NCBI GenBank assembly: GCA_900473915.1
Contig: UCNG01000002.1
Location: 67,078 to 131,077, forward strand
DNA: 64,000 nucleotides
DNA from: Hyphomicrobiales bacterium
Lineage (GTDB): Bacteria; Pseudomonadota; Alphaproteobacteria; Rhizobiales; Rhizobiaceae
Direction: 5' to 3'
The notes under the pieces are model-generated. The model had not been told where the DNA came from, searched no databases, and saw only the letters and a program-made list of their open reading frames with translations. Position 1 is the stretch's first letter; each line of letters starts with the position of its first letter. The translations under genes were made by a program, and so were the position numbers. Of this stretch, positions 1-64,000 are shown piece after piece.

Positions 1-36
1 ATATGCGCCCGGCGTTGTTGCAATTCGCGCCGCTTG

Positions 37-561
37 TTAGCCAGCGTAACGCAGCTTCAGCTTGGAAACGCCGACAGCCGCATTCAGGCCGCGCTGGCCC
101 TGAAGCGAAATCGGCTGAAGCGAAATCGTCTTCCACGAACCGCCGGTCAGGATATTGGTGCCGAAGCCGACGCCAATGGCTGCATTGGCGGAAGCACCAA
201 CGTAGCGGCCCTGAAGCGCGCCTTCCGGACGAACACTTGGAGCCCATACCGCCCAGGCGACACGGCCGCCATTGATGAAGCCGACATCGACGCCGAGCTT
301 GGTAATGGTGCCGGTGTAATGCTCAATCGGGCCGCGACCGCGGGCAGGCTGGAATACGCAATCCATATCCTGCTGGCTGCCGATGATCACGCCGATCGCC
401 GGGGAGATGTCGCAGGACAGCATACCGACTTCCGAGCGCGGCTGGGTGCGACCCGAAGCGGGAGGAGCTACGAAGTCGGCTGCGATGGCTGGAGCCGTAA
501 CCGCAATGCCGGAAACCACGGCCATTGCGGACAGGAAGGAAGTCGAAAAACGGAGAGACAT
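37..561 (-). CDS. DUF992 family secreted protein
   Basis: The 174-residue product begins with a clear signal peptide (MSLRFSTSF, then a hydrophobic stretch ending AIAA before DFVAPP), so it is probably periplasmic or envelope-associated. The mature part, with GMLSCDISP near its start and a glycine-rich C-terminal half ending KLKLRYAG, matches the DUF992 family of Rhizobiales, which has no assigned function. I chose the ATG at 561 because AGAGGAC lies upstream at normal spacing; a longer reading frame exists but would put 24 residues ahead of the signal peptide. Its promoter should lie in the gap before purN. Family assignment is from recall of the pattern. Confidence 0.75.
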   Translation of the reverse strand: MSLRFSTSFLSAMAVVSGIAVTAPAIAADFVAPPASGRTQPRSEVGMLSCDISPAIGVIIGSQQDMDCVFQPARGRGPIEHYTGTITKLGVDVGFINGGRVAWAVWAPSVRPEGALQGRYVGASANAAIGVGFGTNILTGGSWKTISLQPISLQGQRGLNAAVGVSKLKLRYAG

Positions 562-675
562 GTCTTTGTCCTCTTCTAAAAACATATTGAAAGAGACGTT
601 TCTCACGACTCTTAACGGGGTTTGCCGAAGCAAGTTCCGTTAGGAGGGGGAATTAGAGCTTTTTGCGGGAGATTA

Positions 676-697
676 AAGTTTTGTTAACAAAAAACTT
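676..697. repeat. AT-rich inverted repeat around GTTAAC
   Basis: AAGTTTT and AAAACTT arms flank GTTAAC with two extra A bases in one arm. It sits between the end of purN and the DUF992 gene, both on the minus strand. It could be an operator or weak terminator; no stronger claim is supported. Confidence 0.3.
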
Positions 698-720
698 CGT
701 GTGTGATGAATTTGCCGCGG

Positions 721-1344
721 TCAGACGCTAACAACCACGCAGTCTGCCGGTTCATCTGACTGGCCCCCTGCCTGTCCGGCAGCAAATTTGCGCAGGGCGG
801 CTGCATAGAGCTGATGTTCGGCTTTCAGGACACGCGCTGCAAGTGTTTCCGCATTATCTCCGGCGCGCACCGGCACCGCCGCCTGCGCCAGGATTGGACC
901 TTCATCCATGCCCTCGGTCACCAGATGAACGGTGCAGCCAGCGACCTTCATCCCCGCGTCGAGGGCCCGCTGATGGGTGTGCAGTCCGGGAAACAGCGGC
1001 AGCAGGGAAGGGTGAATATTGAGAATGCGGCCTTCATAGGGAGCAATGAAGCGGCCCGACAGAAGGCGCATATATCCGGCAAGGCAGATGATATCCGGCT
1101 TCAAGGCGGCGAGCGCTTCGAGAATGGCATCTTCATGCGCATCCTTCGAGGCATAATCCTTGCGCTTGAAAACCTGCGTGGCGATGCCTGCGCCTTGCGC
1201 CTTGGCAAGACCGCCAGCTTCTGCCTTGTCGGAGAATACAGCCACTATTTCGGCTGGAAAATCCGCAGCTTCAGCGGCGCGGATCAGCGCCTCCATATTG
1301 GAGCCGCCGCCCGAAATGAAGATGACGACCCGCTTGCGGCTCAT
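721..1344 (-). CDS. purN: Phosphoribosylglycinamide formyltransferase
   Basis: PurN transfers a formyl group from 10-formyl-tetrahydrofolate to GAR, the third step of de novo purine synthesis in the cytoplasm. The 207-residue length is typical. Visible motifs are the N-terminal phosphate-binding loop [11 protein letters not shown], the catalytic block [12 protein letters not shown] (Asn and His of the active site) and the later MDEGPIL segment with the conserved Asp. The start codon overlaps the purM stop by four bases (ATGA), so the two are translationally coupled in the usual purM-purN order. Confidence 0.97.
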
Positions 1345-2444
1345 AGCGCAAGCTGGCCCTTGTAGACGACGCCATCCTTCTCGCGCTTGACCATCCGGCC
1401 AAGCGTGACGACCTTTTCGCCTTCGGCGGCAAGGGCGGCTACGACTTCCTCGACCTTTTCAGGCTTCACGACGGCAATCATGCCGATGCCGCAATTGAAG
1501 GTGCGCAGCATTTCGTTCGGCTCGACGCCGCCGGTTTTGGCAAGCCAGGAGAAGACCGGCGGAACGGAAATGGAGGCAAGGTCGATTTCGGCGGCAAGAC
1601 CTTCCGGCAGGACGCGCGGAATATTGTCTGGAAAACCGCCGCCAGTGATGTGCGCCAGCGCCTTGATGCCATCCGAAGCGCGGATCGCGGCGAGAAGCGG
1701 CTTCACATAGATACGTGTAGGGGTAAGCAGCGCTTCACCGAGCGTCGCGCCCGGCTGGAACGGTGCATCGGACTTCCAGCCGAGGCCGGAAAGCTCGACG
1801 ATGCGGCGCACCAGCGAAAATCCGTTGGAATGAACACCGGACGACGCAAGTCCCAGAATGACGTCACCTTCGGCAATGTCGCCGCGCGGCAGCAGGCGGT
1901 CGCGCTCAGCCGCGCCAACCGCGAAACCGGCAAGATCATAATCGCCGTCGCGGTACATGCCCGGCATTTCAGCGGTTTCGCCGCCGATCAGCGCGCAACC
2001 GGCCTGACGGCATCCTTCGGCAATGCCCGCAACGATATCGACACCCTGATCCGGCGAAAGCTTGCCGGTGGCAAAATAGTCGAGGAAGAAGAGCGGTTCG
2101 GCACCCTGCACGACCAGATCGTTGACGCACATGGCAACAAGGTCAATGCCCACCGTGTCGTGCTTGTCGGCATCGATGGCGATCTTCAGCTTGGTGCCGA
2201 CACCGTCATTGGCGGCAACGAGCACCGGGTCCTTGAAGCCCGCAGCCTTGAGGTCGAACAGGCCGCCAAAGCCGCCGATCTCTCCGTCCGCACCGGGACG
2301 GCGCGTGGAACGCACGAGCGGCTTGATCTTCTCGACCATCAGGTTGCCAGCATCAATGTCGACGCCAGCCTGCGCGTAGGTCAGGCCATTCTGGGCAGCA
2401 GACTTGTCGGCGGGCTTATTGGCGGGCTTGTTTTCCATGGTCAT
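1341..2444 (-). CDS. purM: Phosphoribosylformylglycinamidine cyclo-ligase
   Basis: AIR synthetase: ATP-dependent ring closure of FGAM, the fifth step of purine synthesis. The 367 residues include the family signatures [13 protein letters not shown] near the N-terminus, [27 protein letters not shown] and [11 protein letters not shown]. The N-terminus has about 20 extra Lys/Ala/Asn-rich residues compared with the E. coli enzyme. The ATG at 2444 is supported by AGGAG six bases upstream; an in-frame ATG two codons later is possible. It is first in a two-gene operon with purN. Confidence 0.97.
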
Positions 2445-2804
2445 GGCCTGCTCCTGAAAGGGGGTGCTTATCCACGCAGTTGTCTAATGCATTTTCGGCA
2501 AAAGCGTATAACGGTTTTGCTTGAGAAAATGCGATAAACAGAGAATGTGCGCGCAATGACACGAGACGGCGCTGCCCGCAAGGCCACAAAGCCGGAAAAG
2601 AGCGAATTAGCGCAGGATTCTGCCTGGAATCGTGATGGATCATTTCTCTTGCGATAGAGGGTTGTGCTTCGAGCGACCTTTCGATCAAACATTGCAATTC
2701 ACGCAGGCCGTTCTAACTTGTCGCCGTTCGCAATAAGACATCCGTAACGCCATCCTGCTATCAGGACAGGCTTATCAAGCTTATTTCCTGGAAAATGGAC
2801 GCCC
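2445..2804. other. Divergent intergenic region purM / AI-2E transporter
   Basis: This 360-base gap separates divergent genes and should hold both promoters. The only structure I can define is a copy of a dispersed palindrome at about 2489-2538. No convincing small gene or riboswitch was recognised. Confidence 0.5.
2489..2538. repeat. Dispersed palindromic repeat, copy 1
   Basis: Imperfect palindrome: GCATTTTCGGCAAAAGCG, then CGGTTTTGC, then GAAAATGCGATAAA. Closely related sequences occur at 54994-55043 and, more degenerate, at 43117-43161. It resembles the short intergenic palindromes scattered through Rhizobiales genomes. Confidence 0.65.
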
Positions 2805-4046
2805 ATGGTCAAGAAACCGACACCGACGCGCACGACCGCCAGCCGAACGATCCGTCAATCGGAAGCGACGGTTCGCGATGGCGACATTCACGTCAATGTG
2901 GAAGTCGGTGCGCTGACCGGCTCTTCGGTGCGCCGTCAGGCAATGTTCTGGATTGGCGCCGTCGCGGTCTTCGTCCTGTTCCTTGTCGTGTTCAGTTCCG
3001 TCCTGCTGCCTTTCGTGGCCGGGATGGCGCTGGCCTACTTCCTTGATCCCGTTGCGGACAGGCTGGAGCGCCTCGGCCTTTCGCGGCTTGCCGCCACGGT
3101 CGTCATCCTGCTCATCTTCCTGATGGCGCTGATCCTCGGCCTGATGATCGTCGTGCCGATCCTTGCAACGCAGCTTGCGGATTTCATTTCCAAAATCCCC
3201 GAATATATCACCCAGTTGCAGTCCCTGCTGGCGAATGAGGATTCGCACTGGCTGAAGAAATATATCGGCATTGACAGTTCCGTCATTCAGCAGAATCTGA
3301 GTTCGCTGCTCCAGCAGGGCGCCGGTTTCCTCTCGACCTTGCTTCAGTCCCTGTGGAATTCGGGGAAATCCCTGATTGATATTGCGGGGCTTTTTGTCGT
3401 TACGCCGGTGGTCGCATTCTACATGCTTCTGGACTGGGACCGCATGGTCTCAAGCATCGATTCATGGGTGCCGCGTCGCCAGCTTCACACCGTGCGCGGC
3501 ATTGCGCGCGAGATGAATGCCGCCGTCGCCGGTTTCATTCGCGGACAGGGTACGCTCTGCCTCATTCTGGGAACCTATTACGCCATCGGCCTTACGCTGA
3601 CGGGGCTCAATTTTGGCCTGCTGATCGGCTTTTTCGCCGGTCTCATCAGCTTTATTCCCTATATCGGCTCCTTTGTCGGCCTGGCGCTCGCCATCGGCGT
3701 GGCGCTGGTCCAGTTCTGGCCTGACTGGATCATGATCTGTGCCGTTGCGGGCGTGTTTTTCCTTGGCCAGTTCGTGGAAGGCAACATCCTCCAGCCGAAG
3801 CTCGTCGGCTCATCCGTGGGGCTGCATCCGGTCTGGCTCATGTTCGCGCTTTTCGCCTTCGGCTCGCTGTTCGGCTTCACTGGAATGCTGGTGGCTGTGC
3901 CTGCCGCAGCCGCGGTCGGGGTGCTTGTGCGCTTCGCATTGAATAGCTATCTCCAATCACCGATGTATGATCCTGCCTATCATCACCCGGACCCGGATGC
4001 CGGGCCGCTGATCGAGGCAGGCGAGAATGCGGGCAGAGAGAAATGA
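2805..4046 (+). CDS. AI-2E family transporter (PF01594-type membrane protein)
   Basis: A 413-residue polytopic membrane protein. A charged N-terminal tail of about 45 residues is followed by two hydrophobic helices (FWIGAVAVFVLFLVVFSS, LLPFVAGMALAYFLDP), a third segment VVILLIFLMALILGLMIVV, a central soluble region and a C-terminal helix cluster with GLNFGLLIGFFAGLISFIPYIGS and GNILQPKLVGSSVGLHPVW. The F-IPYIGS and LQPK.VG blocks are hallmarks of the family. Members export small molecules or act as Na+/H+ antiporters; the substrate here cannot be told. hdaA follows about 50 bases downstream. Confidence 0.9.
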   Translation: MVKKPTPTRTTASRTIRQSEATVRDGDIHVNVEVGALTGSSVRRQAMFWIGAVAVFVLFLVVFSSVLLPFVAGMALAYFLDPVADRLERLGLSRLAATVVILLIFLMALILGLMIVVPILATQLADFISKIPEYITQLQSLLANEDSHWLKKYIGIDSSVIQQNLSSLLQQGAGFLSTLLQSLWNSGKSLIDIAGLFVVTPVVAFYMLLDWDRMVSSIDSWVPRRQLHTVRGIAREMNAAVAGFIRGQGTLCLILGTYYAIGLTLTGLNFGLLIGFFAGLISFIPYIGSFVGLALAIGVALVQFWPDWIMICAVAGVFFLGQFVEGNILQPKLVGSSVGLHPVWLMFALFAFGSLFGFTGMLVAVPAAAAVGVLVRFALNSYLQSPMYDPAYHHPDPDAGPLIEAGENAGREK

Positions 4047-4097
4047 GATTGGGTCGCAACCGGCCAGGCGTTACAACAGGATGTGCAGGAGGCCGCG

Positions 4098-4796
4098 ATG
4101 CGTGAGGCACCGCGCCAGATTCCGTTGAACCTTGAGCATCAGCCCGGTTATCACCGGGAGGACCTGATCGTCACGGGCTCCAACCGCGCCGCCGTTGATC
4201 TCATTGATCGCTGGCCGAACTGGCTGTCGCCGGTCACCATTCTTGCCGGGCCGACTGGCTCGGGCAAGACGCATCTTGCGGAAATCTGGCGTGCCGGAAC
4301 GGGCGCGCTTCTGGTTGATCCATCCAACATCACCGAAGAAGCCGTGAATGGCGCTGCCGAATATCCGGTACTGATCGACGATATCGGCGGCACGCCTTTC
4401 GACGAAACCGGGCTTTTCCATCTCATCAACAGCGTCCGGCAGAATGCGGCTCAAGGGCTTGGGCCTTCACTGCTGATGACGTCCCGCCTGTGGCCCGCGA
4501 ACTGGAACGTCAAGCTTCCCGATCTTGCCTCGCGCCTCAAGGCCGCGACCGTTGTGGAAATTGCCGAACCGGACGACCTCTTGCTTTCCGGCGTCATTCA
4601 CAAGCTTTTCGCGGACCGGCAGGTGAGCGTGGAACCCCATGTCGTCGCCTATCTGGTCAGCCGGATCGAGCGCTCGCTTCTGTCTGCAATCCGCATTGTC
4701 GACAAGCTCGACCGCGCGGCGCTGGAGCAGAAAAGCCGCATCACGCGCACGCTTGCCGCACAGGTTCTGGCCGACAGCGAACAGCCGGAACGCTGA
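4098..4796 (+). CDS. hdaA: DnaA-related regulatory inactivation protein HdaA
   Basis: A 232-residue AAA+ protein related to the DnaA ATPase domain but lacking the DnaA DNA-binding domain. In Caulobacter, HdaA together with the beta clamp stimulates ATP hydrolysis by DnaA and prevents re-initiation. Residues 7-12 (QIPLNL) look like a clamp-binding peptide; GPTGSGKTHL is the Walker A motif and LIDDIGG the Walker B region. I chose the ATG at 4098 because AGGAGG (4087-4092) lies five bases before it; an in-frame GTG at 4083 would sit ahead of that ribosome binding site. Confidence 0.88.
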   Translation: MREAPRQIPLNLEHQPGYHREDLIVTGSNRAAVDLIDRWPNWLSPVTILAGPTGSGKTHLAEIWRAGTGALLVDPSNITEEAVNGAAEYPVLIDDIGGTPFDETGLFHLINSVRQNAAQGLGPSLLMTSRLWPANWNVKLPDLASRLKAATVVEIAEPDDLLLSGVIHKLFADRQVSVEPHVVAYLVSRIERSLLSAIRIVDKLDRAALEQKSRITRTLAAQVLADSEQPER

Positions 4797-4798
4797 GG

Positions 4799-5662
4799 AT
4801 GAGAATAGCGGTCACCGGGGCAGGCGGTTTTATCGGAAGCGCATTGACGCAAATGCTGGCCGGGGAGGGGCACGAAGTGCTGCCCTTGTCCCGCAATGAC
4901 CTGTCAGATCCAGCCTTTTCAGGCGTGGAAACACTCGTCCATTGTGCAGCGCTCGCGCATCGCACCGGCGCGGAACGCCCGGATGCCGCAACGTTCGATG
5001 CGGTTAATCATCGGTTGGCGGTGGAGCTTGCCGTCAGGGCAAAAGCTGCCGGTGTCAGGCGCTTCGTTTTCGTGTCCACGATCTATACGATTGCCGGAAA
5101 CCCGTCGCCGCTGACGCCGGACATGCGGCTAAACCCTCGCGATGATTATGGTCGCGCCAAGGCCAAGGCGGAAGCTGATCTGCTGGCATTAAGCGGGATC
5201 GAGATTGTCATCGCACGCCCGGTTCTCGTTTACGGTCCCGGAGCGCGGGCGAACCTGAAAGCGTTGATAAAGCTATGCGATAGCGGATTGCCGTTGCCTT
5301 TCGGTCTGGCAAACAACAGGCGCAGTTTCGTGTCTCTTGAGAATGTCGCGCGTGCGCTGACGTTTTTAAGCGTTGCGCCCGCGGACAAGGTCGCCGGGCG
5401 CGTGTTCCATCTTGCCGAGCCGCAACCGCGCTCCACGAAGGAACTCGTGACGAAGCTTCGGGCTGCCTTGGGAAAGCCTTCGCGGCTTTTGCCCCTTCCG
5501 CCGGTCTTCATGTGGCTCCTGCTCACGGCTGCGGGCAAAAGCGGCCTTTACGACCAGCTTTATGGCGATCTGGTCGCGGACACTTCATCGCTGATCGATG
5601 CAGGGTTTGACTATCTGCCGGGCGACCGGCAGCTGGAGGCAATGGCACGTCGTCCGAATTAG
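4799..5662 (+). CDS. NAD-dependent epimerase/dehydratase (extended SDR)
   Basis: A 287-residue extended short-chain dehydrogenase. The Rossmann nucleotide-binding motif TGAGGFIGSAL lies at residues 7-17, and STIYTIAG followed by DDYGRAKAKAE carries the catalytic Ser/Thr and YxxxK. Such enzymes act on nucleotide sugars; the closest pattern is UDP-glucose 4-epimerase-like proteins of surface polysaccharide synthesis, but no glycosyltransferase is nearby and the substrate is unknown. Its ATG is two bases after the hdaA stop, so the two are probably co-transcribed. Its stop overlaps that of the convergent SH3-domain gene by three bases. Confidence 0.85.
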   Translation: MRIAVTGAGGFIGSALTQMLAGEGHEVLPLSRNDLSDPAFSGVETLVHCAALAHRTGAERPDAATFDAVNHRLAVELAVRAKAAGVRRFVFVSTIYTIAGNPSPLTPDMRLNPRDDYGRAKAKAEADLLALSGIEIVIARPVLVYGPGARANLKALIKLCDSGLPLPFGLANNRRSFVSLENVARALTFLSVAPADKVAGRVFHLAEPQPRSTKELVTKLRAALGKPSRLLPLPPVFMWLLLTAAGKSGLYDQLYGDLVADTSSLIDAGFDYLPGDRQLEAMARRPN

Positions 5663-6498
5663 TTCTTCTGGCCGACAGCCTTGGGCGGCTCCATGCGCGA
5701 ATGCGCTGGTCGGGGAGCCTGTTGGGGCGCGGCTGCGGTTGCAGTTTGCTGCTTCTTCGCAACGGAGCCGGTGATCAGGCTGGCGCTGTCCGGCTTGTTG
5801 CGTCCGCCGATAAGCTGGTCCTCGTGCACCCAGCCAATCATGTTGGTCTTGGGGACGATCACGCGATGCCAGCGCCCGGTCTTCCCATAGGAACGCATCT
5901 CGCGGCCTTTTTCCACGACGCCGATGGATGGCGACTTGTCCCAGGCATTTTTGTGAATGGTGAGGCGCGCCTTGGCATAGATCACCGATGGCGAGCTTGC
6001 CGGCGTGTTGATGCCGCGCGGCGGCATTGAGCGCAGCGCAGCCGCAGGCGGCGGGGGCGGAGGCGCAACGACCTGACTTGCGGGGCGCGGCGGGGTGGCG
6101 GTCTGGATGGCAGCCTGCTGGACAGGCTTTTGCGGCGTGGGTGCCGCAACGGGCGCGGACGGACGCGGCACAGGGCCGACGGCAGCGCCATAATCCTTCG
6201 CCGGTGCTTTGCTTTCAGGCGCCTTGCTTTCAGGCGCCTTGCTGGTGACGGTCGCCTTCGGTTCCGTTCTCGCGGCGGGCTGCGCAACCGGCTTGGAGGC
6301 AGGGCGCTGGAACAGCGCTGTTAACGCGGCTTGCGGGCTCTTGTGCTGGGTGGTTGCCCACAGGCTGAAAGCACCGAGGCCCAGAATGGCGGCTAGCGCG
6401 AGCAGGGGAGTGGACGAGCCGGAAGACTGCCCCGACGACTTGCTTGAACGCTTGGTGGAGCGCTTGGGCGAGCGGGTGGTGCGTTTGCGTGCAGCCAT
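5659..6498 (-). CDS. Membrane-anchored SH3-like domain protein
   Basis: A 279-residue protein with a basic Ser/Lys/Arg-rich N-terminus, one membrane helix (LLALAAILGLGAFSLWATT), a long Pro/Ala/Lys-rich periplasmic linker and a C-terminal bacterial SH3-like domain of about 60 residues (from SVIYAKARLTIHK to IGWVHEDQLIGG). Such domains usually bind cell wall or envelope partners. The linker holds an exact duplication of the pentapeptide ESKAP, visible as a 15-base tandem repeat near 6209-6240. The start at 6498 is supported by AGGAG upstream; an extended frame to 6540 is less likely. Specific function unknown. Confidence 0.75.
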   Translation of the reverse strand: MAARKRTTRSPKRSTKRSSKSSGQSSGSSTPLLALAAILGLGAFSLWATTQHKSPQAALTALFQRPASKPVAQPAARTEPKATVTSKAPESKAPESKAPAKDYGAAVGPVPRPSAPVAAPTPQKPVQQAAIQTATPPRPASQVVAPPPPPPAAALRSMPPRGINTPASSPSVIYAKARLTIHKNAWDKSPSIGVVEKGREMRSYGKTGRWHRVIVPKTNMIGWVHEDQLIGGRNKPDSASLITGSVAKKQQTATAAAPQQAPRPAHSRMEPPKAVGQKN

Positions 6499-6604
6499 CG
6501 TCTGTCTCCTGTTCGAATCGCGATAGGGAGACGCTACCAATTGTTCCTTCGCATTTGGTTACCGAAGCTTCTGGCGGGTTGCGGCCCGACCGATGCAACG
6601 CAAA

Positions 6605-6630
6605 CAAAAAACGCCGCTTTCGCGGCGTTT
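6605..6630 (-). terminator. Rho-independent terminator
   Basis: Perfect 8-bp stem (AACGCCGC 6610-6617 with GCGGCGTT 6622-6629) and a four-base loop. On the minus strand a run of T follows, so it terminates the 52-residue gene just upstream. Confidence 0.8.
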
Positions 6631-6649
6631 CGAGGCAGGTTGGTAAGAC

Positions 6650-6808
6650 TTACTGGTGGCCAGACGTCTTGTGATCGCAGGAAGTCTGGCCTGATGCCTT
6701 TTCCTGCTGCCGTTGGTTGGCTTCGCTTGCTTCAACCGCGTTGCGCAGCTCTGCCCATTCGCGTTCATGACGACGATAAAGCTCATCGGAAACAGTCTGG
6801 ATACCCAT
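6650..6808 (-). CDS. Small conserved-looking hydrophilic protein, 52 residues
   Basis: An unrecognised 52-residue protein beginning MGIQTVSDELYRRHEREWAE, rich in Glu, Arg and Gln and predicted helical, with no membrane segment. Support for a real gene: GGAGG at normal spacing upstream of the ATG at 6808, and a clean factor-independent terminator 20 bases after the stop. The end (TSCDHKTSGHQ) contains Cys and His residues that could bind a metal, but this is speculation. No function can be given. Confidence 0.6.
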   Translation of the reverse strand: MGIQTVSDELYRRHEREWAELRNAVEASEANQRQQEKASGQTSCDHKTSGHQ

Positions 6809-6926
6809 TTGGTCCTCCGTTTTATCTGGTGCCCCAAATAACATGGCGAGGGCGAAAACGTTTCATCACAAAGCGTAAGCGCTTGAAATCTTAATCGGTT
6901 TATATGTTTATAACTTCGTTTCGATC

Positions 6927-7073
6927 CTAATTCTCCTGAATGGAAACGCCGTCTTCTCCGATTTTCATCTCGATCCCGGCGGGTTTGGTCTCTTCGCGAT
7001 AGACATAAACCGCCAAGCCGGCGGCCACGACGATCAGCGCGCCAATAATCAGATAAAGCCCGTTTCTATTCAC
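6927..7073 (-). CDS. Small single-pass membrane protein, 48 residues
   Basis: Starting at GTG 7073 (GGAGA about seven bases upstream), the 48-residue product has a short basic start (VNRNG), one membrane helix (LYLIIGALIVVAAGLAVYVY) and an acidic tail ending IGEDGVSIQEN. The layout, N-terminus in and an exposed acidic tail, is common for small inner-membrane proteins of unknown role. An upstream in-frame ATG exists but has no better ribosome binding site. Function unknown. Confidence 0.6.
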   Translation of the reverse strand: MNRNGLYLIIGALIVVAAGLAVYVYREETKPAGIEMKIGEDGVSIQEN

Positions 7074-7555
7074 ACTCAGTCTCCAACAGGTTGGTCGTGA
7101 AGTGTGAACGCGCGCGTGTGGGATTTGGTTCCGCCTGCGCATCGGCGCGCAATAAGTGCAAATTGATCGCGTGGAGAGTACCTCCTCATATGATGATGCT
7201 GATATTGATCGTGCGATTGAAAAACTGGAGGGAACTGAAGTTAATGCGCTCCGCCGGCGATAAAAATACGTGCAAAATGGTCGCCGACAGATTTACTTCC
7301 CGGGTAAAATATCGTCTTCCAGATTTCCGGTTCGAGTTCGTCATCCTGTTCGAGGGGGCGGCGGCTTCCGGATAAGATGTACGTAAATACAAAAGATTAA
7401 AGCGCCGATCAGATTTAGTCGGATCGAAATGCGCTCGAATATAATGCCTTCTCCCGAGAGAAAGATGTCGCCAAGGGGGGTATTGGAGTTCATTCTGATA
7501 TTTTTCTTGGCGAGCGTTGTGTTTTTACATGGTTTTCCGTGCGGTGGTTTGTTGA
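7074..7555. other. Intergenic stretch, nothing recognised
   Basis: This 482-base gap holds open frames only of composition unlike the neighbours and without ribosome binding sites. It must include the promoters of the 48-residue gene and the downstream peptidase. It becomes AT-richer towards 7380-7560, at the edge of the accessory block. Confidence 0.4.
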
Positions 7556-8332
7556 ATGAATAATGTTTATAAAAATACGGCCTCTTATAAAGGTATAAGT
7601 CTGAACTTCATCTTCATGTGCGTTCTCTTCATTGGGTCGGGTGTCGCGCTTTTTCGCGAAGCCACTCAGTCGCTTGTGGCTGTCTTCGTTTTTGTTGCTT
7701 CAGGCTGGATAATTTCGCTGTGCATGCATGAGGGTGCGCACGCCTTGGCTGCCTATATGGGGGGTGACCGGTCCGTCGTTTCAAAAGGATATCTAAGCCT
7801 CGATCCGTTTGCTTATGCTCATCCGTTGACGAGCTTCGGTCTGCCGCTTGTTTATCTGATGCTCGGTGGCATAGGCCTGCCCGGCGGCGCGGTTTCGATC
7901 GACAGGAGCGCGGTGCGCAGCAAGCATTGGGGAGCGCTGATTTCAGCGGCGGGCCCGCTGGCAAATCTGGTCGTTCTTCTGGCCCTGGGGCTACCCTTTG
8001 TGAGTGGCTGGGCCTATGCGATGGACAATGACGATTTCTGGTCGGCCGTGGCGTTTCTGGCCGCGCTTCAGGCTTCGGCGGTGGTTCTCAATCTTCTGCC
8101 AATACCAGGGCTGGATGGGTTCGGGATTTTGTCGCCTTACCTGCCGGAGGAAATGCAGAAACAGGCCTATGCTTTCACACCGCTTCTGGGGCCATTCCTG
8201 ATCATGATTTTTCTCAATAAATCTGTCGGCCTTGCGATCTGGAACGCGGTTACTACGCTCACGACAAAGCTCGATATCGCACCTTCCTACATTTTTACGG
8301 GCCTCTCACTGTTCAGGTTCTGGGCTGAATAG
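7556..8332 (+). CDS. Site-2-protease-like (M50) membrane metallopeptidase
   Basis: A 258-residue protein with about five or six membrane segments. Residues 58-62 (HEGAH) form the HExxH zinc motif inside a hydrophobic helix, and the second zinc-ligand motif NLLPIPGLDG carries Asp187, the N-PxPxLDG signature of M50 site-2 proteases. These enzymes cut substrates within the membrane. No PDZ domain is present, so it belongs to the compact subgroup often annotated as site-2 protease family. Its target is unknown. It sits alone, pointing toward the 3' end of the convergent virB operon. Confidence 0.8.
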   Translation: MNNVYKNTASYKGISLNFIFMCVLFIGSGVALFREATQSLVAVFVFVASGWIISLCMHEGAHALAAYMGGDRSVVSKGYLSLDPFAYAHPLTSFGLPLVYLMLGGIGLPGGAVSIDRSAVRSKHWGALISAAGPLANLVVLLALGLPFVSGWAYAMDNDDFWSAVAFLAALQASAVVLNLLPIPGLDGFGILSPYLPEEMQKQAYAFTPLLGPFLIMIFLNKSVGLAIWNAVTTLTTKLDIAPSYIFTGLSLFRFWAE

Positions 8333-8738
8333 CCGACGCAGGTCGAGTGTGAGCCCGATCCGACAATTGAATGCGGACAATGACGGCACGGCGTTGTCCA
8401 ATTCCATCGGTGGCTCGGCTGGCAGGCTCGCCGATCTCACCCAACATGTTGAAAAGCAAGCGATATGCTGCCGGAAAAATGCTCGGGTGCGTCTCCCCGA
8501 AAGAGGGGGCTGGGCGATGTTTTCGCAAATTGCAGCCGGTGATGTTTGGCTCGGCGAGAGCCGCCTGCTGGCTGAACATTCATGTGCATAGATTTTTTGA
8601 AGCAAGTTTGGAAGACAAGATGATTGACCGTTCGAGACAGCCAGCACTGTCTGAACAGCCGCCAGTCGATTTCTGTTGCTCGCGTATGCAACATGCCCGG
8701 AGCAGAAATCATAGAAAGAACACTACAATCTGAGCGGG
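8333..8738. other. Gap between convergent peptidase gene and virB11
   Basis: No coding sequence with a plausible start, composition or family pattern was found in these 406 bases. It may be remnant DNA at the border of the VirB island. No clear direct repeat or terminator was identified. Confidence 0.4.
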
Positions 8739-9767
8739 TTAGTCTTCCTCTCGCGCAAAGAAAATTTCCGAGACGCCGCGCTTCCCGCCATCACGGCGCA
8801 ACTGGATGACGATGGGGATTACCATTCGGATATAGGACATGAGGTCATGCTTGGCATATCCGCCGGACAATCCGGCCTGCATCATCATCATGGCGATTTG
8901 CTCATAGGCCCCCAGAGGTGTGTCCGCGTGCACTGTCGACATGGAACCAGGGTGCCCCGTATTGATCGCCCGCAGGAATGAGAACGCTTCCACGCCGCGA
9001 ATTTCGCCCACGAAAAGCCGATCTGGCCGCATTCGCAACGAAGCTTCGAGCAGATGCTGGATTGTGACATCGGCCGTTCCTTGTCCCCCCTTGGACGCGA
9101 CAAGATGAACGCGGTTTTCCTGTGGCGGAAACAGCTCGCGCGTATCCTCCAGCGTGAGGATTCTCTCTTTCGGATGTACCGATTTCAGGCAGGCATTCAG
9201 GAATGTGGTTTTTCCCGACGACGTGCCCCCGCTGATCAGAATCGATATGCGTTGCGTAATCGCGGTATGAATGAAGTCGTAAATCCTGTTTTGCTTCAGA
9301 TAGCTGATCAACTGACGGTCGATATCGCTTAATCCGCCTACGGCCACCGAGACTTTTTCAAGCGATCCGCTGTCGCGATATTCTTCCAGAGTGATGTCGT
9401 TGACGACCTGCTTGCGAATGGAGATCGAACCGCCTTCGGGAGCAGCAGGTGGAAGGACCACCTGGATACGCTCCCCGCTTGGGAGTGCTGCACTCAGGAT
9501 CGGCGCAGATTTGCTTATGAACTGATCCGTCGAACCTGCAACGCGTTCGCCGATATTCTGAATTTCGGATGCAGTAAGGACGTCTATGGCATAAAATTCC
9601 ATATGCTCGACACCAAGACGCTCAATATAGACGTGACCGGGTCTGTTTATGGCGATTTCAACGACTCTGGGGTCGTCAAGAAATGGTCTCAACGGCTCCA
9701 GCGCCCGTTCCAGGAAGTAATGTCTGCTGTGTTTGGCGGCAGTAATGCTATTTGCTACGACGTTCAC
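8739..9767 (-). CDS. virB11: Type IV secretion ATPase VirB11
   Basis: A 342-residue traffic ATPase that forms a cytoplasmic hexamer and powers pilus assembly and substrate transfer. The N-terminal domain (about 1-150) includes SGERIQVVLPP and ISIRK; the C-terminal RecA-like domain has Walker A GGTSSGKTT (Lys186), the Asp box region LTLEDTREL, a Walker B segment near LRMRPDRLFVGEIRG and the His box GHPGSMSTVHAD. All catalytic motifs look intact. Its start overlaps the end of virB10 by 20 bases, and it is the last gene of the operon. Confidence 0.96.
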   Translation of the reverse strand: MNVVANSITAAKHSRHYFLERALEPLRPFLDDPRVVEIAINRPGHVYIERLGVEHMEFYAIDVLTASEIQNIGERVAGSTDQFISKSAPILSAALPSGERIQVVLPPAAPEGGSISIRKQVVNDITLEEYRDSGSLEKVSVAVGGLSDIDRQLISYLKQNRIYDFIHTAITQRISILISGGTSSGKTTFLNACLKSVHPKERILTLEDTRELFPPQENRVHLVASKGGQGTADVTIQHLLEASLRMRPDRLFVGEIRGVEAFSFLRAINTGHPGSMSTVHADTPLGAYEQIAMMMMQAGLSGGYAKHDLMSYIRMVIPIVIQLRRDGGKRGVSEIFFAREED

Positions 9768-10890
9768 GGCGGATTTCCTTTATTGCTTCCGTCACGGGGT
9801 CATCGTACATCGCCGAAAAATCGAGATCCTGGCGCACAAAGATGAAGATGCGCTCACCCTGATGGACGCTGATTGTCGGCTTGACGCGCAGGCCGTCGCT
9901 CAGAGCCGTATTTGCCATTTGGCTGAAGGTTTCCGCGATGGTCTGACGTGCCAGCGCCTCACCCCGTTTGGCATCGTCGTTGTTCTGGCCGAATGTACTG
10001 CCGCTGCCATATCCTGTCAGGTAGCTTGCGCCGGCGCCAACGATGGACAGCATGATCGATGCGCCGAACCGTTCGCGCCATTTTTTATCGACGATGCCGG
10101 TCAGGCCCGAACGTCCGAGACTGTCGGTGCCGATTGAGTTCAGGCGAACAGAGACGCCATCGTCGCGCAGCATGCGCGTCCATACGACAAACACCCGGGT
10201 TTGACCTGTCATGACCTCGCTTTGGTATTCGCCGATGAGACGGGTTCCGGTCGGAATGAGAATACGGCGTCCGTCGAAGGAATAGACATCTTCCGAGGTG
10301 ATCGCCCGGACCTGTCCCGGCAAGTCACTCACGATGGACGTCTCAAGAATGCCGGGGATCATTGTGCCTTCCGGCACGACAGCATCAATACGCTTGATCT
10401 TCGTAGCCTTGGCGTTCCGGTCCGGCATGGCGGCGGATGCGGCAAGAAACCTGCTGCTGCTGTCGCGGCCCGCTACGCTTGAATTTCCGTCAACTCCTTC
10501 ATTGTCAGCAGATGCCGCAGCCTGGGAGTTGTCTATCTCGATCAGCTTGGATTTGAACCTTTCTGGAAACTCCTCGACGACCTGCGGCGCGGCAGGCTCG
10601 GTTGTCATCGGCGGCGGTGGGGGAAGGTTTGTTACTTCTGGCTCCGGCGGCGTCTGCACATCCTTTTCACGGGTGAAAGAAGGCGGGCGGAACGATGTCG
10701 TGTTGAATTGCTCGTCCCCATTCATGAGGTTGACCGGTGTGTCGGATGGCTTCAGGATAAGATAGACCATCCCCACTCCGGCCAGCAGAAACGCTGCCAT
10801 CGCAGCCGTCCGGTTGCGCCTGGCATTCTTGTTGCTGACCTGGGCCTCGTCGACCGCAGACAGGGCTTCGAGTTCGGGGGATTGTTTCAT
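9748..10890 (-). CDS. virB10: Type IV secretion channel protein VirB10
   Basis: A 380-residue inner- to outer-membrane spanning protein of the core complex. It shows a short cytoplasmic tail, one membrane helix (AAFLLAGVGMVYLIL), a proline-rich periplasmic stretch (LPPPPP) and the C-terminal TrbI/VirB10 domain with VPEGTMIPGILETSIVSDLPG and DGRRILIPTGTRLIGEYQ. The C-terminal part should form the outer-membrane ring with VirB7 and VirB9. It abuts virB9 with a one-base overlap, the usual 9-10-11 order. Confidence 0.96.
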   Translation of the reverse strand: MKQSPELEALSAVDEAQVSNKNARRNRTAAMAAFLLAGVGMVYLILKPSDTPVNLMNGDEQFNTTSFRPPSFTREKDVQTPPEPEVTNLPPPPPMTTEPAAPQVVEEFPERFKSKLIEIDNSQAAASADNEGVDGNSSVAGRDSSSRFLAASAAMPDRNAKATKIKRIDAVVPEGTMIPGILETSIVSDLPGQVRAITSEDVYSFDGRRILIPTGTRLIGEYQSEVMTGQTRVFVVWTRMLRDDGVSVRLNSIGTDSLGRSGLTGIVDKKWRERFGASIMLSIVGAGASYLTGYGSGSTFGQNNDDAKRGEALARQTIAETFSQMANTALSDGLRVKPTISVHQGERIFIFVRQDLDFSAMYDDPVTEAIKEIRRERRSK

Positions 10891-11699
10891 CAGTTGCCGC
10901 TCCTTCTACGCCTGGTTGCTGCGGGATCAGGAGCGGGGCCCATAATGGCGGGATCAGGTGCGGCGAAATCCGGTTTTTTCAGATTGAAAATGCATATCCA
11001 TTGATCGCCGTCGCGCAGCGTATATTGCGTGGCTGTCCCATCCAGCACCAGATATTCGCCTTCCTTACGGAAATTCCGAAGTGTTTCGGAAAAATTGCTG
11101 TTCACCGCGAAGATTGCGGGTGTCCGGCCGGGGAACTTGAAGAATGTTTTTTTGCCGTCATCGAAGACCATCGCTGGCTTCAGTTTCGTGTCGCCCGTAA
11201 ACGAGTAGTCCAGATTGACGTTTGCCTTGTCAATCATGGAGATATTGGGGTTTGCGGCCCGAAATTCTGCTTCTTTGCGAATTGAAGCATTCAGATCCTT
11301 TTCAGGATAGGTGAAACGGACGCCAAAGACCTCCTTGCCGGCGCTGGGAGCATAGTCTTGCAACTCCAGAAAATAGATGCGCTTGCTAGTAACGACATTC
11401 ATGTTCGTATTGACGTTCTTCGCCGTCGGCTTGACGAACAGGATGTTGCCCTTGTCAGCCGGGGCAATCTGCCAGCTATCTGTGTCGCCGAGAGAAATTA
11501 TCTCGAACTTCTCATCTTCATCGAAGATGATCATTGTCGAAACTCCGTATGTTGCGGAAATCTTGACGACATTGTTGGGCTGATACACGACGTTCGTCAC
11601 GCGGGCGTCTAACGAGCCGGGCCGGGGCGTCTGCGCGCCGTAGGCATGAGGAAGAACTGCGGCCAAGAAGGCTGCGGTCGACAAAATTAGCCTTCTCAT
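10890..11699 (-). CDS. virB9: Type IV secretion outer-membrane complex protein VirB9
   Basis: A 269-residue periplasmic/outer-membrane protein with a signal peptide (MRRLILSTAAFLAAVLPHAYG). The N-terminal domain carries the CagX/VirB9 pattern RVTNVVYQPNNVVKISATYG and TSKRIYFLEL; the C-terminal part (about 190-255) has PAIFAVNSNFSETLRNFR and is the region expected to bind VirB7. Overlaps virB8 by four bases. Length and order match the family. Confidence 0.94.
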   Translation of the reverse strand: MRRLILSTAAFLAAVLPHAYGAQTPRPGSLDARVTNVVYQPNNVVKISATYGVSTMIIFDEDEKFEIISLGDTDSWQIAPADKGNILFVKPTAKNVNTNMNVVTSKRIYFLELQDYAPSAGKEVFGVRFTYPEKDLNASIRKEAEFRAANPNISMIDKANVNLDYSFTGDTKLKPAMVFDDGKKTFFKFPGRTPAIFAVNSNFSETLRNFRKEGEYLVLDGTATQYTLRDGDQWICIFNLKKPDFAAPDPAIMGPAPDPAATRRRRSGN

Positions 11700-12391
11700 T
11701 CTTTGCCCCCATCAGTGACCGTTTCCTGATCCCTCCGGTAATTATAGACTTGAAAGCCGAGGGGGTTCTCGAAACGCCACGCATTGGTGGCGGGTTCGTT
11801 CGTATAGCGATAGCGAACTACCGATATGTAATGCCTTGTTATGGCGTCGGTATAGGATTTTTCAGTCGTGGAGAACCGAACGAGAGCGGTCGAGTCGTTC
11901 GGGAAGGTGACGGATTTTACCTCGACGCGCACCTGCTTGTCTTTTCCATAGATGCGCATCGGATTTTCGGAGTTTGTAATGCTATACTGGCGCTCCAGAT
12001 CGTTTGCGGCGTCCCCGGTCGATAACAACGCTGCGATGCCATAATTTTCGCTGATGGCATAAGGATCGTAGCCCTCCCGCATTCGGATGTAGCGCACGAT
12101 GTTGGCCTGTGTGATGGCGCGCGTCTCCGTCAGGTTCTGCGCTTTCGTCAGACCGCTCTTGGTCTCGATGTACCCCGTCGCTTTATCGACGACCACGATG
12201 ACCGGTTCGAAAGATTTCAACGGTACCAGCATGACGAGCGCAAGTAGTGCAAACACCGACATCAGGCCGAAAATCACCGTGACGAACCATGCGAGGTTTC
12301 TTGATCGTTTGGCTTTCCGGACGATCTCGTTCTCCCAACGGTCGCCGTCCTGAAAGTAATTTCTCAATGCAGCTTCTTTTGTATCAGTCAT
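11696..12391 (-). CDS. virB8: Type IV secretion inner-membrane protein VirB8
   Basis: A 231-residue bitopic protein: a cytoplasmic tail of about 28 residues, a membrane helix (LAWFVTVIFGLMSVFALLALVML) and a periplasmic NTF2-like domain with the family pattern VVDKATGYIET, MREGYDPY and ISVVRYRYTNEPATNAWRFENPLGFQVYNYRRD. VirB8 organises the inner-membrane complex and contacts VirB5, VirB9 and VirB10. It follows virB6 after about 33 bases with no virB7 between them. Confidence 0.95.
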   Translation of the reverse strand: MTDTKEAALRNYFQDGDRWENEIVRKAKRSRNLAWFVTVIFGLMSVFALLALVMLVPLKSFEPVIVVVDKATGYIETKSGLTKAQNLTETRAITQANIVRYIRMREGYDPYAISENYGIAALLSTGDAANDLERQYSITNSENPMRIYGKDKQVRVEVKSVTFPNDSTALVRFSTTEKSYTDAITRHYISVVRYRYTNEPATNAWRFENPLGFQVYNYRRDQETVTDGGKE

Positions 12392-12424
12392 GATCTAACC
12401 AATAAATTGCGGGGACGTGCAGTT

Positions 12425-13456
12425 TTACTGCGGCAGGCTGTGGCTGCGGATCCGGTTTTGCATTGCTTCTATTTCACCTTGACGGATTGGCGAGGCCGAA
12501 ACGCCGCCAAGGTTGGAGCGATAAAAAAAGCGCGGTCGTGTACTCCGACGGGAGCTGGATTGTGCGTTCACCTGTGCGATTTGAGGGGGGCTGCCAAGGC
12601 CGGTTGCATAGCTCACGCTTCGTGAGAAATCACCGATTCTTGCGGTTATACCGCTTGCAACTCCTTGGGCGATGGTAAAAACCTTGGCCACAACGAATAT
12701 ACCAGCCGTACACAGCAAGATAAAACCCGCTACTTCGGTCAAGGTAAGGTTTCTTCCTTTGGCGATACGAATCATTTCCGTCAGATCAGGCTCGATGACC
12801 CTAATGAGAAAGGCGCACACGACGTATAGAAAGAGAGGAAGCAGTGCATACCGAAGCAATTGCTCAAACCACGCCCAGCCAATTCCTCTGGATCGTTCGA
12901 ACAGCATACAGGCAATGAAAATTGGGGCCAGTCCGATCAACAACCACGTTGCGACCTTGGACAGTAGTAACATGGATAGTGCCAGGCCGATAAACAGCAT
13001 TGCCGTGGTCATTATCAATATGCCGACAAGTGACGGAAGAACAGCTTCAAACCCGGTTTGCTCGGCAAGGGCACCGGCAGCCTGGTTCGCGCCACTCCAG
13101 ATTTTCGATAACCCAGTGGTTATGTCTTTCATGTCGGAATTGAGAGTGCTCAATAATTTCTCGCCTAATGCCTTGGGGGGGGCATTGAGTAGACTGTAGA
13201 TAAAGTCATTGAAATAACGCCAGTTTTGTATGAGCAGAACAATAACAACCATGCGAAGTATACGGGCAGATACTGCGGCCACAGTAATTTGCGATGTGCC
13301 GAATATGAGTTGCAGACCATAATAGGTGACGTACGCAATCAGCATGACATTGAGCAGTGGCGCAATTTGGGTGCCGATGCTCGTATAGACAGATTGGGAA
13401 AAACCGATACCGGCGTCATCCATCCGAACTAGTATATTACCCAGAAAGTCAGCCAT
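12425..13456 (-). CDS. virB6: Type IV secretion polytopic channel protein VirB6
   Basis: A 343-residue inner-membrane protein with five or more helices (IAPLLNVMLIAYVTYYGLQL, ILRMVVIVLLIQN, VGILIMTTAMLFIGLALSML, WLLIGLAPIFIACMLF, YALLPLFLYVVCAFLI, EVAGFILLCTAGIFVVAKVF). WLLIGLAP.F followed by W.EQLLRYAL is typical of the TrbL/VirB6 family. The C-terminal 70 residues are Ser/Arg-rich and cytoplasmic. VirB6 forms part of the inner-membrane passage. It starts 13 bases after the small lipoprotein gene. Confidence 0.92.
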   Translation of the reverse strand: MADFLGNILVRMDDAGIGFSQSVYTSIGTQIAPLLNVMLIAYVTYYGLQLIFGTSQITVAAVSARILRMVVIVLLIQNWRYFNDFIYSLLNAPPKALGEKLLSTLNSDMKDITTGLSKIWSGANQAAGALAEQTGFEAVLPSLVGILIMTTAMLFIGLALSMLLLSKVATWLLIGLAPIFIACMLFERSRGIGWAWFEQLLRYALLPLFLYVVCAFLIRVIEPDLTEMIRIAKGRNLTLTEVAGFILLCTAGIFVVAKVFTIAQGVASGITARIGDFSRSVSYATGLGSPPQIAQVNAQSSSRRSTRPRFFYRSNLGGVSASPIRQGEIEAMQNRIRSHSLPQ

Positions 13457-13469
13457 CGCGTGCCTCCGT

Positions 13470-13691
13470 TTATTGGGTTGTTATCGCTGTTATTGCTGCC
13501 AAAGCGCTGGCGCGATCGGTATTGATCAACGCCATTGGCCCGCATTCATGGCGGGGATCTTCGGCAAACGACGTGAGGTTCGCCGGACGCTTGCATGGAG
13601 CGGTCTTCTCTTTAACTGAGCCGCAGCCTGCGATACTGCCGAGGAATAATAAGGCTGCACAATATCTCAAACATGTTGAATTAATTATCAT
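13470..13691 (-). CDS. Small lipoprotein between virB5 and virB6 (VirB7-like or entry-exclusion-like)
   Basis: A 73-residue protein with a lipoprotein signal peptide: hydrophobic core LLFLGSIAG followed by Cys. The mature part has two further Cys (APCKRP and RHECGPM) about 17 residues apart, which could form a disulfide. In several VirB-type plasmid systems this slot holds an eex gene, while VirB7 usually follows virB6. No other lipoprotein is in the operon, so this may serve as VirB7, pairing with VirB9. The reading frame overlaps the end of virB5 by 11 bases. The role is inferred from position and lipobox only. Confidence 0.65.
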   Translation of the reverse strand: MIINSTCLRYCAALLFLGSIAGCGSVKEKTAPCKRPANLTSFAEDPRHECGPMALINTDRASALAAITAITTQ

Positions 13692-14376
13692 TGTAGCCCA
13701 TCGTCATCATGTTTCGATACAAATTCGTAGTGCGGTTTCGTGTGTCCGTCTGGTTAGAAGCCAGCATATTGTTACTAATTCCTGCAAGCTCATTTAAAAG
13801 CAGGCCGTTTTGAGCTTGTATCTCGCTATTCTGATCTATAGAATCTTTTATATCTTTTGTTTGTCCAATATTTTGAGCCATCGCAATATAGTTTTTCTTC
13901 CTTATCTTCAGGAGAGCTAGAGTTCCCTTTACAAATGAACTAATATCTGTTGTTGTGCGTGAAACATTCTCTACTAATGGATCTTTATTCGACTTGTTGT
14001 CTTTCGTGATTCTTGTCTCGTATTGTTGTTTGATTCCATCAGAATATAATATTAAAGCATCTATGGTCTTCTCCATTCTGGTAAAATCGTCGTCCCCAGT
14101 AGTCTGAGCCGCAGTTTGCGTTGTAGTATCCGGTGTGCGTGGCTTGGTAATTGCTTCTAGAGTTTTCGCAAGATCTTCGCTTATTTTAGTTGCTTTTTTT
14201 AAGATGTTTTCTGTATCTGTTCGTATTTCAGTATTCTTTGTAAGTATAGATTTGCTAGTAGTGTCTATACTATTGTTGGCGGTGTAATTTAATGGGTCAA
14301 ATACGACTTGAGAGAATGCGTTACTTGTACTTAATACGGCAATTATAGTTGAGAATATTATTGTATGGATTCTCAT
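13681..14376 (-). CDS. virB5: VirB5-like pilus-tip/adhesin protein, AT-rich
   Basis: A 231-residue secreted protein (signal peptide MRIHTIIFSTIIAVLSTSNAFS) followed by VVFDPLNYTANN, which resembles the start of mature VirB5/TrbJ proteins, and then long helical stretches rich in Asn, Thr, Asp and Lys. VirB5 is a minor pilus component thought to contact recipient or host cells. The start at 14376 has AGGAGG seven bases upstream; the ATG at 14382 would be too close to it. The gene is far richer in A+T than its neighbours and uses AAT, ATA and TTT-type codons heavily, so it may have a different history. Position between virB4 and virB6 supports the call. Confidence 0.75.
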   Translation of the reverse strand: MRIHTIIFSTIIAVLSTSNAFSQVVFDPLNYTANNSIDTTSKSILTKNTEIRTDTENILKKATKISEDLAKTLEAITKPRTPDTTTQTAAQTTGDDDFTRMEKTIDALILYSDGIKQQYETRITKDNKSNKDPLVENVSRTTTDISSFVKGTLALLKIRKKNYIAMAQNIGQTKDIKDSIDQNSEIQAQNGLLLNELAGISNNMLASNQTDTRNRTTNLYRNMMTMGYNDN

Positions 14377-14416
14377 TTGCATTCCTCCTGTGGTAGAAGT
14401 ATAAGTACTTATATAA

Positions 14417-16837
14417 TTACTCGAAGGACTCCTTCGTCCATTTGCAGAATATCGGCAGCCAGTTCTCGGGATTGTCGCCAAGACGCTCCCGCAGGGCTGC
14501 GCACTCCTCGACGGTCTCCTTCCGCCCGGATAGCACTTTCACCAGATCGGGCATTGTCGAGAGATCGAGGCGTGCGATTACGGAATCGTTCCCGTGCTTG
14601 ATGAGGAAGGTGCGCTTTTCGGGCGGGGTATTCTTGATGAAATTGAATTCCTTGAACGTCAGTCCGAAACGCTTGATGTAGCTTTCCTCGTCGGCGCGCG
14701 GATTTGGGAAATGAATATTCGTGGCCGATTGTTCAATCAGCGTGTGCGACGCTTTCGCCTTGGCGATATCGGCTGCCGACTGCGTGCCAAACCCGACTAT
14801 GCCGTTGAGCTTGCGGATGGTCTTCATCTTGTCGACAATGAAATTGCTGAATGTCTCGTCCATCAGCAACTGCCAGCCCTCATCCATGAAAAACATGACG
14901 GGGTCACCGTTCAGGAGTTCATCGAGCCGGTGATAGAGATACATCAGGGCAGGCGTGCGGATATCCTCATTGCCGAGGACGCTTGTCATGTCGAAGCCGA
15001 AAACGCTGCACCCCGAAAAAGATAGGACGTCTTGCTGGGCATTGAACAACCAGGCTTTTTCCCCGTCGATCCAGGGCCGCAAACGCGAGGCCAGATCGTT
15101 GGCATCCGCTCGTGAACGGCCAACCAGAAGGCCGGAAAGGTTCGGCAGATTGCGCTGGGCGGCGGGCTCCTGCATGATCCGGACAATCGCGCGCTCAAGC
15201 GTGTCGGCATCTTCCTGGGAGAACTCGCGACGATCATTTGTCCGCAGCATCGACTTCAGGAGGCGCAGCAGGAAATCGCGGTTGGGTCCGGTATTTTCGA
15301 GTTGAAGCGGGTTGAAACCTGTCGGCGTGCCGGGCGAGAGAATTTCATAAGTTCCGCCCATGGCCCGGACAAATATCTCCGCGCCGCGGTCCTTGTCGAA
15401 AAAGACCGCCTTCGGCGTGGGATCGACACGCATTGCCTGCGCCAGCAGGAATGTCAGGGCAACGGTCTTGCCGGAACCGGTGGGGCCGGTGACCAGAAAA
15501 TGGCCGATATCGCGACGATGGAAGTTAAACCAGTACGGGGTTTGCGACGTGGTTTCGAGGATCGTGATCGGCAATTTCCAATGCAGGTTGTCGGATTGGC
15601 CAGTCGCAAAATTATGCATTGAGGAGAGGCCGGAAAAATTGGCTGACGACAGCATGGCCTTGCGTGCGCGATAACTGTGATTGCCGGGAAGTTGGGCCCA
15701 GAAGGACGCTTCGAGATTCATATCCTCGCGCAGCCAGTTGATATTCATATCAGTCAGGCAGCTTCCGAGTTCTGAAACGGTCTTGCTCAAGCCCTCCAGA
15801 TCGCGTGACAGGCAAAGCAACGAGAAATGGTGAATGCCGAAAACAGCCTCCTGGTTCATGAGGCTGTTGAGGGCGAAATCAATGTCGCTTTCGACCGAGC
15901 TTCCGCCTTCGTCCGATGCCGCGATCTGGCGCTGAAGGCGCGTGATGCGTTCCTGGGCTATCGGTTTGTCGGAAATGGTGAAACTCTGCGTCAGGATGAA
16001 CTCGTGGTTCACCTGCAGAAGCCCGTCCAGCATTCCAGGACCCGTATAGGGCGGATATTCCTTTATGGAAAGCATCGCGCCATAACGGTTGTCTTCCTCT
16101 GTAGCGGCCTGCGTTTGCATCGCCCGCTTGCTGAAATGCAGACGCGAGGTCCCGACATAGTTGCGGATACCCATCCGCGGCAATCGCATCTTCCGGAAAA
16201 TGCCGCAGGTCAGAATGGAATTGAAAAATTCGCAGGGCTCGGAATAGGGCTCTCCGTCGCGATAGGTAATGCCAAGCGTGCGCGCTCCATATTTCTGCAG
16301 TTCCCGCGTGACATTGGAGACGAGTTCCTCAAGGTCCGTCACCGTTTCCCGCACCTGTCGGTCCCGGGCCTCTGCTCCGCCTGATTTTGTAAAGGTACGG
16401 CTGACAATATCACTCAGGCCAAGCGCGCCACGCATATCGGTGCGAACGATGGACAGGTAGATATCATTGCTGAACATGCGCTTGTGGCGCAACTGATTCA
16501 GATAGCGGTTATTGAGCTGGTCGCAGAACGGATCCTCGAACGAGCCGGTGATTTCTGTGTCCGCCTGCCGTCGGACGATGGTTGACCAGACGGAAAAGCG
16601 GCTTGATCCCAGTGCTCGAATGATCGTGTTCTGTACACTGGCGCGCATGTTGAGTTCCGCCTGATCCTCTGTCTGAAAGAACAGGCCTGCAAGCTTGATA
16701 GTCGATACTATCGCGCCATTCTCCAGGCCGATCACAGTATCGGACAGGTGTCGCAGGTAGGGGATGTGCGTTGCCATCGGGCGCTCTTTGTGAGCATTTT
16801 TTCCAAAGCCGAGCTCTTCCCTGACTATTTTCAACAT
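14417..16837 (-). CDS. virB4: Type IV secretion ATPase VirB4
   Basis: An 806-residue ATPase, the largest engine of the system. The N-terminal CagE/TrbE/VirB domain spans about 1-420; the C-terminal ATPase domain has Walker A GPTGSGKT (Lys457), a Walker B region at PVMFFMDEGWQLL, and GFGTQSAADIAKAK near the conserved RAAD/Q motifs. Length is normal. It starts three bases after virB3 stops, arguing for coupled translation. All key residues appear intact, so the system is probably functional. Confidence 0.97.
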   Translation of the reverse strand: MLKIVREELGFGKNAHKERPMATHIPYLRHLSDTVIGLENGAIVSTIKLAGLFFQTEDQAELNMRASVQNTIIRALGSSRFSVWSTIVRRQADTEITGSFEDPFCDQLNNRYLNQLRHKRMFSNDIYLSIVRTDMRGALGLSDIVSRTFTKSGGAEARDRQVRETVTDLEELVSNVTRELQKYGARTLGITYRDGEPYSEPCEFFNSILTCGIFRKMRLPRMGIRNYVGTSRLHFSKRAMQTQAATEEDNRYGAMLSIKEYPPYTGPGMLDGLLQVNHEFILTQSFTISDKPIAQERITRLQRQIAASDEGGSSVESDIDFALNSLMNQEAVFGIHHFSLLCLSRDLEGLSKTVSELGSCLTDMNINWLREDMNLEASFWAQLPGNHSYRARKAMLSSANFSGLSSMHNFATGQSDNLHWKLPITILETTSQTPYWFNFHRRDIGHFLVTGPTGSGKTVALTFLLAQAMRVDPTPKAVFFDKDRGAEIFVRAMGGTYEILSPGTPTGFNPLQLENTGPNRDFLLRLLKSMLRTNDRREFSQEDADTLERAIVRIMQEPAAQRNLPNLSGLLVGRSRADANDLASRLRPWIDGEKAWLFNAQQDVLSFSGCSVFGFDMTSVLGNEDIRTPALMYLYHRLDELLNGDPVMFFMDEGWQLLMDETFSNFIVDKMKTIRKLNGIVGFGTQSAADIAKAKASHTLIEQSATNIHFPNPRADEESYIKRFGLTFKEFNFIKNTPPEKRTFLIKHGNDSVIARLDLSTMPDLVKVLSGRKETVEECAALRERLGDNPENWLPIFCKWTKESFE

Positions 16838-16840
16838 GCG

Positions 16841-17140
16841 CTAAGGTCCATATGAGTTCGTTCCCCAGAAAGACTTGTTGGGAGTTCTTGGTGTCTTGCG
16901 GCTCGTAACCTCCAGAATATCGAGTATCTTGTTGTCCCATGCACAAAGCGAAAACAGGACGAGATAGCTGATTGGCGCAAAGAGCAGTACCCAGAAGGAC
17001 TTGGTGGTCAGCCACCCAATGACGGTGACGCCAATCACGATTACGACCGCCATATAGGGCACGCCCCAGATTGTTGGTGATCGGGTAAGCCCAATCACCA
17101 ATGGGGTCAGATGCGGCTTGACATCCTCGTATTCCGTCAT
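16841..17140 (-). CDS. virB3: Type IV secretion protein VirB3
   Basis: A 99-residue inner-membrane protein with two adjacent hydrophobic segments (TIWGVPYMAVVIVIGVTVIGWL and FWVLLFAPISYLVLFSLCAW). The N-terminal pattern PLVIGLTRSPTIWGVPY fits the VirB3 family. VirB3 works with VirB4 in pilus biogenesis. It lies two bases downstream of virB2 and three bases upstream of virB4. Confidence 0.92.
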   Translation of the reverse strand: MTEYEDVKPHLTPLVIGLTRSPTIWGVPYMAVVIVIGVTVIGWLTTKSFWVLLFAPISYLVLFSLCAWDNKILDILEVTSRKTPRTPNKSFWGTNSYGP

Positions 17141-17142
17141 CG

Positions 17143-17484
17143 TTATTTCCCAACCGCTAGGCTCAACGTTTCGACGATTGATTTAGCCCCGAACACCAGC
17201 CCGATACCGAGGATCACGCTACCGGCAAAAAACCAGCCAAGGCGGCCGGCGAAGGCCAGAAATCCGAGACCTATGACGGCGATGGTGGCAAGCAGCCGCC
17301 CGAAATCGCCATCTATGAAGTCCACGAATGTCTTAAAAGTCTCCTGAATCGGTCCGAAGGCATTGTTTACGCCTTCTGCCAGTGCCGCATCGGCTCCTGC
17401 AATCTGCGCCGCAGCCAGCAGGCAAAGACAGGCTGTCAGTTTTGCAGTGGTGATTTGCCAATCCTTGTGCAATTCGTTGTTCAT
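17143..17484 (-). CDS. virB2: Type IV secretion major pilin VirB2
   Basis: A 113-residue pilin precursor: a long signal sequence ending ALA before EGVNNAFG, then two hydrophobic segments (LLATIAVIGLGFLAFAG and WFFAGSVILGIGLVFGAKSIV) linked by a short polar turn, the standard VirB2 pilin fold. The mature subunit would be about 78 residues. It lies 12 bases after virB1. Confidence 0.92.
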   Translation of the reverse strand: MNNELHKDWQITTAKLTACLCLLAAAQIAGADAALAEGVNNAFGPIQETFKTFVDFIDGDFGRLLATIAVIGLGFLAFAGRLGWFFAGSVILGIGLVFGAKSIVETLSLAVGK

Positions 17485-17496
17485 ATTTTTCTCCTC

Positions 17497-18441
17497 TTAA
17501 AAACGCATCACGCCGCCCACGAAGGTGCCGATTTTCTTGATCGCTATGACCCCCGATTCAGGACTGTTGGCTGCGGCAGGCGCCGATTTGGTATACTTGC
17601 CGGACAGCTTGTTTTTCGGGGCAGGCATGGAAATGCCGAGCTGGTAGTTGACGACCTTCGCCACATAACTGACGGTTTCCTTGAACGGAGGAATGCCGCC
17701 ATACTCGTAAACGCGGCTTTCGCCCGCATTGTATGCGGCAGCTACCAGCAGCGGATTGCGGAACTCATCCAAAAGGAAGCGAAGGTATTTCATTCCGCCT
17801 TCGATATTGGCTTCAGGATCGCAGACATCCCGGACATCGAACCGGGCCGCTGTGTCCGGCATAAGCTGCATGGGACCACGCGCGCCCTTGTCGGAATTTC
17901 GGGATCGGTCAAATTGGCTTTCAGTCCAGGCGATCGCGTTCGCAAAGTGTTCGTCTACCTGATGCCGTCGCGCAGCCTCCTCCACCAGCATCTTGATCTT
18001 TTCAGCGGGGAGCGGGGAGGGGCCGCATTCCGGCACGGACGATACCGTTGATCCGCTCGATGTCGCATCGCGGCTCTTGTCGGAAAGGTTGCTGTTCGCC
18101 GTGCCGACAAAGTCACTGAGCGAACCGGTTGCCGCATATGCGATGGCAGTATTGCCGGCATCGTTCGCCTGTCCGGTTGCACCCCGTCCATTTTCCGCGG
18201 CCGCGGCAATCCCGTCTGCTCCGACAACGAATTCCTTGCTCGCGGATGGCCAGCGACGGTTGAATACCGTCTGGGCAGAGACTTTGTCGCCCGCGTCACT
18301 GCGAGCAGATTTCTCGCTGCTCTTTTGGATGGGCGAAGCATACCCCTCGTTTTCACTACACCAAGCAAATGGAATCCAAATCTGGATTGAAAGTATAGCG
18401 CCTGATAGAATTATTCTTTTAACTCCCCCTGTCATTATCAT
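17497..18441 (-). CDS. virB1: VirB1-like lytic transglycosylase
   Basis: A 314-residue protein with an N-terminal signal segment (RIILSGAILSIQIWIPFAWC), a Ser/Asp/Ala-rich linker of about 130 residues and a C-terminal SLT domain. Catalytic Glu is in AIAWTESQFD; GPMQLMPDTAARFD and AAYNAGESRVYEYGG are standard SLT motifs. It opens peptidoglycan for assembly of the secretion channel. The first gene of the operon. Start is chosen at 18441 (AGGA six bases upstream), with an ATG two codons later equally possible. The linker is longer than in many VirB1 proteins. Confidence 0.9.
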   Translation of the reverse strand: MIMTGGVKRIILSGAILSIQIWIPFAWCSENEGYASPIQKSSEKSARSDAGDKVSAQTVFNRRWPSASKEFVVGADGIAAAAENGRGATGQANDAGNTAIAYAATGSLSDFVGTANSNLSDKSRDATSSGSTVSSVPECGPSPLPAEKIKMLVEEAARRHQVDEHFANAIAWTESQFDRSRNSDKGARGPMQLMPDTAARFDVRDVCDPEANIEGGMKYLRFLLDEFRNPLLVAAAYNAGESRVYEYGGIPPFKETVSYVAKVVNYQLGISMPAPKNKLSGKYTKSAPAAANSPESGVIAIKKIGTFVGGVMRF

Positions 18442-18773
18442 TCCTTGTCCTGTTTCTATACTTTTATTAGCTGTATTAAAGAAAAGGCGCGAATAATACA
18501 CAAGAAACTATTATTGATATTACAATACATGGATTCTTATTGATGAAAAAACCCAATAATTAGGGGCGTATAAATATGGAGTTGCAGTAATACAGGATAG
18601 GAATTATTCAAGTTTAAGTGAATATATCCCTGATATTAAGTCTCTGTTTTGCAAAAGCGCGTTGAAGGCGTCTTTCCGGAAAGCAGAATGGGCCGGGCGT
18701 GCCGTCCGAAGGGAGCGCACCAATCAGGGGGAAGAGTGCAGGGTGGCAAGCGAGACGAATCGCAGGTGAAGAA
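18442..18773. other. AT-rich divergent control region virB / SNase genes
   Basis: These 332 bases separate the virB operon from the divergent SNase-like genes. The part nearest virB1 (18480-18660) is markedly AT-rich and should contain the virB promoter, but no unambiguous -35/-10 pair or operator could be picked. Confidence 0.45.
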
Positions 18774-19268
18774 ATGATGAAGCGGAGCCTTCTATGCGCG
18801 TTAGCCGGTGGGGTGTTTTCGTTCTCGGCGTTTGCTGCGCCGAATGGATATTTCGACCTTCAGCCCAGCGTAAAGCTTGAGACCGGCGATAGCTGGGTGG
18901 CCGATGGAAACCGTTATCGTCTCTTTGGTGTCGAGTCCTTTCCTCGCGGCGCCACATTTACAAACCACGCAGGCGAGAAGCAGGATCGCGGCGATGCTTC
19001 GCTTGCAGTTCTGTCTGTATATATCAAAGACGCGAGTCCCGTTTGCGCTCCGGTCATGAAGGCCGCCGATGCTACCTATGTCACCTGCTATGCCATGATA
19101 GACAAAAATCGCGTCGATCTCGCGCTGGTCCTGATTTCGAGTGGCTTTGCCTCCGCTGCGTTACGCGGAGATGGGCGTCCTCGTTATGCTCCCTATGCTG
19201 CAGCCGAGTCGAAGGCGCGGGAGCAACGTGTAGGCCTCTGGCAATTCATATCGAAGGCCAGTGAATGA
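18774..19268 (+). CDS. Secreted SNase-fold protein, probably catalytically degenerate
   Basis: A 164-residue protein with a signal peptide (MMKRSLLCALAGGVFSFSAFAA) and a staphylococcal-nuclease-like domain: YRLFGVESFP, then ALVLISSGFASAA, then AESKAREQRVGLWQF. The usual RLxGIDAPE block reads RLFGVESFPRG here: the Arg is kept but the Asp and Glu expected in DAPE are replaced, so nuclease activity is doubtful. Divergent from virB1 and followed by a second SNase-like gene. Possible roles are a structural or regulatory protein of the secretion system, or an inactive effector; none is proven. Confidence 0.7.
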   Translation: MMKRSLLCALAGGVFSFSAFAAPNGYFDLQPSVKLETGDSWVADGNRYRLFGVESFPRGATFTNHAGEKQDRGDASLAVLSVYIKDASPVCAPVMKAADATYVTCYAMIDKNRVDLALVLISSGFASAALRGDGRPRYAPYAAAESKAREQRVGLWQFISKASE

Positions 19269-19333
19269 GAGCCGTGAATCTTCAGATGCCCCGGGAAGGG
19301 GAATGGTAAATACCGGACGAAGAAAGCGAACCA

Positions 19334-20023
19334 ATGAAGCGCCTCACCGTTATCATATCCGTTGCTCTGGCCTGCTCACCGACGTTTGCGGCAGACGCAA
19401 TTCTGCAGCAGCCCGGTGGGGTGCCGCAGGCGGCGCAGCCGGGCCAATTCATGTTACTCCCGACGATTGAAGGGCGGGCAGTTGTGGTGGACGGTCGAAC
19501 CCTTTGGTTCCCGACCTACGCGCAACGCATACGTCTTGCTGACATCGACGCCTGCGAGCTGCCACAATGGGCGCTCACTCCACAGCAGAATGGGCAGGCA
19601 AACAAAGTTCCGATGCCTGTCCCCTGTGGCCCGTTTGCAAAAGCATGGCTAAAGAGGACGGTCGGAGCAGACGCGGTCACGTGCAGGGTGGTCGGTTATG
19701 AAGATGGCGCGGTTGCGCGTGCATATTGTGCAGCTCGCGGCCGTGATCTCGGCCTTGAGATGCTTCGCGTGGGGTGGGCACGTGTGGACTCGCCCTATCT
19801 CACTTATCCGCAATATATGGGTTATCAACGTGCTGCCATGTCGGCTCGCTATGGCATGTGGGCGACCTATGTTCTCGATATGAATGAATGGCGCCGCAAG
19901 GCGATCGATAAGACCCTGGACCGTAGGCCCAATGCTGATTTCAATCTCCTCGCGGAACGCAGGAGCGAGATTTCACCGCCGTTTGCCGACGCGCGCAACA
20001 GACCCAGAAGAACAGACCGATAG
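19334..20023 (+). CDS. Secreted SNase-like thermonuclease-family protein
   Basis: A 229-residue protein with a signal peptide (MKRLTVIISVALACSPTFAA) and an SNase-like domain from about residue 45 to 195: RIRLADIDACELPQW retains Arg, Asp and Glu in the places expected of the catalytic block, GYEDGAVARAYC may provide the second Arg, and LEMLRVGWARVD plus AAMSARYGMW close the fold. This copy could be active, unlike its upstream neighbour. The basic C-terminal tail of about 30 residues (ending RNRPRRTDR) is an extension. Nuclease genes are known companions of some conjugation regions. Confidence 0.72.
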   Translation: MKRLTVIISVALACSPTFAADAILQQPGGVPQAAQPGQFMLLPTIEGRAVVVDGRTLWFPTYAQRIRLADIDACELPQWALTPQQNGQANKVPMPVPCGPFAKAWLKRTVGADAVTCRVVGYEDGAVARAYCAARGRDLGLEMLRVGWARVDSPYLTYPQYMGYQRAAMSARYGMWATYVLDMNEWRRKAIDKTLDRRPNADFNLLAERRSEISPPFADARNRPRRTDR

Positions 20024-20222
20024 CGCGCATCCCGAAAAGTGAGAAACGCCTGCGCAGGGAAATCAGTCCACTGGACGGATTTCTGATCCTGCTTCGATCT
20101 GATGCCCGCGTTTTGGTCGCGATGTCGGAACAATAGTGTCCCTTCATGAGTTTGTCCCGCGTGGCGGTTCCAGTGTCCTGTTTTGGCCTGAGCCGCTCCC
20201 GCCGACAGCGATGGAGGGCAAA

Positions 20223-20345
20223 ATGGGTGAGTTCTTGTTCTGGATCGTACTGATCGGATTGCCTGTGCTTCTCGTCGGCGGTTTCGGATATGCGCACTAT
20301 CTGAAACGCACCGGGGGAACCACCCGGCATGAAGATGGCGCTTGA
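20223..20345 (+). CDS. Small single-pass membrane protein upstream of ku
   Basis: A 40-residue product beginning MGEFLFWIVLIGLPVLLVGG with one membrane helix followed by a short basic tail (YLKRTGGTTRHEDGA). GGAGGG lies upstream at normal spacing. It ends 17 bases before the Ku start, so may be co-transcribed with the end-joining genes. Too short for the usual gene-length cut-offs. Function unknown; moderate confidence that it is translated. Confidence 0.5.
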   Translation: MGEFLFWIVLIGLPVLLVGGFGYAHYLKRTGGTTRHEDGA

Positions 20346-20362
20346 AATGAGCGAGGCAATCC

Positions 20363-21217
20363 ATGGCACCCCGTGCAAACTGGAAAGGCCAGTTGAAAAT
20401 CGAACAGCTTCTGTGTCCTGTCGCGCTGTTCACCGCCGCATCGACCTCCGAACGCGTTTCGTTTCATCTGGTCAATCGCAAGACCGGAAATCGTCTCAGC
20501 CGGGAATTCGTGGACAGCGATACGGGCAAGCCCGTGCCGCGCGAGAAACAGGTCAAGGGATACGAGGTTTCATCCGGCTCTTATTTGAGCTTTGACGAAG
20601 AGGAGATCGCGTCCGCTATTCCAGAAAGCGACAAGACGCTGAATGTCACCCGTTTCGTCAAATGCGATGAGATCGACGATGTCTATCTCGACCGGCCATA
20701 TTATCTGGCTCCGGCGGGAGATGACGAGAGTTTCGTGCTCGTGCGCGAGGGCATGAAGGCCGAAAAGGTAGCCGCAATTGCGGAAACGGTTCTCTTTCGT
20801 CGTGCGCGACAGGTTCTCATTCGCCCATATGACGACGGCTTGATCGCGACTACGCTCAATTTCGAGTATGAGGTGCGCGCCGCATCAGACGCATTTGCCG
20901 ATCTGGGCGCGTTCAGCTTCGATCAGGAAATGCTCGATCTGGCAAAACACATCATCGACACCAAAATGGGCAGTTTTGACCCTGCTGGTTTCGACGATCG
21001 CTACGATACGGCGCTGGCTGACTTGATCAAGGCAAAGATTGAAGGAAAGCCGCTCAGGAAGCCGGCTGCGCCGAAAACTGCCGAGGTCATCGATCTCAAG
21101 GAGGCTCTCCGCAAGAGCGCCGGTCTGGGCGGAGGGCGAGCATCGGCCAAAACTGCAAAAGGCAGGACGAAATCCCGGGCTAAACCCGATGCGAAGTCTG
21201 CCAAAAGGGCTGGCTGA
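20363..21217 (+). CDS. ku: Non-homologous end joining protein Ku
   Basis: A 284-residue bacterial Ku. The opening MAPRANWKGQLKIEQLLCPV, the beta-barrel region with FHLVNRKTGNR and KQVKGYE, and RFVKCDEIDDVYLDRPYYLAP match the family. Homodimers encircle broken DNA ends and recruit LigD. The C-terminal 30 residues are Lys/Arg-rich and likely bind DNA or LigD. Two bases separate it from ligD, indicating an operon. A second, divergent Ku gene lies on the other side of ligD. Confidence 0.95.
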   Translation: MAPRANWKGQLKIEQLLCPVALFTAASTSERVSFHLVNRKTGNRLSREFVDSDTGKPVPREKQVKGYEVSSGSYLSFDEEEIASAIPESDKTLNVTRFVKCDEIDDVYLDRPYYLAPAGDDESFVLVREGMKAEKVAAIAETVLFRRARQVLIRPYDDGLIATTLNFEYEVRAASDAFADLGAFSFDQEMLDLAKHIIDTKMGSFDPAGFDDRYDTALADLIKAKIEGKPLRKPAAPKTAEVIDLKEALRKSAGLGGGRASAKTAKGRTKSRAKPDAKSAKRAG

Positions 21218-21219
21218 TC

Positions 21220-23724
21220 ATGGGACAGCCGCTCGAAACCTATCGCAAGAAACGCGATTTTACCCTGACCAGGGAGCCGCGCGGCAAGTCCTCCCGTGCG
21301 AAAGGTGATCTTTTTGTCGTGCAGAAGCATGATGCCCGGAGATTGCATTATGATTTTCGGCTTGAGATGGACGGCGTGCTGAAAAGCTGGGCCGTAACGC
21401 GGGGCCCGAGCCTCGTTCCCGGCGAAAAGCGCCTTGCTGTGCATGTAGAGGATCATCCTCTTGAATATGCAGGCTTCGAAGGCACAATACCCAAGGGCGA
21501 ATATGGCGGCGGCACGGTCATCGTTTGGGATACGGGGCGTTGGAAATCCACCGGCGATGCGCACAAGCAATACAAGAAAGGGCATCTTGAGTTTGAGCTT
21601 GCCGGAGAAAAACTCAAAGGGCGCTGGCATCTGGTCCGTATGCACGGAAAGCCGGGCGAGAAGCGGGAAAACTGGCTTCTCATCAAGGGAGAGGACGAGT
21701 TTGCCAGAGACGAGAACGAGCCTGACATTCTTGAAGAACAGCCCGAATCCGTAAAGACCGGTCGCGGCATCGCCGATGTTGAGGACGAAGCGCCGGGCTG
21801 GTCATCGAAAACCGGGGCAATCAGGAAGAAGGCCGCCGCTCCAGAGAAGCCTGTGGAGCCGGTTCCTAAAAATGCGCATCCGGGGCCGATGCCGGGTTTC
21901 GTCAAGCCTGAGCTTGCCACGCTTGTACCCGCTGCGCCGGAGGGAAACCGCTGGCTTCACGAGATAAAATTCGATGGCTATCGCATCCAGGCCCACGTTG
22001 CGCGGGGCGAGGCCACGCTTTATTCGCGCAGCGGGCTGGATTGGACGGGCAAGTTTGGCCAGTCGATCATTGACGATCTCGTTGGGACTGGAGTGGACGA
22101 AGCCATATTTGACGGTGAGATCGTTGTAGAAAACCGGTCGGGACTGTCCGACTTTTCAGCTTTGCAGGAAGATTTGAGCGAGGGGCGTTCGGATCGGTTC
22201 GCTTATTATCTCTTCGATCTTCTTTATGTCGATGGGCAGGACCTTCGCCGGTCTCCCTTGGTCGAGCGCAAGAAGCTGCTTGAAAAACTGGTCCCTGCCA
22301 AATCATCGACCTTGCGCTTCAGCGAGGCCTTTGATGCCGATGGGGCTGCGGTGCTGAAGAACGCCTGCGGGCTAGGGCTTGAAGGCATTGTGTCAAAGCT
22401 GGAGGGCGCATCCTATAAAAGCGGGCGCAGCGGCGACTGGCGCAAATCGAAATGCATCGGACGGCAGGAATTCGTCATTGCGGGTTATGTTCCCTCAACG
22501 GCAATGCGAGGGGCAATCGGCTCGTTGCTGCTGGGGGTACACGATAAAAAGGGGCTGGTCCCAGTGGGCCGGGTGGGAACGGGCTTTTCTGTCAATATTG
22601 CGAAGGAACTTTACAAGCGGCTGCATGCCATGCGGCTTGAGGAAAGCCCCTTTGCTGTGCCTCTGACAGCGGATGAAAGGCGGGGCGCCAGCTTCGTCCA
22701 GCCGAAGCTGGTAGCGGAAATCGAATTTCGCGCATGGACTGCCGACAAGCGATTGCGTCACGCTTCTTTCAGGGGGCTGCGCGAGGATAAGGCCGCCAGC
22801 GATGTAATATGGGAGGAGCAAGCCGTGTCAGCTCGTGTTTCCGACAAAGGCACCGGGGAAATCGACGTGAAACTCACACATCCCGACCGCGTTTACTGGC
22901 CGGAGGAGGGCGTTACAAAACAAGGGCTTGCGGATTACTATGCCGAAGTCTGGCCCCGCATCGAACCTTTTATCGTCAACCGTCCTCTGGCGCTGGTGCG
23001 CTGTCCGACCGGCATCGAAGGGGAACACTTCTTCCAGAAGCACGCATGGAAAGGGTTGAACGAACATATTGTCGAAGTTCAGGACCCAAAGGACAAGGCG
23101 GAGGAACCCTATATCAGCATCCGGGATTTCAACGGGCTGATTGGTCTGGTGCAGGCCGGAACGCTGGAAATTCATCCGTGGGGGTCGACGCTCAAGAACT
23201 GGGAATTGCCGGATATACTGACGATGGATCTTGATCCGGGCGAGGGTGTCCCCTGGTCACGCGTGATTGAAGCAGCTTTGGAAGTCAGGGAGCGTCTGGA
23301 GAAAACCGGATTGGCGGCGTTTGCCAAAACATCCGGCGGCAAGGGGTTGCATGTGGTGGCGCCGCTCAAGCCCAAGGCTGACTGGGACACGCTGAAAAGT
23401 TTTACCAAGGCTATTGCCGACCAGATGGCAGCGGATAGCCCCGATCGTTACGTATCGACGATCTCCAAGGCCAAGCGCAAAGGCAGGATTCTCATCGATT
23501 ACCTGCGCAATCAGCGTGGCATGACTGCCGTAGCGCCTTACTCGCCGCGGGCGCGCCCCGGCGCTGCGGTTTCCATGCCGCTTGCTTGGGATGAAGTCAC
23601 GCAGGCGATAGGTCCAGCCCATTTTACCATTCCCAACACGCCGACCCGGCTGGCCGCGCTGGAAAGCGACCCCTGGCAGGATTTCCGCAGCGCGGAAACG
23701 CCATTGCCGAAAATGAAAAAATAA
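21220..23724 (+). CDS. ligD: Multifunctional DNA ligase D
   Basis: An 834-residue enzyme with three domains in the order phosphoesterase (about 30-170; QKHDARRLHYDFRLE, HVEDHPLEYAGFEG), ATP-dependent ligase (about 225-540; the KFDGYR motif places the nucleotidyl lysine at 250) and primase/polymerase (about 550-820; MDLDPGEG puts metal-binding Asp at 670 and 672). This order is common in proteobacteria. It processes ends, fills gaps and seals double-strand breaks with Ku. Length is typical and no domain is truncated. Operon with the upstream ku. Confidence 0.97.
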   Translation: MGQPLETYRKKRDFTLTREPRGKSSRAKGDLFVVQKHDARRLHYDFRLEMDGVLKSWAVTRGPSLVPGEKRLAVHVEDHPLEYAGFEGTIPKGEYGGGTVIVWDTGRWKSTGDAHKQYKKGHLEFELAGEKLKGRWHLVRMHGKPGEKRENWLLIKGEDEFARDENEPDILEEQPESVKTGRGIADVEDEAPGWSSKTGAIRKKAAAPEKPVEPVPKNAHPGPMPGFVKPELATLVPAAPEGNRWLHEIKFDGYRIQAHVARGEATLYSRSGLDWTGKFGQSIIDDLVGTGVDEAIFDGEIVVENRSGLSDFSALQEDLSEGRSDRFAYYLFDLLYVDGQDLRRSPLVERKKLLEKLVPAKSSTLRFSEAFDADGAAVLKNACGLGLEGIVSKLEGASYKSGRSGDWRKSKCIGRQEFVIAGYVPSTAMRGAIGSLLLGVHDKKGLVPVGRVGTGFSVNIAKELYKRLHAMRLEESPFAVPLTADERRGASFVQPKLVAEIEFRAWTADKRLRHASFRGLREDKAASDVIWEEQAVSARVSDKGTGEIDVKLTHPDRVYWPEEGVTKQGLADYYAEVWPRIEPFIVNRPLALVRCPTGIEGEHFFQKHAWKGLNEHIVEVQDPKDKAEEPYISIRDFNGLIGLVQAGTLEIHPWGSTLKNWELPDILTMDLDPGEGVPWSRVIEAALEVRERLEKTGLAAFAKTSGGKGLHVVAPLKPKADWDTLKSFTKAIADQMAADSPDRYVSTISKAKRKGRILIDYLRNQRGMTAVAPYSPRARPGAAVSMPLAWDEVTQAIGPAHFTIPNTPTRLAALESDPWQDFRSAETPLPKMKK

Positions 23725-23742
23725 GAAGTGGCAACACCTTAC

Positions 23743-23765
23743 ACCGCTCCAGCGCCCGGAGCGGT
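23743..23765. terminator. Hairpin between convergent ligD and second ku
   Basis: Perfect 8-bp stem ACCGCTCC / GGAGCGGT with a seven-base loop, lying between convergent genes. There is no strong T run, so the terminator reading is moderate. Confidence 0.5.
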
Positions 23766-23770
23766 TGGCT

Positions 23771-24571
23771 TTACGATTTCTTGCCTTCCCTGCTGAGACT
23801 TTTGCGCAATGCGTCCATGATATTGATGACATTGCCCTCCGTGGCCGGTGCTGCCTTGCGGGGCTTCGATCCGGCTGCCGGTTTCTTTTTCTTTTTGGCG
23901 GAAATCATGGACTGGAGGTTCTTCTGCACGGGGTCCTGAAGGAAGTCGGGGTTCCAGTCTTCCGTCTTGTCCTTGATAAGCTTGCGGACCATGGAAAACA
24001 GCTTCGTGTCCGGTTTGCTTTCCTCAATGGTGGAAAAATAATCGGCGGCTTTCCGCACCTCATCGCCGAAGCGCAGCGTCCACAGGACAATCCCGCGCCC
24101 GCAAGGTTCCAGAAGCACCGCTCTTTCACGCCTGTACATGACGAGGCGGGCCAGGCCGAAGACCGAACTTTTCTCCATCGCCTCCCGGATGACGGCAAAG
24201 GCCTCCTGACCGACCTTGTCGGAAGGGGCAAGATAATGCGGCTTGTCGTACCAGATCCAGCCGATGCTGTCGCGCGGCACGAACTTGTTGATGTCTATCG
24301 TTCTCGTGCTCTCAAGCGCTACGGCTTCCAGTTCCTCCTCTTCAAGAAGGATATAGCTGCCATCGTCTTTCTCGAAGCCTTTTGCCTCGTCGTCATCGCG
24401 CACGGGCTTGCGCGTAACCGAATCCACATAGCGGCTGATCACCCGGTTTCCGGTCTCGGCATTCAGGGTGTGAAAGCGCACCTTTTCGCTGTCGCTGGTC
24501 GCAGGCGTCAGTTCCACCGCGCATGTGACGAGCGAGAGTTTGAGATAGCCTTTCCAGAAACTGTGGGGCAC
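23771..24571 (-). CDS. ku: Second Ku protein
   Basis: A 266-residue Ku paralogue starting at GTG 24571 with the family opening PHSFWKGYLKLSLVTCAV. GGAGG lies eight bases upstream; an in-frame ATG at 24640 would add 23 residues without a family match, so the GTG is preferred. Further matches: FHTLNAETGNRV, DKPHYLAPSDK and RERAVLLEPCGRGIVLWTLR. The C-terminus is Lys-rich (AKKKKKPAAG) and ends in a short helix. Rhizobia often carry two or more Ku genes whose products can form heterodimers; which pairs with LigD here is unknown. Confidence 0.93.
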   Translation of the reverse strand: MPHSFWKGYLKLSLVTCAVELTPATSDSEKVRFHTLNAETGNRVISRYVDSVTRKPVRDDDEAKGFEKDDGSYILLEEEELEAVALESTRTIDINKFVPRDSIGWIWYDKPHYLAPSDKVGQEAFAVIREAMEKSSVFGLARLVMYRRERAVLLEPCGRGIVLWTLRFGDEVRKAADYFSTIEESKPDTKLFSMVRKLIKDKTEDWNPDFLQDPVQKNLQSMISAKKKKKPAAGSKPRKAAPATEGNVINIMDALRKSLSREGKKS

Positions 24572-24660
24572 GGCCTGATCCTCCGGGAAGAACAGGATAA
24601 CCCGCCGGGAGCCGGATGGTTCCCGTTCGGATTTATGCACCCCAGGGAACCTGTCGAGCT

Positions 24661-25842
24661 TTAACCGCCGAAATTTCGCCCGTCTGCTCGCCTTGCAAAC
24701 CGCAGGACGATGAAACCGGCAAGTCCGGCGACAAGCGAGCCAATCAGGATTCCGATCTTCGCTTCATTTTGCAGCATGGTGTCATTGAAGGCGAGAAGCG
24801 AGATAAACAGGCTCATGGTGAAGCCGATGCCGCATAGAAGCGTCGTGCCCAGCATTTGCGTCCAGCTTGCGCCGGCTGGCAGGTCCACAATTCCGCTTCT
24901 TACCAGCAGCGACACTGCGCCGAAAATGCCCACGAGCTTGCCGACCGCCAGACCGGCGGCGACGCCGACGGTCACCGGCGCGAAAAACGCTTCCGTGCCG
25001 AGGCCCGCAAAGCTGACGCCTGCATTGGCGAAGCCGAATATGGGCACGATGATAAACGAAACCGGCTTGATCAGGCTATGCTCGAGCAGATGCAACGGGC
25101 TTTCGGCAATTGTCGCTTCGGGTTTCGCGGGCGTGCGCTTGATTGGAATGGTCAGCGCCAGCAGGACGCCCGCAATGGTCGCGTGAACGCCGGAGCGGTA
25201 GGTGAAGAACCACAGCGCGAGGCCCAATAGCAGATAGGGCGTCAAACGTTTTACGCCGCTCAGGTTCAAGACCAGCAGCGCGGCTACGACAGCCGCAGCC
25301 AGTCCCAGATCGATCAGAGAAACGCCGGTTGTGTAGAACAGCCCGATGACAATTACCGCGCCGAGATCGTCGATGATGGCAAGGGCGGCGAGAAACACCT
25401 TCAGTGACGTGGGAACTCTCGATCCCAGCAAAGAAATGACACCGAGCGCAAATGCAATGTCGGTCGCAGCCGGGATCGCCCAGCCGTGAGATGCGCCGCT
25501 ATCGAGGTTGAAGGACAGATAGACCAGAGCAGGCACCGCCATGCCTGCCGCAGCAGCTACGCCCGGCAAAATGCGGCGCGGCCAGGAGGAAAGATGGCCG
25601 TCGACCATCTCGCGCTTGATCTCCAGCCCGACCATCAGGAAGAACACCGCCATCAGCGCGTCATTGACCCAATGTTGGACAGAAAGCGGGCCGAGATAGG
25701 CATGGAGAGCGCTGAAATAGGTTTCCGAAAGCGGCGAGTTCGCCACCAGCAGCGCCGCTATGGCCGCAGCTATGAGCAACAGGCCGCCTGACGACTCACT
25801 ATCGAGAAAATTGCGTATAGTATTTTGAATGCGACCAGCCAT
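24661..25842 (-). CDS. nhaA: Na+/H+ antiporter NhaA
   Basis: A 393-residue antiporter that expels Na+ in exchange for protons. Eleven or twelve hydrophobic helices are visible; the functional aspartate pair is in LAIIDDLGAVIVIGLFYT, and VGLEIKREMVDG, PAATDIAFALG and TLLCGIGFTMSLFI are family motifs. The ATG at 25842 has AGGGAG upstream; a 37-residue upstream extension is not family-like. Leader is long and potentially structured. It stops just upstream of the second ku on the same strand. Confidence 0.95.
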   Translation of the reverse strand: MAGRIQNTIRNFLDSESSGGLLLIAAAIAALLVANSPLSETYFSALHAYLGPLSVQHWVNDALMAVFFLMVGLEIKREMVDGHLSSWPRRILPGVAAAAGMAVPALVYLSFNLDSGASHGWAIPAATDIAFALGVISLLGSRVPTSLKVFLAALAIIDDLGAVIVIGLFYTTGVSLIDLGLAAAVVAALLVLNLSGVKRLTPYLLLGLALWFFTYRSGVHATIAGVLLALTIPIKRTPAKPEATIAESPLHLLEHSLIKPVSFIIVPIFGFANAGVSFAGLGTEAFFAPVTVGVAAGLAVGKLVGIFGAVSLLVRSGIVDLPAGASWTQMLGTTLLCGIGFTMSLFISLLAFNDTMLQNEAKIGILIGSLVAGLAGFIVLRFARRADGRNFGG

Positions 25843-26297
25843 GGCAGCTCCCTGACAGAAACGGTTAAAAACAGTCTCCGTATTCAGGGTTTTCCCTGGG
25901 CGCACGCAGCACACGCCATGAAAGTAAGATAGCGAGAAAATCTGTAGATTCAAGTCATATGATCAATCCGTGACGGGATTATCGATGAGTGACGTATTGT
26001 AGGATTATAATCTGATTGAATAAAGAGAATGTATTTTATGGGCATGGATTATTATTTAATGAATATTATGTGTTAGTCTCATTATTATTTAAGATTTGCA
26101 CTTTTCCACAATTGTTGATTTGCCATTCTCGGAATGAAATGAATAAGATAAGCAAGGGCCTGGCGTGCCCCTGAGAGAAGTGTGAAGGAGCGTTGGCAGA
26201 TTAGCGATCCCGGAAGTGGTGCTTGACAAGCCGCGTCGGTCTTTCCATGTTCGGCGACACAATTTGAACAAAATTATCCAGGGAACGGAGAACAGTT
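25843..26297. other. Divergent intergenic region nhaA / TAXI-TRAP genes
   Basis: In 455 bases, the nhaA-proximal part (about 25843-25960) reads as a GC-rich leader with a 5-bp hairpin CAGGG/CCCTG at 25885-25898 (tetraloop AAAA on the mRNA strand). The middle (25980-26150) is AT-rich and holds no gene. The right end carries the TRAP operon promoter, not resolved. Confidence 0.5.
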
Positions 26298-27287
26298 ATG
26301 ACATTGGGAAAAATCACCCGGCGCGGTGTGGTTGCCGTCTTTGCAGGCATTTTTGCTGTCGGGGCCAGCATTGCCGTCGCGCAGTCTCCGGCCTTCTTCC
26401 GCATCGGCACCGGCGGCACGGCTGGCACCTATTATCCGATAGGCGGGTTGATCGCCAATGCGATTTCCGGGGCAGGGGACAAGGGCGTACCCGGTCTGGT
26501 GGCCACGGCGGTTTCATCGAACGGTTCGGTCGCGAACATCAACGCTATCCAGTCCGGTTCGCTCGAATCGGGCTTCACCCAGTCCGATGTCGCCTATTGG
26601 GCGCATACGGGCACCGGCCTTTATGAGGGCAAGGGCAAGGTCGAGGACCTGCGCCTGATTGCTACGCTCTATCCCGAGACGATCCATCTGGTCGCCCGCA
26701 AGGATGCGGGAATCAAATCCGTTGCCGATCTCAAGGGAAAGCGCGTTTCCATCGATGAGCCGGGCTCAGGCACGATTGTCGATGCCCGCATCGTTCTGGA
26801 AGCATATGGCTTGAGCGAAAGCGACATCAAGGCCGAGCATCTGAAGCCCGGTCCGGCTGGCGAGCGTCTGAAGGACGGCGCGCTTGATGCCTATTTCTTC
26901 GTTGGCGGTTATCCGACCGGCGCAATCTCGGAACTGGCGACGTCGAACGGCATTTCGCTGGTCCCGATATCCGGTCCGGAAGCTCAGAAGATTCTGGAAA
27001 AATATTCGTTCTTCTCCAAGGATACGGTGCCGACCGACACCTACAAGGATGTCGGCGAAACCGAAACGCTGGCGGTTGCGGCACAGTGGGTCACGAACGC
27101 CAAGCAGCCGGATGAACTGGTCTACAACATCACCAAGACCCTGTTCAACGACGACAGCAGAAAGGCTTTCGATGCCGGACATGCGAAAGGCAAGCTGATC
27201 AAGCTCGATACGGCGACGACGAGCCTCGGCATTCCGCTGCATCCCGGTGCGGAGCGTTTCTACAAGGAAGCAGGCGTACTGAAATAA
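26298..27287 (+). CDS. TAXI-family TRAP transporter solute-binding protein
   Basis: A 329-residue periplasmic protein with a signal peptide (GVVAVFAGIFAVGASIAVAQ). The start of the mature protein, FFRIGTGGTAGTYYPIGGLIANAIS, is the signature of TAXI-type TRAP binding proteins; AVSSNGSVANINAIQSGSLESGFTQSDVAYWAHTG region follows the family closely. It captures an organic acid and hands it to the membrane unit downstream. The ligand is not predictable. A strong terminator after it suggests it is made in excess over the permease. Confidence 0.93.
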   Translation: MTLGKITRRGVVAVFAGIFAVGASIAVAQSPAFFRIGTGGTAGTYYPIGGLIANAISGAGDKGVPGLVATAVSSNGSVANINAIQSGSLESGFTQSDVAYWAHTGTGLYEGKGKVEDLRLIATLYPETIHLVARKDAGIKSVADLKGKRVSIDEPGSGTIVDARIVLEAYGLSESDIKAEHLKPGPAGERLKDGALDAYFFVGGYPTGAISELATSNGISLVPISGPEAQKILEKYSFFSKDTVPTDTYKDVGETETLAVAAQWVTNAKQPDELVYNITKTLFNDDSRKAFDAGHAKGKLIKLDTATTSLGIPLHPGAERFYKEAGVLK

Positions 27288-27314
27288 GTCGCCCATTCCG
27301 TTCGGATGAACAAG

Positions 27315-27350
27315 ATGCACGGAGTTTCACCCGAACTCCGTGCATTTTCT
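27315..27350 (+). terminator. Terminator/attenuator between TRAP binding protein and permease
   Basis: A 12-bp perfect stem (ATGCACGGAGTT with AACTCCGTGCAT), seven-base loop, followed by TTTTCTT. Very likely a rho-independent terminator lowering transcription into the permease gene. Confidence 0.85.
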
Positions 27351-27403
27351 TCCAGTTCGAAAAAGCATCTTTCATATCGATAATTTTGTTAAAACAAGCG
27401 GTT

Positions 27404-27441
27404 AGAGCGATTTCCCGATTCAGTTGAATCGGCTGCGCTCT
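27404..27441. repeat. Palindromic intergenic repeat
   Basis: Outer arms AGAGCG/CGCTCT enclose inner arms GATTCA/TGAATC. It resembles another dispersed palindrome family of the Brucella group; a fragment with GATTCAGTTTAACT is also seen near 43187. Confidence 0.5.
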
Positions 27442-27457
27442 GAATGGAGAGGACAGT

Positions 27458-29509
27458 ATGGCGAGCGAGCAAGAGACGAAACTGTCGCCCATGGAACTGG
27501 ATGAGGCCAAGGCGCGCGAGCTGGAAGAAAAGTTCGACTCCGAGATACGCTTTCGCCCGCTGGCACCGCTGGCAGCGCGCATCGTCGGCGGGCTGCTCAT
27601 CATACTTTCCCTCTTCCACTATTACACGGCGGGCTTTGGCCTTTTGTCGGAAATGGTGCATCGCGGCATCCATCTTTCCTTCGTGCTTGGTCTGGTCTTC
27701 CTCGTCTTTCCGTTTTCCCCCAAGGGCTACGACCAGCCCACGACGTCGTCATGGCTGAGGCCGCTTGGCATTTCCATCATCGACTGGGCGCTGGCGATCA
27801 TCGCGGTCGTGTCCGTTGCCCATGTTCCGATGATTCCGCTTGACGATCTGGCGTTCCGTGTCGGCAATCCGACGACGACGGACGTTGTGCTTGGCGGTCT
27901 TCTCATTCTGGTTCTGCTGGAAGCGACACGGCGCTCGGTCGGGTGGCCGCTGCCGATCATATCCGTCCTGTTCATGCTCTATGCCATTTACGGGCAGCAT
28001 ATGCCGGGCATTCTCGTCCATCCCGGCGCGACCGTCAGCCAGCTTGTCGACCATCTTTATCTGACGACGCAGGGCATCTACGGCATCGCGCTTGGCGTGG
28101 TCGCAACCTATGTCTTCCATTTCGTGCTGTTCGGGGTGTTTGCCACCCGCATCGGCCTCGGCCAGCTATTTCTGGATTGCGCGGCATGGGTGGCGGGCCG
28201 TTTCGCGGGCGGTCCGGCAAAAGTCTCCATTTTCGGGTCGGCCCTTTTCGGCATGATTTCCGGTTCGTCGGTCGCCAATACGGTGACGGTCGGTTCGCTC
28301 ACCATCCCGGCGATGATCCGGCTTGGCTACAAGCGCCATTTCGCCGCCGCCGTTGAGTCCGCATCATCGACCGGCGGGCAGATCACGCCGCCGATCATGG
28401 GTGCCGCCGCATTCCTGATGATCGAATTCCTGAACCTGCCTTACACGACGATCATTCTGGCGGCCATCGTGCCGGCCTTCATGCACTTCTTCGGCGTCTT
28501 GATGCAGGTCCATTTCGAAGCAAAGCGCAACGGCTTGCGCGGCATGACCAAGGAAGAGCTGCCCGACCTCAAGGAAGCTTTCAAGCGCGACTGGCCGACC
28601 GTCATTCCGCTGGTCGTGCTGATCGGGGTGCTTCTGTCGGGTTACACGCCTTATCTGGCGGCGTTCTGGGGCATTACGCTGTGTATCGCGGTGGGTTTGC
28701 TCAACCCGCGCAAGCGCATGTCGATAGGCGAGATTTTTGACGGATTGCGCGATGGCGCCAAATATGCGCTCGCCGTGGGCGCGGCGGCGGCGACTGTCGG
28801 CATTATCGTCGGTGTGGTCACGCTTACCGGCGTCGGCTTCAAGATTTCCTATATCGTGACGTCGACGGCGGCGCAGCTCGCCACCTATTTCGGCACCATT
28901 CTGCCTGCCGCCTGGTTTGGTCCGCAGACCCTGACGCTGCTTTTCACGCTCATCATGACGGGGATCGTCTGCATTTTGATGGGCTGCGGCATCCCGACGA
29001 CGGCCAATTACATCATCATGGCGACCATCGCCGCACCTGCGCTGGGGCTGCTGGGTGTCGAGCCGATCGTGGCCCATTTCTTCGTCTTCTATTATGGCGT
29101 GCTGGCGGACATCACCCCGCCTGTCGCGCTCGCCGCTTATGCGGCGGCGGGGATGGCGGGTGCTGATCCGTTCAAGACCGGCAATACAGCCTTCCGGCTC
29201 GGTCTCGGCAAGGTGCTTGTGCCATTCGTGTTTGTGTTCTCTCCGTCGCTGCTGCTGGTCACGTCGGGTTTCAACTGGCTGGATTTCTCCGTGGCCTTCC
29301 TCGGTTGCGCCATCGGCATCACCGCGCTTGGCGCCGCACTGTCGGGCTTTTTCCTGGTGCGCACCAAGGCATGGGAAAATGTCCTGCTGATCGTGGCCGC
29401 GATCCTTCTGGTTGCGCCGGAGATTTACTCCTCGCTCGTGGGGCTGGCGCTGCTGGTGCCGGTTGTGGTTCGCCACCTCTCGTCGGTGCGACAGCCTCAA
29501 GCTGCTTGA
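27458..29509 (+). CDS. TRAP transporter fused permease (DctQM type)
   Basis: A 683-residue inner-membrane protein fusing the small DctQ-like and large DctM-like subunits, as usual for TAXI-TRAP systems. About 16-18 hydrophobic helices are visible; the large-domain signatures FGMISGSSVANTVTVGSLTIPAMIRLGY, ASSTGGQITPPIMGAAAFLMIEFL pattern and MGCGIPTTANYIIMA are clear. It uses an ion gradient to import the solute bound by the upstream protein. GGAGAGGA precedes the ATG. The norD gene converges 28 bases downstream. Confidence 0.94.
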   Translation: MASEQETKLSPMELDEAKARELEEKFDSEIRFRPLAPLAARIVGGLLIILSLFHYYTAGFGLLSEMVHRGIHLSFVLGLVFLVFPFSPKGYDQPTTSSWLRPLGISIIDWALAIIAVVSVAHVPMIPLDDLAFRVGNPTTTDVVLGGLLILVLLEATRRSVGWPLPIISVLFMLYAIYGQHMPGILVHPGATVSQLVDHLYLTTQGIYGIALGVVATYVFHFVLFGVFATRIGLGQLFLDCAAWVAGRFAGGPAKVSIFGSALFGMISGSSVANTVTVGSLTIPAMIRLGYKRHFAAAVESASSTGGQITPPIMGAAAFLMIEFLNLPYTTIILAAIVPAFMHFFGVLMQVHFEAKRNGLRGMTKEELPDLKEAFKRDWPTVIPLVVLIGVLLSGYTPYLAAFWGITLCIAVGLLNPRKRMSIGEIFDGLRDGAKYALAVGAAAATVGIIVGVVTLTGVGFKISYIVTSTAAQLATYFGTILPAAWFGPQTLTLLFTLIMTGIVCILMGCGIPTTANYIIMATIAAPALGLLGVEPIVAHFFVFYYGVLADITPPVALAAYAAAGMAGADPFKTGNTAFRLGLGKVLVPFVFVFSPSLLLVTSGFNWLDFSVAFLGCAIGITALGAALSGFFLVRTKAWENVLLIVAAILLVAPEIYSSLVGLALLVPVVVRHLSSVRQPQAA

Positions 29510-29537
29510 GGCACATCGCGAAAATTGCCTGTCCGGC

Positions 29538-31439
29538 TCAGCCAGTCATCATCCGATAGATCGCAGGCAGAGCGAATGGCAGTTTCGACAATTTGGCGAC
29601 GAGCGCATAGTTTCTCCGGCCGAAAAGTGCGGGGAGATAGCTGCTCGCCTCGCGGTCGACCGTCACGGCAAAGACGTTGACGCCTCTGGCGCGCGCTTCT
29701 TGGACCGCCCTGCGGCTGTCCTCAAGCGCGAACCGGCCTTCATAGTGATCGACATCGTTCGGCTTGCCATCCGTCAGCACCAGCAGAAGCTTCTTTCGGT
29801 TGGGCTGTTCGGCAAGCTTTGCGGTCGAATGGCGGATGGCTGCTCCCATGCGCGTGTAGAAACCGGGTTTCAGCGCGGCAATGCGATGCTCGACCGCTGG
29901 CCCGAAAGCTTCGTCAAAGTCCTTCACGGTCTCGACCCGCACCCATGAGCGGCGGCGCGAGGTAAAGGTCTGGATGGAGCAGCGGTCGCCACAGGCAGCA
30001 ATGCCATTGGCCAGAACCAGAAGCGCCTCCTTTTCCACATCCAGCACACGCCGGTTGTCGATCCACGCATCGGTGGATAGCGACACATCGACCAGAATGG
30101 TGACGGCAAGGTCGTTCGCCTTGGGGCGGCTCATCAGATGCACACGGTCGCTGCCCTGACCGCCAGCGGCAAAGTCGCACCGCGAACGAACTACGGCATC
30201 GAGGTCGAGATCATTGCCATCGAGCTGTGCACGCATCAATTCGCGGCCCGGACGCAGGATCTCGAACTGGCGGCGCACGCGGCGCACGAGGTTTCGCGCT
30301 TCGTCATCCAGTTCCAGAGCGTCTTCGCGGGCCTGCGCCGGTGCCGCCAGAACGCTGCAATGATCCTGAAGATAGGTCGCCTTGCGGTAATCCCATTCCG
30401 GATAGGTCAGTTTGGCGGAAAGAGCCGCCCGGTCGACGGCTTCAGGCGGCAGGTCGAGGTCGAACCGGAAACGCGCAGCCGGTCTGCCCTTGCGCTCGCC
30501 CAATGTGAGATCGTCAAGCTCATCGGCGGATTTGGCGTTCTGTTCATCGCTATCGTCGGTTGGCCGGTCGACGCTTACCATTTCGGCCATGGCCAGGATT
30601 TTCTCGAAACGGTTGAGAATGAACGGGCTACGGTCGGCCAGTCTCGGGTCCTGCTTTTCGCGGTTGGCGATCTGCCGCCCGGTTTCCACGCCTTCCACCT
30701 TGCTGCCGGGCACGGGCTGGTCGTCGCTGTCACGCGGCGCGGTTTCCTCCCGCCTTATCAATTCCGGCCAGAGCGGAACGGGCAGGGCAGGCAGATAGCC
30801 CGCTGGCGCGCAATGGGGAAAGATCGTGGGGAGACTGTCATCCGGCAATCCGGCCCCCTGCTTCAGAAGCGCCAGAATGCGCTCTTCCACCTGTCGCTCC
30901 AGCCCATGCAGCGAACGTTTCGGACGTACAGCGAGCAATGCTTCGCACAGGCGCGCATAGCGGTTCTGCAAACCGGGAAAAACCCCGCAAGTCTTCGCAA
31001 CCGTCTCCGACGCCAAAGCAAGCGACGCAAGATTGCGGCGCAGCGGATCGTTGGAAGGCTCCTTCACCTCAACCGGCATGACGGCCATGTAACCGGCAAG
31101 CCAGACATAAAGATCGTAATTGAGCGCGCTGTCGGGAAAGAGCGCGATCTCCGGCGGCAGCATCAAAGTCGCTTCGTCCCGCAATGGCTGGCTGAGTTTT
31201 TCCTCGCCCAGAGCCATGCGCTGCCGCAGCCCCAGCCTGTGCCCGGAAGTTCGGGCGCGGGCAGGGGCAATCTGCACGGCAACATCGCCGCCAAAACCAC
31301 GAAAGCAGATGGCGAGCTTCTGGCGAATATCGCCAAGCTGTACGGCGTGCTCGGGATAATGCGGCCACGATCCCGTCTTGCCGATCAGGCGATGCCACGC
31401 CCGACCGACTGTTTCCTCCAGTTCCAGAAAATCCAGCAT
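29538..31439 (-). CDS. norD: Nitric oxide reductase activation protein NorD
   Basis: A 633-residue cytoplasmic protein with a C-terminal von Willebrand A domain; DVSLSTDAW carries the metal-binding DxSxS and later LVLTDGKPND the conserved Asp. NorD works with the NorQ ATPase to assemble or activate the NorCB enzyme, probably inserting the non-haem iron. The N-terminal 350 residues are less conserved, with an acidic segment. It is the last gene of norCBQD; its start lies 11 bases downstream of the norQ stop. Confidence 0.93.
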   Translation of the reverse strand: MLDFLELEETVGRAWHRLIGKTGSWPHYPEHAVQLGDIRQKLAICFRGFGGDVAVQIAPARARTSGHRLGLRQRMALGEEKLSQPLRDEATLMLPPEIALFPDSALNYDLYVWLAGYMAVMPVEVKEPSNDPLRRNLASLALASETVAKTCGVFPGLQNRYARLCEALLAVRPKRSLHGLERQVEERILALLKQGAGLPDDSLPTIFPHCAPAGYLPALPVPLWPELIRREETAPRDSDDQPVPGSKVEGVETGRQIANREKQDPRLADRSPFILNRFEKILAMAEMVSVDRPTDDSDEQNAKSADELDDLTLGERKGRPAARFRFDLDLPPEAVDRAALSAKLTYPEWDYRKATYLQDHCSVLAAPAQAREDALELDDEARNLVRRVRRQFEILRPGRELMRAQLDGNDLDLDAVVRSRCDFAAGGQGSDRVHLMSRPKANDLAVTILVDVSLSTDAWIDNRRVLDVEKEALLVLANGIAACGDRCSIQTFTSRRRSWVRVETVKDFDEAFGPAVEHRIAALKPGFYTRMGAAIRHSTAKLAEQPNRKKLLLVLTDGKPNDVDHYEGRFALEDSRRAVQEARARGVNVFAVTVDREASSYLPALFGRRNYALVAKLSKLPFALPAIYRMMTG

Positions 31440-31450
31440 TGCGGCCCCGC

Positions 31451-32263
31451 CTATTTCAGCATTGCATCAGCGACTTCAATCAGGGCGGCTTTCACGTCCG
31501 GCTCATCGGTCAGCGGCTCGATCATCGCGGCGCGCGCCGCTTCGCGTTGCGACATGCCTGCCTCGATCAGCGTCGCGCAGTAGACCAGCAGGCGTGTGGA
31601 AACGCCTTCTTCCAGATCATGCCCTTTCAAGCCGCGTAAGCGGTGAGCCAGTGCCACCAGCGGCGCAACCTTGTGGGCAGGGAGGCCGCTTTCCTCGCTC
31701 ACCACCGCGATTTCCTGTTCCTTGGGCAGAAAGTCGAACTCGATGGCGACGAAGCGCTGGCGTGTGCTTGGCTTGAGGGACTTCAGCAGGTTCTGGTAGC
31801 CCGGATTATAGGACACGACGAGCATGAAGGCATCCGGCGCTTCCAGCAATTCGCCGGTGCGTTCCAATGGCAGAAGGCGGCGGTCGTCAGTCAGCGGATG
31901 CAGAACCACGGCCACGTCCTTACGCGCTTCGACAATCTCGTCGAGATAGCAGATGCCGCCATCGCGCACGGTGCGGGTCAGCGGGCCGTCGACCCATATT
32001 GTATCGCCGCCCTTCAGCAGATAACGCCCGGTCAGATCGGCAGCCGCCAGATCGTCATGGCAGGAAACCGTTGAAAGCGGCAGGCCGAGCTTCGCGGCCA
32101 TATGGCTTACAAACCGCGTCTTGCCGCAGCCGGTCGGACCTTTCAGCAGCAGTGGCAGCTTGCGCGTCCAGGCCATTTCAAAGAGCGCACATTCATTGCC
32201 CGACGGGCTGTATGGCGGGATCGAGACATTGGCATTTTCTACATTTCTGAGAATGGGGTTCAT
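31451..32263 (-). CDS. norQ: MoxR-type AAA+ ATPase NorQ
   Basis: A 270-residue AAA+ protein. Walker A GPTGCGKTRF, Walker B region ICYLDEIVEARKDV and sensor regions are intact. It opens MNPILRNVENANVSIPPY as in other NorQ/NirQ proteins. With NorD it activates nitric oxide reductase. The ATG at 32263 has AAGGAAA seven bases upstream; a 13-residue extension is rejected. It lies 61 bases after norB. Confidence 0.95.
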   Translation of the reverse strand: MNPILRNVENANVSIPPYSPSGNECALFEMAWTRKLPLLLKGPTGCGKTRFVSHMAAKLGLPLSTVSCHDDLAAADLTGRYLLKGGDTIWVDGPLTRTVRDGGICYLDEIVEARKDVAVVLHPLTDDRRLLPLERTGELLEAPDAFMLVVSYNPGYQNLLKSLKPSTRQRFVAIEFDFLPKEQEIAVVSEESGLPAHKVAPLVALAHRLRGLKGHDLEEGVSTRLLVYCATLIEAGMSQREAARAAMIEPLTDEPDVKAALIEVADAMLK

Positions 32264-32324
32264 GGCCGTTTTCCTTTGTGTCAGACAATGAAGCCCCGCC
32301 AATGGCGGGGCTTGTTGGCAGCGA

Positions 32325-33671
32325 TCATTCGGCGGGCTGTATCAAGGGGCTTGCGTTTTCGCGGCGTTCCTTGCCCGGAACCAGCACGGCCCAGATGAAC
32401 ATGAAGGCCGAGATCACCACCACGACGCCGGAGCCGAGGCGTATCCAGTAGAATACGGCCAGCTGGTCCTGCACATTCATGAATCCTTCTCCCAACACGC
32501 GCTGGAGATGGGTCTGGACGACGCCTGCGAAGGTCAGCGCGAAGGTCATCACGGACATGGCGGTGCACATGGCCCAGAAGCTCACCATGGAAAGCATCTG
32601 GTTATAGGGCGCCCGCCCGCGCAGTTCGGGGATCGCATAGGCCATGACTGCGAGGTTGAGCATGACATAGGCGCCGAAGAAGGCGAGGTGTCCGTGGGCG
32701 GCAGTAAGCTGCGTGCCGTGGGTGTAGTAGTTGACCGACGACAGCGTATGCAGGAAGCCCCATACGCCTGCCCCGAAGAAGGCCATGACCGAACAGCCGA
32801 TGGACCACAGAAGGGCCGCACGGTTCGGATGTTTGCGACCGGCCTTCCATGTCATCACGAAGGTGAAGATGACCATGGTGAAGAACGGCGCGACTTCCAG
32901 CGTGGAGAACAGCGAGCCGATCCACTGCCAGTAGCCGGGTGCGCCGATCCAGTAATAATGGTGGCCGGTGCCGAGAATGCCGGAAAACAGGGCGAGGCCG
33001 ACAATGACATAGAGCCATTTTTCCACGACTTCGCGGTCGATGCCGTTGAGCTTGATCATCAGGAAGGCGAGGATCGACGCCATGATCAGTTCCCACACGC
33101 CTTCAACCCACAGATGGATGACGTACCACCAGTAAAGCTTGTCGAGCGCGAGATTGATCGGATTGTAGAAGGCGAAGAGGAAGAACAGCGCCAGCCCCCA
33201 CAGACCGAACAGAAGAATGTTGGTCACGGTGGTCTTGCGGCCCTTGAGCGCCGTCAGCGTGATGTTGAACAGGAATATCAGGCAGACAACGACGATGCCG
33301 ACCTTGATGATGAACGGCTGTTCGAGAAATTCGCGCCCCTCGTGAATATGGAACAGGTAACCGACAACGGCGATACCTGCGGCCACGAAGAACAGCCAGA
33401 ACTGGATGACAGCAAGCTTGGTGCTGTAAAGTTCGGTTTCGGTTTCTTCCGGCAGCAGATAATAGGTCGAACCCATGAACCCCATCAAAAGCCACACGAC
33501 CAGCGCGTTGGTGTGGATCATGCGGACGATGTTGAAGGGCAGAAGCTCGGAGAGCGTATTGGGCAGAACATAGATCGTACCGGCGAGAACGCCGAATGCG
33601 ACCTGCGCGATGAACAGCACGAGTGCTCCATAAAAATAGAGCATCGCGACCTTTTGGCTTTCATATTTCAT
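32325..33671 (-). CDS. norB: Nitric oxide reductase large subunit NorB
   Basis: A 448-residue 12-helix haem-copper oxidase homologue that reduces two NO to N2O. Haem and iron ligands are visible: IHTNALVVWLLMGFMGSTYY carries a low-spin haem His, HLWVEGVWELIMASILAF the active-site His and Glu, GTGHHYYWIG the adjacent His pair, and GHLAFFGAYVMLNLA the C-terminal haem ligands. No N-terminal quinol-oxidase extension, so it is the cytochrome c-dependent type, matching the adjacent norC. Confidence 0.97.
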   Translation of the reverse strand: MKYESQKVAMLYFYGALVLFIAQVAFGVLAGTIYVLPNTLSELLPFNIVRMIHTNALVVWLLMGFMGSTYYLLPEETETELYSTKLAVIQFWLFFVAAGIAVVGYLFHIHEGREFLEQPFIIKVGIVVVCLIFLFNITLTALKGRKTTVTNILLFGLWGLALFFLFAFYNPINLALDKLYWWYVIHLWVEGVWELIMASILAFLMIKLNGIDREVVEKWLYVIVGLALFSGILGTGHHYYWIGAPGYWQWIGSLFSTLEVAPFFTMVIFTFVMTWKAGRKHPNRAALLWSIGCSVMAFFGAGVWGFLHTLSSVNYYTHGTQLTAAHGHLAFFGAYVMLNLAVMAYAIPELRGRAPYNQMLSMVSFWAMCTAMSVMTFALTFAGVVQTHLQRVLGEGFMNVQDQLAVFYWIRLGSGVVVVISAFMFIWAVLVPGKERRENASPLIQPAE

Positions 33672-33697
33672 AATGTGTAACTCCGTTCATCCCGCGC

Positions 33698-34150
33698 TCA
33701 GCCTGCCTCGTTGGGCGGCCAGTCCTGCGTCTTGATGCGGCTGGTCCATTCAAGGAAATCAGCCAGATCGTTGAGTTCCTGTTCGCTCAGGTTGAACTGG
33801 GGCATCTGGCGACGCCCTTCGATCCCCGTGGGTTGTGCCTGCATCCACGCTTTCATCGTCTCGCGTGCGCCTTCCGGGTCTTCTTCGCCGCCCCAGCGCT
33901 TCCAGACATTGCCAAGCTCAGGCGCGAAATAGGCGCCTTCGCCAAGCAGCGTGTGGCAGTTGATGCAGGAGTTTTTCTCCCAGATGTGCTTGCCGCGGGC
34001 GACCGAGGTCGTCAGCGTGGATTCATCCGTGGATGTCGTTTTCATGTAATAGTGGCTGTGCGCCGTCAGCCCCACGAAGATCGCGAAAAAGAAAATAGAC
34101 CCGCCATAGAAGACGTTTCGGGCGCCGGTCTTGGTTAGGCGTTCTGCCAT
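33698..34150 (-). CDS. norC: Nitric oxide reductase cytochrome c subunit NorC
   Basis: A 150-residue membrane-anchored cytochrome c. One N-terminal helix (NVFYGGSIFFFAIFVGLTA) precedes the periplasmic domain with haem motif CINCH (residues about 58-62) and GEGAYFAPELGNVW; MPQFNLSEQELNDLADFLEW supplies the axial Met and final helix. It passes electrons from soluble cytochrome c to NorB. An FNR/NnrR-type palindrome lies about 130 bases upstream. Confidence 0.96.
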   Translation of the reverse strand: MAERLTKTGARNVFYGGSIFFFAIFVGLTAHSHYYMKTTSTDESTLTTSVARGKHIWEKNSCINCHTLLGEGAYFAPELGNVWKRWGGEEDPEGARETMKAWMQAQPTGIEGRRQMPQFNLSEQELNDLADFLEWTSRIKTQDWPPNEAG

Positions 34151-34252
34151 CCCTTCGTCCTTTCATATGCCGGGGGACAAGGCCCCGGCAACAAATCCCC
34201 CCGTCGATAATGCGGCTGGTCATTCCCCTCGCCAGCATCACGGGACAGGACT

Positions 34253-34294
34253 GTTCTATCGGTCGGGGGAAAGCCTTCTTTGCGATTTGGCAAA
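34253..34294 (-). promoter_or_regulatory. NnrR/FNR-type box and candidate promoter of norCBQD
   Basis: TTTGCGATTTGGCAAA at 34279-34294 is an inverted repeat with TTG-N8-CAA, the half-site spacing of FNR/NnrR sites. A -10-like TAGAAC on the minus strand (34258-34253) is centred 31 bases from it. The transcript would have a leader of about 95 bases before norC. An almost identical box occurs at 35188-35203. Confidence 0.65.
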
Positions 34295-34309
34295 GACCAA
34301 TACAGATGT

Positions 34310-34582
34310 TCAGAAGAGAGCACGGACAATGATGGAGCGCGCCAGCGCAAGCGCCAGCAAAATGGCGGGCCAGGCCAGAAGGGTCGGCTTCAATGTGCCG
34401 CTGGTTCCGCGCATTTCCATGAAATCGAGGATGACGAACCAGCCTTTCGCAAAAGCCAGAATCAACACGGCGACGATGGCGGCGAGCATTCCGCCGCTGG
34501 TGGCTGCGATGAATGCGCCGCTCACCGCAAGGAGAACGAGAAAAACGAATGTTCGGGTCAGGGAAGGATCACGGTCGGACAC
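34310..34582 (-). CDS. norF: NorF-like small membrane protein
   Basis: A 90-residue protein with three hydrophobic segments (RTFVFLVLLAVSGAFIAAT, LAAIVAVLILAFAKGWFVILDFMEM, LAWPAILLALALARSII). AKGWFVILDFMEMRG fits cytochrome oxidase subunit IV-like/NorF proteins. It starts with GTG 34582, eight bases after the norE stop; longer starts overlap norE and lack family similarity. NorF is needed for full Nor activity in some denitrifiers, role unclear. Confidence 0.82.
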   Translation of the reverse strand: MSDRDPSLTRTFVFLVLLAVSGAFIAATSGGMLAAIVAVLILAFAKGWFVILDFMEMRGTSGTLKPTLLAWPAILLALALARSIIVRALF

Positions 34583-34590
34583 TGCGGGCC

Positions 34591-35154
34591 TCAGGCAAGA
34601 TAAAGGACAGGAAACATCACCAGCCATACGAGGTCGATGGCGTGCCAGAGCGTCGTGATCAGCAGGACATTGGAGCGTGTCGGTCGCCAAGCGACGAGCG
34701 CCAGAATGAGCGAGCCGAACAGCACATGCATCAGGTGAAAGCCGGTCAGCAGAAAATAAAGCTCGAAGAAGGAACCAGCCGCCTCATCGCCCGCGAACCG
34801 GATTTCATGCGAATATTCAACGAGCTTGATCGCTACGAAACCCAGGCCGAAAAAGGCGGCATATAAAAGCGGACGGCGAGCCTCGCTTAGATCGTTGCGC
34901 CTGCGCACGGCGATTGCCGCCTGCCAGCCGCTCATCAGGAGCACGACGGTGTTGGTCGCCGCGAGGGCAGGGCTCAGATGCGAACGCAACCGCGCCACCC
35001 CTTCCACGTCGATGATCGACATCACCATGAAAGCGACCAGCAGGATCGCGAAGGCGACGAGCTCGCTCCACACGAGAATCCACAGCAGAAGATCGTCTTC
35101 CGGGCGATCCTCTGAACCCACTGCAACTATGCTCAAATCTTCGGTTCCAGACAT
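34591..35154 (-). CDS. norE: NorE, cytochrome c oxidase subunit III-like protein
   Basis: A 187-residue protein with five hydrophobic helices. LLLWILVWSELVAFAILLVAF, GFVAIKLVEYSHEI and GFHLMHVLFGSLILAL, LITTLWHAIDLVWLVMFPVLYL match oxidase subunit III, as in NorE. It supports nitric oxide reductase function or assembly. The ribosome binding site before ATG 35154 is weak, and the regulatory box at 35188-35203 lies so close that a -41.5 activator would place the transcript start at this ATG; a downstream GTG start (VGSEDRPEDD) or a leaderless mRNA is possible. Confidence 0.88.
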   Translation of the reverse strand: MSGTEDLSIVAVGSEDRPEDDLLLWILVWSELVAFAILLVAFMVMSIIDVEGVARLRSHLSPALAATNTVVLLMSGWQAAIAVRRRNDLSEARRPLLYAAFFGLGFVAIKLVEYSHEIRFAGDEAAGSFFELYFLLTGFHLMHVLFGSLILALVAWRPTRSNVLLITTLWHAIDLVWLVMFPVLYLA

Positions 35155-35187
35155 GGAACATGCCTAGCGCCCGCAATTGGGAGCTTC

Positions 35188-35203
35188 TTTGCGTTTTGGC
35201 AAA
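35188..35203. promoter_or_regulatory. NnrR/FNR-type palindrome between norE and 51-residue ORF
   Basis: TTTGCGTTTTGGCAAA differs at one base from the box before norC. It lies 34 bases upstream of norE on one side and 54 bases before the small ORF on the other. By -41.5 geometry it fits the small ORF with a 21-base leader better than norE. Confidence 0.65.
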
Positions 35204-35257
35204 GAACAAGTGCAGTGATGGCGACATTGTATCGCCACCATAGCAAAGGGAATTTCA

Positions 35258-35413
35258 ATGACGGACGCACAGATCGGACTCATGGTCGCGACACCGGCGA
35301 TCATCGGCTTTTCACTGGTTCTCTATCGCATGGGGGCCTTGCAAGGCGCTGGCACCCTGTCCGCCGTTGCGGCTTCCATCGTGATTGCCGCTGTCCTTTT
35401 CCTCGGTCAGTAG
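35258..35413 (+). CDS. Predicted 51-residue membrane protein divergent from norE
   Basis: Reading ATG 35258 to TAG 35411-35413 gives 51 residues starting MTDAQIGLMVATPAIIGFSL, with two hydrophobic segments separated by YRMGALQGAG, ending VIAAVLFLGQ. A purine-rich AAAGGGA lies eight bases upstream. It is unusually hydrophobic with no basic tail, and is transcribed divergently from norE under a shared NnrR-like palindrome. I do not recognise a family. It may be a small accessory subunit or membrane peptide of nitric oxide metabolism; this is inference from position. Confidence 0.65.
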   Translation: MTDAQIGLMVATPAIIGFSLVLYRMGALQGAGTLSAVAASIVIAAVLFLGQ

Positions 35414-35421
35414 GCGAGGGA

Positions 35422-35449
35422 GACGGGCGCCACGAATGCGCTGCCCGTC
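35422..35449. terminator. Hairpin between the 51-residue ORF and nnrR
   Basis: GACGGGC (35422-35428) pairs perfectly with GCCCGTC (35443-35449), 14-base loop, between convergent genes. No long T run follows, so only a possible terminator. Confidence 0.4.
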
Positions 35450-35556
35450 ATCCCGAATCTCTTTGAAAAGAACTATCTTTAAATATTTGCTTTAGTTGGA
35501 TTTCAGTTCGTTGTGGGCGGCTGTTTTCGCCTGAATTTTCGTGTTTGACCGCCGCT

Positions 35557-36252
35557 CTATCGCTCGCCGTCGGCAAGCCGCCTGATGCCCGACATATTGA
35601 GAACGGTCAGTTTCTGGCGTCCGCCGCGAACGAATCCCTGTGATTCCCAGCCGGTGAGAATGCGCGATACCGTATGCAGCGTCGTCCCGGTCATTTCGGC
35701 GATATCCTGCTTCGTGATCGGAAAATCGATGCGGATACCGTCTTCTTCTTTGCGTCCAGCCTGACGCGCAAGACGCAGAACCGTGTGCGCGACGCGCCGT
35801 TCCACTTCTTCCGTCGACATTTCGCGGATGCGCGTATGGGCTTCTTCCAGCCGCTTGCCGATGGTCTGGATTGCATTCATCGCCAGACCGGGATTCTGCT
35901 CGACGAAATAGTCCCAAAGCTCGGTCGGCCAGGCGAGAACGATGCTTTCGGCCACGGCGACCGCCGTGCCGGGATAATCGCTTCTCTGCAAGGCTTTGGC
36001 AAATCCGAAAAGATCGCCCGGATGCACCATGCGGACGATGATCTGCTGTCCGTCCGGCGTCACCTGATTGACCTTCAATCGCCCATGCAGGAGGAGATAG
36101 AAAAGAACCGCATCGTCACCTTGTTCAAAGATCGCTTCTCCAGGAGGAACACGCTTTGTAGTTGCATAGGAAACAAGCTTGTCGAGTTCACCGTCACTCA
36201 TTTTGGCGAACAGGGACAGTTTCCTGACGAGTCCGCGATCTATCATGGACAT
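35557..36252 (-). CDS. nnrR: Crp/Fnr-family nitrogen-oxide regulator NnrR
   Basis: A 231-residue Crp/Fnr protein: cyclic-nucleotide-like beta-roll (about 15-125; GEAIFEQGDD, MVHPGDLFGFAKAL), dimer helix (about 130-155) and a C-terminal winged helix with ITKQDIAEMTGTTLHTVSRILTGWESQG as the helix-turn-helix. The cysteines that ligate the FNR iron-sulfur cluster are absent, which fits NnrR/DNR-type NO sensors. It lies between the nor and nir genes and probably binds the boxes described here. Start chosen at ATG 36252, with 36246 as alternative. Confidence 0.85.
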   Translation of the reverse strand: MSMIDRGLVRKLSLFAKMSDGELDKLVSYATTKRVPPGEAIFEQGDDAVLFYLLLHGRLKVNQVTPDGQQIIVRMVHPGDLFGFAKALQRSDYPGTAVAVAESIVLAWPTELWDYFVEQNPGLAMNAIQTIGKRLEEAHTRIREMSTEEVERRVAHTVLRLARQAGRKEEDGIRIDFPITKQDIAEMTGTTLHTVSRILTGWESQGFVRGGRQKLTVLNMSGIRRLADGER

Positions 36253-36352
36253 TGCGTTTCTCACACTCCAAAATCCTGCATCTACCTTAGCACAGCAATG
36301 CAGGCTTGGAATTGTTTTCGGAGCCGGGGATCGGGCATTCACAGCTAATCCG

Positions 36353-37273
36353 TCATGCGCCGATGTTCTGGATGCGCTTCCACACCATCGCATACCAGCG
36401 GTTGTCGCGCACCAGCCTGAAACCGAGATTGTCGGGCGGGACGCCGACGCTGCATCCTCCGGTTTTCGGGTTGCGGATGAACGAGCTCATCGCTGCGCGG
36501 TGCTTGCCGTTGACCACATAAACACCGCATGAGGGCACTTCCGCAACCTGCTTGCCATAGGCATCGATATTGACACGGCGGTGGCAGGTCTGCGTCCATT
36601 CCCACACATTGCCTGCAATGTCGGCTACTCCGAGTTCATTGACGCCGAATGCTCCGGCAGGGCGTCGCGCCGGGCTTCTGTCCAGCTTGCGGGCGCTTTG
36701 CTTTTCATAGTCCCTCAGCCAGCGGACTGCCGGATTGCTGGCGGAATCATCCTCGATGCCCAGCGCATCATCGGGAAAGCGCGAGCCTGCGGCGAAAGCC
36801 CATTGCTCGTCTGTCGGCAGGTGCCAGTTTTCGCCGGTCTTGCGCGACAGCCAGTCGGCATAGGCCTGTGCATCATCGTAACTGACGCCGACGACAGGTG
36901 CTTCGGCACCCGGTGCATCGTGATTGTGCGGCAGGGCCTCGGCTGACTGGCACGCGCCGTCCTCTACGCAAAGCTCGTAGTCAGCCGTGCCGACCTGATA
37001 TTTCATGATCTCGAATGGCCGTGACAGCCTGCGGGTCGTCAACGGGGCGTCCACCGGATAATTGTTCTTCTGGAAGTCGCCATCGGCCCGATAGGTCATG
37101 GTGCGGGGCGTGATGACAACCGTTTCGGGACGCAGCGCGGACGCACCCGGCAGCGACTGACCCGGACGTCCCACGGCGTCAACGACGAACAGTCCCGCGA
37201 CAACCGCCAGCAGAACCGCCGGAACGGCCACCGCAAGCTCACGCAGGCACTTCTTTCCTTTGCACTTGTCCAT
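36353..37273 (-). CDS. nirV: NirV, formylglycine-generating-enzyme-like protein
   Basis: A 306-residue protein with an N-terminal membrane anchor or signal (LAVAVPAVLLAVVAGLFVVDAV) and an FGE-sulfatase domain: PFEIMKYQVGTADYELCVEDG, PVVGVSYDDAQAYADWLSRKTG, NVWEWTQTCHR and the C-terminal NLGFRLVRD. NirV accompanies nirK in many denitrifiers; its role is not established. Start is uncertain: ATGs at 37297 and 37333 are also in frame and none has a strong ribosome binding site. It follows nirK on the same strand. Confidence 0.85.
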   Translation of the reverse strand: MDKCKGKKCLRELAVAVPAVLLAVVAGLFVVDAVGRPGQSLPGASALRPETVVITPRTMTYRADGDFQKNNYPVDAPLTTRRLSRPFEIMKYQVGTADYELCVEDGACQSAEALPHNHDAPGAEAPVVGVSYDDAQAYADWLSRKTGENWHLPTDEQWAFAAGSRFPDDALGIEDDSASNPAVRWLRDYEKQSARKLDRSPARRPAGAFGVNELGVADIAGNVWEWTQTCHRRVNIDAYGKQVAEVPSCGVYVVNGKHRAAMSSFIRNPKTGGCSVGVPPDNLGFRLVRDNRWYAMVWKRIQNIGA

Positions 37274-37402
37274 CGGATAACAAGGGACCGCATCCATCCG
37301 GGAGGCAGACGGATGCAGCCCCGAGCCTTTCATCCTAAAGCATCATTGGGGAAGATTTGGTCAAAGGCGCCCCGGGAGGCGAAGCGCCTTCATGCATTTG
37401 CC

Positions 37403-38533
37403 TTATGTGCCCGACGGCGCGAGAACCGAGGTCATCAGGTCGTCGTTCCATTCGCCGGTGACTTTGAAATGGGCTGCCGCGCCAAGTTCAAAAGCCTCGA
37501 TCAGATTGTGATTCACATAGGCATAGATGCCCGGCTGCTGGAACGTATAGAAAGCTGCTCCGGCTGCGCCGCCCGGGATGAACCAGGTTTCCTGATCGAC
37601 GTCCGGCGGCGTGTTGAACTTGCCGGTCGACCAGACATAATCCCCGTGACCTCCGATCAGGTGCGGCCTGGTATCGCGATTGGCCTGCGAATGGACGATC
37701 AGGACCTTCTCGCCAACTGCCGCCGTCATCGCCTTGTCGCCGGTGAGGGCGCCGACAGCACCGTTGAACACGACATGGGTCGGGGTGAGGGTGCGCATGA
37801 CCTTGACGGTGTCTTCATATGCGTCGCCCGGCGCATCGTACTTCTTGAATTTCCCGTTCTCGTCACGCGGCACATAGAAATCCTGCTCGCCGACATAATA
37901 GATTTTGTCATAGGTCAGGGCTTTGCCCTTGCCGTCATGCAGTCCCTCGCGCGGCAGCACCATGATCGCGCCGTTCATGCCCGAGACGACATGCCAGGGA
38001 ACCATTCCGGGAGGTGCGCAGTGGTAGACGAAGACGCCGGGCTTGGTCGCCTTGAAGCGCAGGATGGTCTTTTCACCCGGATTGATTTCGGTCAGCCCGC
38101 CGCCGCCAAGCGCACCCGTTGCCGCGTGGAAATCGATATTGTGCATCAGCGTGTTGGTTTCGGGGTTGATGAGCGTCAGCTCGACATAATCGTCCTGATG
38201 CACGACCATCAGCGGTCCCGGAACCGTGCCGTTGAACGCCATGGCGTGAACTTCGGTTCCCGCGTCATCGATGACGATCTTCTTTTCCTCGATCACCATG
38301 GTGAATTCGATCACCTTGGGGCCGCCCTCGGCAACCTGACTGTGGGCGTGCACGAAGGGAGGGTCCACCAACTCCACCTTCTGGCGCGGCAGGGCCGCTA
38401 TCTCCGCAGCACTTGCCTTCCGCACCGCGCCCTGTCCCCAGGCCGATGTGGTTGCCAGCACCGGCGCGAGCGCCCCAGCCAGGGCGGCTCCCGCCAATAT
38501 GCTGCGGCGGCTGATTTGCATCTGGTCGACCAT
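37403..38533 (-). CDS. nirK: Copper-containing nitrite reductase NirK
   Basis: A 376-residue periplasmic enzyme reducing nitrite to NO. The N-terminus has a twin-arginine signal ([19 protein letters not shown]). Copper ligands are visible: NIDFHAATG (type 2 and type 1 His region), [19 protein letters not shown] (type 1 Cys and His with type 2 His) and GAVGALTGD...[11 protein letters not shown] for the third site. Two cupredoxin domains, typical length. Upstream is a well-formed FNR-type promoter. Confidence 0.97.
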
Positions 38534-38583
38534 CGATACTCTCCTTTACGATAGGACCGAGCATTTCCTGCTCTGTCATGACG

Positions 38584-38625
38584 ACTATAGAAAAGGTCGT
38601 GTGGATGGTCCTTGACTGCGATCAA
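38584..38625 (-). promoter_or_regulatory. FNR/NnrR-type promoter of nirK
   Basis: TTGACTGCGATCAA (38612-38625) closely fits the TTGAT-N4-ATCAA consensus. On the minus strand TATAGT (38589-38584) is centred 32 bases from the box centre, exactly the class II arrangement with the box at -41.5. This predicts a start near 38577 and a 44-base leader. Confidence 0.8.
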
Positions 38626-38811
38626 GGTGATGCAGAAAATCGGGTAATATTAATATTGCAATATCAATGGTTTAACTTGATTGATTGATTTATGTTTCGT
38701 CTTGTTTGCGCTGGCGCAAAGGCTTGACGGCAAAAGGTTCTGCCCAAACAGAAACCAGCGAACAGTCTGGCACCGTTCGCTGGTTGCGATGATAGTTCGC
38801 GTGGCTTTGGA

Positions 38812-39129
38812 TTATTCTCCAAATCGGGCCTGTACTTCAGGCGCTGCCATCTCCGGAATCCACTCCGGTTCATAGGTCAGTTCGACATTCACCGCGCGAA
38901 CGCCTTCGACGGATTCGACGCTGGCGCGCACGGCATCGGTCAGAAAACCGGCTGCGGGGCAACCGGGTGTCGTGGTCGTCATGCTGATATCGACAACGCC
39001 GCCGTTCTGTATGTCGATGCTGTAGATCATGCCAAGGTCGATCAGGTTGAACCCGAGTTCGGGATCGAGCACCAGACGGAGATTGTCGATGATTTGCTGT
39101 TCCATCGGGGCATCGGCTGCGGGATGCAT
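38812..39129 (-). CDS. MIP18/PaaD-family (DUF59) iron-sulfur assembly-like protein
   Basis: A 105-residue protein of the MIP18 family: IIDNLRLVLDPELGFNLIDLGMIYSI, then SMTTTTPGCPAAGFL with the conserved Cys, and VNVELTYEPEW. Members such as SufT and PaaD help mature iron-sulfur clusters. The start at 39129 has GAGGTAG upstream; the longer frame through to 39699 runs antisense to nothing but overlaps the DUF2249 gene in another frame and is rejected for its N-terminal part. Last gene of the DUF2249 operon. Role in repairing NO-damaged clusters is inference. Confidence 0.85.
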   Translation of the reverse strand: MHPAADAPMEQQIIDNLRLVLDPELGFNLIDLGMIYSIDIQNGGVVDISMTTTTPGCPAAGFLTDAVRASVESVEGVRAVNVELTYEPEWIPEMAAPEVQARFGE

Positions 39130-39134
39130 GGCAA

Positions 39135-39668
39135 CTACCTCGGCTGCCCGATGCGTATCATGATGCGATAGGCATTGCCGGTCTCGTCGAAATTGCCGAC
39201 CCATGCATGGCCGCGATTTTCCAGCTCGGGGAACAGGAACAAAGGCTCCCGGTGCAGGAGGGCGAACAGAACCGCACCAGCGGGCATGTCCTCCACTTCG
39301 GCAAGAATGCGCACCATGGGTTCCGGCGGCTGCATGTCGGAACAGTCTAGATAGCGCGACGGTTCGGGCCAGACATCCGGCGAAACGACATTCTCCGAAA
39401 ACTGCAATTCCGGCGCGGTATCCGCCGCCGGGCTGAAAAGCACCTGCCAGTCGCCGTTTTCCAGAGGCTCGGCCTTTGCGGAAAAGCCTTTGCGTTCCAT
39501 GACGCTGAAAAGCGGTGCCGGTTTGAACGGCGCGATCAGCAGGAGGCTTTGCCCCGGCGCAAGGCCGTCGACTGCTTCCATGATGGCATTGAACGGTTCC
39601 ACGCCGCCCTTGATCAGCGGGCGCACATCCAGCACATGGTGTGCGATGTCCTGAACTGAGGGTGTCAT
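39135..39668 (-). CDS. Tandem DUF2249-domain protein
   Basis: A 177-residue soluble protein with two DUF2249-like units. The first starts HHVLDVRPLIKGGVEPFNAIMEAVDGL with the LDVRPL motif and GQSLLLIAPFKPAPLFSVMERKGF; the second starts RYLDCSDMQPPEPMVRILAEVEDM with GAVLFALLHREPLFLFPELENRGH. The fold resembles TusA/SirA-like proteins. DUF2249 genes often accompany denitrification and haemerythrin genes, function unknown. Its start overlaps the stop of the upstream membrane protein by four bases and the MIP18 gene follows five bases later. Confidence 0.83.
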   Translation of the reverse strand: MTPSVQDIAHHVLDVRPLIKGGVEPFNAIMEAVDGLAPGQSLLLIAPFKPAPLFSVMERKGFSAKAEPLENGDWQVLFSPAADTAPELQFSENVVSPDVWPEPSRYLDCSDMQPPEPMVRILAEVEDMPAGAVLFALLHREPLFLFPELENRGHAWVGNFDETGNAYRIMIRIGQPR

Positions 39669-41032
39669 TTCGATCTCCTGAAAATTGGTTCACCGGCATA
39701 GATCAGATGCGGCAGGGTTGCCCCTTTTGGCAGACGCAGGCCGTTGGGTACATCAAGAAGCCGCCGGGCGCGAAAGAAGTGCATGGTCAATCCGAGTATA
39801 GCGACGAGATTCAAACCTGCGGCCAGACGAAACACGGTCGGATAACCGGCGATGAGGGCCAGCGTCCCGACTGCGACGCCGCTATAATAAAGAGCGAACC
39901 ATTGCCGCGCGCGGCGTTCGCTGACCATATCCTGCACGCGCGGCGTCGGCGCGCGTCCCATGACGGGGCCATAGCATTCCAGCCAGGTCAGGAACGGTAC
40001 GATCTTGTAGAGTTGGGCGAGGCTCAGGCCGCTCAGCCAGCCGAAGGTGAAGAGATAGACGAGACCGGCAATCATCTGATCGGAGGTGCCTGTCCAGAAC
40101 AGGGCAATCGCCAGCAGCAGCGACAGCCCAAGCGCGATGAAGGCCGGAATACTGGCGGCGCTGTTCAATTCAATCGTCTTGCGCTTGCGTTGCCGGTAGA
40201 TCGCCTGAATATCGATCATATAAAGAGCGACGCAGGCGATGCCGGGAACGAGAGCCGCTGTGACGGCAACCTCGGTCGATCCCATTTCCATCGCTGCAAT
40301 GACGATCCCGGCTGCGAGGATGGTGAGGGCGGCAGCGCCTTCCCACCATATGATTCTGGTTGTCTGCCGCACGGCGTCGGGCGAAAGCATGAACATGGTC
40401 AGAAGCCTGTAGCTGACGCCCATGGCGGTAAACGTCATCCAGCCGCCAAGGCCAAGCGCAGCGTGAACCGGCAAGGCTGATCCGGCAATATCGAGCAGGA
40501 CGGCCTGGTCCGCGAATCCGGAAAGCGTGAATGTGAAAACGCTGCCGAGCAGGGCGGTTATCACAAGGCAGCATATGCCGGCCGCGACGAACCGTGCGGG
40601 CAGGGCGATCGGGCGGGCAAGCCAGAGCGTCATGCCCAATATTACGAAAATGATGGAGAAACCGCAGGTCAGCAGGATGCCGGAGACCGGCAGCAGCCAT
40701 GCCGGACTTTCCGCCAGCCCCGCCATGCCCGCAAAGCCGGTGAGCAGGCCGCAAAGGCCCGCCACCAGCAGAAGCAAGGCGGGGAGGCTCGCACGGCTTC
40801 CCCATAAGCGCCCGTTCACCAGAACCGGCACGAATTGCATGAGTGCGCCGCTCATCAGCAGGGCCAGCCATCCGATGGAAATGGCATGCACGACAATGAG
40901 CGTCTCGGCGGCGCGAATCCCATGAACCGGAAAGCCGAAACCACCTGTCATCAATCCAAGCCCAAAGACGAGGAAAGCCAGCGAAGCGGTAAAATAGGAC
41001 AGGGTCCAACGGGAAAGCGTCGCGCCGATCAT
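39665..41032 (-). CDS. Polytopic membrane protein of NO cluster (NnrS / haem-copper oxidase subunit I-like)
   Basis: A 455-residue protein with about 12 membrane helices. VVHAISIGWLALLMSGALMQ and LPVHAALGLGGWMTFTAMGV both place a His at the head of a helix with Gly and Met/Gln spacing like haem-ligand helices of NorB, cytochrome oxidase and NnrS. A cytoplasmic loop between helices has a basic RQRKRK segment. The protein may bind haem. It is flanked by DUF2249 genes on both sides in a tight operon. No enzyme activity can be assigned; NnrS-like protection from NO is one option. Confidence 0.7.
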   Translation of the reverse strand: MIGATLSRWTLSYFTASLAFLVFGLGLMTGGFGFPVHGIRAAETLIVVHAISIGWLALLMSGALMQFVPVLVNGRLWGSRASLPALLLLVAGLCGLLTGFAGMAGLAESPAWLLPVSGILLTCGFSIIFVILGMTLWLARPIALPARFVAAGICCLVITALLGSVFTFTLSGFADQAVLLDIAGSALPVHAALGLGGWMTFTAMGVSYRLLTMFMLSPDAVRQTTRIIWWEGAAALTILAAGIVIAAMEMGSTEVAVTAALVPGIACVALYMIDIQAIYRQRKRKTIELNSAASIPAFIALGLSLLLAIALFWTGTSDQMIAGLVYLFTFGWLSGLSLAQLYKIVPFLTWLECYGPVMGRAPTPRVQDMVSERRARQWFALYYSGVAVGTLALIAGYPTVFRLAAGLNLVAILGLTMHFFRARRLLDVPNGLRLPKGATLPHLIYAGEPIFRRSK

Positions 41033-41066
41033 CTCAATTCGTCCGGGTCAGGGTGCCTATGAGACT

Positions 41067-41354
41067 TCAGTGATTGCCGCAGGTGCATTCATGGCCCGCG
41101 CCATGATGGACTTTTCGGCGGCCGATCTCGACCCGCCACAGCGGGCCTGTTTCCTTGTAGACCCAGGAGAAAGTGGCCGGATTGCGGGTTTCAAGCTGGT
41201 GGCGCAGCGGCACCGGATCGTGATCGTTGACGATTTCCAGCGCTTCACCAGGTTCAAGCGCATCGATCATGGAGAAGATCGTCGCGTGCCGCGAAATGGG
41301 CGGTATGGTGCGAACATCAATTACCGGGGTTGGGGAGACAGGTTCTGCCGACAT
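41067..41354 (-). CDS. DUF2249-domain protein with C-terminal Cys/His tail
   Basis: A 95-residue protein, first gene of the operon. PVIDVRTIPPISRHATIFSMIDAL and PGEALEIVNDHDPVPLRHQLETRNP are the DUF2249 pattern, with WRVEIGRR closing the domain. The tail KVHHGAGHECTCGNH has two Cys and several His that could bind a metal. A candidate FNR-type promoter lies 93-106 bases upstream. Function unknown; TusA-like sulfur or metal handling is inferred. Confidence 0.83.
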   Translation of the reverse strand: MSAEPVSPTPVIDVRTIPPISRHATIFSMIDALEPGEALEIVNDHDPVPLRHQLETRNPATFSWVYKETGPLWRVEIGRRKVHHGAGHECTCGNH

Positions 41355-41418
41355 TTTATTGTTCCGTGGCTGTCAGGCTTCGAAGCATGATGACGACAGC
41401 CGCATCATCATTGGAGCC

Positions 41419-41460
41419 ATTCTAGAGTGACAGGCGCAAACCGGATTTGTTGTATCTCAA
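41419..41460 (-). promoter_or_regulatory. Candidate FNR-type promoter of the DUF2249 operon
   Basis: TTGTTGTATCTCAA (41447-41460) keeps TTG-N8-CAA. On the minus strand TAGAAT (41424-41419) is centred 32 bases away, the same spacing as at nirK. The box itself is weak, but box plus -10 in register supports it. Predicted start near 41412, leader about 58 bases. Confidence 0.5.
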
Positions 41461-41555
41461 AGAAGACGGGAATTTCTGTCCGATATTCCATTCAATCGAT
41501 GATGCGGGGCGGGCAGTCTTTGTTGCCACCCCCGCATCTCATTCGTGAAACGGCG

Positions 41556-41999
41556 TTACTGGTTGATTTCAGGCTCGACCAGCTTCTTCAGCTTTTCGAG
41601 GGATTCCTGCCAGCCGAGATAGCAGGCCTCAGCGGGAATGATATCCGGCACGCCCTGCTGTTCGATATTGATTTCCGTCCCGACCGATACAGCTTTCAGC
41701 GTGATCGTGACTTTCATTTCGCCCGGCAGGTTGGGATCGTCGAAACTGTCCGTATAGACGAGCCTTTCTCCCGGAACGAGTTCGACATATGTGCCGCCGA
41801 ATGAGTGGCCTTGGCCCGTCGTAAAGTTCCGGAAAGACATTCTGTGCTTGCCGCCCACCTTTGCCTCCAGCTCATGGACGGTGCAGACAAAGCCATAAGG
41901 CGGCAGCCAGCTGGCGATGGCGTCCGGCTCGATGAAAGCGCGATAGACCTTTTCCGGCTTGGTGGCGAATACGCGGTGCAGGCGAATTGTGCTGGGCAT
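41556..41999 (-). CDS. SRPBCC/AHSA1-family protein
   Basis: A 147-residue START-like protein. MPSTIRLHRVFATKPEKVYRAFIEPDAIASWLPP is the AHSA1 opening, with GTYVELVPGERLVYTDSFDDPNLPGEMKVTITL in the middle and ACYLGWQESLEKLKKLVE as the long C-terminal helix. Such proteins bind small hydrophobic ligands; substrate unknown. The TetR gene is 20 bases upstream on the same strand, so the two form an operon. Confidence 0.88.
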   Translation of the reverse strand: MPSTIRLHRVFATKPEKVYRAFIEPDAIASWLPPYGFVCTVHELEAKVGGKHRMSFRNFTTGQGHSFGGTYVELVPGERLVYTDSFDDPNLPGEMKVTITLKAVSVGTEINIEQQGVPDIIPAEACYLGWQESLEKLKKLVEPEINQ

Positions 42000-42019
42000 G
42001 GTTTCCTCCCATGTGGTTG

Positions 42020-42631
42020 TCAGTTGGCGGGGTGCTTGAAAAGCAGGCTTATGTATCGCTTGAGATGGTCGATGCTCTCGACTGCGCGCTGCGGATTGCC
42101 GCTTGCCTTGGCGATGACGAAGGCACCCTGGATAACCGCCTGCGTATGAAGAGCGAGGCTTTCGGCGGTGAAATCACCGGCGACCGCATAGCGTTCCATC
42201 GCGGCTGCAATATCGGGGACAAGCGTGTCCGCATGGCTTGAAATGCTGGCCCAGCAGGCATCCCGGATAACGGAATTGGTCTCGTAGACCTCCTGCGTCA
42301 TGGTGCCGACGAGACAGGTGAAATCCGGCAGTTCGCCTTGAATGAGCTGCTTGCGCAACTCGACATAGGCCAGCACGCGCTCAAGCGGGTCTTCCAGAGC
42401 GTGGTAGGCGGCATCCGCAAAAAGCGCTCCCGTTGTTTCCGACCAGTAGTTCGCGGCGGCAACGGCCAGATCTTCCTTGCTGGAGAAATGATGAAAGAAA
42501 GCGCCTTTCGACAGCGATGCCTTGGCACATATGTCGTCCACCGTGGTTGCGGCGTAGCCCTTGGTGCGAATAACGCCAAGCGCTGCATCAAGCAGATTGG
42601 GCCGGGTTGATGGATTCTGTTTGCGTGCCAT
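42020..42631 (-). CDS. TetR-family transcriptional regulator
   Basis: A 203-residue regulator with an N-terminal helix-turn-helix (RPNLLDAALGVIRTKGYAATTVDDICAKASLSKGAFFHHFSSKEDLA) and a ligand-binding C-terminal domain. The ATG at 42631 has GAGGAG at normal spacing; an upstream extension of 68 residues is rejected. A palindrome (AACCAGTCGGTT, 42658-42669) lies just upstream and is probably its operator, so it likely represses itself and the SRPBCC gene. Inducer unknown. Confidence 0.92.
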   Translation of the reverse strand: MARKQNPSTRPNLLDAALGVIRTKGYAATTVDDICAKASLSKGAFFHHFSSKEDLAVAAANYWSETTGALFADAAYHALEDPLERVLAYVELRKQLIQGELPDFTCLVGTMTQEVYETNSVIRDACWASISSHADTLVPDIAAAMERYAVAGDFTAESLALHTQAVIQGAFVIAKASGNPQRAVESIDHLKRYISLLFKHPAN

Positions 42632-42657
42632 GAACGTACTCCTCAATAAACAATACC

Positions 42658-42669
42658 AACCAGTCGGTT
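42658..42669. promoter_or_regulatory. Probable TetR operator
   Basis: AACC AGTC GGTT inverted repeat within ACCAACCAGTCGGTTTG, 27 bases before the regulator start. This layout is typical of TetR-family self-repression. Confidence 0.6.
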
Positions 42670-42751
42670 TGAAATCAAGCAGGCAATTGCAGCCTGCCTG
42701 TTGCCGCGAGGAAGTGCGTGCTGGCGGAGGCGACCCGGATGATTCTGAAAA

Positions 42752-42772
42752 CCGGCCTCGATTTGAGGCCGG
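42752..42772. other. Strong hairpin, purpose unclear
   Basis: CCGGCCTC (42752-42759) and GAGGCCGG (42765-42772) pair perfectly around GATTT. On the minus strand it is followed by TTTTC like a terminator, yet no minus-strand gene lies upstream. The rest of 42632-42959 holds the TetR control region and the tRNA promoter. Confidence 0.5.
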
Positions 42773-42871
42773 AGCGGACTTGTGGATAAGTTCGATCCTA
42801 TTGAAAAAGCCCGGAAATCGGGTGTTTTGCCGCAAAAGCGAAAATTCTTATCCTTTCTTCGCGACCCTTGC

Positions 42872-42900
42872 TTGACACTTGTTCGAGAACCCCTTAAACG
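42872..42900 (+). promoter_or_regulatory. tRNA-Asp promoter, copy 1
   Basis: TTGACA (-35), 17-base spacer, then TAAACG as a weak -10. The same arrangement begins at 43291 in the second copy. Confidence 0.55.
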
Positions 42901-42959
42901 ACCGCTCACACCGGACGGAAACGCCGGTGCGACGCAGCCGCAGGGCTGCCGAGAAATGC

Positions 42960-43036
42960 GCGGGTGTAGCTCAGTTGGTTAGAGTGCCGGCCTGTCACGC
43001 CGGAGGTCGCGGGTTCGAGCCCCGTCACTCGCGCCA
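42960..43036 (+). tRNA. tRNA-Asp(GTC), copy 1
   Basis: 77 bases with encoded CCA. The acceptor stem GCGGGTG pairs with CACTCGC (one G-T pair), the anticodon loop CTGTCAC holds GTC between CCGGC and GCCGG, and GCGGG TTCGAGC CCCGT is the T arm. Identical to the second copy. Confidence 0.97.
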
Positions 43037-43116
43037 CTTTCCTCTCAACATATCGATAGATTGAAGTTGACACGAAAGTGGCGCCCACCGCCTTTTTCGC
43101 TTCTTTTCCAGCCAGA

Positions 43117-43161
43117 ACATTTTCAGCAAAAGAGCGAAGCGATTTTGCGCAGGATAGTGCG
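43117..43161. repeat. Dispersed palindromic repeat, degenerate copy
   Basis: ACATTTTCAGCAAAAGAGCGAAGCGATTTTGCGC-type sequence ending AGTGCG, related to the copies at 2489 and 54994. It lies in the spacer between the two tRNA repeats and is followed near 43187 by a fragment of the second palindrome family. Confidence 0.5.
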
Positions 43162-43288
43162 TGGAAGAGGAGAGAGCTTTTTCAGTGATTCAGTTTAACT
43201 GGAATGCTGGAGAATTGCTCACATCGGGAGGGCGTCGAAACGTCCTGTGAATGATTTTCACAATATCGCGATTCTTCTCCAAACACGC

Positions 43289-43512
43289 GCTTGACACTTG
43301 TTCGAGAACCCCTTAAACGACCGCTCACACCGGACGGAAACGCCGGTGCGACGCAGCCTCAGGGTTGCCGAGAAATGCGCGGGTGTAGCTCAGTTGGTTA
43401 GAGTGCCGGCCTGTCACGCCGGAGGTCGCGGGTTCGAGCCCCGTCACTCGCGCCACTTTCCTCTCAACATATCGATAGATTGAAGTTGATGCGAAAGTGG
43501 CGCCCACCGCCT
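43289..43512 (+). repeat. Direct repeat carrying tRNA-Asp, copy 2
   Basis: Second copy of the 224-base unit described at 42870. Differences seen include CTCAGGGTT for CGCAGGGCT before the tRNA and TGATGCG for TGACACG after it. Confidence 0.85.
43379..43455 (+). tRNA. tRNA-Asp(GTC), copy 2
   Basis: Same 77-base sequence as the first copy, CCA encoded, with its own TTGACA promoter element at 43291-43296. Confidence 0.97.
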
Positions 43513-43553
43513 CGTTTTCAAGGAATCTCCAGGAAATTACCGGGTCGCGGCTG

Positions 43554-43649
43554 TTATTTGGAAAACTGCTTCCACGACAGATAAGCGACCGACAGTATGA
43601 TCGCTGCGATGGCGAGAAGATCGCCGCTGGCGAGCAGGTAATGGCTCAT
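43554..43649 (-). CDS. 31-residue single-pass membrane peptide
   Basis: ATG 43649 is preceded by AAGGAGGTC with a six-base spacer, the best ribosome binding site in this part of the window. The product starts MSHYLLASGDLLAIAAIILS and ends AYLSWKQFSK: one membrane helix with a short basic C-terminus. It lies between the tRNA genes and a divergent lipoprotein gene. It is similar in design to tiny transporter or oxidase subunits, but no partner is adjacent. Function unknown. Confidence 0.6.
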   Translation of the reverse strand: MSHYLLASGDLLAIAAIILSVAYLSWKQFSK

Positions 43650-43921
43650 GCGTGACCTCCTTGTAGTCGACAATAGGCTCCATGATAGCCGGTGCGACTG
43701 CGATCTGAAGGCATGGCTTCGCAAGGCTTTCGGCATTTGATGCGCTTCCATTCCAAGTTTGACCGCAAACGCGAACGGAATTTTCCATCCTCGGGGCAGG
43801 CGCCCTTACGCCTTGAAAAGTCGCCACGGAAAACCGGCCGCCTTGCCCGTGCATTGCCAAGGGCCTGATTTCCTGTTTTCAATCGCGTGGAACCGGATCA
43901 CAGGAACGGATCGCTGCGACG

Positions 43922-45106
43922 ATGACCCGACACGCTTTTCTTGGTGTGCTTGCAACGTTTTTGATTCTTTCCGGCTGTGACACGCCGCGCGCCGTGTTGT
44001 GGCACGGGCCGAATTCAAGCCCGCAATCGGTGGCAGCGGCTGAAGCCGCGATCGTCAAGCCGGCGAAGCCCGCGGCGGTGGTGCCCATCTATGTCGCGAC
44101 GAGCCGCCAGCGCTCGGCTGATTTCTCGCAGCCCTACAATTCAAATCGCTCGAAGACGCTGAATTTCGCGCAGGTCGATGTCGGCATTCCCGCAGCCCAT
44201 GTCAAAGGACAGGTCGAGTCGACCGGCTACAAGCCGGACCCGGCCAGGAATTTCGCGGCGACCGCATTCCAGCCATACGACAATGCGGAACAATTTCTCG
44301 CACAATTGAATGCAGCCCTGGCGAAGCAGGGGCCGAAGGACAGGGAAATCCTGATCTTCGTGCATGGCTACAACAATAATTTTGCCGACAGCACATTCCG
44401 CACCGCGCAGTTCGTCCATGATTACAAGATGAAGTCGGTGGCGGTCGAATATGCCTGGCCATCGGGCGGCGATCTCGGCCTTTATGTCTATGATCGCGAC
44501 AGCGCCGACTTTGCGCGGGACGGTCTGGCGCGGCTGCTCGAGCTTGTCGCCCGCAGCAAGGCCGAACGCATTGTTCTGGTCGGCCATTCCATGGGCGGCT
44601 TCGTTACCATGGAGGCGCTGAGAACCTTGTCGCTGCGGGGCGAAAAGGTTGTGCTGCGTCGCATCACGGCGCTGCTGCTCGCCGCGCCCGACATCGATCT
44701 CGACGTCTTTGAAAAACAGATAAAGGATATCGACCCCATGCCGCATCCGACGGCGGTGATGACATCGCGCAGTGATCGGGCGCTCGGCGTCTCTTCCTTC
44801 ATTACCGGCGGTCATGCGCGGGTAGGGGACGGCACCAGTATCCCGACGCTCCAGAAATATGGAATCGCTGTGATAGACGCGACCGATCTGGATGGTGGCG
44901 CGCACAATGTCTTTGCATCTTCGCCGTCACTCATGGCTCTGGTCAGCGACGGCACTCTTTCGCTGGGGGCATTGAACGCGCGGGCAAGCCAGGCGACGGG
45001 TCAGGCGGTGCTGGCGGACGGCGCTTCCGCAATCAGGGGCGCGGCATCGCTTGTGCTTTATCTGCCTGGCAGGCTGGTCGGCGCGGGGGCTTCCGCCGCT
45101 CCTTGA
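43922..45106 (+). CDS. Alpha/beta-hydrolase lipoprotein (DUF900 type)
   Basis: A 394-residue predicted lipoprotein (lipobox LILSGC, Cys about residue 19). VPIYVATSRQRS opens the DUF900 domain; ILIFVHGYNNNFADSTFRTAQ is the oxyanion region, LVGHSMGG the nucleophile elbow with Ser, and DLDGGAHNVFASS supplies a candidate catalytic His. Such proteins are esterase-like, often in the outer membrane or periplasm; substrate unknown. Single gene followed by a terminator. Confidence 0.88.
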   Translation: MTRHAFLGVLATFLILSGCDTPRAVLWHGPNSSPQSVAAAEAAIVKPAKPAAVVPIYVATSRQRSADFSQPYNSNRSKTLNFAQVDVGIPAAHVKGQVESTGYKPDPARNFAATAFQPYDNAEQFLAQLNAALAKQGPKDREILIFVHGYNNNFADSTFRTAQFVHDYKMKSVAVEYAWPSGGDLGLYVYDRDSADFARDGLARLLELVARSKAERIVLVGHSMGGFVTMEALRTLSLRGEKVVLRRITALLLAAPDIDLDVFEKQIKDIDPMPHPTAVMTSRSDRALGVSSFITGGHARVGDGTSIPTLQKYGIAVIDATDLDGGAHNVFASSPSLMALVSDGTLSLGALNARASQATGQAVLADGASAIRGAASLVLYLPGRLVGAGASAAP

Positions 45107-45503
45107 GTGCATTTTCAGGCGGGTTGGGCCCCGCCGATTTTTATTCCCAAGTTGCTGGCAATTGATTCTCCCGGCGATTGCCGAGTGAGGCAGGCCGTGC
45201 GACTTTTCCTCACGAAATTATGATCTTTTCATGTTATAGGGGTTTTAAGGGCGATAAGCGGGCCGGATGCATGGCTTGTTAAGCATCTTGGCGCGACTTT
45301 GCCCAACAGAACGTGCCGGAGGGGTTGCGCTTGCGCGTGCGCTGCGATAACCGTCCGGGCGAAAAGCGCTTAGTTCGCACGGTATGCCTTTTGAAGCTGC
45401 TTGGGCGACGAGGTTGCAACAGATGCAATGTGTCGCATGGCCGTGAGCTTCAAAAAGCTTATGACAGGCGGCGCAGCCTCGTATTCAAGCCGGATAAAGG
45501 ACC
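45107..45503. other. Region upstream of the nuo operon
   Basis: The first 30 bases hold the terminator of the hydrolase gene. The remaining 360 bases should carry the nuo promoter and a long leader. A short open frame (45313-45507) overlaps nuoA and has no convincing ribosome binding site, so it is not called. Confidence 0.5.
45118..45145 (+). terminator. Terminator after the hydrolase gene
   Basis: GGCGGG (45118-45123) pairs with CCCGCC (45130-45135) and is followed by GATTTTTATT. Good rho-independent form, 12 bases after the stop. Confidence 0.75.
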
Positions 45504-45869
45504 ATGAACGAGCTTTTAAGTTCCTACCTGCCGATCGTCATCTTTCTCGGCATTGCGATGGTAATTGGTGTAGCCCTTCTGGTTGCGCCGTTTCTTGTCG
45601 CTTACAGACAGCCCGACCCGGAAAAGCTTTCCGCTTACGAGTGCGGCTTCAATGCCTTCGATGACGCCCGTATGAAGTTCGACATCCGTTTCTATCTGGT
45701 GTCGATTCTCTTCATCATCTTCGATCTGGAAGTCGCCTTCCTTTTCCCATGGGCCGTGTCCTTTGGTGAAATCGGCTGGTTCGGCTTTGCATCGATGATG
45801 GTGTTCCTTGGCGTTCTGACCATCGGCTTCATTTATGAATGGAAGAAGGGAGCGCTGGAATGGGATTGA
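45504..45869 (+). CDS. nuoA: NADH-quinone oxidoreductase subunit A
   Basis: A 121-residue membrane subunit of complex I with three helices ([65 protein letters not shown]). [11 protein letters not shown] is the conserved loop involved in coupling. First gene of the nuo operon; its end overlaps nuoB by ten bases. Confidence 0.97.
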
Positions 45870-46441
45870 CCTCAGCCAACACGACGCTCGTGGCTCCGCA
45901 GCCGAAGGGCATTCTTGACCCGCGCACGGGCAAGCCTGTCGGTTCCGACGATGCATTCTTCAACGATCTGAACAGCGAGCTTTCCGACAAGGGATTCATC
46001 GTCACCTCCGCTGACGCTCTGATTACCTGGGCGCGTACCGGCTCGCTGATGTGGATGACCTTCGGCCTCGCATGCTGCGCCGTGGAAATGATGCACATTT
46101 CCATGCCGCGTTACGACGCCGAGCGTTTCGGTATCGCTCCGCGCGCCTCGCCGCGTCAGTCCGACGTGATGATCGTCGCCGGCACGCTGACCAACAAGAT
46201 GGCGCCCGCTCTGCGCAAGGTCTACGACCAGATGCCGGAGCCGCGTTACGTTATCTCGATGGGTTCCTGCGCCAATGGCGGCGGCTACTACCACTATTCC
46301 TATTCGGTGGTGCGTGGCTGCGATCGCGTGGTTCCGGTCGATATTTACGTTCCGGGCTGCCCGCCGACCGCTGAGGCGCTGCTCTACGGCATTCTCATGC
46401 TGCAGAAGAAGATCCGCCGCACCGGCACCATTGAACGCTAA
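45860..46441 (+). CDS. nuoB: NADH-quinone oxidoreductase subunit B
   Basis: A 193-residue peripheral subunit carrying cluster N2, the last electron donor to quinone. Ligand Cys are visible in [22 protein letters not shown] and [11 protein letters not shown]. The ATG at 45860 gives the family-like start; an earlier in-frame ATG would lie deeper in nuoA. Overlaps the nuoA stop. Confidence 0.97.
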
Positions 46442-46465
46442 GGCCGAAGAAAAGGACATTTGATC

Positions 46466-47074
46466 ATGAGCGAAGAAGCTCTCGGTGAACTTTCCGGCTA
46501 CATCAAGGAACGTCTCGGCGATGCGATCGAAGAGGCGAAGCTGGCCTATGGCGAGCTGACCCTGTCGGTTCCGGCCGCCAGCATCATCAGCGTTCTGACC
46601 TTCCTGCGGGATGATGTGCAGTGCCAGTTCGTCAACCTGACGGATATTTCAGGCGTCGACTATCCTCAGCGCGCCAAGCGCTTCGATGTCGTCTACCAGC
46701 TTATGTCTCCGCGCCAGAACCAGCGCATCCGCGTCAAGGTTCAGGCTGACGAAGATACGCTGGTGCCGTCTGCCGTTCCGGTCTTCGTTGGCGCTGAATG
46801 GTTCGAGCGCGAAACCTACGACATGTACGGCGTCCTGTTTTCCGGCCATCCGGACCTGCGCCGCATCCTGACCGACTACGGTTTCGAAGGTCATCCGCTG
46901 CGCAAGGACTTCCCGCTCACCGGCTTCGTCGAGGTTCGTTACAACAACGAGCTGAAGCGCGTCGCCTACGAGCCGGTACAGCTGCGCCAGGAGTTCCGCA
47001 ACTTCGACTTCCTCTCGCCATGGGAAGGAACGGACTACGTTCTGCCGGGCGACGAGAAAGCCAAGGCGAACTGA
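46466..47074 (+). CDS. nuoC: NADH-quinone oxidoreductase subunit C
   Basis: A 202-residue 30-kDa subunit of the hydrophilic arm. [39 protein letters not shown]-type signature is clear near the C-terminal half, followed by [20 protein letters not shown] precedes ATG 46466. Separate from NuoD here, as usual in alphaproteobacteria. Confidence 0.97.
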
Positions 47075-47084
47075 GGACATACTC

Positions 47085-47525
47085 ATGGGCGCAGGCGAGA
47101 GATTGAACGGTCAATGTCTTTGCGGAGCGGTGAAATTCACCGCTGCTCCGGCAAAGATGGAAATGGATGTCTGCCATTGCAGCATGTGCCGGCGCTGGTC
47201 CGGCGGCACGTTCATGGCTGTGATGTGCGACACGTCGGTCCAGATCGAGAACGAAGCCGCGCTCAGCGTCTATCGTTCCTCGGAATGGGGCGAGCGCCTG
47301 TTCTGCTCGACATGCGGTTCGTCGCTGTTCTGGCGCGGCGCGCATGACGGCAAGATGGCCGTTTCCATGCAAGCCTTCGCCGAGCCGGAGCGTTTCCATT
47401 TCGCCGAAGAAATCTTCATCGATAACAAGCCTGCGAATTACGATTTTGCCAATGACACCCACCGGATGACCGGCGAGGAGTTCTTGGCGGCTCTTGCAGC
47501 CAAACAGGAAGCTGAACATGGCTGA
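47085..47525 (+). CDS. GFA-family protein inside the nuo operon
   Basis: A 146-residue protein of the glutathione-dependent formaldehyde-activating (GFA/CENP-V) fold. Zinc-binding Cys are in [22 protein letters not shown] and [12 protein letters not shown]. It begins ten bases after nuoC and its stop overlaps the nuoD start by eight bases, so it is co-translated with complex I genes. It is not a known complex I subunit; GFA proteins act in glutathione-linked or other thiol chemistry, and its role here is unknown. Confidence 0.9.
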
Positions 47526-48708
47526 GACTCAGGTCCGCAATTTCAATATCAACTTCGGTCCGCAGCACCCTGCCGCGCACGGCGTGCTGCGTCTGGTGCT
47601 TGAGCTCGACGGCGAAGTGGTCGAGCGCGTCGATCCGCATATCGGTCTGCTGCATCGCGGCACCGAAAAGCTGATGGAAGCCAAGACCTATCTTCAGGCC
47701 CTGCCTTATCTCGACCGCCTCGATTACGTGGCACCGATGAATCAGGAACATGCCTATGCGCTCGCCGTCGAACGCCTGCTGGGCATCGACGTGCCGAAGC
47801 GCGGCCAGCTCATCCGCGTTCTCTATTCGGAAATCGGCCGTATCCTGAACCACCTGCTGAACGTGACCACACAGGCCATGGACGTTGGCGCGCTGACGCC
47901 GCCGCTCTGGGGCTTCGAGGAGCGCGAAAAGCTGATGGTGTTCTATGAACGCGCCTGCGGTGCGCGCATGCACGCAGCCTATTTCCGTCCGGGCGGCGTC
48001 CATCAGGATCTGCCGGATCAGCTCGTTGAAGACATCGGCAAATGGATCGATCCGTTCTTCAAGACGCTCAACAATCTTGACGACCTCATCACGCCGAACC
48101 GTATTTTCAAGCAGCGTAACGTCGATATCGGCGTCGTCTCGCTGGAAGACGCATGGGCTTGGGGCTTCTCGGGCGTCATGGTGCGCGGTTCGGGCGCTGC
48201 ATGGGATCTGCGCAAGTCGCAGCCTTATGAGTGCTACAACGAGATGGAATTCGACATTCCGGTCGGCAAGAACGGCGACTGCTATGATCGTTACCTGATC
48301 CGCATGGAAGAAATGCGCCAGTCGGCGAAGATCATGCGCCAGTGCGTCGACCTGCTTCTCGGCAAGGAACGCGTCGGTCCGGTTTCCAACGCCGACAACA
48401 AGATCGTGCCGCCGAAACGCGGCGAGATGAAGCGCTCGATGGAAGCGCTCATCCATCACTTCAAGCTTTACACGGAAGGCTACCATGTGCCTGCCGGTGA
48501 AGTTTACGCAGCAGTTGAAGCACCGAAGGGTGAATTTGGCGTCTTCCTCGTATCGGATGGCTCCAACAAGCCTTATCGCTGCAAGCTGCGCGCTCCGGGC
48601 TTTGCCCATCTTCAAGCCATGGATTTCCTGTGCCGCGGCCATATGCTGGCCGACGTGTCGGCAATTCTTGGCTCGCTCGATATCGTGTTTGGTGAGGTTG
48701 ACCGCTGA
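47518..48708 (+). CDS. nuoD: NADH-quinone oxidoreductase subunit D
   Basis: A 396-residue 49-kDa subunit forming the quinone site with Nuo[22 protein letters not shown] is the conserved beta-hairpin with the quinone-binding His, and [12 protein letters not shown] and [15 protein letters not shown] are further signatures. The true start is ATG 47518; a frame beginning 24 bases earlier lies within the GFA gene. Confidence 0.97.
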
Positions 48709-49847
48709 TGTCCGTTCGCCGTCTCGCAGATGATGCCGTCCAGCCAGCTGCTTTCGCGTTCAACGCGGAAAATCAGGCATGGGCGCACAAGACGATCGCA
48801 AAATTCCCTGAAGGCCGTCAGCAGTCGGCTGTCATTCCGTTGCTCATGCGTGCGCAGGAGCAGGATGGCTGGGTAACGAAAGCCGCCATTGAACACGTAG
48901 CAGGCATGCTCGACATGCCGCTGATCCGCGTTCTGGAAGTGGCAACCTTCTATACGCAGTTCCAGCTGAAGCCGGTTGGCACGCGCGCCCACATTCAGGT
49001 TTGCGGCACCACGCCGTGCATGCTGCGCGGTTCGGAAGCGCTGATGGATGTCTGCCGCCACAAGATCAACCACGACCCGTTCGAGCTCAATGCCGATGGC
49101 ACGCTGTCGTGGGAAGAGGTGGAATGCCAGGGCGCTTGCGCCAATGCGCCGATGGTCATGATCTTCAAGGACGCCTATGAAGACCTGACGCCGGAACGCC
49201 TCGCCGAAATCATCGACGCTTTCGAAGCTGGCAAGGGCGATACCGTCAAGCCGGGCCCGCAGGTCGGTCGTGAAACGTCCAATCCGATCAATGGCCTGAC
49301 GTCGCTGACGGAAGATCTGGACTACAAGAAGATCGGCCTCGAAACCCGCAAGGCATCGGACGCTGCCGCAGCCAAGGCGAAGGCCGAAGCGGAAGCAAAG
49401 GCAAAGGCGGAAGCCGAAGTTGCAGCGGCCACGCCGTCGAATACGGCCAAGCCCGTAACCAACGCGCCAGAAACCGCTCCGGCGCTCAAGACGCCTTCCG
49501 AGGTCAAGGTTTCGAATGCAGCCGAAAAGGCCGCTTCGGTTGAGGCCAAGCAGGAATACAAGCTTGACGACAAGAACCGTCCGGTTGCCATGGAGCGCCC
49601 GGAAGCGGTTGATGATCTCAAGCTGATTTCCGGCGTCGGTCCGAAGATCGAGGCGACCCTGCACGAGCTTGGCATCTTCACCTACAAGCAGGTTGCTTCC
49701 TGGAAGAAGGCCGAGCGCGAATGGGTCGACGGTTATCTCAGCTTCCACGGTCGCATCGAGCGCGAGGACTGGGTAAAGCAGGCCAAGGCTTTGGCCAAGG
49801 GCGGCGTCGAGGAATACATCAAGGTATTCGGAAAGAAGCCGGTATGA
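48708..49847 (+). CDS. nuoE: NADH-quinone oxidoreductase subunit E with long C-terminal extension
   Basis: A 379-residue version of the 24-kDa subunit. The core (about 1-200) has the 2Fe-2S Cys in VCGTTPCMLRG and VECQGACANAP. It is followed by an Ala/Lys/Glu-rich linker (about 215-260) and a C-terminal domain (about 300-379) with DDLKLISGVGPKIEATLHELG, a helix-hairpin-helix-like motif. Extensions of this kind occur in rhizobial NuoE; their function is not established. Overlaps the nuoD stop by one base. Confidence 0.95.
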   Translation: MSVRRLADDAVQPAAFAFNAENQAWAHKTIAKFPEGRQQSAVIPLLMRAQEQDGWVTKAAIEHVAGMLDMPLIRVLEVATFYTQFQLKPVGTRAHIQVCGTTPCMLRGSEALMDVCRHKINHDPFELNADGTLSWEEVECQGACANAPMVMIFKDAYEDLTPERLAEIIDAFEAGKGDTVKPGPQVGRETSNPINGLTSLTEDLDYKKIGLETRKASDAAAAKAKAEAEAKAKAEAEVAAATPSNTAKPVTNAPETAPALKTPSEVKVSNAAEKAASVEAKQEYKLDDKNRPVAMERPEAVDDLKLISGVGPKIEATLHELGIFTYKQVASWKKAEREWVDGYLSFHGRIEREDWVKQAKALAKGGVEEYIKVFGKKPV

Positions 49848-49888
49848 TGACTTCGATATTGGCAAACACGAACGGAAACAGGTGAGAC

Positions 49889-51196
49889 ATGCTGGCTGAT
49901 AAAGATCGCATCTTCACCAATATTTACGGCTTCAAGGATCGCTCCCTGAAGGGTGCAATGGCGCGCGGCCATTGGGACAACACCAGCGGGCTGATCGAAA
50001 AGGGCCGTGACTGGATCATCGAGGAGATGAAGGCGTCGGGCCTGCGTGGCCGCGGCGGTGCTGGCTTCCCGACGGGTCTCAAGTGGTCGTTCATGCCCAA
50101 GCAGAGCGACGGTCGCCCGCATTATCTGGTTGTCAACGCCGACGAATCCGAGCCCGGCACCTGCAAGGACCGCGAAATCCTGCGCCACGATCCGCATACG
50201 CTGATCGAAGGCTGCGTGATTGCCGGTTGCGCCATGGGCGCACACACCGCCTATATCTACATGCGCGGCGAATTCATGCGCGAGCGTGAAGCCCTCCAGG
50301 CGGCAATCGACGAATGCTACGAAGCCGGTCTGTTGGGCAAGGGCAACAAGTGCGGCTGGGATATGGACATTTATGTCACCCACGGCGCTGGCGCTTATAT
50401 CTGCGGTGAAGAAACCGCGCTGCTCGAAAGCCTTGAAGGCAAGAAGGGCCAGCCGCGCCTCAAGCCGCCGTTCCCGGCCAATATGGGCCTTTACGGTTGC
50501 CCGACCACCGTCAACAACGTGGAATCGATTGCCGTTGCGCCGACGATCCTGCGTCGTGGCGCGGCCTGGTTCTCGTCCATCGGACGCCCGAACAATGTCG
50601 GCACCAAGCTGTTCCAGATTTCCGGTCACGTGAACACGCCTTGCGTCATCGAAGAAGGCCTCGGCATTCCGTTCCGCGAGCTGATCGAAAAGCATGGCGG
50701 CGGCATTCGCGGCGGCTGGGACAATCTGCTGGCGGTCATTCCCGGCGGCGCGTCGTGCCCGGTCATCAAGGGCGAGGACATGATGGACGCCATCATGGAT
50801 TTCGACGGCATGCGCGACAAGAAATCGTCGTTCGGCACCGGCGGCCTGATCGTCATGGACAAGTCCACCGACATCATCAAGGCGATTGCCCGTCTGGCAG
50901 CGTTCTTCAAGCACGAAAGCTGCGGCCAGTGCACGCCGTGCCGCGAAGGCACCGGCTGGATGTGGCGCGTGATGGAACGCATGGTCAAGGGTAACGCGCA
51001 GAAGCGCGAGATCGACATGCTGTTCGACGTGACCAAGCAGATTGAAGGTCACACGATCTGCGCGCTCGGCGACGCGGCTGCATGGCCTATTCAGGGCCTG
51101 ATCCGCAATTTCCGTCCGGAAATTGAAAAGCGCATTGACGATTATACCCGCAACGCCGTTCAGAGCCGCAATATCCGTCTGGAAGCGGCTGAATAA
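49889..51196 (+). CDS. nuoF: NADH-quinone oxidoreductase subunit F
   Basis: A 435-residue flavoprotein that takes electrons from [18 protein letters not shown] is the NADH/FMN-binding loop, [19 protein letters not shown] the FMN site and [12 protein letters not shown] the Cys of cluster N3. CAGGTGAG lies upstream of the ATG. Followed by 135 bases without a gene holding a palindromic repeat. Confidence 0.97.
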
Positions 51197-51218
51197 GTTG
51201 TGTGAGCCTGCCCGGCAG

Positions 51219-51265
51219 GGCATGGCCCCGAAAAGTGCCTGGCGGTTTTCGGAAAAGGCCATGCC
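51219..51265. repeat. Palindromic repeat between nuoF and nuoG
   Basis: Outer arms GGCATGGCC (51219-51227) and GGCCATGCC (51257-51265), inner arms CCGAAAA and TTTTCGG. A related partial sequence, CATCCCGAAAAGTG, occurs near 20030. It could modulate mRNA stability within the operon. Confidence 0.7.
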
Positions 51266-51331
51266 AATACAAAGGCAGGCACGAGTTTGAGATCTGGAAA
51301 ATGCGGCTTAAGCCGCAGGTTTGGATAAACG

Positions 51332-53416
51332 ATGGCAAAGATCAAGGTTGACGGCACAGAGATCGAAGTACCCGATCACTATACGCTCCTTCAGGCTGCC
51401 GAAGCCGCGGGCGCCGAAGTGCCGCGTTTCTGTTTCCACGAACGGCTTTCCATCGCCGGAAATTGCCGTATGTGCCTGGTTGAAGTGAAGGGCGGACCGC
51501 CGAAGCCGGCGGCATCCTGCGCCATGGGCGTGCGCGATCTGCGTCCCGGCCCGAATGGCGAGGCGCCTGAAATCTTCACCAACACGCCGATGGTCAAGAA
51601 GGCCCGCGAAGGCGTGATGGAATTCCTGCTCATCAACCACCCGCTGGATTGCCCGATCTGCGATCAGGGCGGCGAGTGCGATTTGCAGGATCAGGCAATG
51701 GCTTTCGGCACCGACGGTTCGCGCTATCGCGAGAACAAGCGTGCGGTCGAAAACAAATATATCGGCCCGCTCGTCAAGACGGTGATGACGCGCTGCATTC
51801 ACTGCACGCGCTGCGTCCGCTTTACGACGGAAGTTGCAGGCATTTCCGAACTCGGCCTCATCGGCCGCGGTGAAGACGCCGAGATCACCACCTATCTCGA
51901 ACGCGCCATGACCTCGGAATTGCAGGGCAATGTCATCGATCTTTGCCCGGTCGGCGCACTGACCTCGCGTCCTTACGCTTTCCAGGCCCGTCCGTGGGAG
52001 CTGAACAAGACCGAAACCATCGACGTGATGGATGCGGTCGGCTCGAACATCCGCGTCGACACCCGTGGCCGCGAAGTGATGCGCGTCATGCCGCGCGTCA
52101 ACGAAGCGGTGAACGAAGAGTGGATTTCCGACAAGACCCGCTTCATCTGGGACGGCCTGCGCACCCAGCGCCTCGACCGCCCATATGTCCGCAAGGATGG
52201 CCGTCTGGTCGCCGCAAGCTGGCCGGAAGCTTTCGCTGCTATCGCCGCCAAGGTTTCCGCTACCTCCGCCGATAAGATCGGTGCTGTTGCCGGCGATCTG
52301 GCTTCGGTTGAGGAAATCTATGCGCTGAAGGGCCTGATGGCTTCGCTCGGCACTGCCAATATCGACAGCCGTCAGGATGGCGCAGCTCTCGATCCGGCTC
52401 TGGGCCGCGCAACCTATCTCTTCAACTCGACCATTGAAGGCATTGAAAACGCTGATGCTTTGCTCATCATCGGTTCCAATCCGCGCGTTGAAGCCGCTGT
52501 TCTGAACGCCCGTATCCGCAAGCGTCAGCGCATGGGCCATTTCCCGGTCGCCCTGATCGGCGAACAGGCTGAACTGCGTTACAACTACGAATATCTGGGT
52601 GCTGGCGCTGAGACGCTCGCAGCCGTGGCTTCCGGCAAGAACGCATTCCGCGACGTGCTGGCCAAGGCTGAGCGTCCGCTGATCATCATCGGTCAGGGCG
52701 CGCTCACCGGCGAAAACGGTCGTGCCGTTCTGTCGGCTGCTGCCAAGCTCGCCCAGGACGTCGGCGCGATCAAGGATGAGTGGAACGGCTTCTCCGTTCT
52801 GCACACCGCCGCTTCGCGCGTTGGCGCTCTGGACCTCGGCTTCGTGCCGGGTGAGGGCGGCAAGGTCGCAGGCGACATGCTGGGCAATCTCGATGTCGTG
52901 TTCCTGCTCGGCGCAGACGAACTCGACATGACGAAGAAGGGCTCGAGCTTCGTCGTTTATATCGGCACGCATGGCGATGCCGGTGCGCACGCCGCCGATG
53001 TTATCCTGCCGGGCGCAGCCTATACGGAAAAGTCGGGCACCTGGCTCAACACCGAAGGTCGCGTGCAGCTTGGCAACCGCGCCGGTTTTGCACCGGGCGA
53101 GGCAAAGGAAGACTGGGCGATTTTGCGCGCTCTTTCCGACAGCCTTGGCAAGCGCCTGCCATTCGACAGCCTGCAGCAGCTTCGCGCCAAGCTTTATGCG
53201 GACTATCCGCATATGGCGGCCATCGACACCATCACGCCTGCTTCCGCCGACGATCTCGTCGCGCTGGCGGCGAAAGCATCCAATCCGGGCAACGGCGCTG
53301 CGTTCGTTTCCCCGGTCAAGGACTTCTACCTGACGAACCCAATCGCGCGCGCTTCCGCCGTCATGGCCGAATGCTCGGCGCTCGCGGCCGGCGGCTTCCA
53401 ACAGGCAGCTGAGTAA
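51332..53416 (+). CDS. nuoG: NADH-quinone oxidoreductase subunit G
   Basis: A 694-residue 75-kDa subunit. The N-terminal ferredoxin-like domain has Cys in [22 protein letters not shown] and PAASCAMG, then [15 protein letters not shown], and the 4Fe-4S set [11 protein letters not shown]. The C-terminal molybdopterin-oxidoreductase-like domain (about 220-640) is structural. Typical alphaproteobacterial length. Confidence 0.97.
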
Positions 53417-53435
53417 GCGAGAGAGAGACGGAACA

Positions 53436-54479
53436 ATGGAAGGAATTTTTGCAGCTTACGTCTTGCCCGCGCTTATCATAGCGCTGAAGTCGGTCGTTCT
53501 GCTCGTCGTATTGCTGATCGTCGTCGCTTACCTGCTTTATGCGGATCGCAAGATCTGGGCAGCGGTACAGCTTCGTCGCGGCCCGAACGTTGTCGGTCCC
53601 TGGGGTCTGTTCCAGGCCTTCGCCGACTTGTTGAAGTTCGTCTTCAAGGAACCGATCATTCCGTCTGGCGCAAACAAGGGTGTCTTCCTCCTTGCGCCTT
53701 TCGTTTCCGCCGTTCTGGCAATGGCGACCTGGGCGGTCATTCCGGTCAATGAAGGCTGGGCGGTTGCCAATATCAATGTCGGCATTCTCTATATCTTCGC
53801 CATTTCTTCGCTCGAAGTTTACGGCGTGATCATGGGCGGCTGGGCGTCGAACTCGAAATATCCGTTCCTCGGCGCGCTGCGTTCTGCCGCGCAGATGGTG
53901 TCTTACGAAGTCTCCATCGGCTTTGTGATCGTGACGGTGCTTCTGACGGCCGGTTCGCTGAACCTGACCGATATCGTTCTGTCGCAGAACACCGGCCTCG
54001 GCACGATGCTTGGCTTGCCGGGTTCGTTCCTCGACTGGAACTGGCTCTGCCTGTTCCCGATGTTCGTGATCTTCTTCATCTCGGCTCTGGCTGAAACCAA
54101 CCGTCCGCCATTCGACCTCGTTGAAGCGGAATCGGAACTCGTGGCCGGTCACATGATCGAATATTCGTCCACGCCGTTCCTTCTGTTCTTCCTCGGCGAA
54201 TATGTGGCGATCACGCTGATGTGCGCCCTCATGACGATCCTGTTCCTCGGCGGCTGGCTGCCTCCGGTGGATATCGCGGTCCTCAACTGGGTTCCGGGCA
54301 TCATCTGGTTCATGCTGAAGCTCTGCTTCTGCTTCTTCCTCTTCGCAATGGTGAAGGCTTTCGTTCCGCGTTATCGCTACGACCAGCTGATGCGCCTTGG
54401 CTGGAAGGTGTTCCTGCCGATCTCGCTCTTCATGGTTGTCGCAACCGCGACCTTCCTCAAAGTCTTCGGTCTGGCGTAA
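53436..54479 (+). CDS. nuoH: NADH-quinone oxidoreductase subunit H
   Basis: A 347-residue membrane subunit at the quinone chamber, about eight helices. [26 protein letters not shown] pattern and [20 protein letters not shown] are the conserved signatures, the latter lining the quinone tunnel. Starts 19 bases after nuoG. Confidence 0.97.
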
Positions 54480-54491
54480 GGAGTAAAACTC

Positions 54492-54983
54492 ATGGCTTCA
54501 TTCGCTCAAGCGGCCAAATCGCTCCTGCTCAAGGAATTCGTCGGCGCGTTCTTTCTCTCCATGCGCCAGTTCTTCGCGCCCAAGGCGACGTTGAACTACC
54601 CGCATGAAAAAGGTCCTGTTTCCCCGCGTTTTCGCGGTGAACATGCGCTGCGCCGTTATCCCAACGGCGAAGAACGCTGCATCGCCTGCAAGCTTTGCGA
54701 AGCGATCTGCCCGGCGCAGGCCATCACCATCGAGGCCGGTCCGCGCCGCAATGACGGCACCCGCCGCACGGTGCGTTACGACATCGACATGGTGAAGTGC
54801 ATCTATTGCGGTTTCTGCCAGGAAGCATGTCCGGTGGATGCGATCGTGGAAGGTCCGAATTTCGAATTCGCGACCGAAACCCGCGAAGAACTCTACTATG
54901 ACAAGGAAAAGCTCCTTGCCAATGGCGACCGCTGGGAACGCGAAATCGCGCGCAATATCGCGATGGATGCGCCTTATCGCTGA
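54492..54983 (+). CDS. nuoI: NADH-quinone oxidoreductase subunit I
   Basis: A 163-residue ferredoxin-like subunit with two 4Fe-4S clusters: [16 protein letters not shown] and [16 protein letters not shown]. It links NuoG to NuoB. The N-terminal amphipathic segment ([21 protein letters not shown]) packs on the membrane. Followed by an unusual 174-base repeat-filled gap. Confidence 0.97.
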
Positions 54984-54993
54984 TTGGTTTGGA

Positions 54994-55086
54994 GCATTTC
55001 CGGCAAAAGCGCGAAGCGGTTTTGCTTGGGACAATGCGATAAAGGGTTTAGGCATCGGTTTTTGGAAATCTTTTGAAAACCGATGC
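54994..55086. repeat. Composite palindromic repeat between nuoI and nuoJ
   Basis: The first half (54994-55043) is a copy of the dispersed palindrome seen at 2489. The second half is a perfect 11-bp inverted repeat GCATCGGTTTT (55052-55062) and AAAACCGATGC (55076-55086), loop 13 bases. Together they would form two strong hairpins in the nuo mRNA. Confidence 0.75.
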
Positions 55087-55157
55087 TTGAACATGATTTT
55101 GAATAAAGCGGGCGAAGCAATAGGGCTTTGCTCACGGAAAGGTGTTGGGGGAACCCC

Positions 55158-55775
55158 ATGCTGACAGGTATTGCGGCAGCGTTTTTCTATCTGTTCGCCT
55201 TCATCATGATCGCATCCGCGTTCATGGTGATCGCGGCACGCAACCCCGTGCATTCGGTGCTGTTTCTGATCCTCACATTCTTCAACGCGGCGGCGCTGTT
55301 CCTGCTGACGGGGGCCGAGTTCCTCGCCATGATCCTGCTCGTCGTTTATGTCGGTGCTGTGGCGGTTCTCTTCCTCTTCGTCGTCATGATGCTGGATGTG
55401 GATTTCTCCGAACTGAAGCGCGGCGCGCTGCAATATGCGCCGGTCGGCGCTCTGGTCGGGCTGATCCTGCTGGGCGAGCTGATCTTCGTGTTCGCAAGCC
55501 GCATGTTCACGCCGAAGCTGGGGCAGGGCGCTGTGCCGATCCCGAATGTAGCCGAGCGGACCAACACCGCTGCTCTGGGCGACATTCTCTACACCGACTT
55601 CGTTTTCTACTTCCAGGTTGCTGGTCTCGTCCTTCTGGTCGCGATGATCGGCGCCATCGTTCTGACGCTGCGGCACAAGCCGAATGTCAAGCGCCAGTCT
55701 ATTCCGACCCAGGTTGCTCGCACGCCCGAAACGGCGATCGAGATCAAGAAGGTCGAAACGGGCAAAGGCATCTGA
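55158..55775 (+). CDS. nuoJ: NADH-quinone oxidoreductase subunit J
   Basis: A 205-residue membrane subunit with five helices: [24 protein letters not shown] and [25 protein letters not shown] include the pi-bulge helix of the coupling pathway. Start at ATG 55158 after GGGGGAA; an in-frame ATG ten codons earlier lies in the repeat region. Confidence 0.96.
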
Positions 55776-55785
55776 GGATAAGCAT

Positions 55786-56094
55786 ATGGAAATCGGTATC
55801 GCCCACTATCTGACCGTTTCGGCCATCCTGTTCACGCTTGGCGTCTTCGGCATCTTCCTGAACCGCAAGAACGTCATCGTCATCCTGATGTCGATCGAAT
55901 TGATCCTTCTTTCGGTCAATCTCAACTTCGTGGCGTTCTCCAGCCAGCTCGGCGACATGGTCGGGCAGGTCTTCGCCCTTTTCGTTCTGACCGTCGCGGC
56001 TGCTGAGGCGGCCATCGGTCTGGCAATTCTCGTTGTTTTCTTCCGTAATCGCGGCTCCATCGCGGTGGAAGACGTCAATGTTATGAAAGGTTGA
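55786..56094 (+). CDS. nuoK: NADH-quinone oxidoreductase subunit K
   Basis: A 102-residue three-helix subunit. [14 protein letters not shown] and [19 protein letters not shown] carry the two conserved membrane Glu of proton translocation. Starts ten bases after nuoJ. Confidence 0.97.
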
Positions 56095-56101
56095 CGGGCA
56101 A

Positions 56102-58096
56102 ATGCTCTACTACGCGATCGTCTTCCTTCCGCTTCTCGGCTTCCTGATTGCCGGTCTCTTCGGCAATCAGATCGGGGCCAAGGCGAGCGAATACATCACT
56201 TCCGGTTTCATGGTCATCGTCGCGATCCTGTCATGGGTCGTGTTCTTCCAGATACCGCTCGGCCACGACGCGGAAACCGTCCGCATCCCGGTCCTGCACT
56301 GGGTAAGCTCGGGCGCGCTTTCCTTCGATTGGGCGTTGCGCATCGATACGCTCACCGGCGTCATGCTGGTGGTGGTGAACTCGGTGTCGGCTCTCGTGCA
56401 TATCTACTCCATTGGATATATGCACCACGATCCGCATCGTCCGCGCTTCTTCGCCTATCTGTCGCTCTTCACCTTCGCCATGCTGATGCTGGTCACATCG
56501 GACAATCTGGTCCAGATGTTCTTCGGTTGGGAAGGCGTGGGTCTGGCTTCGTACCTCCTGATCGGTTTCTGGTTCCAGAAGCCTTCGGCCAATGCCGCCG
56601 CCATGAAGGCCTTCGTCGTCAACCGCGTTGGTGACTTCGGCTTCCTGCTCGGCATCTTCGGCGTGTTCGCGCTGTTCCAGTCGGTCGACTACAACACGAT
56701 CTTCGCAGCAGCCGCCAACTATCTGCCGGCTGAAGGCGCTGCCGATGCCAACCAGGTCGTTCTGAACTTCCTCGGCTATCAGCTCGACAAGCAGGGCGCG
56801 ATCACGATCACCTGCCTGCTGCTCTTCATGGGCGCGATGGGCAAGTCGGCGCAGTTCCTGCTGCACACCTGGCTGCCGGACGCCATGGAAGGCCCGACCC
56901 CGGTTTCGGCTCTCATTCACGCCGCTACCATGGTTACCGCGGGCGTGTTCATGGTCGCCCGCATGTCGCCGATCTTCGAACTGTCGCAGACCGCACTTCT
57001 GGTCGTGACCATCATCGGCGCGACGACCGCCTTTTTCGCGGCAACGGTCGCCCTCGTGCAGAACGACATCAAGCGCGTCATCGCCTATTCGACCTGTTCG
57101 CAGCTCGGCTACATGTTTGCGGCGCTCGGCGTCGGCGCTTATGGCGCGGCTGTGTTCCACCTGTTCACGCACGCTTTCTTCAAGGCGCTTCTGTTCCTTT
57201 GCGCCGGTTCGGTCATCCATGCCGTATCGGAAGAGCAGGACATGCGCCGCATGGGCGGCCTGCGCAAGCTGATCCCCATCACCTACTGGATGATGGTCAT
57301 CGGTACGGTCGCCATTACCGGCCTCGGCATTCCGGGCACGGTTATCGGCACCGCCGGTTTCTTCTCCAAGGATGCGATCATCGAATCCGTCTTCGCTTCG
57401 CACAGTGCTGCCAGCGGCTACGCTTCGACGCTTCTCATCATCGCCGCGCTCTTCACGAGCTTCTATTCATGGCGCCTGATTTTCATGACCTTCCACGGCA
57501 AGCCGCGCGCTTCGGCGGAAGTCATGCATCACGTGCATGAATCGCCTGCCGTCATGTTCGTTCCGCTGCTGATCCTCGGCGTCGGCGCGCTCTTTGCCGG
57601 TGTGCTGTTCAAGGAACTCTTCTTCGGCCACGAATATGCCGAGTTCTGGAAGGGCGCGCTGTTCACATCGGCTGCCAACCAGATCCTTGAGGAATATCAC
57701 CATGTTCCTCTGTGGGTTAAGCTGTCGCCGTTCATCTCGATGGTTCTCGGCTTCATCGTCGCCTGGATCTTCTACATCCGTTCGCCGGAAACGCCGAAGG
57801 AGCTGGCCGCCCGTCATCGTGGTCTCTACCAGTTCCTCCTCAACAAGTGGTACTTCGACGAGCTGTACGATTTCCTCTTCGTGCGTCCGGCTCGCTGGCT
57901 TGGCCGCGTGTTCTGGAAGGGTGGCGACGGCTGGCTTATTGACGGCTTCGGCCCGGATGGCGTCTCGGCCCGCGTGCTCGACGTTACCAACCGCGTCGTC
58001 AAGATGCAGTCCGGATACCTTTATCACTACGCATTCGCGATGCTGATCGGCGTCGCCGCGCTCGTCACTTGGATGATGCTCGGGAGCTCTTTCTGA
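56102..58096 (+). CDS. nuoL: NADH-quinone oxidoreductase subunit L
   Basis: A 664-residue antiporter-like subunit with about 16 helices and the lateral C-terminal helix. [22 protein letters not shown] contains the conserved Glu, and [29 protein letters not shown] and [12 protein letters not shown] the channel motifs. Proton pumping at the distal end of the membrane arm. Confidence 0.97.
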
Positions 58097-59604
58097 TGAC
58101 CGACTGGCCAATTCTCTCAACGGTCACGTTTCTGCCGCTCGTCGGCGCGTTACTGATCCTTCTGATCAAGGACGACAGCGAGGCTTCGCGTCGCAATATC
58201 CGCAACGTCGCGCTGCTGACGACGATATTCGTCTTCATCTTGTCGCTCGTCGTCTGGGCAGGGTTCGATAATTCGAACGCTGGCTTCCAGATGGTCGAGC
58301 AGGTCGACTGGATGGGCGGCGGCATCAGCTACCACATGGGCGTGGACGGTATTTCCGTCCTGTTCGTGGTGCTGTCGGCTTTCCTCATGCCCTTCTGCAT
58401 TCTGGCAAGCTGGGTGTCGGTGGAAAAGCGCGTCAAGGAATACATGATCGCGTTCCTCATTCTGGAAACGCTGATGATCGGCGTGTTCTGCGCGCTCGAC
58501 CTGTTCCTGTTCTACGTGTTCTTCGAAGCAAGCCTTATCCCGATGTTCATCATCATCGGCGTGTGGGGCGGCAAGCGTCGCGTCTATGCAAGCCTGAAGT
58601 TCTTCCTCTACACGCTTCTGGGCTCGGTGCTGATGCTCATCGCCATCATGGCCATGTACTGGCAGGCTGGCACGATGAACATCGTCGAGCTTTTGAAGTA
58701 CGACTTCCCGGCCGGTATGCAGACATGGCTATGGCTTGCTTTCTTCGCGTCCTTCGCGGTGAAGATGCCGATGTGGCCGGTCCACACCTGGTTGCCGGAT
58801 GCGCACGTTGAAGCACCGACTGCGGGCTCGGTCATTCTGGCCGGTATCCTCCTGAAGCTCGGTGGCTATGGTTTCATCCGCTTCTCGCTGCCGATGTTCC
58901 CGCTGGCTTCCGCTGATTTCGCGCCGTTCATCTTCGCGCTGTCGGTCATCGCCATCATCTACACCTCGCTCGTCGCGATGGTGCAGGAAGACATGAAGAA
59001 GCTGATCGCCTATTCGTCGGTTGCGCACATGGCCTATGTGACCATGGGTATTTTCGCAGCCAATGAGCAGGGTATCCAGGGCGCCATCTTCCAGATGCTG
59101 TCGCACGGTATCGTGTCGGGCGCGCTCTTCCTCTGCGTCGGCGTGATCTATGACCGCATGCATACCCGTGAAATCGCGGCCTTCGGCGGTCTGGTGAACA
59201 ACATGCCGAAATATGCGGTGGCCTTCCTCATCTTCACGATGGCGAATGTCGGCCTGCCGGGTACTTCGGGCTTCATCGGCGAGTTCCTGACGCTGTTCGG
59301 CGTGTTCCGGGTCAATACCTGGGTGGCGCTGTTCGCAACCACGGGCGTCATCCTCTCGGCGGCCTATGCGCTCTGGCTCTATCGTCAGGTGATCTTCGGC
59401 GCGCTGACCAAGGAAAGCCTGAAGGCGCTTCTCGACCTCAGCCCGCGTGAGAAGCTCATTCTCTATCCGCTTGTGGCGCTTACCATCTTCTTCGGCGTCT
59501 ATCCGACCCCGGTCTTCGATGTGACCGCCGGTGCCGTGAACGCCCTGGTCCAACATTACGACGCAGCACTCGCGAGCACCGCGAGCGCCGTGCCGGCACA
59601 GTAA
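58096..59604 (+). CDS. nuoM: NADH-quinone oxidoreductase subunit M
   Basis: A 502-residue antiporter-like subunit. [18 protein letters not shown] holds the key Glu and [30 protein letters not shown] the channel signature. The start at 58096 overlaps the nuoL stop by one base; an earlier in-frame start is inside nuoL and rejected. Confidence 0.97.
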
Positions 59605-59622
59605 GAAATAAAGGCGTAGGTC

Positions 59623-61059
59623 ATGCAGACTGATCTGATAGCTCATCTGACCCTTGCAGCACCGGAGGTTCTCCTTGCTGTGGGCGCCTTGGCACTGCTC
59701 ATGATTGGCGTGTTCTCCGGCGAACGGGCGACCACGCTCGTCAACGGATTATCCGTCGCGGTGCTTATTGCGGCGCTGGCACTGGTCATCCTTTTCCCGA
59801 CGAACGGCGCCGCATTCGGCGGAGCCATCGTCAATGACGGTTTCAGCCGCTTCATGAAAGTGCTGACGCTGATCGGCTCCATCGTGACGCTGATCATGTC
59901 GGTCGGTTTCGCCAAGGCGGAAAAGTTCGACAAGTTCGAATTCCCGGTCCTGATCGTGATTTCCACGCTCGGCATGCTGCTGATGGTTTCGGCCTCTAAC
60001 ATGCTGTCGCTCTATCTCGGCCTCGAACTGCAATCGCTGGCGCTCTACGTTCTGGCAGCGTTCAACCGCGATAGCGTCCGCTCGACGGAAGCCGGCCTGA
60101 AATATTTCGTCCTTGGCTCGCTGTCCTCGGGCATGCTGCTTTACGGCATTTCGCTCGTCTATGGTTACACCGGCCATATCGGCTTTGCCGAAATCGCGCA
60201 GGCCGTCTCCGGCGGACAGCGTGAACTCGGCCTGGTGTTCGGTCTGGTCTTCATCCTGGCCGGTCTGGCATTCAAGATTTCCGCCGTTCCGTTCCACATG
60301 TGGACGCCGGACGTCTATGAAGGCGCACCGACCCCGGTAACGGCATTCTTCGCCGCCGCGCCGAAGATGGCCGCCATGGCGCTCATCATCCGCGTCGTCT
60401 CGGAAGCCTTTGCCCCGGTCACCCATGACTGGCAGCAGGTCGTGATCTTCATCGCGCTCGCCTCGATGATCCTCGGTGCCTTTGCCGCTATCGGCCAGCG
60501 CAACATCAAGCGCCTGATGGCTTATTCCTCGATCAGCCATATGGGCTACGCGCTCGTTGGTCTGGCCGCCGGAACGGTGATCGGTGTGAAGGGCGTGATG
60601 ATCTACATGGCGATCTACCTTGCCATGACGCTCGGCACCTTCGCGTTCATCCTCGCAATGCGCACCAAGGACGGCAATGTCGAGAACATCGACGATCTGG
60701 CCGGTCTGTCCCGCACCAATCCGGTGCTGGCAACGATCATGACCATCTTCCTGTTCTCGCTCGCTGGCATCCCGCCGCTCGCTGGCTTCTTCGGCAAGTG
60801 GTACACCTTCCTTGCCGCGGTGCAGGCTGGTCTCCTGCCGCTCGCCATCATCGGTATCGTGGCTTCGGTCGTGGGTGCGTTCTACTACCTGCGCATGATC
60901 AAGATCATGTGGTTCGATGAGCCGACGGGCGGTTTCGTGCCGGTCGCGGGCGAGCTTCGCCTCGTCCTCGGTGTAACGGGTGCCTTCGTGCTGTTCTACG
61001 TCTTCATTGCTGGCCCGATCGGCGGATTTGCCGAAGCCGCAGCCAAGACGTTCTTCTGA
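59623..61059 (+). CDS. nuoN: NADH-quinone oxidoreductase subunit N
   Basis: A 478-residue antiporter-like subunit. [18 protein letters not shown] carries the conserved Glu, [25 protein letters not shown] the channel motif and [17 protein letters not shown] a third. Last gene of the nuo set; birA follows after 24 bases. Confidence 0.97.
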
Positions 61060-61083
61060 CCAATGCACAAGGCGGAAGCATAA

Positions 61084-61881
61084 ATGAGTTTTGCGCTTTC
61101 GCCTGTTGCGAAAAATGAGGGCTACCGTCTCGAAAGCTTCGAGACGGTAGGTTCCACCAATGCGGTTGCTCTGGAACGGGCAGCCGCGGGTGATCCGGGC
61201 AAGCTGTGGCTTGTTTCGAAGAGGCAGGAAAGCGGCCGCGGAAGAAGGGGCCGTGCCTGGTCCACGCCGGAAGGCAATCTTGCTTCCACGCTTCTCCTTG
61301 TCGAATCCTATGAAATGAAGACGGCGGCAACGCTCGGGTTTGTCGCGGGCCTGTCGCTCGCCGATGCGCTTGACGCGGTATTCGCCGCAACCGGGCCTGC
61401 CGTGCCGCCGACAATCGGCCTCAAATGGCCGAATGACGTTCTGGTCAACGGCGCCAAACTGTCGGGCATCCTGCTCGAATCCTCCATTCTGGCGACAAAC
61501 CTGTTCGCCGTTGCCATCGGGATCGGGACTAATGTGGTCGCGTTTCCGGATGACTTGCCTTATCCGGCAACCTCCCTGCGTGCCCTTGGCAGCAAATGCG
61601 AAGCGGAGACCTTGTTCGCAGCCCTGTCGGATGCATGGTCCGTCAATTATCGCGTCTGGAACGAGGGGCGCGGCCTTGATGATATTCGCAAGCGCTGGCT
61701 GCAGCGCGCCCATGGCCTTGGCCAGGATGTCACCATGCAGGTTGAAGGGCGCATCATCGAGGGGCGTTTTGATACGATCGACGAGGCATGCCGTTTTGTT
61801 ATTCGCGAAGATGATGGCTCGCGGGTTGCGGTAACGGCTGGCGATGTCTATTTCGGGACTGCTGCTACAATACGCAAATAA
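61084..61881 (+). CDS. birA: Biotin--[acetyl-CoA-carboxylase] ligase
   Basis: A 265-residue biotin protein ligase attaching biotin to carboxylase subunits. ETVGSTNAVALERA, SGRGRRGRAWSTPEGNL (biotinyl-AMP loop) and LKWPNDVLVNGAKLSGIL are diagnostic. No N-terminal DNA-binding domain, so it is the non-regulatory class. Its place after nuoN and before RNase J is common in alphaproteobacteria. Confidence 0.96.
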   Translation: MSFALSPVAKNEGYRLESFETVGSTNAVALERAAAGDPGKLWLVSKRQESGRGRRGRAWSTPEGNLASTLLLVESYEMKTAATLGFVAGLSLADALDAVFAATGPAVPPTIGLKWPNDVLVNGAKLSGILLESSILATNLFAVAIGIGTNVVAFPDDLPYPATSLRALGSKCEAETLFAALSDAWSVNYRVWNEGRGLDDIRKRWLQRAHGLGQDVTMQVEGRIIEGRFDTIDEACRFVIREDDGSRVAVTAGDVYFGTAATIRK

Positions 61882-61972
61882 TTGCTTTGTTTTGTCTTGC
61901 CAGGGTTGCAACAGGACAACTTTAGGTCCAGTTGATGCGGCAAGACCGCTCGATAGTCATAGAGGAAATTTC

Positions 61973-63649
61973 ATGGCCCGATCCAATACTACGGAACTCG
62001 TCTTTCTGCCGCTTGGCGGCGTGGGCGAAATCGGCATGAATTTGGCCATGTACGGCTTCGGCCCCGCGGATAATCGCGAGTGGCTGGTCGTGGATATGGG
62101 GGTCAGCTTCGCCGGACCGGAACAGCCGGGCGCCGATCTCATCCTTCCGGATATCCGCTATCTCGAAGCTGAAAAGCACAACCTGCGCGGCATCGTCATC
62201 ACCCATGCGCATGAAGACCATTTTGGCGCGCTGCTCGATCTGTGGCCGCGCCTCAAGGTTCCGGTCTATGCGACGCCGTTTACGGCTGGTTTGCTGGAAG
62301 CCAAGCGCCAGTCCGAATTTGGCGCGCCTGATATTCCGATCACGATCTACAAGGCTGGCGAAAAGTTTGAAGTCGGGCCTTTCAAGGTCGAAGCGGTTGC
62401 CGTCACGCACTCGATCCCAGAGCCGGTTTCGCTCGCCATTACGACGCCGCTCGGTACGGTCGTGCACACGGGTGACTGGAAGATGGACCCGGAACCGTCG
62501 CTGGGGCCGGTTATCGATGAGGCGCGTTTCCGCGCCATTGGCGATGCGGGCGTGCTGGCGCTGATCTGCGACTCCACCAATGCGCTGCGCGAGGGGGAAT
62601 CGCCTTCGGAGCGTCAGGTGGGTGATAGCCTGCGTGAACTGATTGAAAATGCACGTGGCCGTGTCGCGATTACGACCTTCTCCTCGAATGTCGGTCGTAT
62701 CCGCTCGATTACCGAGGCGGCGCGTGACGCTGGCCGTCAGGTGCTGGTGGTCGGGCGTTCGATGAAGCGTGCCATCTCCGTTGCGACCGAGCTTGGCTAT
62801 ATGGAAGGCCTGCCGGAATATCTCAGCGAAGAGGATTACGGCTATATTCCGCGCGAAAATGTGGTGATGATCCTGACCGGCAGCCAGGGCGAGCCGCGGG
62901 CCGCACTCGCCAAGCTGGCGCGTGATGAAATGCGCAGCCTTGCTCTTACGGCAGGCGACACGGTCATCTACTCGTCGCGTGCCATTCCGGGCAACGAGAA
63001 GGCCATTCTCGACATCAAGAACCGCCTGATCGATCGCGGCATCAAGATCATCGGCGATGAGGATGCACTGGTTCATGTGTCCGGCCATCCGCGCCGCAGC
63101 GAATTGCGCCGCATGTATTCGTGGGTTCGCCCGCAGATTCTGGTGCCGGTGCATGGCGAGGCCGCTCACCTTGTTGCGCAAGGATCGCTTGGCGCGATGG
63201 AAGGCATCGAGCAGGTCGCGCAGGTGCGTGACGGCGACATGCTGCGTCTGGCGCCCGGCAAGGCCGAAATCATCGATGAAGCGCCGGTCGGCCGCATCTA
63301 CAAGGACGGCAAGCTGATCGGCGACGAGGAAGAAATCGGCATGGTCGAGCGCCGCAAGCTTGCCTATGTCGGCCACGTGGCCGTTTCGGTGCTGCTGGAC
63401 CGTGAACACAAGATCATCGATGAACCGGATCTGGTGACTTTCGGCGTGCCGGAAGAAAACGCCGTGGGCGACCTGATGGAAGACATTCTGCTGGATGCGG
63501 CCATTGAGGCAATCGACAGCATTCCGCGCGTTCGCCGCAAGGATATCGAGCTGGTGCGCGAGTCCGTGCGCCGTGCCGTTCGCGCTGCGGCAAATGACGC
63601 ATGGGGCAAAAAGCCGGTGGTGACCGTGTTCGTGAATAGGATACGCTGA
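61973..63649 (+). CDS. rnj: Ribonuclease J
   Basis: A 558-residue metallo-beta-lactamase/beta-CASP ribonuclease for mRNA turnover and rRNA processing. THAHEDHFGALLDLW is the HxHxDH zinc motif; VHTGDWKMDPEP, TGSQGEPRAAL and SGHPRRSELRRMYSWV (beta-CASP) follow, then a C-terminal domain from about 450. The ATG at 61973 has GAGGAAA upstream; a 43-residue extension overlapping birA is rejected. Confidence 0.95.
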   Translation: MARSNTTELVFLPLGGVGEIGMNLAMYGFGPADNREWLVVDMGVSFAGPEQPGADLILPDIRYLEAEKHNLRGIVITHAHEDHFGALLDLWPRLKVPVYATPFTAGLLEAKRQSEFGAPDIPITIYKAGEKFEVGPFKVEAVAVTHSIPEPVSLAITTPLGTVVHTGDWKMDPEPSLGPVIDEARFRAIGDAGVLALICDSTNALREGESPSERQVGDSLRELIENARGRVAITTFSSNVGRIRSITEAARDAGRQVLVVGRSMKRAISVATELGYMEGLPEYLSEEDYGYIPRENVVMILTGSQGEPRAALAKLARDEMRSLALTAGDTVIYSSRAIPGNEKAILDIKNRLIDRGIKIIGDEDALVHVSGHPRRSELRRMYSWVRPQILVPVHGEAAHLVAQGSLGAMEGIEQVAQVRDGDMLRLAPGKAEIIDEAPVGRIYKDGKLIGDEEEIGMVERRKLAYVGHVAVSVLLDREHKIIDEPDLVTFGVPEENAVGDLMEDILLDAAIEAIDSIPRVRRKDIELVRESVRRAVRAAANDAWGKKPVVTVFVNRIR

Positions 63650-63680
63650 GCCGCAGCGGATAACAGCAAGGGAGGTGCTG

Positions 63681-64000
63681 ATGCTCGAACGCTTGAACCA
63701 TGTGGCGATTGCCGTTCCGGATATTGATGCCGCAGCCGCGCTTTATCGCGGCAAGCTCGGTGCCAAGGTTACCGAGCCGCAGGCGCTGCCTGAACATGGC
63801 GTGACCGTGGTTTTCATCGACGTCGGCAACACCAAGATCGAATTGCTGGAGCCGTTGGGCGAGGGGTCGCCCATCGCGGCCTTTCTGGAAAAGAACCCGT
63901 CCGGCGGCATGCATCATCTGTGCTACGAGGTCACGGACATTATCGCCGCGCGCGACAGGCTCAAGGCGGAGGGCGCGCGCATCCTCGGTGACGGAGAACC
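63681..64000 (+). CDS. Methylmalonyl-CoA epimerase, cut by window end
   Basis: The first 106 codons of a vicinal-oxygen-chelate protein: MLERLNHVAIAVPDIDAAA, then HGVTVVFIDVGNTKIELLEPLGEGSP and GGMHHLCYEVTDI, which include the metal-binding His and Glu. It interconverts the methylmalonyl-CoA epimers in propionate breakdown. AAGGGAGGTG lies before ATG 63681. The rest is beyond the window. Confidence 0.92.
   Translation, partial: MLERLNHVAIAVPDIDAAAALYRGKLGAKVTEPQALPEHGVTVVFIDVGNTKIELLEPLGEGSPIAAFLEKNPSGGMHHLCYEVTDIIAARDRLKAEGARILGDGE

What the first reader, a model, noticed from the sequence alone, without database searches (positions are those of the whole stretch)
38812..41460. Uncharacterised operon DUF2249 - polytopic membrane protein - DUF2249x2 - MIP18 under an FNR-type promoter
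Four tightly packed genes (34-base gap, 4-base overlap, 5-base gap) lie behind nirK on the same strand. Upstream, TTG-N8-CAA with a TAGAAT hexamer centred 32 bases away copies the geometry of the nirK promoter. DUF2249 is TusA-like, the MIP18 protein keeps the conserved Cys used in iron-sulfur assembly, and the membrane protein has His-headed helices like haem-copper enzymes. I infer a system that protects or rebuilds metal centres when NO is made.
Basis: partly seen in the sequence, partly recalled or inferred. Interest (0 to 1): 0.7.

Follow-up and report, generated by a model that had tools for sequence, protein, structure and literature searches.

The report
Denitrification operon resembling Thermus drp genes
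Beside a nitrite reductase gene lies a four-gene operon whose parts match a gene set found in the heat-loving bacterium Thermus, where two of them are needed for nitrate breathing, and its membrane protein has the fold of respiratory oxidases without their active site, so a poorly understood helper system of denitrification becomes testable.

Summary
The four genes, their spacing and the promoter are real. In relatives, 58 of 80 loci have the TTG-N8-CAA box, and 50 of those 58 have TAnnnT 21 or 22 nt after it. A hairpin with a 14-bp stem separates the unit from nirK.

The membrane protein is in no Pfam or NCBIfam family. Its model (pLDDT 91) has the haem-copper oxidase fold. Only two His are invariant in 17 proteins of four phyla, so the catalytic centre cannot form. 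The TusA-like protein lacks the sulfur-carrying Cys.

New here: homologues of all four genes lie together in Thermus drp loci, including strain NAR1. There DrpA and DrpB were proposed as nitrate sensors; the double mutant makes NarG with one tenth of the activity (PMC6282519). Distant relatives lie beside hemerythrin or near ric iron-repair genes.

Best explanation: a membrane-anchored system that matures or repairs metal centres during N-oxide respiration (0.45).

The parts
41447..41460 (-). FNR/NnrR-type box TTGAGATACAACAA
   Evidence: conserved in relatives with its spacing to the -10
41419..41424 (-). -10 hexamer TAGAAT, 22 nt after the box
   Evidence: TAnnnT at 21 or 22 nt in 50 of 58 loci with a box
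41067..41354 (-). gene A: DUF2249 protein, 95 aa, DrpA homologue, with a C-terminal ECTCGNH tail
   Evidence: PF10006 1.9e-25; profile match to Thermus DrpA 2.1e-34; CxC tail in 34 of 42 adjacent A proteins
39665..41032 (-). gene B: 12-TM protein of haem-copper oxidase fold, 455 aa, two invariant His (H49, H190)
39135..39668 (-). gene C: two TusA-like/DUF2249 domains without the CPxP sulfur-carrier Cys, 177 aa, DrpB homologue without its DUF1858
38812..39129 (-). gene D: MIP18-type Fe-S assembly factor, 105 aa, TTTTPGCP
   Evidence: PF01883 2.1e-20; solved relatives TM0487 and TTHB138
38753..38785 (-). terminator-like hairpin (14-bp stem, T-rich tail) between the operon and nirK
37403..38533 (-). 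nirK, neighbouring unit with the same promoter geometry (box 38612-38625)
   Evidence: TIGR02376 547.7 bits

Best explanation
The operon is the alphaproteobacterial form of a widespread gene set (A, B, C, D) whose Thermus form is the drp locus. I think it encodes a membrane-anchored system that matures or repairs metal centres of enzymes used, or damaged, during respiration of nitrogen oxides. Proposed steps: (1) activation by an FNR/NnrR-type regulator from a class-II promoter when oxygen is low and NO is made (geometry shown; binding and signal inferred). (2) B sits in the membrane with the oxidase fold but without the catalytic ligands; it may hold one haem or metal through His49 and His190 and serve as a NO-, redox- or haem-responsive anchor (fold and residues shown; cofactor inferred). 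(3) C and A are adaptors of TusA-like kind that do not carry sulfur on a CPxP Cys and bind B, D or a client (fold of C and missing Cys shown; binding inferred). (4) D, a MIP18 factor, delivers iron or an Fe-S unit to the client (family shown; transfer inferred).
For: C follows B in 80 of 80 loci and D follows in 71 of 80; nir, nor or nos genes lie in the stretch in 59 of 80 (these are the best matches, not a random sample). Even sample of the order: B in 15 of 297 genomes, C in all 15, NirK above cut-off in 12 of the 15, within 8 kb of B on one contig in 8 of the 12. Homologues of all four genes in one Thermus locus: DrpA 2.1e-34, DrpB 2.3e-33, B 9.6e-30, MIP18 3.3e-27 (six-protein set), and the same genes in NAR1. 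NAR1 drpAB mutant: NarG made, activity 90 against 900 U (PMC6282519 section 9); its authors say DrpA/B act on levels required for maturation of the activity (section 13). The changing partners all concern iron: MIP18 in Pseudomonadota, Thermus and Aliarcobacter; hemerythrin beside distant relatives; ric, or its split parts, near two haloarchaeal B genes.
Against: No metal, haem, client or NO effect is shown for any member. The published data were read as nitrate sensing: DrpA was found in the periplasm, drpB loss changes transcription, and the authors allow that the activity defect is an indirect effect of sensing. An Agrobacterium plasmid has A and C without B and D between norD and nnrS; Paracoccus aminovorans has C alone after nos; so the set is not indivisible. 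3 of 15 carriers have no NirK match and no NorB match better than E 1e-4. 56 of 68 NirK genomes lack B, so it is accessory. 21 of 80 loci have no nir, nor or nos gene in the stretch, partly because of contig ends.
Confidence: 0.45

Rival explanations
1. A sensing and regulatory device: A and C detect a nitrogen oxide and, with membrane-bound B, adjust the activity of a Crp/Fnr-type regulator, as proposed for DrpA/DrpB.
For: PMC6282519 sections 9 and 13: loss of drpAB makes nar expression independent of nitrate, loss of drpB makes it constitutive. A and C are DrpA/DrpB homologues. A Crp/Fnr gene is in the stretch in 62 of 80 loci.
Against: MIP18 has no role in that model; the low activity per NarG in the double mutant is not explained by transcription alone. 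The window and most loci already have an nnrR-like gene.
Confidence: 0.25
2. An NnrS-like NO-protection protein: B binds NO or guards iron or haem from NO; A, C and D help, with no maturation role.
For: Oxidase-like fold with two conserved His; NnrS genes in 40 of 80 loci; ric/hemerythrin neighbours.
Against: No detectable profile similarity to NnrS (hhalign probability 1.4%); NnrS often sits in the same locus, so the job would be doubled; MIP18 follows in 71 of 80.
Confidence: 0.15
3. A dedicated assembly factor for NO reductase or for NirK.
For: NirK and NorB are common neighbours (43 and 33 of 80); COG4309 was suggested to matter for NO reductase (PMC1274295, passages).
Against: Of 15 carrier genomes, 4 have NirK but only weak NorB matches (E 4e-5 or worse) or none, and 3 have neither; L034, L037 and L075 lie by nosRZ only; in Thermus NAR1 the set follows nar.
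Confidence: 0.08
4. A sulfur relay (TusA-like persulfide carrier feeding Fe-S assembly).
For: TusA fold of C: best PDB matches 1dcj and 3lvj, Pfam TusA 1.5e-9.
Against: The CPxP Cys is Pro in 11 of 11 aligned C proteins and in 79 of 80 by motif; 46 of 80 C proteins have no Cys from the profile start to the stop. The window's C has one Cys, elsewhere.
Confidence: 0.03

Closest known systems
Thermus thermophilus drp locus (DrpA, DrpB; PMC6282519)
   Same: Homologues of all four genes lie together, also in NAR1 where DrpA/B were studied; anaerobic nitrate context
   Different: Order A-C-(4-TM protein)-(protoglobin)-B-D; DrpB has an extra DUF1858; Thermus has no FNR homologue (PMC6282519); described in print as bigenic drpAB (PMC7694296 passages)
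Three-unit HCO-homology (HCOH) proteins, incl. NnrS (Pei et al. 2014, doi 10.1002/pro.2503; abstract recalled, paper not held)
   Same: 12 helices, oxidase fold, two conserved His, denitrification context
   Different: No sequence or profile match to NnrS; whether this very family is in that paper could not be checked
Haem-copper oxidase and NO reductase catalytic subunits
   Same: Fold: 3mk7 TM 0.65, 4xyd 0.60
   Different: Of the metal and haem His only those of TM2 and TM6 remain
RIC/ScdA/YtfE iron-centre repair (hemerythrin with DUF542)
   Same: B relatives and DUF2249 occur beside or near such genes
   Different: The window has no hemerythrin hit; MIP18 is the partner here
MIP18/SufT/PaaD Fe-S assembly factors
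   Same: PF01883, TTTTPGCP Cys, solved relatives TM0487 and TTHB138
   Different: Below the NCBIfam cut-off for SUF_assoc (97.2 against 143.4 bits); not in a suf operon

Membership tests
Thermus drp-type gene set | A homologous to DrpA, C homologous to DrpB | tested here: met
   profiles 2.1e-34 and 2.3e-33; tblastn
Thermus drp-type gene set | DrpB carries an N-terminal DUF1858 | tested here: not met
   absent in window C; a separate DUF1858 gene occurs in some relatives but has no hit in the window
Thermus drp-type gene set | B and MIP18 homologues in the same locus | tested here: met
   L135, L137, L143; but L142 (HB5018) lists neither and L144 lists no MIP18
Thermus drp-type gene set | needed for nitrate respiration | not testable with these tools
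   published for DrpA/B of T. thermophilus only
Haem-copper oxidase catalytic subunit | 12-helix oxidase fold | tested here: met
   the 26 matches at E<=0.001 are oxidase or NO reductase entries
Haem-copper oxidase catalytic subunit | six metal/haem His | tested here: not met
   two invariant His in 17 proteins
Three-unit HCOH protein | 12 helices and two conserved His | tested here: met
   the definition is recalled from an abstract
NnrS | sequence or profile match | tested here: not met
   no Pfam hit; hhalign probability 1.4%
TusA sulfurtransferase | TusA fold | tested here: met
   TMt 0.73-0.80 to TusA, though E only 0.012-0.019
TusA sulfurtransferase | CPxP cysteine | tested here: not met
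MIP18 Fe-S assembly factor | PF01883 domain with conserved Cys | tested here: met
NnrR/FNR class-II promoter | box-to-minus-10 spacing conserved in relatives | tested here: met
NnrR/FNR class-II promoter | regulator binds and activates | not testable with these tools
   needs transcription data

The most novel reading that the evidence does not exclude
An unrecognised, widely conserved machine (Pseudomonadota, Deinococcota, Campylobacterota, in part haloarchaea) dedicated to building or repairing metal centres during nitrogen-oxide respiration. Its core is an oxidase-fold protein that has lost catalysis and holds one haem between helices 2 and 6, at the third pore of the pseudo-threefold fold, which catalytic oxidases leave empty; the haem gates delivery of iron or Fe-S from MIP18 through TusA-fold adaptors that carry no sulfur. 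The DrpA/DrpB 'nitrate sensors' would be parts of it.
Probability: 0.25. Interest if true: 0.85.

Novelty: new variant of a known kind. Interest (0 to 1): 0.6.

Why it matters
DUF2249 proteins recur in denitrification islands of bacteria and archaea without a settled job. Tying them to a partner set (an oxidase-fold membrane protein without a catalytic centre, and an Fe-S factor), and finding that set in the very Thermus strain where two members have mutants, gives a concrete test of sensing against maturation. It also offers a case of an oxidase fold reused for something other than catalysis.

Tried and rejected
Sulfur relay: rejected for C. NnrS or NorB kinship by profile: no match, though my alignments are shallow. 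PDB relatives of B by sequence: none. Anti-phage library: no match for B. NO-reductase-only helper: rejected by carriers without a good NorB match. Own genome: not held, so co-occurrence is from relatives. NirS in place of NirK: of the 3 NirK-less carriers two have only short weak PF02239 matches (E about 1e-6) and one none; I did not take these as NirS. NosZ: above cut-off in 3 of 15 carriers, with one more in two pieces below it. Second structure aligner not available. Model coordinates are not given to me, so the His49-His190 distance was not measured. Papers with S. meliloti tags SMa1250-1266 (tags recalled): none. Papers with 'metal-sulfur cluster assembly', nirK and denitrif*: none. Rows dropped before counts: A5 keeps 56 of 79 usable B proteins (near-identical or short ones left out) and L061 was left out because the gene is in pieces; 6 of 62 C rows left out of A9 as redundant; the last 2 of 11 A3 rows left out of the A profile.
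Full report
1. Observation. The window's minus strand carries DUF2249 (A, 95 aa), a 455-aa membrane protein (B), a 177-aa protein with two DUF2249/TusA-like domains (C) and a 105-aa MIP18 protein (D), with gaps of 34, -4 and 5 bases. Downstream in transcription come nirK, an FGE-type gene usually called nirV (name recalled), a Crp/Fnr gene and nor genes. Pfam and NCBIfam have domains for A, C and D but none for B (NCBIfam matches D only, below cut-off). A hairpin with a 14-bp stem and T-rich tail lies between D and nirK.

2. Promoter. TTG-N8-CAA sites are about as frequent in the window as in shuffles (21 against 18.3). What is special is the geometry: of 42 site-orientations only this operon and nirK have a -10 with 5 of 6 matches at 21-23 nt. 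In 80 related loci, 58 have a box within 260 nt upstream of A or B, against 8.6 expected from each locus's own density (22 have none). TAnnnT follows at 22 nt in 40, at 21 nt in 10 and at neither in 8 of those 58; no other spacing from 12 to 34 has more than 1. The distance of 32 is that of class-II FNR/CRP promoters (general knowledge). The alphaproteobacterial NnrR consensus ctTTGcgnnnncgCAAag is from PMC1274295 (passages); many relatives show TTGCG, the window shows TTGAG, so NnrR or another FNR-type regulator remains open.

3. Membrane protein B. The model from 57 aligned sequences has pLDDT 91, pTM 0.91 and 12 long helices. The 26 PDB matches at E<=0.001 are haem-copper oxidase or NO reductase entries (best 3mk7, E 8.9e-7, TM 0.65; NorB 4xyd, E 2.7e-6). 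By sequence no PDB chain matches, and profile comparison with NnrS and NorB finds nothing. In 17 proteins from Pseudomonadota, Deinococcota, Campylobacterota and haloarchaea only His49 and His190 are invariant among His. By eye, against the window's NorB, His49 aligns with the TM2 haem-b ligand and His190 with the TM6 non-haem-metal ligand; the TM7 and TM10 ligands are absent (roles of the NorB residues recalled). Four of five haloarchaeal rows have a His where I place the TM10 haem-b ligand. In the threefold pseudo-symmetric fold TM2 and TM6 flank the pore that catalytic oxidases leave empty (recalled), hence the novel case; I could not measure distances.

4. C, A and D. Both halves of C are modelled as TusA-like domains (pLDDT 86, pTM 0.52; PDB matches 1dcj and 3lvj, TMt 0.73-0.80 but E only 0.012-0.019). 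The CPxP Cys is Pro in 11 of 11 aligned C proteins and in 79 of 80 by motif, and 46 of 80 hold no Cys from the profile start to the stop. A ends in ECTCGNH; a CxC tail is present in 34 of 42 adjacent A proteins and absent in 8. D keeps the MIP18 Cys; its best solved relatives include TM0487 and TTHB138.

5. Conservation of the set. In the 80 best B loci of the species collection (not a random sample; 13 cut by contig ends) C follows B in 80, D follows in 71 (76 somewhere in the stretch), A precedes in 42 (47 anywhere), all four in 39. NirK is in 43, NorB in 33, NosZ in 16, NnrS in 40, Crp/Fnr in 62; nir, nor or nos genes are in 59 and absent in 21. Examples without them lie by SCP2 and U32 genes (L065), by a cbb3 oxidase gene (L067) or by seemingly unrelated genes (L102). 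In an even sample of the order, B is in 15 of 297 genomes, NirK above cut-off in 68, both in 12 (Fisher p 2.3e-6, not corrected for kinship). C is found in all 15 and in 5 more (E 7.5e-63 to 4e-12). Of the 15, NorB with at least 85% identity is in 8 and NosZ above cut-off in 3; the other NorB matches are weak (E 4e-5 or worse) or none. In the window's genus 22 of 35 genomes carry B, one of them in fragments. In the phylum sample 38 of 299 match, 12 closely (E 1e-120 or better) and 26 more weakly.

6. The Thermus link. tblastn of C and A against plasmids hits Thermus. In SNM7-6 and TF28 the order is DrpA, DrpB, a 144-aa 4-TM protein with a weak COX1 match, a protoglobin, a 383-aa protein and a MIP18 protein. 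My profiles match the SNM7-6 proteins: A 2.1e-34, C 2.3e-33, B 9.6e-30, D 3.3e-27 (E-values for a six-protein set). NAR1, the strain of the published work, has the same genes with a transposase between DrpB and the rest, which may be why drpAB is called bigenic (PMC7694296 and PMC13019369, passages; my inference). B has matches in 18 Thermus plasmid records, 14 nearly full length and 4 only its end. HB5018 lists no B or D, and T. parvatiensis lists no D. HB8 keeps only the end of B next to a MIP18 gene that is TTHB138, with solved structure 2cu6. PMC6282519 (passages, and sections 9 and 13 in full) reports that loss of both Drp proteins leaves NarG but one tenth of the activity and makes expression independent of nitrate; it proposes nitrate sensing plus an effect on maturation. 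It does not use the terms MIP18 or DUF59.

7. Wider relatives. Aliarcobacter has a weak DUF2249 match (E 6e-5), B and MIP18 in a row. Of 11 fetched loci with weak B matches, the A profile hits beside B in 6 and the C profile in 2 (L128, L129); L118, L122 and L133 show neither. Pfam gives hemerythrin beside B in L118 and L119, and L128 has hemerythrin, DUF2249 and B in a row. Haloarchaeal B lies in one stretch with DUF2249 and nirK (L147), directly after a multicopper oxidase gene (L015), or near ric and DUF2249 (L148; L150 with split parts); L016 and L146 show no gene named nir in the stretch. PMC11218638 (passages) reports all four H. mediterranei DUF2249 genes induced under denitrification, one of them part of a P-loop iron-sulfur carrier.

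8. Reading. The constant themes are N-oxide respiration and iron handling. Maturation or repair fits MIP18, the hemerythrin/ric neighbours and the inactive NarG; sensing fits the transcription effects in Thermus. I hold maturation or repair at 0.45 and sensing at 0.25. Shown: anatomy, promoter geometry, fold, lost catalytic ligands, lost sulfur Cys, homology to drp. Inferred: haem or metal in B, contacts among the four, the client, the NO trigger.

9. Prior knowledge. COG4309 (which I take to be DUF2249, recalled) in NnrR-controlled nor operons was predicted in 2005 (PMC1274295, passages). HCO-homology proteins with two His and a denitrification context were described in 2014 (Pei et al., abstract recalled; cited for DUF2249 in PMC11218638). 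I found no text in the held library that joins Drp proteins with the B and MIP18 genes: searches, and passages of all 7 papers listed. The library lacks most subscription papers.

Noticed in passing
window 42960-43036 and 43379-43455: Two tRNA-Asp genes 419 bases apart with near-identical overlapping ORFs: probably a tandem duplication.
   Followed up: no
window 35155-35556: Close relatives L023, L024 and L036 have a hemerythrin-like gene between nnrR and norE; the window has a 51-aa ORF there and no hemerythrin hit anywhere.
   Followed up: partly
L137 7498-7932 and 7935-8774: The Thermus drp locus also holds a 4-TM oxidase-like protein with an HxH motif and a protoglobin with a sub-threshold ThiS match; neither has a hit in the fetched loci outside Thermus.
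   Followed up: partly
L149 5001-5704: Aerobic T. thermophilus HB8 keeps a truncated B end beside the MIP18 gene TTHB138, a likely remnant of a lost nitrate island.
   Followed up: partly
L141 1-6243: Maritalea plasmid: nirK with two DUF2249 genes, DUF1858, a NifU-family gene and a NUBPL-type iron-transfer NTPase, another nirK-to-Fe-S link.
   Followed up: no
L065 14450-15968 and L140 6612-9183: B-C-D, or C alone, near SCP2 and U32 genes, which look like oxygen-independent ubiquinone synthesis genes (function recalled).
   Followed up: no
L015, L016, L146, L147, L148, L150: Haloarchaeal B neighbourhoods hold CGCGG-family rSAM-modified RiPP genes (L016, L146, L148, L150), cupins (L016, L146, L147) or radical SAM genes (L015, L147).
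   Followed up: no
L061 10001-11361: B lies in three overlapping pieces in a Brucella cytisi assembly; sequencing error or decay, not resolved.
   Followed up: no
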